Shown one piece after another: positions 1 to 64,000 of a stretch of DNA of 64,000 nt (position 1 is the first letter of the stretch; every line of letters begins with the position of its first letter). Below the pieces are notes generated by a model. That model was not told where the DNA came from and did no database searches. It saw only the letters and a list, made by a program, of their open reading frames with translations. The position numbers were made by a program, and so were the translations under genes. Source of the stretch: Paralichthys olivaceus (Eukaryota > Chordata > Actinopteri > Pleuronectiformes > Paralichthyidae); NCBI RefSeq assembly GCF_024713975.1, contig NC_091111.1, positions 20,297,501-20,361,500 on the forward strand, written 5' to 3'.

Positions 1-3726
<3,726 letters not shown>

Positions 3727-3761
3727 GTTTTTAACAAAGCCGACAAATAATCCAACAAACC

Positions 3762-3841
3762 GATCAATACTCCGTCGATACTTCGTTAATACTCCGTCGA
3801 TACTCCGTCGATACTCCGTCGATACTTCGTTAATACTTCAT
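3762..3841. repeat. Short minisatellite in the cpsf3 5' flank or leader
   Basis: Five or six copies of a 14-15 bp unit (TACTCCGTCGATAC, TACTTCGTTAATAC) start about 36 bp upstream of the cpsf3 start codon, so they lie in the leader or core promoter. Confidence 0.85.
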
Positions 3842-4254
3842 TGCTTCAACACCTACGCGCCGACACAACAAACAGTTCCGGTCCGTGCTGTAAATCTGTC
3901 CGTGTAGTCTCACTACTTAAAACTCTGGTTCCTCTCTGGTCTGAGATGAAATAAGTTCCTGCGTCCAGAAAGGAAATAAATAAAAAATGCAAATTAATAT
4001 AAAACACTGAATTAAGATAAATCTTTACAGTCATCGTTCCTATTATTGTTTAGTGATTGAAAACGTTCCACACCTTCAGCAACAGTCTCCTCATGAAAAC
4101 ACATTTAAATTCACTAAGTATTTATTTGGATCAGCTCTTAAGTGTCAGTGCGGTTATTTTCATCAAGATCATGAATTATTTTCTGAGAAACCAGTGACCA
4201 TGTTAAAGAAGGAGAATCCAGATCCACTTAGTTCCTCTCTGACACAACATCCTT

Positions 4255-4480
4255 CCCCACTGGAGATCTGTTCTGGTCGGTGACCTTTGACCTTTGAGCA
4301 GAAAACTCGAATCAGTGCGTCCAAGTGAATGTTTGCACCAAATTTGTAGAGATGATCTTGAGGCATTTATATAACACGTTCATAAGGTCACATGACCCGG
4401 ACCTGATCAGTTCATCTGGATGTTTCCACCAAATTGTCTCCAGGTGTTGCTGAGATATCGTGCTCATAAGAATCCTCAGA
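4255..4480. repeat. Dispersed teleost repeat (GACCTTTGACC ... GAGATATCG family), copy 1
   Basis: The segment has the order TGACCTTTGACCTTTGA, AATCAGT, CCAAGTGAATGTTTG, ACCAAATTTG, GAGATATCGTGCTCA. Similar copies lie near 9003-9135, 15768-15955 and 51590-51710. It is a short non-coding dispersed repeat; class not assigned. Confidence 0.75.
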
Positions 4481-5433
4481 AACTTACAGCTGAATATTCA
4501 AAACATGAGTAAGTGTTTACATCTTAGAAGTCCAGGAAATGTGCAAAAACAAGAGATTCACCGTGTACTTAAATAAAAAATCTAATTCAATGACTCCATG
4601 TATCTGCAACTGAATAAACCCTCGTTCTGGTTCTGTCTTATATCGTGTGCAGAAGACATCTGAACACTTGAGAACAAGAGATGCATGGAGAACAAATCAA
4701 AAGATGAGGGGAAGAAATTGAGAAATAGAATCCGAAAAAGTAGAGTTGGTATCCTGGTAGAGGTAAAGACGATTTTTACAAGAGCAACAAAAAACAAATC
4801 AGAGTTGAAAGCTTTTAATGAAATGGTTTAAAAAGAGGATGAATAAAATCAAAGTGGTCGATCAGGTAATACAGAGTTTCTCTAATAATCATGGAAACAT
4901 CAGAAACAGAAAACAGACAGGATCAGAATATTTCCTGGCTTGAAGTGTCCTGACAATAAACTGGGGAGTGGACATCTCCATATGAGAGAGACACATATAT
5001 TACGATTATAGATCTCCTCTGTCCGCATACTTTTGGCCAGTGTAGATTTTTAAATGGTTCATGTTGTGTTTCTACTGTAAATAAAAATCAAACACTCAGT
5101 ACAATGAGTCAGGTTATGACCTACACTGCAGCCAGCCACCAGGGGGCGATCAATCTTTATTTACCGTCTATGGAATAAATACTTAAATGAATGTAAAACT
5201 TCGCAGCATCATTTGAAACATTTTCCACTAAATTCTTTTGGACAGATTCTTCTGAATTGTTTCTGCAAGCTGTAAAAAAACAAGACGACAAAAAACTACA
5301 AACAACTACGTCCATCATTGTGTTTTAAATGTATGAGGGGAAGTTAATTCAGATTTTTTTGTCTGCAGCTTCCTCATCGATTAGAGGACGACACATCAGA
5401 GTGTTTGTCAAAAAACAGGAAGTTGTGTCGACG

Positions 5434-18383
<12,950 letters not shown>

Positions 18384-18671
18384 CGTGAGCGCGCACACGG
18401 TCCCGCGGCAGACAGACGGTCTCACGGGGACGAGGACACTCAGTTGGACGAAGTCACGCACACCACGCACACGTCCCCCGCATCCAGCTGTCAATCACTG
18501 GAGAGTCCGAGCACGGTCCTCCGCTGCTGCCACACCTGAGGAAGAGGGCGTGGACATGTGCAGGGGGAGGGGCTACATCTGATGACAACATGGGCGGGGC
18601 TTTTCTCAGAACACACCCACAGTGTGAACAGAAAAAGATCATTAAAGATAATTATAAAAAATAAAAGACCA

Positions 18672-19220
18672 TCACTGACTGTATATAAATCACTGACTGT
18701 ATATAAATCACTGACTGTATATAAATCACTGACTGTATATAAAGATGATCACTGACTGTATATAAATCACTGACTGTATATAAAGATCATCACTGACTGT
18801 ATATAAAGATCATCACTGACTGTATATAAAGATCATCACTGACTGTATATAAAGATCATCACTGACTGTATATAAATCACTGACTGTATATAAAGATCAT
18901 CACTGACTGTATATAAAGATCATCACTGACTGTATATAAAGATCATCACTGACTGTATATAAATCACTGACTGTATATAAATCACTGACTGTATATAAAT
19001 CACTGACTGTATATAAAGATGATCACTGACTGTATATAAATCACTGACTGTATATAAATCACTGACTGTATATAAATCACTGACTGTATATAAATCACTG
19101 ACTGTATATAAAGACCATCACTGACTGTATATAAAGATGATCACTGACTGTATATAAATCACTGACTGTATATAAAGACACTGACTGTATATAAAGATCA
19201 TCACTGACTGTATATAAAGA
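18672..19220. repeat. TATATAAA-containing minisatellite (ACTGACTGTATATAAA)
   Basis: About 30 copies of CACTGACTGTATATAAAT or the longer ACTGACTGTATATAAAGATCATC. The unit matches the head of the dispersed repeat seen at 43308 (CATAGACTGTATATAAAG). Confidence 0.95.
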
Positions 19221-19229
19221 CCATCACTG

Positions 19230-19510
19230 ACATATATATACTGTATATATATACATATATGTATATACAGTATATATATATACATATATGTATATATATA
19301 CTGTATATATATACATATATGTATATACAGTATATATATATACATATATGTATATATATACAGTATATATATACATATATGTATATACAGTATATATATA
19401 TACATATATGTATATATATACTGTATATATATACATATATGTATATACAGTATATATATATACATATATGTATATATATACAGTATATATATACATATAT
19501 GTATATATAA
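19230..19510. repeat. AT-rich minisatellite (TATATACAGTATATATATACATATATG)
   Basis: Five higher-order copies of about 54-60 bp made of TATATATACATATATGTATA and TACAGTATATA. It is strongly self-complementary and follows the previous array directly. Confidence 0.93.
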
Positions 19511-20412
19511 TAGATCGTCTCTCACACACTATATTAACCATAACATTATTATCATAGCTAATAAAAGTCCTACATGTACAATTATCAGCTGACGTCAGGA
19601 TGATTGACAGCTGATTTACTGAGGGAGGAGCTGATAAGTTCTCCGAGAGTTCACAGGTCGATCGTGTTATCAGAGGAACTCCACCTTCAGGGATTATTCT
19701 CAGCTGCAGACGTGAACCTGTGCTTCTCCTGCTGCTGTGAGTCGGACTCATGTTGGTTTTAAAAATGTCTCTTTGTTGAAATGTTGACTTCAGTTTACAC
19801 ATGAATTATTTACTTTAGGTAGAAAAAGAATTGAATCATGAAATCTGCAGTTGTCTTTTCTTTTTGGCCTCTTTACGAGCCGCTGTTCCTCCCATGTGAT
19901 GCTAACGCTCTGTTAGCGATTAACTGGTGTTAAAGTTCAGAATCACGTCTCTTCAACATACCGCATGATATTTATATCCAGTGACATGTATTATAATCTG
20001 AGCTGCAGCGGCTCGACGACACAAACGTCTTCATGTCAACGTCACATGATACAAACGATGAAGAATGAAGTCTGTCGCTCACGTCTTTAATTCTATCGTT
20101 TCTTTATGTGAAGCAACGAGGTTCAAAGGTCAAGATGCCGTTTACTTATTTCAACCCTAAAGTCATGAGAACGTTTCACTGAAATATCTGTGACCTTAGA
20201 ACCTTAGGCTCACAGATATTTTGTGCTTGAAATATTTTCTATATGTGTAAAAAAACATTTTTGTATCTGTAGAAATCTTTAGTAAATGTGTAAAAAGACG
20301 TTCTGTTATTACAGATATTGAAAAGTAGAATCCTGTTTGTTTCAGGTGCAGTAATACGTGAAGTGATGTGAGTGACAAACCACTGAATGTTGATGTTTTC
20401 AGACTTGAACCG

Positions 20413-20442
20413 ATGAATCAGCATCTTCACACGTTAACATGA
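20413..20442 (+). promoter_or_regulatory. Upstream ORF overlapping the NLR start codon
   Basis: ATG at 20413 opens a nine-residue frame (MNQHLHTLT). Its TGA (20440-20442) overlaps the main ATG (20439-20441) as ATGA. If the leader exon is as inferred, translation of the receptor would follow uORF termination or leaky scanning. Confidence 0.5.
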
Positions 20443-23400
20443 ATTCAGCTGGTGAGTCTTTTCTGTCACTTTTGTGGCTCAGGGGGGAGAGTGGGTTGTC
20501 CACTAACCAGAAGGTCGTTGGTTTGATCCCAGTCTGCCTCGTTCCACACGTCAAAATTTCTTGGGCAAGACAGTGAATCTAAACTACCGCTGAGAAAATA
20601 TTTAAATAAACACAAATCCTTTAGTATTTAAGCTGTCAGGTCACATGACCTTAAAAAGAAGTGACTTTGAGACAAAGACACGTTGGCGCCACCTGGTGGC
20701 TGAATGAGTGAGGATTCAAACATTCAAACAACAAAACATTGTTATGTCAAATATTAGGAATAAAACTGTTGTAGAGACAAAAATGTTGAGATTAGTTGAA
20801 TGAAGTTTATTTGTCATTTAAACACACAAACATTTGAATGAAGAGAAAAGGAAACAGATGAAATCAAAACGTAGAAAAGAATCAAACCTCAGCAGCAAAC
20901 ACATATTATAAGTATTTTATTTGTATAGCGCCAAATCAAAATATACATTCTCTCAAGGCTCCGCACACAGAGGTAGAGAAGATGAAGACCTTCAAATCTT
21001 ATTTATAAATCATACTCTGGTTATAGAAGTTTGGAGGGTGAAGAACAGAACATCACACACAGTATAAATATATTCTACATCTATATCTATATATAGATAT
21101 AGATATATAGAATATATTTATACTCATCAACACAGAAGTTTAAATATTAACAGAAGAAACAATGTGTTTGTGTTAAGGTGGAAGCTCTGCAGCCAATCAC
21201 AGCCAGGACAGGGACGAGGGAGCCCCACCCCCTAAAACCACTCTGTGTGGACAACATGAGACTGACAGGTGAGAGGACCCTAACCCTAACCCAGACAGAC
21301 AGACAGACAGACTTGTGTTGATCCATATGTAGAAACGATCTAATCAGAATCAGAAGTACTTTATTAATCCCGTATGGAAATGAAAATGTTACTATATAAA
21401 TAATAAACCACTCTTCTGACTGAATGTTGTGTTGTTATCAGGATCCACCAGCAGGGAGCAGACTTCCCTCAACCTGACGGATCTGTGTATGAATCGAACC
21501 TGTACAACGATGGACGACGCTCACATGATGATGAAAAGTAAATAATATTTATATAATATATAACCAACCGTTTGTAACCGGACAAAGTCATTCTGTTGTA
21601 AAGTATGGAGTCACAGGGCTGCCATAACAAAGAGCAAAATGTAAAGACAAAGACTCTTTATTTCTATTTGCACGTTGAGTTGCTCATCAATTTCATCATA
21701 TTTGTACTTATATAGTTTTTAAATATGTTTAACTTGGGTTGTTATATATGATCCAGGGTCTCCCAACACAACCAGACAACATCCAATCATCACGTCACGT
21801 GTTTATCGTTTATCAGTGTGGATTCAGAGTACAATCATAAATTCAATGAATTTACCTAAATCATCGACTCCAGATGTTTGTCAGTTCGGTCTGCGCTCTA
21901 CGTTCACACTGAAAACCTTGGAGCTCAATGTCGTAGATACATTTACTCACATGGTAATTTTCTTCTGAAACACTAACTTGTTATCAATGTTTAAATTAAA
22001 CTTTGGATTTTTGTCAGTAAAAAATCACGTACACTTTGTTTTGTGTTTCTTAGTCTTTATGACATTTATGGGACACAAGAGTCTGTAGCGTCGGAGACGA
22101 GCGACGTGTGTCGAGCGACCCTCTACGACGATGAGCGACACTCAGAGGGTGAAAGGTAAAAATATATTGATAACTCATCAATACTTTTCATTGAGGCTGA
22201 AATTTTCCTGCCTTGTTTGAAATAATCGGCTGTGAAACATGAAGTCACTGGAATTTATCAAAAAATTGAAATGAATTGGATTCTTATAAACAGGAATAAA
22301 TAAGTAAATGAAAATGTGGAAATATAAAGACAGACACCCACGTTTGAAAGAATACTTCTTAACAATTTTATTTATTTTCAAATGTAATTGTTCATTTATT
22401 TCTGTATATATTTACCAATATACTTAAAAGATATATTTAATATTCTACAATCACGTACACTTTGTTTTGTGTTTCTTAGTCTTTATGACATTTATGGGAC
22501 ACAAGAGTCTGTAGCGTCGGAGACGAGCGACGTGTGTCGAGCGACCCTCTACGACGATGAGCGAGGCTCAGAGGGTGAAAGGTAAAAATGTAACAGACCT
22601 TTTCAAGGCGGAGATTCTGACCTGTCAAAGCAAAGAGGAAATAACATTAACTATGACCTGTAGAGTCCGAAGGTTCAAAACCAGGACCTGGCTCTTTGAA
22701 GCCACAGAGAATTCTTATTTCCATTGCTCCTCTGCTTTGAAAAGTGTGTGAAGGTTCTACACTCAGACAATTCATTCTCAAACACGAACGTCAAGTATCA
22801 ATATCAAGATTCGGTTTGAACCTTTTTTGAGTAAAATTGTTGGTCATATGTTGTTTCTATTAGTGTTTACGAACTTTACGAGTATCCACCGACCCTCGAC
22901 AGCGGTGGACAATACTCAAATGAAGAAAGGTGAGGTTACAAAACTCAAACAAACACATTTTCTCTCCCGAACACAAATTTAATATAATAATAAAAAAATC
23001 CCAATTCAGGGTCTAACTTCCAAAAAAACACCATACCTCTTCACAAAAGCATCAACTCCAACCTCAGGTGCTGCCACTCATCCGGAGTGCTTCACAGCAA
23101 ACCTCCCCAGTATCTGCTGGAGCTTGTGGTTGTCGTCCAAGAGCAGAAAAATGTCTTTGAGATCAAATCAAATCTGATGTCTGGCCTGCTGCCGTCTATG
23201 AAGATCAGCACCAGGAGGGATGACCAGGGGCAACTCTGCATGGTCCACCAGGGATACAGTCAAAAGCTCTTTCCATGTCCACAAAACACGTGTAGAGATG
23301 ATGGGCAAACTTCCATGACCCCTTGAGCCCAGTGTCTCCGTATTGAGCCCAGTGTCTCCGTATTAGCTTTCCTGGGAAAGCTTAGCTGTGTTTCACCCTG

Positions 23401-26400
23401 AAAATCAGAATATTTTAACTTTTAAAAAGTTAGGTTGTCTTCCAGTCCTCATGCTGTGATAGATCTGCACACAACATTACAAAATGTGTGTCAGCCAAGA
23501 CAGAACAACTGTGTCCAGCTTTAACTGTGTGATGCCTCCATCACTCCACCTGAACAGCAGGATCTGAACATCTCTGGTCAACCATGGTTTCTGATTGTTT
23601 ACAGTATTGTCAGCACAGTATTTGACGGAGCTGAGTACAGTCGTAGTTTACTCTTCCAACAAAAACAATTCATGCAGAAGCGACTGAGGTCAAACTCGAC
23701 CAGAAGTCATCTCCAGAGAATAAGTTCTGTGTTAATGTTTCCTTCACAGAATCTATCAGGAAATCCCAGTGGTTCTCAGTGGTCAGTTGCTACAGAACAA
23801 TCAAACTGACCTTGACTCCACATTCATGGTGTGTAAATATACAAGATGCTGCAACCATTAACTTCATCAGCCAAAAAATAAACATTGTCCATGTTGATGT
23901 TTGTATTTGATTCTTCTGCAGCAGTTAGAGGAAAACATTATCCAATATATGAAAAACCAGCTGAAGAGATTCCAGAGGGCTCTGAGTCCAGACTGCTCAG
24001 AATACACGTACTTAGAGAGCCACTGTGAGGACGAGGGGATGATGTATGAAGACGGTGACGAGCAGAGGAGGAGATGCAGAAAGGCCTTTCTGAGGATTAC
24101 AGTGCACTTCCTCAGAAGAATGAATCTCAATGATCTGGCTAACTCTCTAAAAAACAGTAAGAGACTTTCAAGAGTTGTTTCACCTTTGACCAAACCGGCC
24201 GTGCACTCATGACACCAGAGCTGAGGCCCTGTGACAAGTATTCTTGTTCCAATCAACTTCCTGCCTTGCTCAGCTTGGTGTTTGCTTGTAAAGGACAAAT
24301 TTACCATTTAGAAATCATCTGTAACCACCTGTAATATTATACATATGCATACATATAATGTCTACAAGTATTGTATCAGTACTTGATATGAGCCAATATT
24401 ATTATTAAACATAAGTGTTTATTTTAATCACTTTACTTGACTCTTCTCTTATTGGTTTCATTTCTTCTTTACTCAGGAACCAGAGCTGGGGTGTGCCAGC
24501 GTAAACTAAAGTCTAAGATAAAAAATAAGTTCCAGTGTGTGTTTGAGGGGACCACTAAAGCAGGAACCCCAATCCTTCTGGATCAGATCTACGCAGAGCT
24601 CTACATCACAGAGGGAGGGACTGCAGAGGTCAACAATGAACATGAGGTCAGACAGATTGAAACCGCATCCTGGAATCCAGACAGAGCAGAGACAACCATC
24701 AGACAAGAAGACATCTTTAAAGCAACATCTAGAAGAGACAAACCAATCAGGACAGTGATGACAAAGGGAGTGGCTGGCATTGGGAAAACCGTCTTAACAC
24801 AGAAGTTCACTCTGGACTGGGCTGAAGACAACACCAACCAGGACATACAGTTCACATTCCCATTCACCTTCAGAGAGCTGAATGTGCTGAAAGAGAGAAA
24901 GTACAGCTTGGTGGAGCTCGTCCATGACTTCTTCACTGAGACCAAAGAAGCAGGAATCCGGCGGTTTGAAGAGTTCCAGGTCGTCTTCATCTTCGACGGT
25001 CTGGACGAGTGTCGACTTCCTCTGGACTTCAGAAACACAGAGATCCTGACCGACGTTACAGCGTCCAGCTCAGTGGATGTGCTGCTGACAAACCTCATCA
25101 GGGGGAAACTGCTGCCCTCCGCTCGCCTCTGGATAACCACACGACCTGCAGCAGCCAATCAGATCCCTCCTGAGTGCGTGGACCGGGTCACAGAGGTCAG
25201 AGGCTTCACTGACCCACAGAAGGAGGAGTACTTCAGGAAGAGGTTCAGAGATGAAGAACAGGCCAACACGATCATCTCTCACATCCAGAGGTCACGAAGC
25301 CTCCACATCATGTGCCACATCCCAGTCTTCTGCTGGATCACTGCTACAGTTCTGGAGGACGTGTTGAAGACCAGAGAGGGAGGAGAGCTGCCCAACACCC
25401 TGACGGAGATGTACATCCACTTCCTGGTGGTTCAATCCAAATTGAAGAAGCTCAGGTATCATGGAAGATCTAGGCAAGATCTACATTGGAATTCAGAAAA
25501 TAGAAAGACAATTATGTATCTGGGAAAACTGGCGTTTGAGCAGCTGCGTAAAGGAAACCTGATCTTCTACGAATCCGACCTGACGGACTGTGGCATCAAT
25601 ATCAGAGCCGCCTCAGTTTACTCAGGAGTGTTCACACAGGTCTTTAAAGAGGAGCGAGGCCTGCACCAGGACAAGGTGTTCTGCTTCGTCCATCTGAGCG
25701 TTCAGGAGTTTCTGGCTGCTCTTCACGTCCATCTGACCTTCATCAACTCTGGAGTCAATCTGATGTCAAAACAACCAGCAGCATCTCGGTTACACAGAGT
25801 CTTTAAAGACAGAGTTAAACTAAAAGAGCTCTATCAGAGTGCTGTGGACAAGGCCTTACAGAGTCCAAATGGACACCTGGACTTGTTCCTCCGTTTCCTC
25901 CTGGGTCTTTCAGTGCAGACCAATCAGAAACATCTACAAGGCCTGTTGACAGAGACAGGAAGTAACGGACAGATAAAAAAGAAAACAGTCCAGTACATCA
26001 AGGAGAAGATCAGTAGTCAGAATCTGTCTACGGAGAGAAGCATCAACCTGTTCCACTGTCTGAATGAACTGAGTGATAGTTCTCTAGAGGCGGAGATCCA
26101 ACAGTCCCTGAGATCAGGACCTCTCTCCACAGAGAAACTGTCTCCTGCTCAATGGTCAGCTCTGAACTTCATCTTACTGTCATCAGGAAAAGGTCTGGAG
26201 GTGTTTGACCTGAGGAAGTACTCTGGTTCAGAGGAGGCTCTTCTGAAGCTGCTGCCGGTGGTCAAAGCCTCCAACAAAGCTGTGTAGGTGGATGAATACA
26301 ATGATGATACAACAATGTGATTTTTGACTTTGTCACAACTAAAACATGTTCTTCATCACATGCTCTTCTTCAGGTTGAGTGGCTGTAACCTCTCAGAGAG

Positions 26401-28510
26401 AAGTTGTAAAGCTCTGTCCTCAGTCCTCTGCTCTACGTCCTGCAGACTGACAGAACTGGACCTGAGCAACAACGACCTGCAGGACTCAGGAGTGAAGCTG
26501 CTGTCTGCAGGACTGAAGAGTCCACACTGCAAACTGGAGACTCTCAGGTCAGGATAACAGAGGTTTCTCAAATGACTGGTCATTAACATCTTCTACCATG
26601 TGACAACATCATCACTGATACATATTGCAAGGTAGTGGACTGAAGACGTATTTAATGCTATTCAACATATTCATGCAGTGGACATTTTCCCTTCATGCTC
26701 AGGGTGGGAAGCTTGATTGATGAAGGATTCATTTTATTTGTATTTCCTTCTAATGAAATGTTTACTGAGTTGTATCATTATGAGGAAACGTGTTTTGTGT
26801 ATTCAGTCTGTCAGGTTGTCTGATCACAGACGAAAGCTGTGCCTCTCTAGCTTCAGCTCTGAGTTCCAACCACCTCCACCTGAGAGAGCTGGACCTGAGA
26901 AACAACAACCTGCAGAATTCAGGAGTGAAGCTGCTGTCCGCTGCACTGGACGACCAGTACTGGAGACTGGACAGTCTCAAGTATGGACAGCTTCTTTGTC
27001 ACACTAATGACCTAACGTTGTCTGAAACAAAACACTTCTGGCTGGTAGAGGGAGTTACTCTCCTGTTAGAGGGAGTTCCTCTCCTATTAGAGGGAGTTCC
27101 TCTCCTGGTAGAGGGAGTTATTCTCCTGTTAGAGGGAGTTACTCTCCTGGTAGAGGGAGTTACTCTCCTGTTAGAGGGAGTTATTCTCCTGTTAGAGGGA
27201 GTTACTCTCCTGGTAGAGGGAGTTATTCTCCTGTTAGAGGGAGTTACTCTCCTGGTAGAGGGAGTACCTCTCCTGTTAGAGGGAGTTCCTCTCCTATTAG
27301 AGGGAGTTCCTCTCCTGGTAGAGGGAGTAACGCTCGGGACAACTGAAGCTCCTGAAGCACCTCATCTGTAGTCCGGACCTGAACACCAATAATTCAACAT
27401 TAATCAGATTCATTCATTCACTTGTCAAATCCAGAAAGTTACAAAAATGGTTGAAAGCCGCCGCAGACTCCAACCAGACGTGTAGACTCAGGGCTCTCAG
27501 ACCGAGGCAGCAGGAAGAACTGGATGGATCAGTTGTTCAAAAGTGAACGTTGTTTAATTTGCCTGTTTCCATTGTTAAAAAGACGACGCTGGTCTAACCC
27601 TGTTTTCTCCTCCAGAGTGGACAATGATGGAGAGCAGATGCTGACTCCTGGTCTGAGGAAATGTAAGTGTACATCCACTTTGATTCTTTCAGTTCCTGTT
27701 TGATAAGTTTGACATTATGGCTTTATGACATGAAGGCCACCACCACAAGTGTTTTTGTTTCTGGTGGTCAGTGGTACGGAACATGGCTGCTGATATCTTC
27801 TTACGTAACAACCAGAAGAATCATGGTTTGATCTAGAACCCCTGATATCAGTTCAGTAAAACACCTGGTCTGCAGATTGTCTGAGTCATTGACATAGTGA
27901 ATGTAATGATGAGACATTCTGCTGGAAACTATGAAAAAACTTCAGCAGCTGAACTGATTCTTTGCTCTTTCCTCGTCCAGTTTCCTGTGACCTCACTTTC
28001 GACCCAATCACAGCTCACAGGAACCTCCGACTGTCTGACGGCTACAGGAAGGTGGAGCTGGTGAACGAGCAGCAGTCGTACCCTGATGACCCGGAAAGAT
28101 TCGACATCTTCTGTCAGCTGCTGTGTAGAAATGGTCTGAGTGGTCGCTGTTACTGGGAGGTGGAGTGGAGTGGACAGGTTGACATCGCGGTGACTCTCAG
28201 AGGAATCAGAAGGAAAGGTTACAGAAAGGCCTGCAGGTTCGGAGGGAACGATCAGTCCTGGTGTCTGAGCTGCTCTGATTATTTTTACTCCGTGTGGCAC
28301 AACAACACAGAAACACTCATCCCTCTCCCCTCGGCCTCCATCTCTCACAGAGTGGGAGTGTACGTGGACTGTCTCGCCGGCATCTTGTCCTTTTACAGAG
28401 TCTCCTTCGACGCACCGATACACCTCCACACCTTCAACATCAAATTCACTAATCTTTTCTACCCGGGCTTCAGGGTGTGGTTTGGTTCAGTGTCTCTGTG
28501 CTCGGAGTAA
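20439..28510 (+). CDS. NLRC3-like NLR receptor (N-terminal repeats, FISNA, NACHT, LRR, B30.2), intact
   Basis: This is a cytosolic innate-immune receptor of the large fish-specific NLR family. Thirteen exons join in frame, giving about 1171 residues: 20439-20451, 21178-21268, 21442-21537, 22054-22155, 22480-22581, 22864-22929, 23750-23828, 23922-24156, 24477-26283, 26374-26547, 26807-26980, 27616-27662 and 27981-28510. The start resembles family leaders ([20 protein letters not shown]). Exons 3-6 are short phase-2 acidic/tyrosine repeats ([18 protein letters not shown]). Exons 8-9 give the FISNA region ([29 protein letters not shown]). The NACHT domain has Walker A GVAGIGKT and Walker [11 protein letters not shown]. 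Two 174-nt LRR exons follow ([38 protein letters not shown]). The last exon is PRY/SPRY ([22 protein letters not shown]). No stop or frameshift is seen. The ligand is unknown. Exon 8 has a NAGNAG acceptor. Confidence 0.93.
20465..20600 (+). repeat. tRNA-derived SINE in NLR intron 1
   Basis: TGTGGCTCAGGGGGGAGAGT resembles a Pol III A box region, and GGTTTGATCCC about 40 bases later is a B box. The tail CTTGGGCAAGACAGTGAA is typical of fish tRNA-derived SINEs. Confidence 0.75.
20905..21000. repeat. Dispersed teleost repeat with the TTGTATAGCGCCAAATCA motif
   Basis: The words ATTTGTATAGCGCCAAATCA and TCTCAAGGCTCCGCACA are recurrent in fish genomes, usually as the tail of a retrotransposed repeat. 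Only a short fragment is present. Confidence 0.5.
21338..21400 (+). repeat. Fragment of a fish retroposon tail (AATCAGAATCAGAAGTACTTTATTAATCCC type)
   Basis: The words AATCAGAATCAGAAGTACTT and TTATTAATCCCGTATGG match a dispersed 3' tail widespread in teleosts. A related fragment lies near 30305. Confidence 0.5.
24255..24476. other. Intron 8 of the NLR
   Basis: No feature beyond splice signals (acceptor TTCTTCTTTACTCAG before 24477). Confidence 0.5.
27044..27330 (+). repeat. 21-bp minisatellite in NLR intron 11, in frame with LRR exon 11
   Basis: About 14 copies of the unit GAGGGAGTTACTCTCCTGTTA. Translated in the LRR exon frame it gives EGVTLLL heptads ([14 protein letters not shown]). No stop occurs from exon 11 (26807) through to 27371. 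Confidence 0.93.
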
Positions 28511-29173
28511 AGGAACTCACACTGTTGCCTTAAGAACTGAAGGAGTCATAATCACACGCAACCCAAGTACACGGACATGTGGACTGTACCAACAAGGGAT
28601 CAAACCACCGAGTTTCCAATTAGTCTGTCTGATCCACTCTTCCTCCTGGGCCACAATCCTCCAAGCACAATTAGAAAAAGAAATTTCAGCAATTCATATT
28701 CTAGAATTTTCAGTGCTACAAATGAGAAAGATTTGAATCCTCCAGACAAGTAATGAGATCTGGTTTATCGTCCCATTATAACACAATGAAATGTATATTT
28801 ATACACACACACACACACATAATGACACTAACTTAAGAGTTTCTGTCACCTTGAATTCATTCATTTGATGTAATAAAGCAGTTTGTGAAGTTCAATAAAA
28901 TACATTTCATAAATACTTTTACATCATTTCCTGTTTCCTGAGTTGTTTTCACACAGAACAGTTTTTTATCGTATCTCTCTGAAACTGCTGTTAAGCTGAT
29001 AACACATTGTAAAAAGACTAAATGATTCTAAACAACAACTGTCATTGTCTCATATAAAAGATGAACTGATTGAGTAACTGTAGAGGAGGAGAGCTGAACC
29101 ATTTACTTGTTTCAAATGAACGACGGTAGAAAAAGAACTTATATGTGTTTAAATGTTGATGTCCATATATTTT

Positions 29174-29216
<43 letters not shown>

Positions 29217-29398
29217 GTTGTACATTTTGTATCTATATTCATAACTTGTCCAGCACAGTCTCTGTGTATTCAGTACCCCCCCCCCCCACCTGTGACCGAG
29301 CAGTCGATGGACTTTGTCCCTCAGATGGAACCTGATGTTTCAATAGGAGCAAAACGTTTCTCTTCATATTTTCCAACTTCAGTGTGGAAGAGCTCAAC
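28511..29398. other. Intergenic between the NLR and allc
   Basis: It holds the NLR 3' UTR (AATAAA near 28872 and 28893), a (TA)n run at 29169-29218 and a poly-C run at about 29275-29288. No gene is supported. Confidence 0.6.
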
Positions 29399-31661
29399 AT
29401 GGCAGAAAGACGTCCGGCAGCGGTGAAGGTGTCCGCAGAGCCGGACTTTCTGCAGTTTAATGATCTGGCCTGTGAGACGGTCGGTGGGAGGGTGAGTCGC
29501 CTCGGTGACGAGCAGAAATACATTCAATTATCATTTAAACACACACACACACACACACAACAGCTGATTCAGTCACGATACAGAACGTTCTGAGGTCTGG
29601 ACAAAAGTAACACTGAAGATTTAAAATTATACTTAACCCTACTTATACTACTTTTATTTCAAAAACAAATTGTAGACATTCTGTCCTAAGTTGTTGTGTA
29701 TTGTAGCTTTAATATGGATGAAAAAGATGTGGAGAACTTTTCTGTTTTCCACTTTTTTTCAGGTGATTTTTGCAACAGACGAGTGGTTTGCTCCGGCTGC
29801 CAACCTGCTGAAGGTACAATCATCAATATTCAATAATCAATGAGCAGTGATCTGAGTTCAGGACGATGTCGATTGATTTTTCACTGTTGCATTAATCAGT
29901 ACTTGTAAGAAGAAAAACAGAAAACACCAAGTTGAGTGGTTCATCTTCGTTAGTCGAGTGAATATTCTGTTTCCGAACATGAAATGTTTGTGTTCGTACA
30001 GCGAGAGGCGCCACAGTTCATCGCCACTGCCTTCACTGACTTCGGAAAGTGGATGGACGGATGGGAGACGAGGAGGAAGAGAACGCCCGGTCAGTATTTG
30101 TAAATTATGTTGAAAAGTTTACCAACTTTTGACTTAACATAATTTAACTGGCTAACCTCCGTGTCGACAGACGAGAACACGTTCAGACTTTATCACACAG
30201 GATTTTAAAGACTGAGACCAATGTCTGACAGCTTCCAAAAGTCTGATGTTAAGATCTTAAGACTTTATCTCGACTTCAGCGAGAGATTAAATAACATGAG
30301 ACAAAATTCAATCAGAATCAGAAGTTTATTTCCAAGCAGGTTTAAACACACAAGGAAGTTGCTGTGGTGTTTTTGTGCAAGAATAAATATTAAAGATATA
30401 AAAATATAAAAAATACTATTAGCACCAGGGAAGGGATTGTGCAGTATGTCGAAGGTAAATACTAGAGACCGTGCTATTGACCACAGGAGGTTAAAATGTC
30501 TCAGGGACATCAGTGCAGTTAAAGGGTCCCAGGTCTTGGTGACGAGAAGCAGCAGTCGGGAAGAAACTGTTTCTGTGGCGTGAGGTTTTGGTCCCGAATG
30601 TTTTATGATCCTGATTTATCTTGTAGCTGGTTCAAGGATTAAAACTCTTTTTATAAGGATTCTCTGAAATGTCAACAGAGAAAGATAAGATAAATGAGAA
30701 ATGAACTTCCTGAACCAGAAACGATGTAATCGTTGGTGAGCACCGACCGGCCGGCAGAGTTACACAGAAACTAGTGAAGAGATCACGGGTGAACTTGGTG
30801 GCGTTGATTTAAGGGTCAGAGAAGAACTCGTGACATTTCTATGGGTTCCAGGATTTTTGGAATATTTCTGTTGAATTCTCGGAGAATAATTCATTTAGAC
30901 ATGTTTAGAGAACTGAGTTTAGTTCCTGTTGGACTTTATGAAACTTACTGAGTGATGTTCTGCTTATTGTTGTGTTTTGCGGACCGTCTGTTGAAGGTCA
31001 CGACTGGTGCATCGTGCAGCTTGGCGTCCCGGGGCGGATCCACGGCTTCGATGTCGACACGTCCTTCTTCACAGGAAACCACTCGCCCTTCGTCTCCATC
31101 CAGGCCGGCTGTCTGGGTAGAGACAGCTCTGTCCTCTCTCATCTCTCACGTCCGATGAAGCTTTAATTAAACCAGAGTAGTTTGTGATATTCATCAGAGA
31201 TTTTAGATTTACATGATTATAATATTTAGGAATCAATTTCATTCGATTGTGTTTATGTACAAACAGTAAAGACACAACGGTTTGGGTTTTAAACAAATCA
31301 CAAAATAAAATGTCCAAACGTGAACTTAAGAACAACCCCGTCCCTCACCAGACCACGCCCCCACCCTCAACCTGGAGGGAGACAGAACCGGCATGGCCGC
31401 CTCTGAAACTCAGCTGTCTGCTGTTGCCAAGGTAACAGGGGGATATCACCACAGTTCATCACCATGGCAACATGACAATGTTATTACGCTGACTGATTGC
31501 AAGTTGATGTGTGGTTTGATTGACAGCTGGCCTCAGAGGCGTGGCCAGAACTGGTGGGTGTGTCTGAGCTGAAACCTGGATACTGTGACTGTTGTCATAA
31601 CTACTTCAAGGTCGACTTCAGACACAGAGTCACACACCTGCGTCTCAACATGTATCCAGGT

Positions 31662-31692
<31 letters not shown>

Positions 31693-33373
31693 ATACCCTG
31701 AAACGAGACTTTGAAGAAGTGAGGACCGGTCAAAATGTCCTCACTCTGTTTGTCCTCTGCTTACAATGGTCCTCACAAAGATAAGTAAAGACAGACAGAC
31801 GGTTTAATACTGTACAAACGGATGTGTGTCCTCAGATGGGGGGATATCCAGACTACGGGTGTATGGCATTGGGCAGAGAGACTGGTCGTCTGTCTCCACC
31901 AACCAGGAGGTCGATCTGGTGGCTCTGACCAATGGGGGAGTCTGCCTCGGCTACAGCGACGCCCACTTTGGCCATCCACGCAATATGATTGGTTGGAATT
32001 AGTGGGATTTATTTGCACATGAGCTTTTTTATTGTTGGAGCGGTCTCACCCATCATGTTGGTAATCGACACCATGTGCTGCTCCTGTCTAATGGTGAGTG
32101 ATGTGTCCACAGGATTCGGCCGAGCTGCCAACATGGCGGACGGATGGGAAACAGCTCGCAGGCTGGACAGACCAAAACACCTGAAGGTTTAACCACAAAA
32201 AACTGAACTTTACGTAAAATAGATACTTACTTTGTCAAACTAAGTTAAAACTGTCAATTAGCAAATGTCAGCAAAAACATCCTCACTGTCTAAAAATGTC
32301 CTCATTGTCCAAAACCGTCCATGTGTCTGATTGTAAATAAAGGTTCAGTTCGTGACTCTGCTCATGTCCTTGTGTCCCTGCTGGTTGTTATAACCAGGTG
32401 GGCCAGCAGGGGATCCTGGAGGTGCCTGGCTGGGAGTGGGCGGTGTTTCGTCTCGGTCATCCCGGAGCGATCAGCAGCATCGAGGTCGACACCAACCATT
32501 TCAAAGGTGGAGGGACTTCCTGCTGCTTTTCAAACCAATGTCCTGAATTTAATATTTGACCTGATGTTTGTCCGTCCAGGGAACTTCCCGGACTCCTGCA
32601 GGATTGAGGCGTGTGTTCTGACACCTGAAGACGAGGCTCAGGGCATCGCAACCAGCTGGACGTCTCTGAAATGGCAGATCCTTCTTCCCCCTCAGAAAGT
32701 AGGTTCCAGGCTCTGAAGACATGTCTCAAAATAGAACTGTGTAAAATATTGTTCCACATGTTGTGTAGTCATGTTGAGGTTCAGGTGAGGGGTGGAGCCT
32801 GTAGAGCAGCAGGAGGCGGGACATGACATCTAAACTCTGCTGTGTAAAGATCAGTGTCAACACGCCCACTCCTCACTCTGACATGTTCCAGATGTTTCAC
32901 TAGAGGCTGCAGGAGAAGATCCAGAAAATGTCCAGAGACACTGACTCAGACATTTGTTCTCATATACAGAACATGTGAGGAACATGTGAGGAACATGTGA
33001 GGAACATGTGAGGAACATGTCAGGAACATGTGAGGAACATGTCAGGAACATGTGAGGAACATGTGAGGAACATGTCAGGAACATGTCAGGAACATGTGAG
33101 GAACATGTCAGGAACATGTCAGGAACATGTCAGAACTTCAGATAGTGACCTAAGTCCTTCGTGTCTTTGTCTCTGCTGCAGCTCCGTCCTCATCACAGAC
33201 ATCTCTACAGCGAGTTGGAGCTGACTCAGCCCATCACCCACATACGTTTGGTGATTGCCCCGGATGGAGGGGTCAGCCGGCTGCGGCTCTGGGGTCGACC
33301 TGTGCTGATCACTGCAGTTTCGACCAATCGGCCGACAGAAGATTCCAAACTGAAATGCAAACAAAGGCTTTGA
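29399..33373 (+). CDS. allc: Allantoicase
   Basis: Allantoicase hydrolyses allantoate to ureidoglycolate and urea in the purine (urate) degradation pathway, which fish retain. Eleven exons join in frame at about 29399-29491, 29762-29813, 30002-30089, 30997-31113, 31346-31431, 31527-31660, 31837-31991, 32113-32187, 32398-32503, 32580-32698 and 33182-33373. The first allantoicase repeat reads [57 protein letters not shown] and [13 protein letters not shown], then [17 protein letters not shown]. The second repeat begins [20 protein letters not shown] and ends [20 protein letters not shown]. Both repeats are intact, giving about 380-400 residues, normal for the family. The donor after HPRNMIG is ordinary; the one after RPKHLK (GTTTAA) is weak. 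A polyadenylation signal lies near 33390. The human gene is on 2p25, like those of the asap2/cpsf3 block. Confidence 0.95.
30300..30470 (+). repeat. Fish retroposon fragment in allc intron 3
   Basis: It begins ATCAGAATCAGAAGTTTATT, then CAAGGAAGTTGCTGTGG and GTGCAGTATGT. The head matches the fragment at 21338. It appears to be the remains of a dispersed retroposon. Confidence 0.5.
31661..31690 (+). repeat. (CA)n run starting at the donor of allc exon 6
   Basis: The donor GTACACACAC is itself the start of the CA repeat. Confidence 0.85.
32965..33135 (+). repeat. GAACATGTGAGG / GAACATGTCAGG 12-bp minisatellite
   Basis: About 14 copies in the last allc intron, ending about 45 bp before the exon 11 acceptor. 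The flank (CTAGAGGCTGCAGGAGAAG, CAGAAAATGTCCAGAGACAC) recurs inverted near 49320-49375, so the array grew inside a dispersed repeat. Confidence 0.9.
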
Positions 33374-33600
33374 TCTGTGTTTGAGTGCAAATAAAACAGT
33401 CACGTGACTCATTCATACGGAAAACATCAAGTGTGACATCACACGACTTTACAGCAACAAATGTACATTTCTTCCTGAAAAACACAAAACCAAATCAAGG
33501 TAAACAAACGTGGTTTAATTCCTGATGCTCAGCAGCTGCGTGACGACTCCGACAGTAGCGGTTTGTTGGAAAACTTTCAGGAGGGGCCCCTCCCTCACTG

Positions 33601-33632
<32 letters not shown>

Positions 33633-33689
33633 GTCTTCATAGCTGTGAGGTCACTCATTGGTATAAACTTTAAACTCTAACTTTAACCT

Positions 33690-33790
33690 TAAAGGGATAG
33701 TTCACTGAAAAATGAAAATTCACTCATTACCTCTTCACCACTGTGATGGAGGGGGGGGGGCTGCCTCCATATCTGCTGACATTAAGCTTC
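33690..33790 (+). mobile_element. Fragment of a common teleost non-autonomous element (GGGATAGTTCACTGAAAAATGAAAATT)
   Basis: AAAGGGATAGTTCACTGAAA with AATGAAAATTCACTCATTAC is a widely dispersed element end in percomorphs. The other end was not located. Confidence 0.5.
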
Positions 33791-34584
33791 CTTTATCTGT
33801 GTCACTGCCCCCCCCCCATCCAGACCCCCACCATCTGCTGCAGCTGTCGCTTGCTCCAACCGTCACTCTAATTGACAATGAACCACAAGGCGCAGCGATA
33901 ATTACAGCTGGCTTCGCTTCTTCTCTGGGATTCAATGCCTCCTTTTCAGAGTTCATCACAACCCACCTGCCATTCAAGTCTGGCATCTGCCCCCCCCCCC
34001 AGCCTGCTGGGGGTTTTGTGTTGGCAGTGATTAGCGAGCCGGCCTGTAACCCTCAGAGGTGAAGTCGCCTGGAGCAGAAAGTCTCGCTCTGTTTATTCAG
34101 TCACAGAGAATCTTTGACAAAGAAAAGACTTATTGTGGTTTTCCGTTCACTCCCTCCCTCATCTTTTCTTCCCTGTGAGGATGGAATCAGAGCAGCTTTA
34201 TTATCCGGGTGCGTCACCAACAAAGACCTCTGGGATGTTTGTTAGAGCCCATTAAAGCTCCAAAAACATCTGTCAGCTCAGTGTCTGACTTTCATTTCTG
34301 TGACTTCAGACTTTTATTTTCTTGAACAAACTGAAACACAAGGATCACACTTGACCCTCTGTCCATTTAACACCAAAGGATTTATTCATTCACTTTTTAT
34401 TTATTTATTCAAGTCGGCAGCTTAAACACGATGAATTTCAATTATGAATTGTAAATAAAGATGGATCATCATCCTGAAGCAACACATCAGCTGTTTCCAC
34501 ACCTGAACTGAGGCTCTGACGTGTTCCTGACAGGATGACATGTCAGTGTGGGCGGAGCCTGAAACACCTCCTCACAGACAAAGA

Positions 34585-34855
34585 TTAAAAGCCTTAGACT
34601 GTAAAAAAGGATGGACGCCAAAGTGTTTCATTTGCCCCCTGGTGGTTGGCTGCAGTATAGATCATAAACCTCCTCCATGTTATCAGATGGGACATGAACC
34701 AAACAAAAAAGTAGACATTAAAATAATGCTCATTCTTATCTCACTGATGTTTTTTCAAGTGTTTCTGATCAGTTTGGTTTAACGATATAAAAACAGGCTG
34801 ACGTCATGATTGACAGATGAGACTAACTCAGGATTGGTTGAGAGTGTGTGTAGGC
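34585..34855. repeat. Dispersed repeat, second copy of the 13545-13840 family
   Basis: It shares ACTGTAAAAAAGGATGGACG, TGGTTGGCTGCAGTATAG, CATAAACCTCCTCCATGTTA, GGGACATGAACCAAAC and GATCAGTTTGGTTT in the same order. Confidence 0.8.
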
Positions 34856-34912
34856 AGGACCTTAAAACCACATTTAGCTTCATTTCTGGGGAAGGTGGAG
34901 ACATTTTGTTGT

Positions 34913-34915
<3 letters not shown>

Positions 34916-34998
<83 letters not shown>
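34916..34998 (+). repeat. (TA)n(TG)n microsatellite
   Basis: About 50 bp of TA then about 25 bp of TG. Confidence 0.95.
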
Positions 34999-35000
<2 letters not shown>

Positions 35001-35514
35001 ATCAGTAGAGCTGTGACTCTCTGTCAGGTACAGAGCTGAAGAGGAACCTGGATTTTTTCTTATTTTCTTCTATTAATAATGAATAATTTCTGGTTTCTCG
35101 TCATTAATGTTTGTTGGAGGATAAAACTCAAAGGTTCACACTGAGTTTATTGACTTGCGTTTTTTATTTACAGCCGGAGAAGATTCAGACATGATTCTAG
35201 TTGGAGATGAAACAGTCATTAAAGCTGTTTTCACTCCTGACCTCTGGAAAAGGTTGGAAACATTTAGACCAGAGGTGGCGCTAAAACATGTCTCCATTTT
35301 AATCATTGTTACGTTATAGGCATTGAAAAGTTCCATCACAACTGAAGTGACTGTAGACCAAAGCTTCAGACGTAATGAAACAGAAAAAATCCAACAAGCC
35401 TCCATCCTGCTCCTGTGATGTCATCAAGTGTCCACAAGTCCCGACGTTCAAATTCAACTGGACACGACTCATTTACATCAAGTTTTCAGCCGAAAGCGGA
35501 AGAAGAGAAGCCCC

Positions 35515-36622
35515 TGGAAACAAAACAAGAAACAAAACAAGAAACAAAACAAGAAACAAAAGATTCAATAAAAACAAGAAACAAAACAAGAATCAAAACA
35601 AGAAACAGAAGATTCAATAAAAACAAGAAACAAAACAAGAAACAAAACAAGAAACAAAACAAGAAACAAAAGATTCAATAAAAACAAGAAACAAAACAAG
35701 AAACAAAAGATTCAATAAAAACAAGAAACAAAACAAGAAACAAAACAAGAAACAAAACAAGAAACAAAAGATTCAATAAAAACAAGAAACAAAACAAGAA
35801 ACAAAACAAGAAACAAAAGATTCAATAAAAACAAGAAACAAAAGATTCAATAACAACAAGAAACAAAAGATTCAATAAAAACAAGAAACAAAACAAGAAA
35901 CAAAAGATTCAATAAAAACAAGAAACAAAACAAGAAACAAAGCAAGAAACAAAAGATTCAATAAAAACAAGAAACAAAACAAGAAACAAAACAAGAAACA
36001 AAACAAGAAACAAAAGATTCAATAAAAACAAGAAACAAAACAAGAAACAAAACAAGAAACAAAAGATTCAATAAAAACAAGAAACAAAAGATTCAATAAC
36101 AACAAGAAACAAAAGATTCAATAAAAACAAGAAACAAAAGATTCAATAAAAACAAGAAACAAAACAAGAAACAAAAGATTCAATAAAAACAAGAAACAAA
36201 ACAAGAAACAAAGCAAGAAACAAAAGATTCAATAAAAACAAGAAACAAAACAAGAAACAAAACAAGAAACAAAACAAGAAACAAAAGATTCAATAAAAAC
36301 AAGAAACAAAACAAGAAACAAAACAAGAAACAAAACAAGAAACAAAAGATTCAATAAAAACAAGAAACAAAACAAGAAACAAAACAAGAAACAAAAGATT
36401 CAATAAAAACAAGAAACAAAACAAGAAACAAAACAAGAAACAAAAGATTCAATAAAAACAAGAAACAAAAGATTCAATAACAACAAGAAACAAAAGATTC
36501 AATAAAAACAAGAAACAAAAGATTCAATAAAAACAAGAAACAAAACAAGAAACAAAAGATTCAATAAAAACAAGAAACAAAACAAGAAACAAAAGATTCA
36601 ATAAAAACAAGAAACAAAACAA
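35515..36622 (+). repeat. 1.1-kb A-rich minisatellite upstream of the SOX gene
   Basis: Built from two words, AAACAAGAAAC and AAAAGATTCAATAAAAACAAG, in varied order. It is followed at 36638-36712 by (TAAAA)n. The array ends about 40 bp before the CCAAT-containing promoter region. Confidence 0.95.
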
Positions 36623-36759
36623 CAAATAACTGAATAAAATTAATAAATAAAATAAATAAAATAAATAAAATAAATAAAATAAATAAAATAAATAAAATAA
36701 ATAAATAAAAGACAGTAACGGCTGGTAGCTGGTGGGCGGGGACACGGGAGGGCAGCGGA

Positions 36760-36860
36760 GCTGTGATTGGTGAGTCTCTTTGGAGGCGGGGAGGTTGTGG
36801 AGAGGAAGCCCGCTGATTGGTGGAGTGAGGGGTCCATGATCAGCTGGTTAATAAGCCGCC
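36760..36860 (+). promoter_or_regulatory. Probable promoter of the SOX11-like gene
   Basis: Two inverted CCAAT boxes (GTGATTGGTG near 36762; CTGATTGGTGG near 36811) precede GTTAATAAG (36848), about 45 bp before the first candidate start codon. The downstream region is CpG-rich. Confidence 0.5.
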
Positions 36861-36891
36861 GGTTTGAGGAAGAGGATGAAGATGGTGGAGG

Positions 36892-37986
36892 ATGAAGAGG
36901 AGCCGTGGACACGCTGCGGCCGGTAAACCGGAGACAAACACGGAAACCTGTCGGAACAACTTTCCCCGGGACACAGTGGAAGTCCGGGGCCGCAGGTGTG
37001 GAGCAGGATCCCGGGTCATGGTGCGGCGTGGCGGGGCCGCGGAGCCGCTGAGGCCGGGGTCCGGTCACATCAAGAGACCGATGAACGCCTTCATGGTTTG
37101 GTCCCAGGGCGAGAGGAGGAAGATCATGGAGCGGTCCCCAGACACGCACAACGCCGAGATCTCCAAGCGGCTCGGGAAGCGCTGGAAGATGTTGAAGGAC
37201 ACCGAGAAGACCCCGTTCATCCGGGAGGCGGAGCGGCTCCGGCTCCAGCACATGGCCGACTACCCGGACTACAAGTACCGGCCCAAGAAGAAGCCCAAGA
37301 CGGACGGCTGTACGTTTCCTGCGGGGAAGCCAGCCGCTCAGTCCCCGGAGAAAAGACCCGCTCAGAAAAACTCCGCCAAGAAACTGTCCAAGTTAAAGTC
37401 CGGTAAAGCGGCGGCGGGTCCCGGCAGAGCGAGCAGCCGCCCCCCGCAGCCCCCGGACCCCCGGTACCGGTACGTGTTCACCAGCAGCTTCAAAAAGCTC
37501 GTTAAACGGGAGTTCACCGATGATGAGGAGGATGAAGACTCCGAGGAGGAACCGGAGCTGAGAGTGGAGGAGGACGACGATCCGTCCCGCTACAACCGGA
37601 GCCTGTGCTCCGCCGAACCGGAGGGAAGCGGCCGCCTCTTCTACAGCTTCAAGAACATCACCCGCCAGGGCAGCGGCTCCTCCGGACACCCGGCCCCCCT
37701 GTCCCCCTGCTGCGGGGAGGACCCGGACCATCTCCCCGCAGTTGGGAGCGACTACACCCTGAGCCTCGTGGCCGAGCTCCACGCCTCCTCGGAGCCGTGG
37801 AGCTCGTCCTGCAGCCCGGGGAACCTGAGTCTGTCTCTGGTGGACAAAGACTTGGACTCGTGCAGCAGTGAGGGCAGCCTCGGGTCCCACTTTGACTTCC
37901 CGGACCACTGCACCCCGGAGCTCAGCCAGATGATCGCCGGAGACCGGCTGGAGGACAACCTCTCCGACCTGGTGTTCACCTACTGA
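36892..37986 (+). CDS. sox11: SOX11-like SoxC HMG-box transcription factor (single exon, divergent)
   Basis: SoxC proteins are nuclear HMG-box activators in neural and skeletal progenitors. The HMG box (about residues 58-136) begins [20 protein letters not shown] and ends [16 protein letters not shown] mid-region acidic stretch ([13 protein letters not shown]) and the block [11 protein letters not shown] follow. The C-terminal transactivation end carries [32 protein letters not shown] and SDLVFTY, the SOX11 rather than SOX4/SOX12 version. Length is 364 residues against 441 in human. The HMG box differs from vertebrate SOX11 at about eight usually fixed sites (K to Q, I to G, M to T, I to T, K to Q among them). 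The usual MVQQ leader with CSPVALDES and DWCKTASG is absent. The start is uncertain: ATG 36892 gives a normal-length leader, ATG 37018 (MVRRGG) is an alternative. A short overlapping uORF starts at 36876. It could be a lineage-specific SoxC duplicate. Confidence 0.85.
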
Positions 37987-39704
37987 TCCCGGGGCGGGGG
38001 AAGGAACCAGCCCGGTGTCCCGGGGCTGTGGAGCTCCAGAGCCGCTCAGGGACCGGGGGGGCCCGAGGCTGCTGCCCGGCCTCAGGGCTCAGGCAGCGGG
38101 GACAGACGGACTCTCTCTTCAGGGTTTTATGGATTGACTTTGAACTGAGATCAGGATTCAAACCTGCGGAGCTGACTTGAGTATGTCACCGCCCCTCCAG
38201 CTGTGGGACATGACAAACCGAACATACCTCATCTTTTTATCTCAGTATTTTCAGGCCTATTTTTCCACAGTGTCGCTTGATTCCTTCTTTTCCTTCAGAC
38301 TCAGGTGTGACGGTTCGCTTCCTGCCTTGCTTCACAGCCGCTGCAGTTGTTTTAAACGTTGTTGTACATGTTGTGTAAAATAAGTTCAGGACCTTTGTTC
38401 CCAAGAGAATCTGGATTTTCAGTTGTTTTTGATTTCATGGACGGAACGTGTTTGTGTTTTATCATTATTTTTGTGCAATATGAAAGAAAAGAGGAAAAAG
38501 CAGCAGCAGCAGCATCCTGAGTTTCTTTTTGTAGCAGAGGAGGAAAGTGTGAATAAATCAGCTGGAACTGAGTCCCCTGCTCTGACTGGTTATTGGTCCC
38601 AATCATCTGATCACATGGTCTTCACTCACAACAGACATGAATGTTCAGGTCACGTGACAAAGTCCAAACACCTGGTTACTGTTCTTCATATTTATTTTCT
38701 ATGTTTGAACACAAATGTGTGAACGTTCAGAACTTTGATCCTTTGATTCAGCTCGAACAGACAACAGAGAAAAGTGTTTGTGTGTCTGTCGGTGCTGATG
38801 TAACACAACAACACAAAGTCAAAGATGTCACACACCTTCTCTGGACTTCATGAAGGAACACTTTCCATTCTCAAATCTTTGAATCTAAGTCAGAGCAAGT
38901 GAGATATTCTGAACTCTATTTCCACACTAGTTCAGACACAGTCGATAGAAATGATTCACAGGGAAACTTTTAACGTTACTGCAGTAAAGAGGTTCAATCG
39001 GTACTTGTACTTTTACTCGAGTAGTTTTGAGTATTTGTATTTCTACTGGAGTAAAGAGTGTCTGGACTTTTACCTTCTGAGTCCATGAAGATGTTCCAGG
39101 TGTGAAAAGGTCAAAGTTCAGTTTCACTCTGGAACAAGTTTAAATGTAGTTTTACTGCTGAAGCTGCTAAATAAAGCTCAGTCGTCACATGACGTTGGTT
39201 CACAGTCTAAACATGTAAACGACTTGAACCTGGATTGAATCTGTGAATCTGGTCTGCGACCGGTTTTTAACTCACGTTCATTAATTCATCTTTTGGTCAT
39301 TTAGTTTCTGTCAGAAACTCAGAAGGACAAGTAGTGTAGACAAGTGTGTTTTTTACTGCAGGTTTTCTATGACGTCTTCAGATTGTTCAAAAGTTTCACA
39401 CTGATCCTTAAACACATTTATGTTGACGTTCATTTTTTAACGCTACATCGCACTTAGAGATTCAGCTCTGAAAGACAAATGTTTAGTTTGTGTCTGTTGT
39501 TTTTCAATGTAATAAAACAACAGACGCTCAGCTGGTCTGTCGTCTGAGAGAGAAGCTGCTGTTTCTTAAACTATGACTCTTCTTTAATTCCATTCTCTTC
39601 TTCAAAAGTCTTGTAACTTACTGAAAGCTGCAGAAACTCTTCCTTCGTGATGATGGTAGATTATAAAACTGCTAAAACTTTTCATTCAACAGGAATCAGA
39701 GCCG

Positions 39705-39870
39705 GGCCCTGATCCAGAAAGCATTAGTTGACTATTAGTCTTACTATTAGTTAAAGGAAACTCCCGGTTTTCAGTTCAGTTTAACTAAGTCTGTTACTAT
39801 GGCAACATACTTGGTGGGTTAGGGTTTTGTTGAACTAAGCTGGAGTTTGTCTTGAGATGTTTTGTCTTGC
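39705..39870 (+). mobile_element. Probable PIF/Harbinger-type element end
   Basis: GGGCCCTGATCCAGAAAGCA followed by alternating TTAGTTGACTATTAGTC words and GGAAACTCCCGGTTTTCAG matches the layout of teleost Harbinger termini. The opposite terminal repeat was not found. Confidence 0.45.
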
Positions 39871-40140
39871 TGAACATTCTCTGTCCTCTTATCTCCCACG
39901 GGACACATCGTGGACATGCTCTTAGAACAAATTCTCTGTTTTGCACTTTGGTTTTTTGGAAACAAATATTTCTATACAACACTGAGCATGTTTCCAAGGC
40001 AACCGTCTGTCGTGCACAGAGTCGAAGCAATAATTCATTGATTTCGTATGAAGCACAAGTCGGTTCACTTGATTCCAGCTTTGGCTGCAAAGAGATTGTG
40101 TGAACAGTGTTTCCACAGCATCAATGTGCAGATCGTCTGA

Positions 40141-40905
40141 AGCCTTCAGCATGAGTTGACCCCGGATCCACTGCAACCACAGAACTCACTGCAGGATGAG
40201 CCAGAGAGGATCATGGGATCCAGAGACTTCATGGACTCAGGGTCGACCCAGAACTGTGGGATTCTCCACAACAGAGAAGAACCATCAACTGAGCCAGTGG
40301 ACGATCCTGATAACCAGCAGAGACAACATGTCCCCATCATTTCTGACTGACCATCACCTCCACAGTCACACATCATGTCTTTCTTCCCCAAAAGTCCAAA
40401 TGCAGAACAGTAGTTAACATATTGATGAAGAATCCTCCACCTGTAGCTCCTCCTCCTCTAATTGATGCTCCAGTGGTTGTATTTCTATCTTTGTTCTGTT
40501 CCTATTGGTCCATTTCTGAACGAGATGTTTGTTTGCGTCTCCTTGAACAGCTGTTTCACAGAAAGCTTCAGGAACACATTGAATTCACAGCTGCAGGTTT
40601 ACTGAGTGTCATGAAGTCAGTCGATGCTGATCAACTTCTTACTGAGGAACTTTGTGCTGTGGGCGGAGCCTCTGCCTCATTGTTTCCAGCATTGCTCAGT
40701 TGAAGTTTTATTCTGGTTCAACGTCTTCGATCGTCAGATGTTCGTTTATGGTGTGAACCTCAGTATCTTCTCTCAGCTGAAGGTGTCTTCAACCTGCGGA
40801 AGAAAGAGCGACTACACCATCAGTAACTGGAAGATAATGAATAAGATTAGACAGTTAAGTGCTCCACCACAGTTTAAAACATTTAAAACTTGGTGTAAAT
40901 GATTC
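40141..40905 (+). other. Unassigned ORF cluster, possible small gene or gene remnant
   Basis: Three adjacent frames look more coding-like than their surroundings. 40151-40350 is acidic and Q/P-rich (LQDEPERIMGSRDFMDSG) and is preceded by an acceptor-like CCTTCAG. 40422-40703 contains SERDVCLRLLEQLFHRKLQE and LLSVMKSVDADQLLTEEL. 40741-40902 is basic (SDYTISNWKIMNKIRQ) and ends in TGA. They are in different frames, so splicing or decay would be needed. AATAAA follows near 41104. I do not recognise the family. Confidence 0.3.
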
Positions 40906-41599
40906 TGTTTCCAGTCTAATTTTAATGTCGGGGCTTGTGGACATTTGATGACACCACAGGAGCAGGATGGAGCCAAGTTGTGTTTTTATGTTGTTTTATT
41001 ATGTCTGAAGCTTTGGTCTCCAGTTCCTTCAGTAGTGTCGGATTCTGCTTCAAACTTTTCCTTCACTGGAATAATGTAAACATACTTAAATCTCTCACAT
41101 GTTGAATAAAGCCACTGATGCTGTTAAATTGACCAGCTCACGTTCTCTGCTGCTGTAATCTGATCATCTGCAGACGCATGCATTAATATTTCTAACTCAA
41201 CTGAGGAGATCGATTGCATGATCTGTACTCCTGCTTTTCTAATTGGACTTGATTGAACTACTCGTTATCGACTCAGTCAAACCAGATTGATTGTGACGTA
41301 AGTGCCAGCTCTAATGTTCAACCTGCTTCAACTGCTTCTCAATAGATCGACCAAGTTCCTCCAGTGAACATGAACACTGCTGGCTCAACAGAAATATGAC
41401 TTATTAAATGAATAAAGATCACGTGAAACAACATTTCTACATTTTAATCAGTGGAAAAGATTTAAATGTATTTGTTTGGTAAACAGACAGCTGTCAAATG
41501 TCCTGCTGCTCTTGTGAAGAGACTCAAAATGAGTCTTTTCTGACGCTCAACCAACCAAACAAAAGTTTAAATCATCGTAAAAAACACGAAGTCGAAGGA

Positions 41600-42950
41600 A
41601 GCAGAATAAAACAAACTTCAGTTTATTATTGATTGTTTGTTCTTTCTAGTTTATTATTGATTGTTTGTTCTTTCTAGTTATTATTGATTGTTTGTTCTTT
41701 CTAGTTATTATTGATTGTTTGTTCTTTCTAGTTTATTATTGATTGTTTGTTCTTTCTAGTTTGTTATTGATTGTTTGTTCTTTCTAGTTTGTTATTGATT
41801 GTTTGTTCTTTCTAGTTTATTATTGATTGTTTGTTGTTTCTAGTTTGTTATTGATTGTTTGTTCTTTCTAGTTTATTATTGATTGTTTGTTCTTTCTAGT
41901 TTATTATTGATTGTTTGTTCTTTCTAGTTTATTATTGTTTGTTCTTTCTAGTTTATTATTGATTGTTTGTTCTTTCTAGTTTGTTATTGATTGTTTGTTC
42001 TTTCTAGTTTATTATTGATTGTTTGTTCTTTCTAGTTTATTATTGATTGTTTGTTGTTTCTAGTTTGTTATTGATTGTTTGTTCTTTCTAGTTTATTATT
42101 GATTGTTTGTTCTTTCTAGTTTATTATTGATTGTTTGTTGTTTCTAGTTTGTTATTGATTGTTTGTTCTTTCTAGTTTATTATTGATTGTTTGTTCTTTC
42201 TAGTTTATTATTGATTGTTTGTTCTTTCTAGTTTATTATTGTTTGTTCTTTCTAGTTTATTATTGATTGTTTGTTCTTTCTAGTTTGTTATTGATTGTTT
42301 GTTCTTTCTAGTTTATTATTGATTGTTTGTTCTTTCTAGTTTATTATTGATTGTTTGTTCTTTCTAGTTTATTATTGTTTGTTCTTTCTAGTTTATTATT
42401 GATTGTTTGTTCTTTCTAGTTTGTTATTGATTGTTTGTTGTTTCTAGTTTATTATTGATTGTTTGATCTTTCTAGTTTATTATTGTTTGTTCTTTCTAGT
42501 TTATTATTGATTGTTTGTTGTTTCTAGTTTGTTATTGATTGTTTGTTCTTTCTAGTTTATTATTGTTTGATCTTTCTAGTTTATTATTGATTGCTTGATC
42601 TTTCTAGTTTATTATTGTTTGTTCTTTCTAGTTTATTATTGATTGTTTGTTCTTTCTAGTTTGTTATTGATTGTTTGTTGTTTCTAGTTTGTTATTGATT
42701 GTTTGTTGTTTCTAGTTTATTATTGATTGTTTGTTCTTTCTAGTTTATTATTGTTTGTTCTTTCTAGTTTATTATTGATTGTTTGTTGTTTCTAGTTTAT
42801 TATTGATTGTTTGTTCTTTCTAGTTTATTATTGATTGTTTGTTCTTTCTAGTTTATTATTGATTGTTTGTTGTTTCTAGTTTGTAATTGATTGTTTGTTC
42901 TTTCTAGTTTATTATTGTTTGATCTTTCTAATTTATTATTGATTGTTTAT
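41600..42950 (+). repeat. 27-28 bp minisatellite ending TTTCTAG
   Basis: About 50 copies of TTTATTATTGATTGTTTGTT followed by CTTTCTAG, with shorter 21-bp variants lacking GATTGTT. Each unit looks like a pyrimidine tract plus AG. Confidence 0.96.
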
Positions 42951-43359
42951 ATTGAACATATTTCTCTCACTCAGAAGCTGCAGCTTAGTTTCTGAGAAGT
43001 CACGTGACTGAGAGGAAAAGAGGGAGGGAGACAGAGGGAGGGAGACAGAGGGAGGGAGAACATCACTTTATATAACATAGTGAGGTTGTGTTCTCTTATG
43101 ACGTAGATTATCATAACGACACAATCTTCAGACCCAAGTTCACAACTTTTCAAAATAAAAGCTCAATCATGCAGCTCAGTATAAAACAACAAAACAAACG
43201 TTGTACTTTGAATGAATGAAATAAACATTTGCGGTGTCACGTTACTTCCTGTTTCCTGTCATTTATCTTCGAACAAAAACTCTGATTAGATTTTGTTGTG
43301 AACCATAGACTGTATATAAAGAGTTTAGACTTTTATTTTGAAATGCCAGGTGGTTTGCT

Positions 43360-43469
43360 CCGCCGTTTCACTTTTATTTTGTCGACCAATAAAAAAGCAC
43401 TTCCTCCTTCAGCAGAATAAAACAGAGAGAGAGACATCAGAGCAGAAGAGACTCGAGCACATGAAGCAG
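43360..43469 (+). promoter_or_regulatory. Inferred promoter and exon 1 of the ApoL-fusion gene
   Basis: A G/A-rich leader ends ATGAAGCAG|GTGAGT (donor at 43470). Upstream are CCAATAAAAAAG (about 43386), a possible TATA element, and TTTCACTTTTATTTT (43366-43380), whose reverse strand has AAAAGTGAAAC, an IRF-type AANNGAAA core. Joined to the acceptor at 47539, the ATG at 43461 opens a short uORF. This exon is inferred from signals only. Confidence 0.4.
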
Positions 43470-43549
43470 GTGAGTGTGTGTCTGTCCTTCTGTGGTGGAC
43501 AGGGACATTTTGTCTGGTCCTCACTAATCCAATGGACTGTTTGAGGGTT

Positions 43550-44765
43550 TAGGTTAGAGTTAGTTTAGGTAAGAGTTAGAGTTAGTTTAGGTTCCAGTTA
43601 GTTTAGGTTAGAGTTAGAGTTAGTTTAGGTTAGAGTTAGTTTAGGTTCCAGTTAGTTTAGGTTAGAGTTAGAGTTAGTTTAGGTTAGAGTTAGTTTAGGT
43701 AAGAGTTAGAGTTAGTTTAGGTTAGAGTTAGTTTAGGTTAGAGTTAGAGTTAGTTTAGGTTACAGTTAGTTTAGGTGAGTTAGAGTTAGTTTAGGTTAGA
43801 GTTAGTTTAGGTTCCAGTTAGTTTAGGTTACAGTTAGTTTAGGTTAGAGTTAGAGTTAGTTTAGGTTAGAGTTAGTTTAGGTTACAGTTAGTTTAGGTTA
43901 GAGTTAGAGTTAGTTTAGGTTACAGTTAGTTTAGGTGAGTTAGAGTTAGTTTAGGTTAGAGTTAGTTTAGGTTCCAGTTAGTTTAGGTTACAGTTAGTTT
44001 AGGTTAGAGTTAGAGTTAGTTTAGGTTCCAGTTAGTTTAGGTAAGAGTTAGCGTTAGTTTAGGTTACAGTTAGTTTAGGTTCCACTTAGTTTAGGTTAGA
44101 GTTAGTTTAGGTTAGAGTTAGTTTAGGTTAGAGTTAGAGTTAGTTTAGGTTAGAGTTAGTTTAGGTAAGAGTTAGAGTTAGTTTAGGTTCCAGTTAGTTT
44201 AGGTTAGAGTTAGTTTAGGTTACAGTTAGTTTAGGTTAGAGTTAGAGTTAGTTTAGGTTACAGTTAGTTTAGGTTAGAGTTAGAGTTAGTTTAGGTTCCA
44301 GTTAGTTTAGGTTACAGTTAGTTTAGGTTAGAGTTAGAGTTAGTTTAGGTTACAGTTAGTTTAGGTGAGTTAGAGTTAGTTTAGGTTAGAGTTAGTTTAG
44401 GTTCCAGTTAGTTTAGGTTAGAGTTAGTTTAGGTAAGAGTTAGAGTTAGTTTAGGTTCCAGTTAGTTTAGGTTAGAGTTAGTTTAGGTTCCAGTTAGTTT
44501 AGGTAAGAGTTAGAGTTAGTTTAGGTTCCAGTTAGTTTAGGTAAGAGTTAGCGTTAGTTTAGGTTACAGTTAGTTTAGGTTAGAGTTAGTTTAGGTTCCA
44601 CTTAGTTTAGGTTAGAGTTAGTTTAGGTTACAGTTAGTTTAGGTTCCACTTAGTTTAGGTTAGAGTTAGTTTAGGTTACAGTTAGTTTAGGTAAGAGTTA
44701 GAGTTAGTTTAGGTTACAGTTAGTTTAGGTTAGAGTTAGAGTTAGTTTAGGTTAGAGTTAGGGTT
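43550..44765 (+). repeat. 1.2-kb minisatellite (GTTAGAGTTAGTTTAG)
   Basis: Units GTTAGAGTTAGTTTAGG, GTTCCAGTTAGTTTAGG, GTTACAGTTAGTTTAGG and GTAAGAGTTAGAG in higher-order blocks. It lies just downstream of the inferred exon 1 donor. Confidence 0.96.
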
Positions 44766-44979
44766 ATGGGCCGTCAAATACATTACGTCAATGAGTTTCC
44801 TCACAACTATAGGGAGACAAGTGTTTATGTTGAGTTGAATATTTATCTATAAATATAATCGTTATTTGGGTTAATTCATATTCACAGTGTTGTTTGTTCT
44901 TTCTAGTTTATTACTGATTATTTATATTGAACATATTTAACTAACTCTGAAGCTGCAGCTGAGTCAGGAGACAGAGAAT

Positions 44980-45722
44980 GAGAGGGGAGGGAGGGAGGGA
45001 GAAAGAGGGGGTGAGAGAGAGAGAGAGGGAGGGAAGGGGAGAGACAGAGAGAGAGAGGGAGGGAGGGAGGGAGGGGGAGAGACAGAGAGAGGGAGGGAGG
45101 GGGAGAGAGAGAGGGAGAGACAGAGGCAGGGGGAAAGACAGAGAGAGAGAGAGGGAGGGGGAGAGACAGAGAGAGACAAAGAGAGGGAGGGGGAGAGACA
45201 GAGAGAGAGAGAGAGAGACAGAGGCAGGGGGAGAGACAGAGAGAGAGAGAGGGAGGGGGAGACAGAGAGAGACAAAGAGAGGGAGGGAGGGGGAGAGACA
45301 GAGAGGGAGGGAGGGGGAGAGACAGAGAGAGCGAGGGAGGGGGAGAGACAGAGAGAGGGAGGGAGGGGGAGAGACAAAGAGAGGGAGAGGGAGAGACAGA
45401 GGCAGGGGGAGAGACAGAGAGAGAGAGAGAGAGGGAGGGGGAGAGACAGAGAGAGGGAGAGACAGAGAGAGAGAGAGGGAGGGGGAGTGACAGAGAGAGA
45501 CAAAGAGAGGGAGGGAGGGGGAGAGACAGAGAGAGAGAGAGGGAGAGACAGAGGCAGGGGGAGAGAGAGAGAGGCAGGGGGAGAGACAGAGAGAGAGAGA
45601 GGCAGGGGGAGAGACAGAGAGGGAGGGGGAGAGACAGAGAGAGACAGAGAGAGGGAGGGAGGGGGAGAGACAGAGAGAGGGAGGGAGGGGGAGAGACAGA
45701 GAGAGGGAGGGAGGGGCAGATG
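44980..45722 (+). repeat. Purine-rich GA/GGGA array
   Basis: About 740 bp of GAGAGACAGAGAGAGGGAGG-type words. All plus-strand purine. The long R/E/G frames are artefacts. Confidence 0.96.
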
Positions 45723-46119
45723 TTGATTGTTTTAAAACCTTTATTTATAAATACAATTAAAAAATCATGACACTAAATAGAAGCAACAAACACTGACTCT
45801 TCACTTCAAAGGAATGTTGAAGTCGTCTTTGATGCACCATCCATCAACAGAAGCCTCCATGTTGTTCAACAATAACAACTCTGGCCTCGACCGAGGAGAG
45901 AAAACAGGAAGTGCTCCCGCCCTGTCTTTCCCTCCACTTTGCTCTGTCTGCTGCCGAACATTTTGTTCTCTCCTACTTTCGAGTTGAGCAGCTGCCTCTT
46001 CGAGGCGTCAGCTCTCTTGTAGTAGATAAGATAAGATAAAGTTAAGGTGTTCTGAGAGCATGTTGTTTATAACAAAATGGACACTCGTTAGAAACAGGAT
46101 TAAAAACAGATATAAAAGC

Positions 46120-47450
46120 GTTTACAGCAACAGCACCATGTAAAATCCTCCGTTGTAGATGTGTTTCTTTGTTTTAATAGGTTTTACTCTCCTGTCCACA
46201 TCCAGTTTCTGTCTCCACACTGTGTCCGCTGTGTGCATGTCCACCAGTTTACAATCTGTTCCACATAACAAGGGTCCCGAGGTCCCCTGCAGATTCGGTG
46301 CGAAGCCCAGTTCTGTAAAAGGAGTTTCCTCTCCATCTTGACCTCCTCCTCCGTCAGTCCCTCAGCCCACCTGCTCAGGTGCTCCTGCTCTGCTGAATGG
46401 ATTTCATGCCATTTCCTCTTTGCTAATCTTCCTTTTATTTCTTCCACAACCCCTCCCAGTTTTTCTGAACTAGGTTTTCTTTCCCAACATACACACCAAG
46501 ATATTTAAAACCATTCCTTTTCCAGGTCAACCCCCCCCCCCCCCTCCAGCTCCCCACTGCTAATGCTTCGCTCTTTTCCCAGTTGACCTTTGCTGCTGAA
46601 TTAATACTGAAGTCTTGGACAGTGTTCCCCAGCTGGCTGATCTCCTCTTGGTTGTTAATAAAAACAATGTCGTCAGCATAAGCTGATAAAAAGTGACTCT
46701 TCAACTTTGGCTCTGATTTTGCACAACACGGGTTCAATGGCTAGTGCATACGGCAGCCCTGAGAGGGAGCCGCCCTGTCTCACCCCCCTGTGCACTTTAA
46801 AAGGTGTCCTCAGACCTCCATTAATTATTTTAATACACTCTCAATGTCTTGGTACAAAACCTTGATCGTAGCCATGAGACCTGGGCTGAGGCTGAAACTC
46901 TCCAGAGTTTTCCAGAGGTAAAGGTGCTGAACCCGGTCAAAAGCCTTTTCCTGGTCTATAGAAATGAGACCAGTTTTTACACCCAAAGAACTAGAAATGT
47001 CCAAAATATCTCGAATTAAGGACACATTTTCCAGGATAGACCTACCAGGCACACAGTAGGTCTGGTCTTGGTGGATCACTTGGTCCATCACCTCTCTCAG
47101 GTGGTTTGCCAGCACATGGACAGGTTCTTGTAGTCTGTGCAGAGGAGGGACACAGGACACCAGTTCTTAATCTCCTGTCGGTCTCCTTTTTTGGGCATGA
47201 GAGGATTCACTGCTCTCCTGCAGCTTATCGGCAGCAACGTCTCTAAAACTCTCATTAAAAACGTTTAAAAGATCTCCGCCCATCTCGCTCCAGAACTCTT
47301 TGTAGAACTCTACAGGAATCCTGTCAATACCAGGGGCTTTCCCCTCCTCCACTCTGAGCTTGGAGAGCAGGTTCAGCTCCTCACTCCTGTTGAGAATCAT
47401 GTGGATCTGTCTTCTCTGTAACTCCACATGTTTCAGCAGAGATGTTAAAT
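46120..47450 (-). mobile_element. Tx1-type (L1 clade) LINE fragment, reverse transcriptase region
   Basis: On the minus strand 47160-46825 encodes DQTYCVPGRSILENVSLIRD and LISIDQEKAFDRVQHLYLWK, and 46737-46435 encodes AYADDIVFINNQEE (the YADD catalytic box) and NGFKYLGVYVGKE. 47427-47167 carries the upstream part (GIDRIPVEFYKEFW). These are RT motifs of Tx1-like non-LTR elements. The three parts lie in different frames with at least two frameshifts, and neither the endonuclease part nor a clear 3' end is present, so it is a dead 5'-truncated copy. It sits in the inferred intron 1 of the ApoL-fusion gene, in opposite orientation. Confidence 0.85.
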
Positions 47451-47576
47451 CGTCTTCATGTAAACATGACTGAATGTGTTTGTCTCTTTAAAGACAAACA
47501 TTCTCTCTCTAACCTGACGTCTGACCTTTGTCTTCCAGCCTCCCGTTGATCTCACTGACAAACTTCTGGAAACATC

Positions 47577-50500
47577 ATGACCACCGCTGACGAGCTGCTG
47601 GACCAGATCTTCTCCTGGATCGAACAGAGGAGGCGCTGTGCGGACCAGCTGATCAAACTGGCCGTGGAGCTAGAGTCCCTCACGCAGAAATGTAAAGGTG
47701 GTGAATGTGTGGGCAGCTCGGTGGCTGTGGTGGGGGCTGCGTGTGTGATGGGCGCAGGCATCACTTTCCTCACTGGCGGAGCAGCTGCTCCATTTTTAGG
47801 TTTGTTAGGATCAACATATTTAGGAGCAGGTGCCATCATCTCTATAACAGCTAAACTCATCGAGCACTTCATGTCCAGCGACACCATGAAAGATGCAAAG
47901 AAAATTGAAGAGAACAGCAACAAATGTGCAAGAAACATTCAGCAACTGTTCGAGAAACTAAAGGCTGAAAAGACGGCAGCGAACAGATTCCCCAATCCGG
48001 ACGATGTGGACAGACACATTCTGACTGACATTCTGAGAGCTGTGGCGAGACGAAGTGGAGTGAGGACGAAGATCGACTTCAGAATGGTCGGCGACGAGCC
48101 GTATTTGTCTTTTGGTGGAGGGCCACAAAACCTGGCGTGTGATCCCATGTTAGGCCACGGCATCGGCCACAGCCTCCCTATAATGGTGACAGCCGCTGGA
48201 TTTTTAACAATTTTCACGCTCCGCGCCAGTGGGAAGAAATGTAACTTTTTGTTTGCTAAAGGAGCTCAGCAGCTGATCAAGGAAATATCTGTGACTGGAA
48301 TGAAAACAGTGCTCAAAGGAGGCAGCATGGTGAGATCAACTTCCTGTATTCACACACTTCTCTTATTCCTTTCTTAAAGCTCCAGTGAGTCAGATTCAGG
48401 TGAAAGGATCTATCAGCAGAAATCTAATGTAGAATCATCCTCATGATGTTTTCACGAGTTCGTTTCATCTAAATTATATGAATTGTAGTTTTCTTTACCC
48501 CAGAAAATACCTTTTATATTTAAACACTTTATATTTACATACTTTATATTTATATACTTTATATTTACATGGAGGGGACCCTCTCTACAGAGGCCTCCAT
48601 GTTCTTTACATTAGTCCAGACTGAACAAACTAAAACCTTTTGAGTTTTGATGACGACTGAAGCTGCCGCAGGTTCTTCTTCATGTTTGGAAGGAGGGGGG
48701 GAGGGGAGGGGTGTTCAGCTGCAACATGACACTTCACCACTAGATGTCACTGAATTCTACACACTAGACCTTTGATTGAATGTTTTTAATGAAGGATAAT
48801 TTGATCATCTGATAATTAATCCTTTACTGATCTGTTTCCATCAATCATCAGGTTGTGGGAGGAGCCATTGGAATGGCATTTGCACTTCCTGAGGCGATCG
48901 ACAACTGGACAGACCTGATCAAGAACAATAACGTGACTGAAGCTAGCCAATCCCTGCGAGACACAGCCAAGGCGATCAAAAAGATGACGCGGACCCTGAG
49001 TGATCAGTTTGAAGATATGAAGTAAGTGATTCTCAGTTTCTGCTCCTGCAGGTTTGTTTCCTCAGGTAAAGAGCTGCAGCGGGAGTCCGACAGGTCAACA
49101 CGTCCAAACCACTTCTACAATGTGACCTTCACCTCTCATCAGTTTGATCAATATTCTTCCATGTTGTGTTGGTACATCAGGTTTTGATGCAATTTAATAG
49201 AAAAGCATCATCATTTATAACTGCAAACCAGCAACCACAGAGCAACACCTTAATGAAACCTGTTAGCAGCTAAAGCTGTTTTCAGGCGTGTTCCTCACGT
49301 GTTCTGTCTGTGAGAACTAATGTCAGTGTCTCTGGACATTTTCTGGAACTTTTCCTGCAGCCTCTAGTAAAATTTCAGAGTGACACCAGAAACTTTACCA
49401 AGTTCCCCTGGTATTTAAGCTGGACACCACAGCAACCACCTAGCAAAATCCTGTAGCAGCCAATTAACTAACTGTCAATGATGAATTTTTGCATCATCAC
49501 ACCTTCACATCCTAATTGATCTATTTTCATTGTCACCATTAATAACTTATTATAATTCACTGCCTTATTTGCGATATAATATATTCATTTTTCAGTCATT
49601 ATGTAAAGTAAAGCCTCACAGAGCTCAGTTATTACATTTTTATTCCAGGTGCTGAAACTTTGCATCTGTAGACTGCTTTGTGATTTAAAGGCAGTATTGG
49701 CTGAGGTGTGTCCCTGAGGTACGGACTCTCAGGGTTTATATGACATAGGCTGAAGAACCAAACGTACTATACCTTTCAGTCCCTCCTCCGGCATGGCAGC
49801 AAACCAAGCATGACCATGCAACACCACCTGGTGGCTAAACTAGACACCGTGCAGCAACAAGCTTGTGACCAGTCAGACAACTCAAGTCACTGTCCTGTAA
49901 ACAGACAAACATCCAGCTCTTACAAGAGTTTGCTCAACACAACTGGTCATTTATACGTGGGTTTAGCACAGTGCAGTAATAGAGCATTTGTATCTACAGC
50001 AGATATGCAGCAGGGGGCACTGTTGTCAGACACACAGCAAGAGCCAGAAAGAAACATGGTCAAACAACCAGATTCAGATGCTCTAATAAAATCAACCTAG
50101 AGTAGATAGAAACGCCAGCTGCCCTAAAACAATGCTACCCTAAAGTACAGCAACAGTATGTATAACCAACTATAGCTGCATCCACTTATGGCTAAAGCTA
50201 GCAGCATCTGAGTGGACAAGGAAGGCAACGACAATCAGAGAATTCTCTATTTCAGTGTAAAATGTGTTTGCAGTCGTGCTAACTGGACCTGTTTTATTCA
50301 CAGGCGGATGCTTGAGGAGATGGAAAAAGAACAACGTGAGCACAAGGAAACTTTAGCCAAAGTTAAGCGCAGCATTGAAAACCCAGAGAGAAGCTTTGAA
50401 GAGAAGCAAATATTATTAATGTTTGCCATGAAAACATGCCAGAATGAACAGGTGCGACAATGGCTGAGATGGAATTCAGGGTCGGAGACTTTCTTCAAAC

Positions 50501-51240
50501 TTGTGGATTTGTTTAAGTTAATGCAAAAAGAAATCATGCAGAAGTCAGATGAGGACGAGTCTGATGATGAAGACGACGAGAGTGAAGTGGACATCATCTT
50601 TGTGGCTCACGGATCGATCAGAGACTCCAAGATTCCAGCTTCCTGTCTGCTGCCTCTGTCCAACATCAAGGACGTGCTCCTGTATTCTCCCTGGAACTGT
50701 CTCCTCGCTGCTCCGGCAGCGTACGACATCGCTACGGGACTCATACAACCTAATCACAGAAAGTTTTTATGTAATACAAAAAGTGGCTGTGAAATTCCTC
50801 ATGAAAGACACGTGCCCGGGAAACTGCCAGATGACTGGAACTCAATGAAGGAAGCAGACCAGATTCCCAACATCATGGTCAGTACTCTCAGGGTTCCACA
50901 AGATGGTGCATGGAGGGCTGTAGTCCGTCTCACAGAAGAATATGGTAAACCAGGGAGAGGCCGTGTTGTCATCCCGTTCATCCTCCCTGGTCTGACAGTG
51001 AGAATCCCGTTCTACATCGTCACCTGGGTCATGTCTCTGGTGCTGTCTTTCTTCCAGATCCAAGCCACTGTTCATCTCGCCGCCTGTCTGGGCGATAAGT
51101 CTACAAAGAAGTTTTCCAGAGGGTTCCTGGAGGAACAGTACTCCTACACTATTGACAACAGCGCGATGACATCAGCAGCAGCCAGGGTTCCCATCAGACA
51201 CGTACAGCTGTACAGGAACTTTCAGGCCATGTTTGATTAG
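47577..51240 (+). CDS. Apolipoprotein-L-like domain fused to an unassigned C-terminal domain
   Basis: Three coding exons join in frame (47577-48329, 48852-49021, 50304-51240) to about 619 residues. The N-terminal third resembles ApoL family pore-forming domains. It has a helical lead (LLDQIFSWIEQRRRCADQLI), then a glycine-rich hydrophobic hairpin (AACVMGAGITFLTGGAAAPF; GLLGSTYLGAGAIISITAKL) at about residues 45-100. Further on is a second hydrophobic pair (SLPIMVTAAGFLTIFTLRA; VVGGAIGMAFALPEAIDNW) and a closing helix. A charged linker (EDESDDEDDESE) leads to a C-terminal domain of about 220 residues with VDIIFVAHGS, DVLLYSPWNC, AYDIATG, VVIPFILPG and ATVHLAACLGDKS. I believe such fusions occur as a fish multigene family, but I know no described function. 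The HG and AC ends of predicted strands suggest a caspase/CHAT-like fold; this is speculation. It is probably membrane-active and immune-related. Confidence 0.75.
48372..48775 (-). mobile_element. MITE-like dispersed repeat with TTAAAG...CCAGTG ends, copy 1
   Basis: It starts TTAAAGCTCCAGTGAGTCAG and ends ATTCTACACACTAGACC. The internal words GAATTCTACACACTAGACC and CAACATGACACTTCACCACT match, inverted, the copy at 54520-55100. It contains about four copies of a TTTATATTTACATAC unit. It lies in intron 2 of the ApoL-fusion gene. Confidence 0.75.
49022..50303. other. Intron 3 of the ApoL-fusion gene
   Basis: It contains a dispersed repeat shared, inverted, with 32885-32960 (CTCTGGACATTTTCTGG; CCTGCAGCCTCTAGT). 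The open frame at 49810-50100 is Q/S-rich, unmatched to any family, and not supported as an exon. Confidence 0.55.
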
Positions 51241-52680
51241 ACAGACACAACTTTAAAAAACACCAAGTTAGAAAAAAGATTGAATTTTAATTTATCCAGT
51301 GGATTTTCATCTTGATTTTTTTTTTAGAGATTCCAAGTTTTGTTCCAGCAAAAGATTCTTCCATGCCTCAACAAACAATCCAATTTAAATCTGAAAGATG
51401 GCTGCCCGGAATCGTGTTCAAGAGTTATGGACATTAAAAATCCATATTTACTGGGATCTAACACTGATGTGGAGGAGTCAGGACATCTCCCACAGCAGGT
51501 CCTTGGATCAATGGACGGACCTCAGTCAAATTAACACAACAGCCAACACTAGAATCACCTCCACCAACCAAGATCTTTTTTCAAGACTCATGAGGTCACT
51601 GTGACCGTTGACCACTGAGACTCATCAGTTCACCTGAGTCTTAATGTACATTTGTACCAATCTGAAAGGACCTTCTTGTGGTGGTCATTAGATCTCCTGC
51701 CAAAGAATCCAGTAAAAAATAAAAAAAACTGTGCCATGTACACAATGTAATCTGATTACTCTCTGGGACGCAGAGAGTACTGATGTACGTTTGCTTCCAA
51801 GCTGAACTGGCCCTTTGTTGTTAACGCAACCTCTGAAGCAGCTGAACTATCAGACATGATGCATTACTGCCCGATGAAGAGATGAGGAAGACGTGTTCAT
51901 CACCTTTTCACATCTGGTGCCAACAGAATGAAAAGTGTCAGAGCAGCAACACTGTTCATACTCTGATCCATCAACGATCACTTATATTGTAATACATTTA
52001 ATAATGATCAATTATCTATCATGACATCATTGATTCCTCACGATGATTACTAATCTTATTGGCTGCACACGTTAAAGCAGTGCTACATTATGACATCATG
52101 ATGAATTGATTTCCACAAATTGACGTCTTCTTACACCCAAACATTTACGTTCTGATTAAATCATTTATTCAGTGTCTGAGACATGTTAGCATTTGAACCC
52201 ATGAGATGTGTTTCCTGTTTTCAGTTGCTGTGATTTGCTAAAATGAATAAAGTGTTTTTAAAGCTGAAATGAGAAGTTACCTTTGTAACCACAGATCCTG
52301 CTACCGGGTCCACGCTACCGGAGCAACATCTGGAGCAGCATCTGGCCAACGACAAACACAGTGATGACGTCAACAAGCAACACAGATTCAAAGCCGAGTT
52401 CATCAATCATGTTCGTGTTGGTGTTGTGGTTCAGTTTTATTGATTTTCATTCGAAAGAAAAACAAAACACAAATAAACATTACAGTTGTGACCTTTGACC
52501 TCTGACACAAACATTAAAAACAAGACGTTCAGTGTCTCAAAGCTTCAAAATGAACAGATGATAAAAACTGTAGTGTCCAGACATCACAAACATCAGCGGA
52601 TCGACAGGAAGTGATGTCACATGACAGGAACAGGCCAAGGCTCATCACATGGTTCATTAGAGGTCAAAGGTTATAGGTGA
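51241..52680. other. Interval between the convergent ApoL-fusion gene and ubr7
   Basis: It holds both 3' UTRs. At 51590-51710 there is a degraded copy of the GACC...GAGATATCG dispersed repeat. An orphan exon-like segment lies at 52294-52441. A minus-strand AATAAA near 52440 could end ubr7. Confidence 0.55.
52294..52441 (+). pseudogene. Orphan terminal-exon-like segment
   Basis: After the acceptor AACCACAG an open frame reads DPATGSTLPEQHLEQHLAND, then KHSDDVNKQHRFKAEF, and stops at TGA. AATAAA follows at about 52470. No matching upstream exons are visible on this strand. It could be the leftover 3' end of a displaced neighbour or an alternative last exon of the ApoL-fusion gene. Not recognised. 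Confidence 0.3.
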
Positions 52681-55600
52681 TCAGGTGCAGTAAAAACGTC
52701 CGTCGTCGACTCTCCTTCTCTTACGACTCTGCTGCTGCTCAAAGAACAGACGGATGTCATCAGGGGTCACGACCTATCAGAGAACAGTCACATGACATCA
52801 GAGGTCACGACCTATCAGAGAACAGTCACATGACATCAGAGGTCACGACCTATCAGAGAACAGTCACATGACATCAGAGGTCACGACCTATCAGAGAACA
52901 GTCACATGACATCAGAGGTCACGACCTATCAGAGAACAGTCACATGACATCAGAGGTCACTGACCTATCAGAGAACAGTCACATGACATCAGAGGTCACT
53001 GACCTTTCCTTCAGCTGCAAATGTCTGCAGAAAATCCTTCAGTTCAGTTTTCATGTCGTTGTACCCTGAAACAAAAGAACACAACAAACAAAATGTGTAG
53101 CACTTGTAGTTCCAGGTGTACTTTCACGTATAGTACTTTTAATTTCATTTGTAGTACATGTAGTTTTAAGTGTAGCACTTGTAGTTCCAGGTGTACTTTC
53201 ACGTATAGTACTTTTAATTTCATTTGTAGTACATGTAGTTTTAAGTGTAGCACTTGTAGTTCCAGGTGTACTTTCACGTATAGTACTTTTAATTTCATTT
53301 GTAGTACATGTAGTTTTAAGTGTAGCACTTGTAGTTTCAGGTGTGGTAGTTTTTCTTACCATGGATGATCTCGAGTTGCTGCACTCGGTTCAGGTTGTCG
53401 AGTGCTGACATCAGAGGGTCGTGTCCTTGTTGCTTCTGTTCGTTGTTTTTTCCTTTTCTCTCGTAGGCGAGGACGGTGTCCGACTCGTCCAATAAGAAGG
53501 ACAGATTAGCTTGTGACAGAAGCTCCTGAGGACAGACACAGAACAGTTACACACTGAAGTCTGGAGTGATGTGTTCTGGTTTTTTAAGTTCTGAGAGAAA
53601 CGTGTTTGAAGATGTTCACTTTGTCTGCAGAACGCACAGATGACAGGTGAAGACTGACGTGCTAACAGGTCGTCAGTGACGCCACCGGCAGTTTTTTTTA
53701 CACGTTGTCATGTTGCTGTTTGCTCGTAGTTTAGTCACAAACATTTAGATCATTTAAAAATCCACCAGTCGCTGTGCGGTTTGTACTAAACTATGTGTTT
53801 ACGTCATGTGACATGTTCCATCGATCAAATTAGTCAAATCATAAGCCTATGACCTCACACTGACATCATGAGTGCGTCAGCCACGTTACCTGGCAGCCGG
53901 TGCAGGAGCAGAGTTTGGAGCGCCACCCTGACGGCCAGAACACAGCCCCCGACCGGAGTCTGTTCTGACCAGTCCTCTGCGGTTGCTTCAATCTGCAGCT
54001 CGACTCCGCCTCCTCGCGACTCCGCTTACTGCTGGGCTCGATGACATCATCCACCTGATCCACCTTATAGGTCGTTCATCAGTGACATGCTTCAAAAAGA
54101 ATGGTCGAGCGTACATGAATGTGAGCCAGTGGAACCCTCTCACCTGTGGTTTGTCAGGAGCATCGGTGTTTGATTCTCCTCCTGTCTCCTCCTTCACCTG
54201 TGCCGCTGCACCTGAGACTGAACAGGAATTACGTCACATACAGGAAACACGTCACACGGCAGCTGTGAGTCGGTGACTTACCTGCCAGCAGATCAGCGTA
54301 GGTCCACAGGAAATCATTTTTATTCATACACAGCTCACAAATCATCTCCTGCAGCTCGACACAGTCGGGAATCACACAGCCCAGGTGCTGCAGGTACAGG
54401 TGAGGTCAGTGAGGGTTGACCACCAGGGGGCACCACAACAAGTACACGGCACCATTCAGATTATTTAATTAAGAAAGTGTGGAGTGTTTGTTTGAGTGGA
54501 GTTGCAGTTAGAGCACAGGACTTAAAGGTACAGTGTGTAGAATTTAGTGACATCTAGTGGTGAAGTGTCATGTTGCAGCTGAAAGTATGTAAATATAAAG
54601 TACATAAATATAAAGTATGTAAATATAAAGTACATCAATATAAAGTATGTAAATATAAAGTACATAAATATGAAGTATTTAAATATAAAGTACTTAAAAA
54701 TAAAGTATTTAAATAAAAAGGACATAAATATAAAGTATTTAAATATAAAGTACATAAATATAATGTACATAAATATAAAGTATGTAAATATAAAGGACAT
54801 AAATATAAAGTATTTAAATATAAAGTACATAAATATAAAGTACATAAATATAATGTACTTAAAAATAAAGTATTTAAATATAATGTACATAAATATAAAG
54901 TATTTAAATATAATGTACATAAATATAAAGTACATAAATATAATGTACATAAATATAAAGTATTTAAATATAAAGGGTCTTTTCTAGGGTGAAAAAAACA
55001 ACAATTCATACTATTTAGATGAAACACACGAGTGAAAACATCATGAGGATTATTTTATATAAAATCTTCCACCTGAATCTTCCACACTGGACCTTTAACT
55101 CATAACACCTGTTTGATGACTTTTGTCTAAACCTCCTCAGGCAAAGCATCATGGGAGGTAACATGACTGCAGATGTACTGTTGTACTCACCCTGCCGTGC
55201 AGCCAGTCCTCACACACCACACACTGAATCATCTCGTCCTCCACCTGGAGACCAAATCAGCCAATCAGAGAGAGACATTCAGTGGCGAGCAGAGCTCACC
55301 TGGGGGTCTGCTGAGAGGCTGTGGTGTCTCACCTGGTCGTCGGGGTCTGGATAAGGTCGGCTGCAGGTGCAGTAAGCTCCAAAGAAGTTGTGACTGTATT
55401 TATTCAGACTGTTGACCTCGTCTTTATCCTGAAACACACCACTCGTGTTTAACGAGCTTTGTGGGGACCAACCATTAACAGACGTTATAGGGACCTGACA
55501 GGTGTTTATGTATTTATGAGGACGCCAGGTAACAGATTCTTCTGCCATGTTTGACCCATGATGAACTGATGTTTATTTGAAGTATAACTTCACTTCTGAA

Positions 55601-56474
55601 TCTGACTCCACCCACTTCTAAAACTGACCCAAGGTCCAAGATGGTTTAAAACACCAGGTGGCGTTATGAGCCATGTTCAACCCTTGAACAGCTGATAATA
55701 AAAATGATACTAAAACCATGAACGTGTTAAATCAGTTTACAGCTGAAAAACACGTGTGTTCATTTCATTTGTGTCATTTTACTGGATGTGGACTAACAGG
55801 ATGGAGTTTACACTGCAGCTCTGTGAACTTCCTGTTTCCACAGTCACAACGAAAGTTCCTGCAGAAACAAACAAACAGAAGAAAAAATAAAACAAACAAA
55901 CAATAATATTTATTTACAAACACAGTTTCAGTTCTTTTATCATTTATTCTGGTTCATTGATTTACGGAGCGTGAAAATATTGTTATTACCACCACAGGTT
56001 TACGTCCTTCACATGTAAACAGCACATGGCTCAGATGGTAACTCACATCTGTCTGAGGACGATATTGTGGACATATTGATCAGGGATTCAAAGTGTCCTG
56101 ATGATGTGTTTGCTCACCTCTTGGTGTAGAGTTCAAAGAGGTCGTGACCTTCATGACATTTATATGAACACGCCAAACACACTCCTGCTGCTTCTCCACC
56201 TTTTGGTGTACAAGTGTTACAGGCGTACAGAGCTTGACGCTTCACGTAGCCCTGAAAAAACACACGCACACAGTGTGTTACCCTCTCTAATAATAATATA
56301 ACAATATTAATAATAACTGGCTGGTGCCACCTGCTGGTCATTGTGTGCAATGCGTACCTGGGGGTAGGAGCAGTGATCCGAGTCACTTCCTGCCAGAACA
56401 GCTGAAGCTTCTTCCTCCAGCTCCTCATCTTCCTCCAGAACATCAACCAGAGACACCGTCTGCTCCTCACACAT
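52681..56474 (-). CDS. ubr7: UBR7, UBR-box/PHD-type putative E3 ubiquitin ligase
   Basis: UBR7 is a UBR-family protein with a PHD finger, reported to ubiquitinate histone H2B in human cells. Eleven coding exons are placed: 56346-56474 (MCEEQTVSLVDVLEEDEEL), 56120-56253, about 55796-55859, 55341-55430, 55190-55243, 54281-54390, 54144-54218, 53891-54063, 53362-53526, 53005-53069 and 52681-52773. The UBR box spans exons 2-3 (YACNTCTPKGGEAAGVCLAC; NFRCDCGNRKF). The PHD finger spans exons 4-6 (FFGAYCTCSRPYPDPDDQ; MIQCVVCEDWLHGRHLG; MICELCMNKNDFLW). The tail includes WPSGWRSKLCSCTGCQ and ends KRRRVDDGRFYCT. All family cysteines that can be seen are kept. A non-coding first exon probably ends at 57706 (CG|GTGAG). 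It is head to head with gon7, as in human. Confidence 0.95.
52774..53003 (-). repeat. ubr7 intron 10: exactly six tandem GT...AG units
   Basis: Read on the gene strand the 230-bp intron is two 39-bp units beginning GTCAGTGACC and four 38-bp units beginning GTCGTGACC, all ending CTGTTCTCTGATAG. 2x39 + 4x38 = 230, so the array starts on the donor and stops on the acceptor with nothing left over. Exon 11 begins GTCGTGACCCCTGATGACAT, then CTGTTCTTTGAGCAG, a diverged seventh copy. Confidence 0.93.
53090..53345 (-). repeat. 75-bp minisatellite in ubr7 intron 9
   Basis: Just over three copies of a unit containing TGTAGCACTTGTAGTTCCAG, GTGTACTTTCACGTATAGTA and TTTCATTTGTAGTACATG. The period is divisible by three, so all frames look open. 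Confidence 0.93.
54520..55100 (+). mobile_element. MITE-like dispersed repeat, copy 2, with expanded internal array
   Basis: It starts TTAAAGGTACAGTGTGTAGA and ends TCCACACTGGACCTTTAA, giving imperfect terminal inverted repeats. Internal words match 48372-48775. It lies in ubr7 intron 5. Confidence 0.8.
54585..54978 (+). repeat. 14-bp minisatellite (TAAATATAAAGTAC) inside the MITE-like repeat
   Basis: About 28 copies of TAAATATAAAGTAC and TAAATATAATGTAC, with TTT and ATG variants. The paralogous element at 48372-48775 has only about four. Confidence 0.95.
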
Positions 56475-56511
56475 GTTTACTACCAACACCGGGACAATGT
56501 CAGGTTAGTCT

Positions 56512-57190
56512 TCTGTCTCTGTCTCTACTGTCTGTCAACTGTCTGTCTCTGTCTCTACTGTCTGTCTCTATCTTTACTGTATGTCTTTGTCTACTGTATG
56601 TCAACTCTCTGTCTCTACTGTCTGTCTCTGTCTTTACTGTATGTCTCTATCTTTACAGTATGTCTCTGTCTCTACTGTCTGTCTCTGTCTTTACTGTCTG
56701 TCTCTATCTCTACTGTATGTCTCTGTCTCTACTGTATGTCTCTATCTTTACTGTATGTCTCTGTCTCTACTGTCTGTCTCTGTCTTTACTGTATGTCTCT
56801 ATCTTTACTGTATGTCTCTGTCTCTACTGTCTGTCTCTGTCTTTACTGTATGTCTCTATCTTTACTGTATGTCTCTGTCTCTACTGTATGTCTCTGTCTT
56901 TACTGTATGTCTCTGTCTTTACTGTATGTCTCTGTCTCTACTGTCTGTCTCTGTCTTTACTGTATGTCTCTATCTTTACTGTATGTCTCTGTCTTTACTG
57001 TATGTCTCTATCTCTACTGTCTGTCTCTGTCTTTACTGTATGTCTCTATCTTTACTGTATGTCTCTGTCTTTACTGTATGTCTCTGTCTCTACTGTCTGT
57101 CTCTGTCTCTACTGTATGTCTCTATCTTTACTGTATGTCTCTGTCTTTACTGTATGTCTCTGTCTTTACTGTATGTCTCTATCTTTACTG
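56512..57190 (+). repeat. Minisatellite TGTCTCTGTCTCTAC / TGTATGTCTCTATCTTTAC in ubr7 intron 1
   Basis: About 680 bp of 18-bp units. It begins about 40 bp upstream (gene strand) of the first coding exon. Long S/L/V/C frames are artefacts. Confidence 0.95.
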
Positions 57191-57297
57191 TGATGAGTGT
57201 CCCCTCAGCTGCAGTAAGACAAACACGTATGTTTGTGTTTCAGTCCTGTCTGACTATCGATCAGTCGGATTAGTAACTGATCAATATGACAGCAGTT

Positions 57298-57632
57298 AGC
57301 CTCAGATAGCTTCAGTTAGCTTCAGTTAGCCTCAGATAGCTTCAGTTAGCCTCAGTTGGCTTCAGATAGCTTCAGTTAGCCTCAGATAGCTTCAGTTAGC
57401 TTCAGTTAGCCTCAGTTGGCTTCAGATAGCTTCAGATATCCTCAGATAGCCTCAGATAGCATCAGTTAGCTTCGATAGCCTCAGATAGCATCAGTTAGCT
57501 TCAGATAGCCTCAGATAGCATCAGTTAGCTTCGATAGCCTCAGATAGCATCAGTTAGCTTCAGATAGCCTCAGATAGCATCAGTTAGCTTCAGATAGCAT
57601 CAGTTAGCTTCAGTTAGCTTCAGTTAGCCTCC
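57298..57632 (+). repeat. 12-bp minisatellite (TTAGCTTCAGAT)
   Basis: About 28 copies of TTAGCTTCAG, ATAGCCTCAG and ATAGCATCAG in ubr7 intron 1, next to the untranslated exon. Confidence 0.95.
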
Positions 57633-57706
57633 TCAGTGAAACCGCCTGTCTCTGCTACGTGCTAATGCTAACGGTGTTAGCTCTGTGAATAAAACACAAA
57701 CTCACC

Positions 57707-58400
57707 GGGTCCAACCGGGACCAGACCGGAAGTAGAAACAAAATCTTGTCCGTAGAGTCTGTAGAGCGGCCGATCAACTGATCAATAACCAATAATAACC
57801 AGTGATAACCAACAATAACCAACAATAACCAACAATAACCAATAATAACCAGCTCCGTCCGATGTCCAGAGGATCACAGCTTTGTTGTCAAACTACTTGC
57901 CACATTTGGCTGATGATAACTTCCGGTTCATTTCCGTAGGTCGCATTTGGCGGTAATCTAAAACTAAAATTGGCGGTAATCTGAGTCACAGGTCATCGAA
58001 TTAAAAAAGTGATTCAGTCAAGATAAAGAATAAAAAGATTAAAACCACAGAGTGAACAGATTCAACTCGAGAAGACAAATAATAAACAACTCACAAGACA
58101 AATACAAATCTAAAAACTCATCAGGGTCACACACGACAGATCAGAGTGCTGCCTCTAGTGGGGTGATATGGTACTGTGGGCTCTTGAAGGTTTGATAGTG
58201 CCATGTATTAATGTATTAATGTAGGTGAGGAGAAGTTTACATTCTAAATGTGACAGGAAGTCAGTGTAGAGAAGCTAAAACAGGAGACACGTGGTCTCTG
58301 TTCCTGGTTCATATCAGGACATGTGCTCTACTCAGTGTTTCTATGACTGGATTTTACGTAAGGTACTTGAAGGCAACAGAGAGTGCGTGATGACGTCATA
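57707..58400. promoter_or_regulatory. Head-to-head ubr7-gon7 promoter interval
   Basis: ETS-type sites occur near 57726 (ACCGGAAGT) and 57920 (ACTTCCGGTT). A duplicated TTGGCGGTAATCT (57947 and 57971) follows. A short TAATAACCAA array lies at 57786-57850. No coding sequence. Shared or separate TSSs cannot be told from sequence. Confidence 0.5.
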
Positions 58401-58580
58401 ACGATGGCCGTGTCGCTGTTAGCGGAGCTGAAGCGTGATGACGTCAGTAAAGATGGCCGTGTCACTGTTAGCGGAGCTGAAGCGTGATGACGTCAGTAAA
58501 GATGGCCGTGTCGCTGTTAGCGGAGCTGAAGCGTGATGACGTCAGTAACGATGGCCGTGTCGCTGTTAGCGGAGCTGAAG
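58387..58580 (+). repeat. 49-bp tandem repeat carrying a CRE and the gon7 start codon
   Basis: Four palindromic CREs TGACGTCA at 58391, 58439, 58488 and 58537. Each is followed by ATGGCCGTGTC, with ATGs at 58404, 58453, 58502 and 58551. Only the last ATG leads into the gon7 frame. Confidence 0.95.
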
Positions 58581-58886
58581 CTCAGAGACAAACACACACA
58601 GAGAATCTGCGTTCAAGTGGAACATGACCTGAGTTCTCTGATTGACGGAATAAAGGAGCTGAACGTGAACGTGTCACAGATTCTCAGTGAACTGGTCGAG
58701 AGAGAGAGAGAGAGAGGAGCCTGCGGACCTGGTCAGTTACCTGATGCTAACACCACCGAGAGAGAGAGGGAGAGAGAGAGAGAGACAGAGAGAGAGGACA
58801 GACAGAGAGAGAGAGAGAGGACAGACAGAAAGAGAGAGAGACAGAGAGAGAGAGACAGAGAGAGGACAGACAGAGAGAGCGAGAGC

Positions 58887-58917
<31 letters not shown>

Positions 58918-58954
58918 GAGCCTGCGGACCTGGTCAGTAACCTGATGCTAACAC

Positions 58955-58985
<31 letters not shown>

Positions 58986-59608
58986 GACAGACAGAGAGAG
59001 AGGACAGACAGAGAGAGAGAGGACAGACAGAGAGAGCGAGAGAGGACAGACAGAGAGAGCGAGAGAGAGACAGAGAGAGAGCGAGGAGCCTGCGGACCTG
59101 GTCAGTTACCTGATGCTAACACCACCCAGAGAGAGCGAGAGAGAGACAGAGAGAGAGAGCGGGGGCAGAGAGAGAGACAGAGCGAGAGAGAGAGCGAGAG
59201 GGCACAGAGAGGACAGAGAGAGAGAGAGAGCGATAGAGAGAGAACTCCGGTTGTACTGAATGTATATAATATATATGAAGTCTAGTTTATTTGATACAGT
59301 TGATGCGTAGTCACGTGTGTGGTGATGTAGCTTTAAGAAAAAACAAACTGGTTCCTACAAGGTTCACATGTGGAACCAGCTCTGAACCAGTTTGACTTTG
59401 GTGGAAGTTTTTTTTCAACCTGTTGATGTTTTATTGACGTCATAGGTAAACTGAGCAGCTGTACACCACAGATCCGTGTTAGATGATGTCACATTCACCT
59501 GTTTTACCTGCTGCAGGTGAGGAAGACGAGGACAGTGATGAAGGCAGTGATGAAGACGAGTCATCAAAATGTGAGAGACAATGTCCAGCCAAAAGACTTA
59601 AACCATGA
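58551..59608 (+). CDS. gon7: GON7, subunit of the KEOPS tRNA t6A complex
   Basis: GON7 is a small, partly disordered KEOPS subunit that binds LAGE3 and supports N6-threonylcarbamoyl-adenosine synthesis on tRNAs. Exon 1 (58551-58731) encodes MAVSLLAELKLRDKHTQRIC and then EHDLSSLIDGIKELNVNVSQ, matching the only folded part of the human protein. Exon 2 (59517-59608) encodes EEDEDSDEGSDEDESSK and ends PAKRLKP, like the human acidic tail ending SAKRPKTPS. The join keeps frame (CCT G|GT GAG), giving 90 residues against 100 in human. Position beside ubr7 and lyset agrees with human 14q32. AATAAA follows near 59712. ATG 58536 in the same frame would add MTSVT. Alternative donors are discussed in the findings. 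Confidence 0.88.
58695..59250 (+). repeat. GA-rich array containing duplicated gon7 exon-1 ends
   Basis: (GA)n with GACAGACAGAG words and three copies of GGAGCCTGCGGACCTGGTCA (about 58716, 58917, 59085), each followed by CCTGATGCTAACACCACC. Most of gon7 intron 1. Confidence 0.93.
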
Positions 59609-60368
59609 AGCACCCAGGACTCTGTCTGAGACATGATGACGTCACAGGTTTACCTGTTTGAACTGTGGATGATGATGTCAGGTGATCAGTCATATGACTG
59701 AGTAGAAACATAAATAAAGCTGTAACAGGTGTCTCAGGTAAAGAAAGGGTTTGCTAAAATGTCTGCTTCTTCTCCTACGAATCAATCGCTGCCTGATCCA
59801 GAATCAGTCCTGAGTGGACATCCTCTTTCTATTGGTGAGGACAGATGGGGACAGGTGAGAGGGAGCAGCTAGAAACAACTCTTTGTCTTCCCTCAGTCGT
59901 CACTTCAATAAAATGAAAAAAACAAAGCGAAGTTTCAACTTTTAATTTGTGTTTAGAGTTGTCATGGTAACCAGCATGTGATGTGACTCATGTTATTATA
60001 GAAACATACCACAAGCTCTGTTCAAAAAATGTACCTGCAGTAACCATGGCAGCAGTAACCATGTTTCAGGTGACCGGTTAAAGTAGGTGTGGTTACTGGA
60101 TGTGCTGCTGCCCCCATATTCAACACCCTCCAGCCAATCACAGCCCGGGGCTGTCTGTGATGTCACAACAAAACAACAAGTGAACGATTGACAGTTGCAG
60201 ACTGAGGTCCTGTCAGTCGACACTGAGGGCAGCACTGACCGCTCCTGTCAAGACAGGGTGGAGGGTTAAAGTCCAATGGGAATGTTACAGTTCAAAAGGC
60301 ACACAGGAAGTGACATCACATGCAACACAACAGTCCAGAGCCACTGCGGCCTCTCCGATTTGTCCTCT
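59609..60368. other. 3' region between convergent gon7 and lyset
   Basis: It holds both 3' UTRs; no further gene or clear repeat. Confidence 0.6.
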
Positions 60369-60743
60369 CTATGTGTCAATCACTGACCCTGCCCTGTGAT
60401 TGGTCGGTCTCTGGGTGGCGTGGCGGCGACTACACAGCAGGGCGATGCAGACAGGAAGTACACAGTAACCGACGGCACGGGGGTCAGCTCTCGTGCACGA
60501 GAACAGGAAAAGGAAGAGCTGGAGGTACGGCAGCAGGAAGACCGACGCCCATATCCAGACAGGAAGTGACAGCAGGTGAGACCAGGTGAAAGCAGAGGGT
60601 GGAGCTGAAAGACTGACGCCACCTCCCTGCACACGCTCCAAACTGAGTGTGTGCACCTCAAAGACATAGTACACCACCATGATGCTGAGCAGCAGGTAGA
60701 GAGCCACGCCCACCCATCCCATCCTCTGACGGAAGTTCATCAT
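60369..60743 (-). CDS. lyset: LYSET (TMEM251), lysosomal enzyme trafficking factor
   Basis: LYSET is a Golgi two-pass membrane protein needed to hold GlcNAc-1-phosphotransferase (GNPTAB), so that lysosomal enzymes get mannose-6-phosphate tags. The single coding exon gives 124 residues starting MMNFRQRMGWVGVALYLLLS, with a first membrane helix at about 9-29 (VALYLLLSIMVVYYVFEV). A second follows at about 65-88 (LPVWIWASVFLLPYLQLFLF). The conserved SCTRADPRAVGYCVLPVC leads to the ending IDT shared with human. The loop between helices is shorter and G/S-rich relative to human. An out-of-frame ATG (ATGGAGGATGATGAA) lies just upstream after the acceptor. A 5' UTR exon probably ends at 62393 (AAG|GTGAGA). 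Confidence 0.94.
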   Translation of the reverse strand: MMNFRQRMGWVGVALYLLLSIMVVYYVFEVHTLSLERVQGGGVSLSAPPSAFTWSHLLSLPVWIWASVFLLPYLQLFLFLFSCTRADPRAVGYCVLPVCIALLCSRRHATQRPTNHRAGSVIDT

Positions 60744-60984
60744 CCTCCATACTGTTGACAGATAATCAATTACAATTATCAGTACAAGTTTATCAATATG
60801 AGCTTTATTAGCATTAACTTTATCAACACTGACTTTATCAACACTGACTTGATTGACATTAACTTTATTAACATTCACTTTAATATTAACATTGAATGTG
60901 ACCTGAAACTTCACTGAAGCAAAATCACTTTTCACTGAATGTCGTATTGTTTTGCATTGAGACGTTTGGCCTGTCTGCAGTCTG

Positions 60985-61247
60985 TTCATCTGTTAAGATT
61001 CCTCTTTATTGTTCCACACACAGCAACATGCAAACATCTCTGTATGTAACCCATCCATGTGAACACGGAACATACAGAACACAATCCACACAGTGACAAC
61101 ACGGGGAGCTCAGTGCTTGCTCAAGGGCACCTCGGCAGTGCCAAGGAGGTGAACTGGCACCTCTCCAACTTCCGTCCATGCAGGACTTGAACCGGCCACC
61201 CTCCGGTTCCCAAGCCAAGTGTCTATGGACTGAGCTACTGCCTCCCC
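60985..61247 (-). repeat. tRNA-derived SINE in lyset intron 1
   Basis: On the minus strand: GGAGGCAGTAGCTCAGTCCA (A box), then GGCCGGTTCAAGTCCTGCAT (B box GGTTCAAGTCC), then GTGCCCTTGAGCAAGCACTG. This is a SINE head and body, not a functional tRNA. Confidence 0.85.
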
Positions 61248-61249
61248 CT

Positions 61250-62368
61250 GTTAGCAGCCTGTTAGCAGCTTGTTAGCAACCTGTTCATATGTTAGCAGCT
61301 TGTTAGCAACCTGTTCATATGTTAGCAGCTTGTTAACAACCTGTTCATATGTTAGCACCTTGTTAGCAACCTGTTCATATGTTAGCAGCCTTTTCATATA
61401 TTAGCTGCTGGTTAGCAACCTGTTCATATGTTAGCACCTTGTTAGCAACCTGTTCATATGTTAGCAGCCTTTTCATATATTAGCTGCTGGTTAGCAACCT
61501 GTTCATATGTTAGCACCTTGTTAGCAACCTGTTCATATGTTAGCAGCCTTTTCATATATTAGCTGCTGGTTAGCAACCTGTTCATATGTTAGCACCTTGT
61601 TAGCAACCTGTTCATATGTTAGCAGCCTTTTCATATATTAGCTGCTGGTTAGCAACCTGTTCATATATTAGCAGCTGGTTAGCAACCTGTTCATATGTTA
61701 GCAGCTGGTTAGCAACCTGTTCATATGTTAGCAGCTGGTTAGCAACCTGTTCATATGTTAGCAGCTGGTTAGCAACCTGTTCATATGTTAGCACCTTGTT
61801 AGCAACCTGTTCATATGTTAGCAGCTGGTTAGCAACCTGTTCATATGTTAGCACCTTGTTAGCAACCTGTTCATATGTTAGCAGCTGGTTAGCAACCTGT
61901 TCATATGTTAGCACCTTGTTAGCAACCTGTTCATATGTTAGCAGCTTGTTAGCAACCTGTTCATATGTTAGCAGCTTGTTAGCAACCTGTTCATATGTTA
62001 GCACCTTGTTAGCAACCTGTTCATATGTTAGCAGCTGGTTAGCAACCTGTTCATATGTTAGCAGCTTGTTAGCAACCTGTTCATATGTTAGCACCTTGTT
62101 AGCAACCTGTTCATATGTTAGCAGCTTGTTAGCAACCTGTTCATATGTTAGCAGCTGGTTAGCAACCTGTTCATATGTTAGCAGCTTGTTAGCAGCCTGT
62201 TCATATGTTAGCACCTTGTTAGCAACCTGTTCATATATTAGCTGCTGGTTAGCAACCTGTTCATATGTTAGCAGCTTGTTAGCAGCCTGTTCATATGTTA
62301 GCACCTTGTTAGCAGCCTGTTCATATGTTAGCACCTTGTTAGCAACCTGTTCATATGTTAGCAGCCCG
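61250..62368 (+). repeat. 30-bp minisatellite (TTAGCAACCTGTTCATATG + TTAGCAGCTTG) in lyset intron 1
   Basis: About 37 copies with GCAGCTTG, GCAGCTGG, GCACCTTG and GCTGCTGG variants. The 30-bp period leaves long frames open on both strands. Confidence 0.96.
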
Positions 62369-62393
62369 CTAGCTCATGTTTTTATCAATTCTC

Positions 62394-63077
62394 ACCTTCC
62401 TTCGCGCTGAATCCTTCAAAATAAAGTTGTGCTGTGGACTCTCTGGCTGAGCTGGATCCCTGGAGCTCCGGGAAGCCCCTCACTTCCTGTTTTGTCAGCT
62501 GACCTCTCGGTGACGTCAGACACCAGCTGACTATCTTTTTTTTATTTTAACAACATTCAAACAAACTGTGGCGCTGTTTAAGAGAAGAGTATATATATAT
62601 TATATGAATTAAAACTATAGATGATAAATATAATATAAATAAATAGAATGTATACAACCTTTATACAATCATTTGTCTAACAGGAGAAGAATCTGGTCCT
62701 CCTGTTTCCTGTAAGTCTGTTTCCATGGAGACGGTGAAGGTGACGTTCAGGTTTTTATCAGATGAAGAGTTTAAAAGCACAAAAGTCACAATCCAACAAC
62801 AGTATCATTATTATTGTTATGAATAATAGTTATAACAATAAGAAGAAGTCGTGGAGGAAGAAGAAGAAGACGAATCTACACCGTCTGAATACGACTGAAA
62901 GGTTCTTATCATTTTCAAATATTTTGACATTTTCCAAACATTCGAAACACAAAGGACCAATTAACTTCTGGCTCCTCCCACTGTGTTGGTCCAGTCAGTC
63001 TCCCCGGAGAAGAAAACAGGCTCCGTATAATCAGAGTCAGAGCTGCAGTCACTCAAGTCTGGAGGCTTTGATTTTAG
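62394..63077. other. lyset first-exon/promoter side and interval to the TRIM gene
   Basis: 62394-62520 is GC-richer with GTGACGTCA (62510), a CRE-like site. The rest is AT-rich with no gene supported. Confidence 0.5.
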
Positions 63078-63818
<741 letters not shown>

Positions 63819-63882
63819 GTTCGACTCAGTCTCTGAGATTATAAAGTGTTGAAATGAAAAATGAAGGATCTGTTCATTCATG

Positions 63883-63928
63883 TACGGTAATCATTTAACC
63901 ACCGTTCTGTGGTTAAATGATTACCGTA
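63883..63928. other. Perfect 20-bp inverted repeat with 6-base loop
   Basis: TACGGTAATCATTTAACCAC (63883-63902), loop CGTTCT, then the exact complement GTGGTTAAATGATTACCGTA (63909-63928). It lies in the intron after the TRIM B-box exon. Confidence 0.95.
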
Positions 63929-64000
63929 AATGAGTGTAAAGTCAAACACTGGAACAGACGTGTTGACCGAACTTAAACCCAGAACAGTTTGTTGATGCTG

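Follow-up and report, generated by a model that had tools for sequence, protein, structure and literature searches.

How can the coding sequence of a gene come to serve as one of its introns? Two papers on the subject state that, for most new introns, it is unknown where the sequence comes from (PMC4974935, PMC3443670). In a ubr7-like gene of Paralichthys olivaceus, the last intron, intron 10, is built of tandem repeat units, and the gene's own coding sequence seemingly supplied it. Because the source and the copies lie side by side, the likely steps can be read from the locus: the copied segment, the base that improves the donor, and the whole-unit count. Each transcript carries six identical acceptor modules, which makes the intron a natural setting in which to ask how the spliceosome selects one of several equal 3′ splice sites, and whether a repeat that contains splice sites can gain or lose copies at no cost. 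Here, we ask where the sequence of this intron came from and how it might be removed from the RNA. All coordinates are positions in the window, that is, the whole stretch of 64,000 nucleotides that was analyzed (NC_091111.1, 20,297,501-20,361,500).

Results

Gene Model and Probable Identity

The gene model, which is based on reading-frame continuity and splice sites, lies at 56474..52681 on the minus strand and gives a frame of 378 amino acids over 11 exons. The predicted protein contains a UBR-type zinc finger (Pfam zf-UBR, E 6.3e-13). Residues 112-180 weakly matched the plant proteins EBS and SHORT LIFE in a PDB search, and both of these proteins carry PHD fingers. The name UBR7 was taken from this UBR box, the EBS and SHORT LIFE match, and, in part, what we take to be the make-up of the human protein. 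The minus-strand gene is probably a fish ubr7-like gene; the initial assignment to ubr7, made from the sequence-only reading, is supported at this level by the zinc finger together with the 378-residue frame over 11 exons.

The PDB search returned eight sequences, whose best stretches were within residues 31-180 and did not cover the C-terminus, and the last 106 residues showed no Pfam match at or above the cut-off. Therefore, the conservation of exon 11 rests on human UBR7, in which we assume a similar VV..DI..FFE stretch at the place where exon 11 starts. Relatives were also sought in two collections without animals, where none was expected: the last 106 residues gave 82 pattern matches in genome_contigs and the 378-residue protein gave 122 in viral_contigs, none of which was confirmed.

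Intron 10 interrupts the frame at a phase-0 junction, and the smallest intron in the model is 64 nt. The borders of exon 3 (donor log-odds −1.06) and exon 8 (acceptor −7.39) are uncertain, which leaves intron 10 unaffected. Exon 10 (53004..53065, minus strand, 62 nt), placed by reading-frame continuity and splice sites, ends in GAAGGAAAG, and the coding part of exon 11 in the model comprises 93 nt to the stop codon (52681..52773, minus strand).

Anatomy of Intron 10

Intron 10 (53003..52774, minus strand) is 230 bp long, the exact sum of six minus-strand units of 39, 39, 38, 38, 38, and 38 bp. Unit 1 (52965..53003) and unit 2 (52926..52964) have the same 39-bp sequence, GTCAGT...TGATAG, and the first of them provides the donor AAG|GTCAGT. 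Unit 3 (52888..52925), unit 4 (52850..52887), unit 5 (52812..52849), and unit 6 (52774..52811) are 38 bp each and read GTCGTG...TGATAG, the end of unit 6 being the acceptor TGATAG|GTCGTG. The six units are identical save for one additional A, the fourth base of units 1 and 2, which gives GTCAGTG compared with GTCGTG in units 3-6, and each runs from GTC to TGATAG. The first 39 nt of exon 11 (52735..52773, minus strand), encoding VVTPDDIRLFFEQ, are a diverged seventh copy and the likely source; this segment ends in a cryptic acceptor, GAGCAG|CAG. We numbered the borders from 0 (exon 10 to unit 1) to 6 (unit 6 to exon 11). All seven read AG|GT, the outer ones being AAG|GT and TAG|GT. These results confirm the sequence-only reading in two respects, namely, that the intron is six GT...AG units without remainder and that every unit border is AG|GT.

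TRF reported an array at 52739-53005 (period 38, 7.0 copies, 96% matches). All of intron 10 is inside this block, which on the donor side takes in no more than the terminal AG (2 nt) of exon 10 and on the other side reaches 35 nt into exon 11, and there is no non-repeat intron sequence between exon 10 and unit 1. Five of the 38 possible rotations of the 38-bp unit begin with GT, and one alone begins with GT and also ends with AG; this one is used at both ends of the intron.

It is very unlikely that the copy number or the unit identity is partly an artefact of assembly. Near-identical short copies are easily collapsed or expanded; however, an array of 230 bp is well within a long read, and the two 39-bp units are found together on the donor side.

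The unit border, GGTCAGTGACC, is nearly palindromic. RNA folding of intron 10 together with exon 10 and 60 nt from the start of exon 11 predicted a long hairpin of paired units. However, 8 of 100 shuffles folded equally well (z = −1.48), and nothing was built on the hairpin.

Similarity of the Units to the Start of Exon 11

When aligned with the first 39 nt of exon 11, the 38-bp unit was identical at 31 of 38 pairs, with one gap (82%). The global score of 22 was reached by none of 100,000 dinucleotide shuffles (maximum 15), and among the 1,098 CDS 39-mers scanned, the start of exon 11 alone attained it. The local score was 23 compared with a best value of 15 elsewhere in the window, as scanned on both strands in 60-base windows with steps of 20 after masking the array and the exon 11 start. 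The earlier proposal that the repeat derives from exon 11, with which it was said to be about 80% alike, was thereby upheld.

Random synonymous versions of the 13-residue peptide reached a score of 22 in 2 of 20,000 cases, and their mean was 9.7 compared with 0.6 for the shuffles. The peptide by itself thus accounts for some of the similarity, which is what copying of the unit from coding DNA would produce. The frame of exon 11 is open and both unit types contain stops, so the simplest reading is that copying went from exon 11 to the intron, a direction that the presumed VV..DI..FFE stretch of human UBR7 would also favor. The extra A is missing from exon 11, and the frame of exon 11 requires its absence.

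It is extremely improbable that intron 10 is an ordinary intronic minisatellite that owes both its likeness to exon 11 and its limits at the splice sites to chance. Such arrays are plentiful here, as TRF arrays make up 21.8% of the window (positions 1-64000; 86 rows in 45 clusters), and introns 5 and 9 of the ubr7-like gene hold arrays that stop short of their splice sites. However, the similarity to exon 11 is far above that of the shuffles and the best in the window, and the array is adjacent to exon 11 and in register with it. Chance resemblance was rejected on the basis of the shuffles and the window-wide scan.

Other Arrays and Genes in the Window

The 45 array clusters were represented by their best rows, and nine with a period below 9 were dropped. 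Five of the remaining 36 contain AGGT on either strand. The distance from the outermost AGGT border to the array edge was smallest for the ubr7 array (2 bp) and ranged from 4 to 21 bp for the other four, one of which is inside ubr7 intron 9. The intron 9 array at 53095-53344 has 3.3 copies of a 75-bp unit with 99% matches, and both splice sites are outside it.

A second array derived from a coding-exon edge was observed at 58385-58581 (plus strand), head-to-head with the ubr7-like gene. It consists of four 48/49-bp units, each with TGACGTCA, a start codon, and about ten codons of a gon7-like ORF, and its upstream ATGs open ORFs of 27, 27, and 41 amino acids. The gon7-like ORF itself starts at 58551 (plus strand) and matches Pfam DUF4611 (E 3.9e-08, 33.8 bits compared with a cut-off of 32.1), which we take to be the GON7 family. 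As judged by eye, a GA-rich expansion in the gon7-like gene (58700-59260, plus strand) has three copies of a segment that includes CCTGGTCAGT and CTGATGCTAAC; this gene, too, thus has a repeated donor-like GTCAGT site. Further long open frames on the plus strand are at 24428-26287, 36880-37986, and 47559-48377; by eye, these presumably encode an NLRC3-like NACHT protein, a SOX4/11-type HMG protein, and an apolipoprotein L-like protein, respectively.

Predicted Splice Signals

Splice sites were scored by simple log-odds with consensus frequencies, not by MaxEnt, and U1 pairing was calculated as a duplex with the U1 sequence. The donor of exon 10 (border 0), AAG|GTCAGT, scored 4.38 with a best U1 duplex of −7.3 kcal/mol, and the start of unit 2 (border 1) gave 2.88 and −7.2 kcal/mol as a donor. 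At borders 2-6, where units 3-6 and exon 11 begin with GTCGTG, the values were −4.28 and −4.0 kcal/mol. By consensus score, plausible donors would be present at the first two of the seven borders only, the remaining five being GTCGTG. It had been stated that each unit starts with GTC(A)GTGACC, and the units do share this start, but the wording hides that the better donor is found at just two of seven borders. The extra A lifts the donor score after AAG from −2.77 to 4.38 and is confined to the two donor-side units; thus, it seems to be the change that renders this donor usable. A further GT inside each unit, CAT|GTGACT, had a donor score of 0.79, above that of GTCGTG.

For the other nine donors of the gene model, scores lay between −1.06 and 8.71 and U1 duplexes between −1.5 and −12.1 kcal/mol. 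Donor 3 (−1.06, −1.5 kcal/mol) pairs more weakly with U1 than the inner borders do (−4.0), and acceptor 8 scored −7.39. A low score is therefore not proof of disuse, since these two sites of the same gene model score badly.

On the acceptor side, the unit ends (borders 1-6) are identical and scored 1.38. Each unit contains a branch-point-like CTGAT whose A is 24 nt before the unit end, with no AG between them. The exon 11 segment starts with GT, ends with CAG, and holds the same CTGAT 25 nt before the CAG as well as a pyrimidine tract, indicating that each copy has most of the signals of an intron. GAG stands just before this CAG, hence the doubled acceptor end. The cryptic acceptor at 52735 (minus strand), GAGCAG|CAGCAG, scored 6.21 compared with 1.38 for the modelled acceptor, and its use would remove 13 amino acids in frame.

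The sequence-only reading had further proposed that units may be removed stepwise. In recursive or dual-specific splicing of this kind, the inner AG|GT borders would act both as acceptors and as donors, which we consider decidedly unlikely here. All seven borders do read AG|GT, and the portions considered of PMC10809524 report dual-specific AGGT sites in the human UBC repeats with an RT-PCR ladder, as well as a synergy that lets weak sites be used. Borders 1-6 also share one acceptor. However, by score the usable donors would be at borders 0 and 1 only, borders 2-6 remaining at −4.28, and single-unit steps of 38-39 nt are below the 64 nt of the smallest intron in the gene model. When exon 10 is joined to unit 3, 4, 5, or 6, the product AAG|GTCGTG scores −2.77, compared with 4.38 for the original donor, with a best U1 duplex of −4.1 kcal/mol. 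A recursive site is one where joining restores a functional 5′ splice site, and by consensus score borders 2-5 do not do so. Among the inner borders, only border 1 re-forms GTCAGT after joining, and this requires a 39-nt intron. On these scores, stepwise removal past the first unit or units appears unlikely, because the re-formed AAG|GTCGTG is a poor donor and a 39-nt step is shorter than the 64-nt intron.

Reading Frames and Predicted Consequences for the Protein

Only one of the 21 border-to-border splices, from border 0 to border 6 (the donor to the last acceptor), keeps the 378-residue frame. The other 20, and likewise the absence of splicing, lead to a stop after 352 amino acids (...EGKVSDL) or 355 amino acids (...EGKVVTSDVM). 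In these truncated forms, 4 or 7 other residues take the place of the last 30, which include the basic tail SRKRRRVDDGRFYCT. The acceptors at borders 2-5 are 78, 116, 154, and 192 nt from the donor, which is far enough by the intron standard of this gene; a ladder of products is therefore predicted. A better reading of the inner borders is that they are decoy acceptors and that splicing to them would truncate the protein. If an acceptor upstream of border 6 were favored, full-length mRNA might be a minority product.

These considerations also bear on the earlier suggestion that the number of copies is free to change with no effect on the mRNA. As far as the scores go, this is doubtful, because each added unit would bring one more identical, competing acceptor and 20 of the 21 border pairs end in stops. 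The unit copy number is probably not neutral.

Discussion

From the anatomy, the similarity to the exon, the donor asymmetry by score, and the reading frames described above, we infer an origin, an order of events, an older intron, and a mode of use in the RNA. We lean toward the explanation that intron 10 consists of copies of the exon 11 start, that an older intron was lost by deletion, that the donor was repaired by the extra A, and that splicing is mainly a one-step process, and we hold it with slightly more confidence than doubt. The minisatellite would have a single source, the first 38-39 nt of exon 11, copied in tandem. A pre-existing intron would have ended at AG|GTCGTG before the exon start was duplicated, and the copies would probably have been formed by tandem duplication beside the AG|GT exon junction, the AG being common to the breakpoints. 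The old intron content was then probably deleted between its own AG|GT donor and the AG|GT border of a copy, so that whole units only would remain. An A may have been inserted near the start of unit 1, thereby changing the poor donor GTCGTG to GTCAGT, and may then have spread to unit 2. In the RNA, most splicing would join border 0 directly to border 6, the inner borders being identical decoy acceptors and not recursive sites.

Alternatively, intron 10 may be a truly new intron, an origin that is possible but somewhat unlikely. Here, the ancestor would have been intronless at this position, an exonic tandem duplication would have taken place at the proto-splice site AAG|GT, and later copies would have lengthened the product (the Rogers model). 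This mechanism is documented in the portions considered of PMC4974935 and PMC3443670. It fits with exon 10 adjoining unit 1 without non-repeat intron sequence and with the AG common to both breakpoints, and an in-frame 39-nt copy of VVTPDDIRLFFEQ would perhaps have been tolerated before splicing arose. However, a fresh copy would begin with the weak donor GTCGTG. Moreover, vertebrates very rarely gain introns and keep the positions of those they have highly stable, and the human UBR7 gene, which we take likewise to have 11 exons, would make the intron position old. The stability of vertebrate intron positions favors the old-intron route over a new intron.

A wider claim can be attached to the refilling of an old intron with exon 11 copies through deletion between AG|GT sites, namely, that the number of units sets the share of tail-less UBR7 and that this share differs between individuals. 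We regard the claim in this full form as unlikely; if it is true, unit number would tune the share of UBR7 without the basic C-terminal tail.

The general kind of intron seen here is known, both as introns made by duplication and as repeat introns of whole units. Intron creation by tandem duplication of an exonic segment bearing AGGT is an accepted model with many cases, according to the portions considered of PMC3443670 and PMC4974935. Among the cases are ATP2A1 (Hellsten 2011, as cited in these papers) and potato RdRp (PMC4974935). Similar to these two cases as described there, intron 10 is a tandem copy of the adjacent exon with AGGT at both borders, although it has six units and not a single duplicate. 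In fission yeast, the gained introns SPOG_01682 and SOCG_00815 have 24-nt tandem units that extend into the neighboring exons (PMC3629103). The proto-splice sites of these units are given as AGGC in the portion considered of that paper and as AGGT in that of a later one (PMC4974935). Intron 10 likewise has repeats whose similarity reaches a neighboring exon, whereas its units are 38/39 nt and an inserted A improves the donor on one side, which differs from the fission-yeast introns so described. In Cryptococcus, repeat expansion resulted in intron polymorphism by multiplying pre-existing introns, as stated in the portion considered of PMC2395259.

Within the titles and abstract openings covered by our literature search, no vertebrate intron of exactly this form and no paper on UBR7 intron 10 were found, and none of the matches listed for UBR7 exon 10/11 mentions UBR7. 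Human repeats that duplicate the splice site of an exon-intron border include CBS 844ins68 and the CBS 31-bp VNTR, as well as the 37-bp VNTR in factor VII intron 7. These repeats are not known to make up the whole intron, unlike the units of intron 10.

The class of introns described by Duan et al. 2024 (PMC10809524), as far as the portions considered go, comprises 77 human introns that are whole multiples of a repeat unit with dual-specific splice sites, 8.4-fold over expectation, and that are proposed to arise by repeat expansion. As in those introns, both ends of intron 10 are at the same point of the unit, AG|GT, and the array spans both splice sites. Under their rule, the length should be a multiple of the consensus length, and with the TRF period of 38, the 230 bp of intron 10 equal 6 × 38 + 2. 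Taken literally, the rule would therefore leave intron 10 uncounted. In substance, intron 10 agrees with the class, since it consists of exactly six units, two of which are 39 bp. Unlike in UBC, where the units are described as coding, in frame, and either kept or removed, the units of intron 10 are 38/39 nt and contain stops, only one splice gives the full protein, and there are two plausible donors by score. Intron 10 belongs with the known introns as described in these sources and differs from them in that its units are non-coding and break the frame, in that its acceptors are equal and its donors unequal, and in that the whole intron is repeat.
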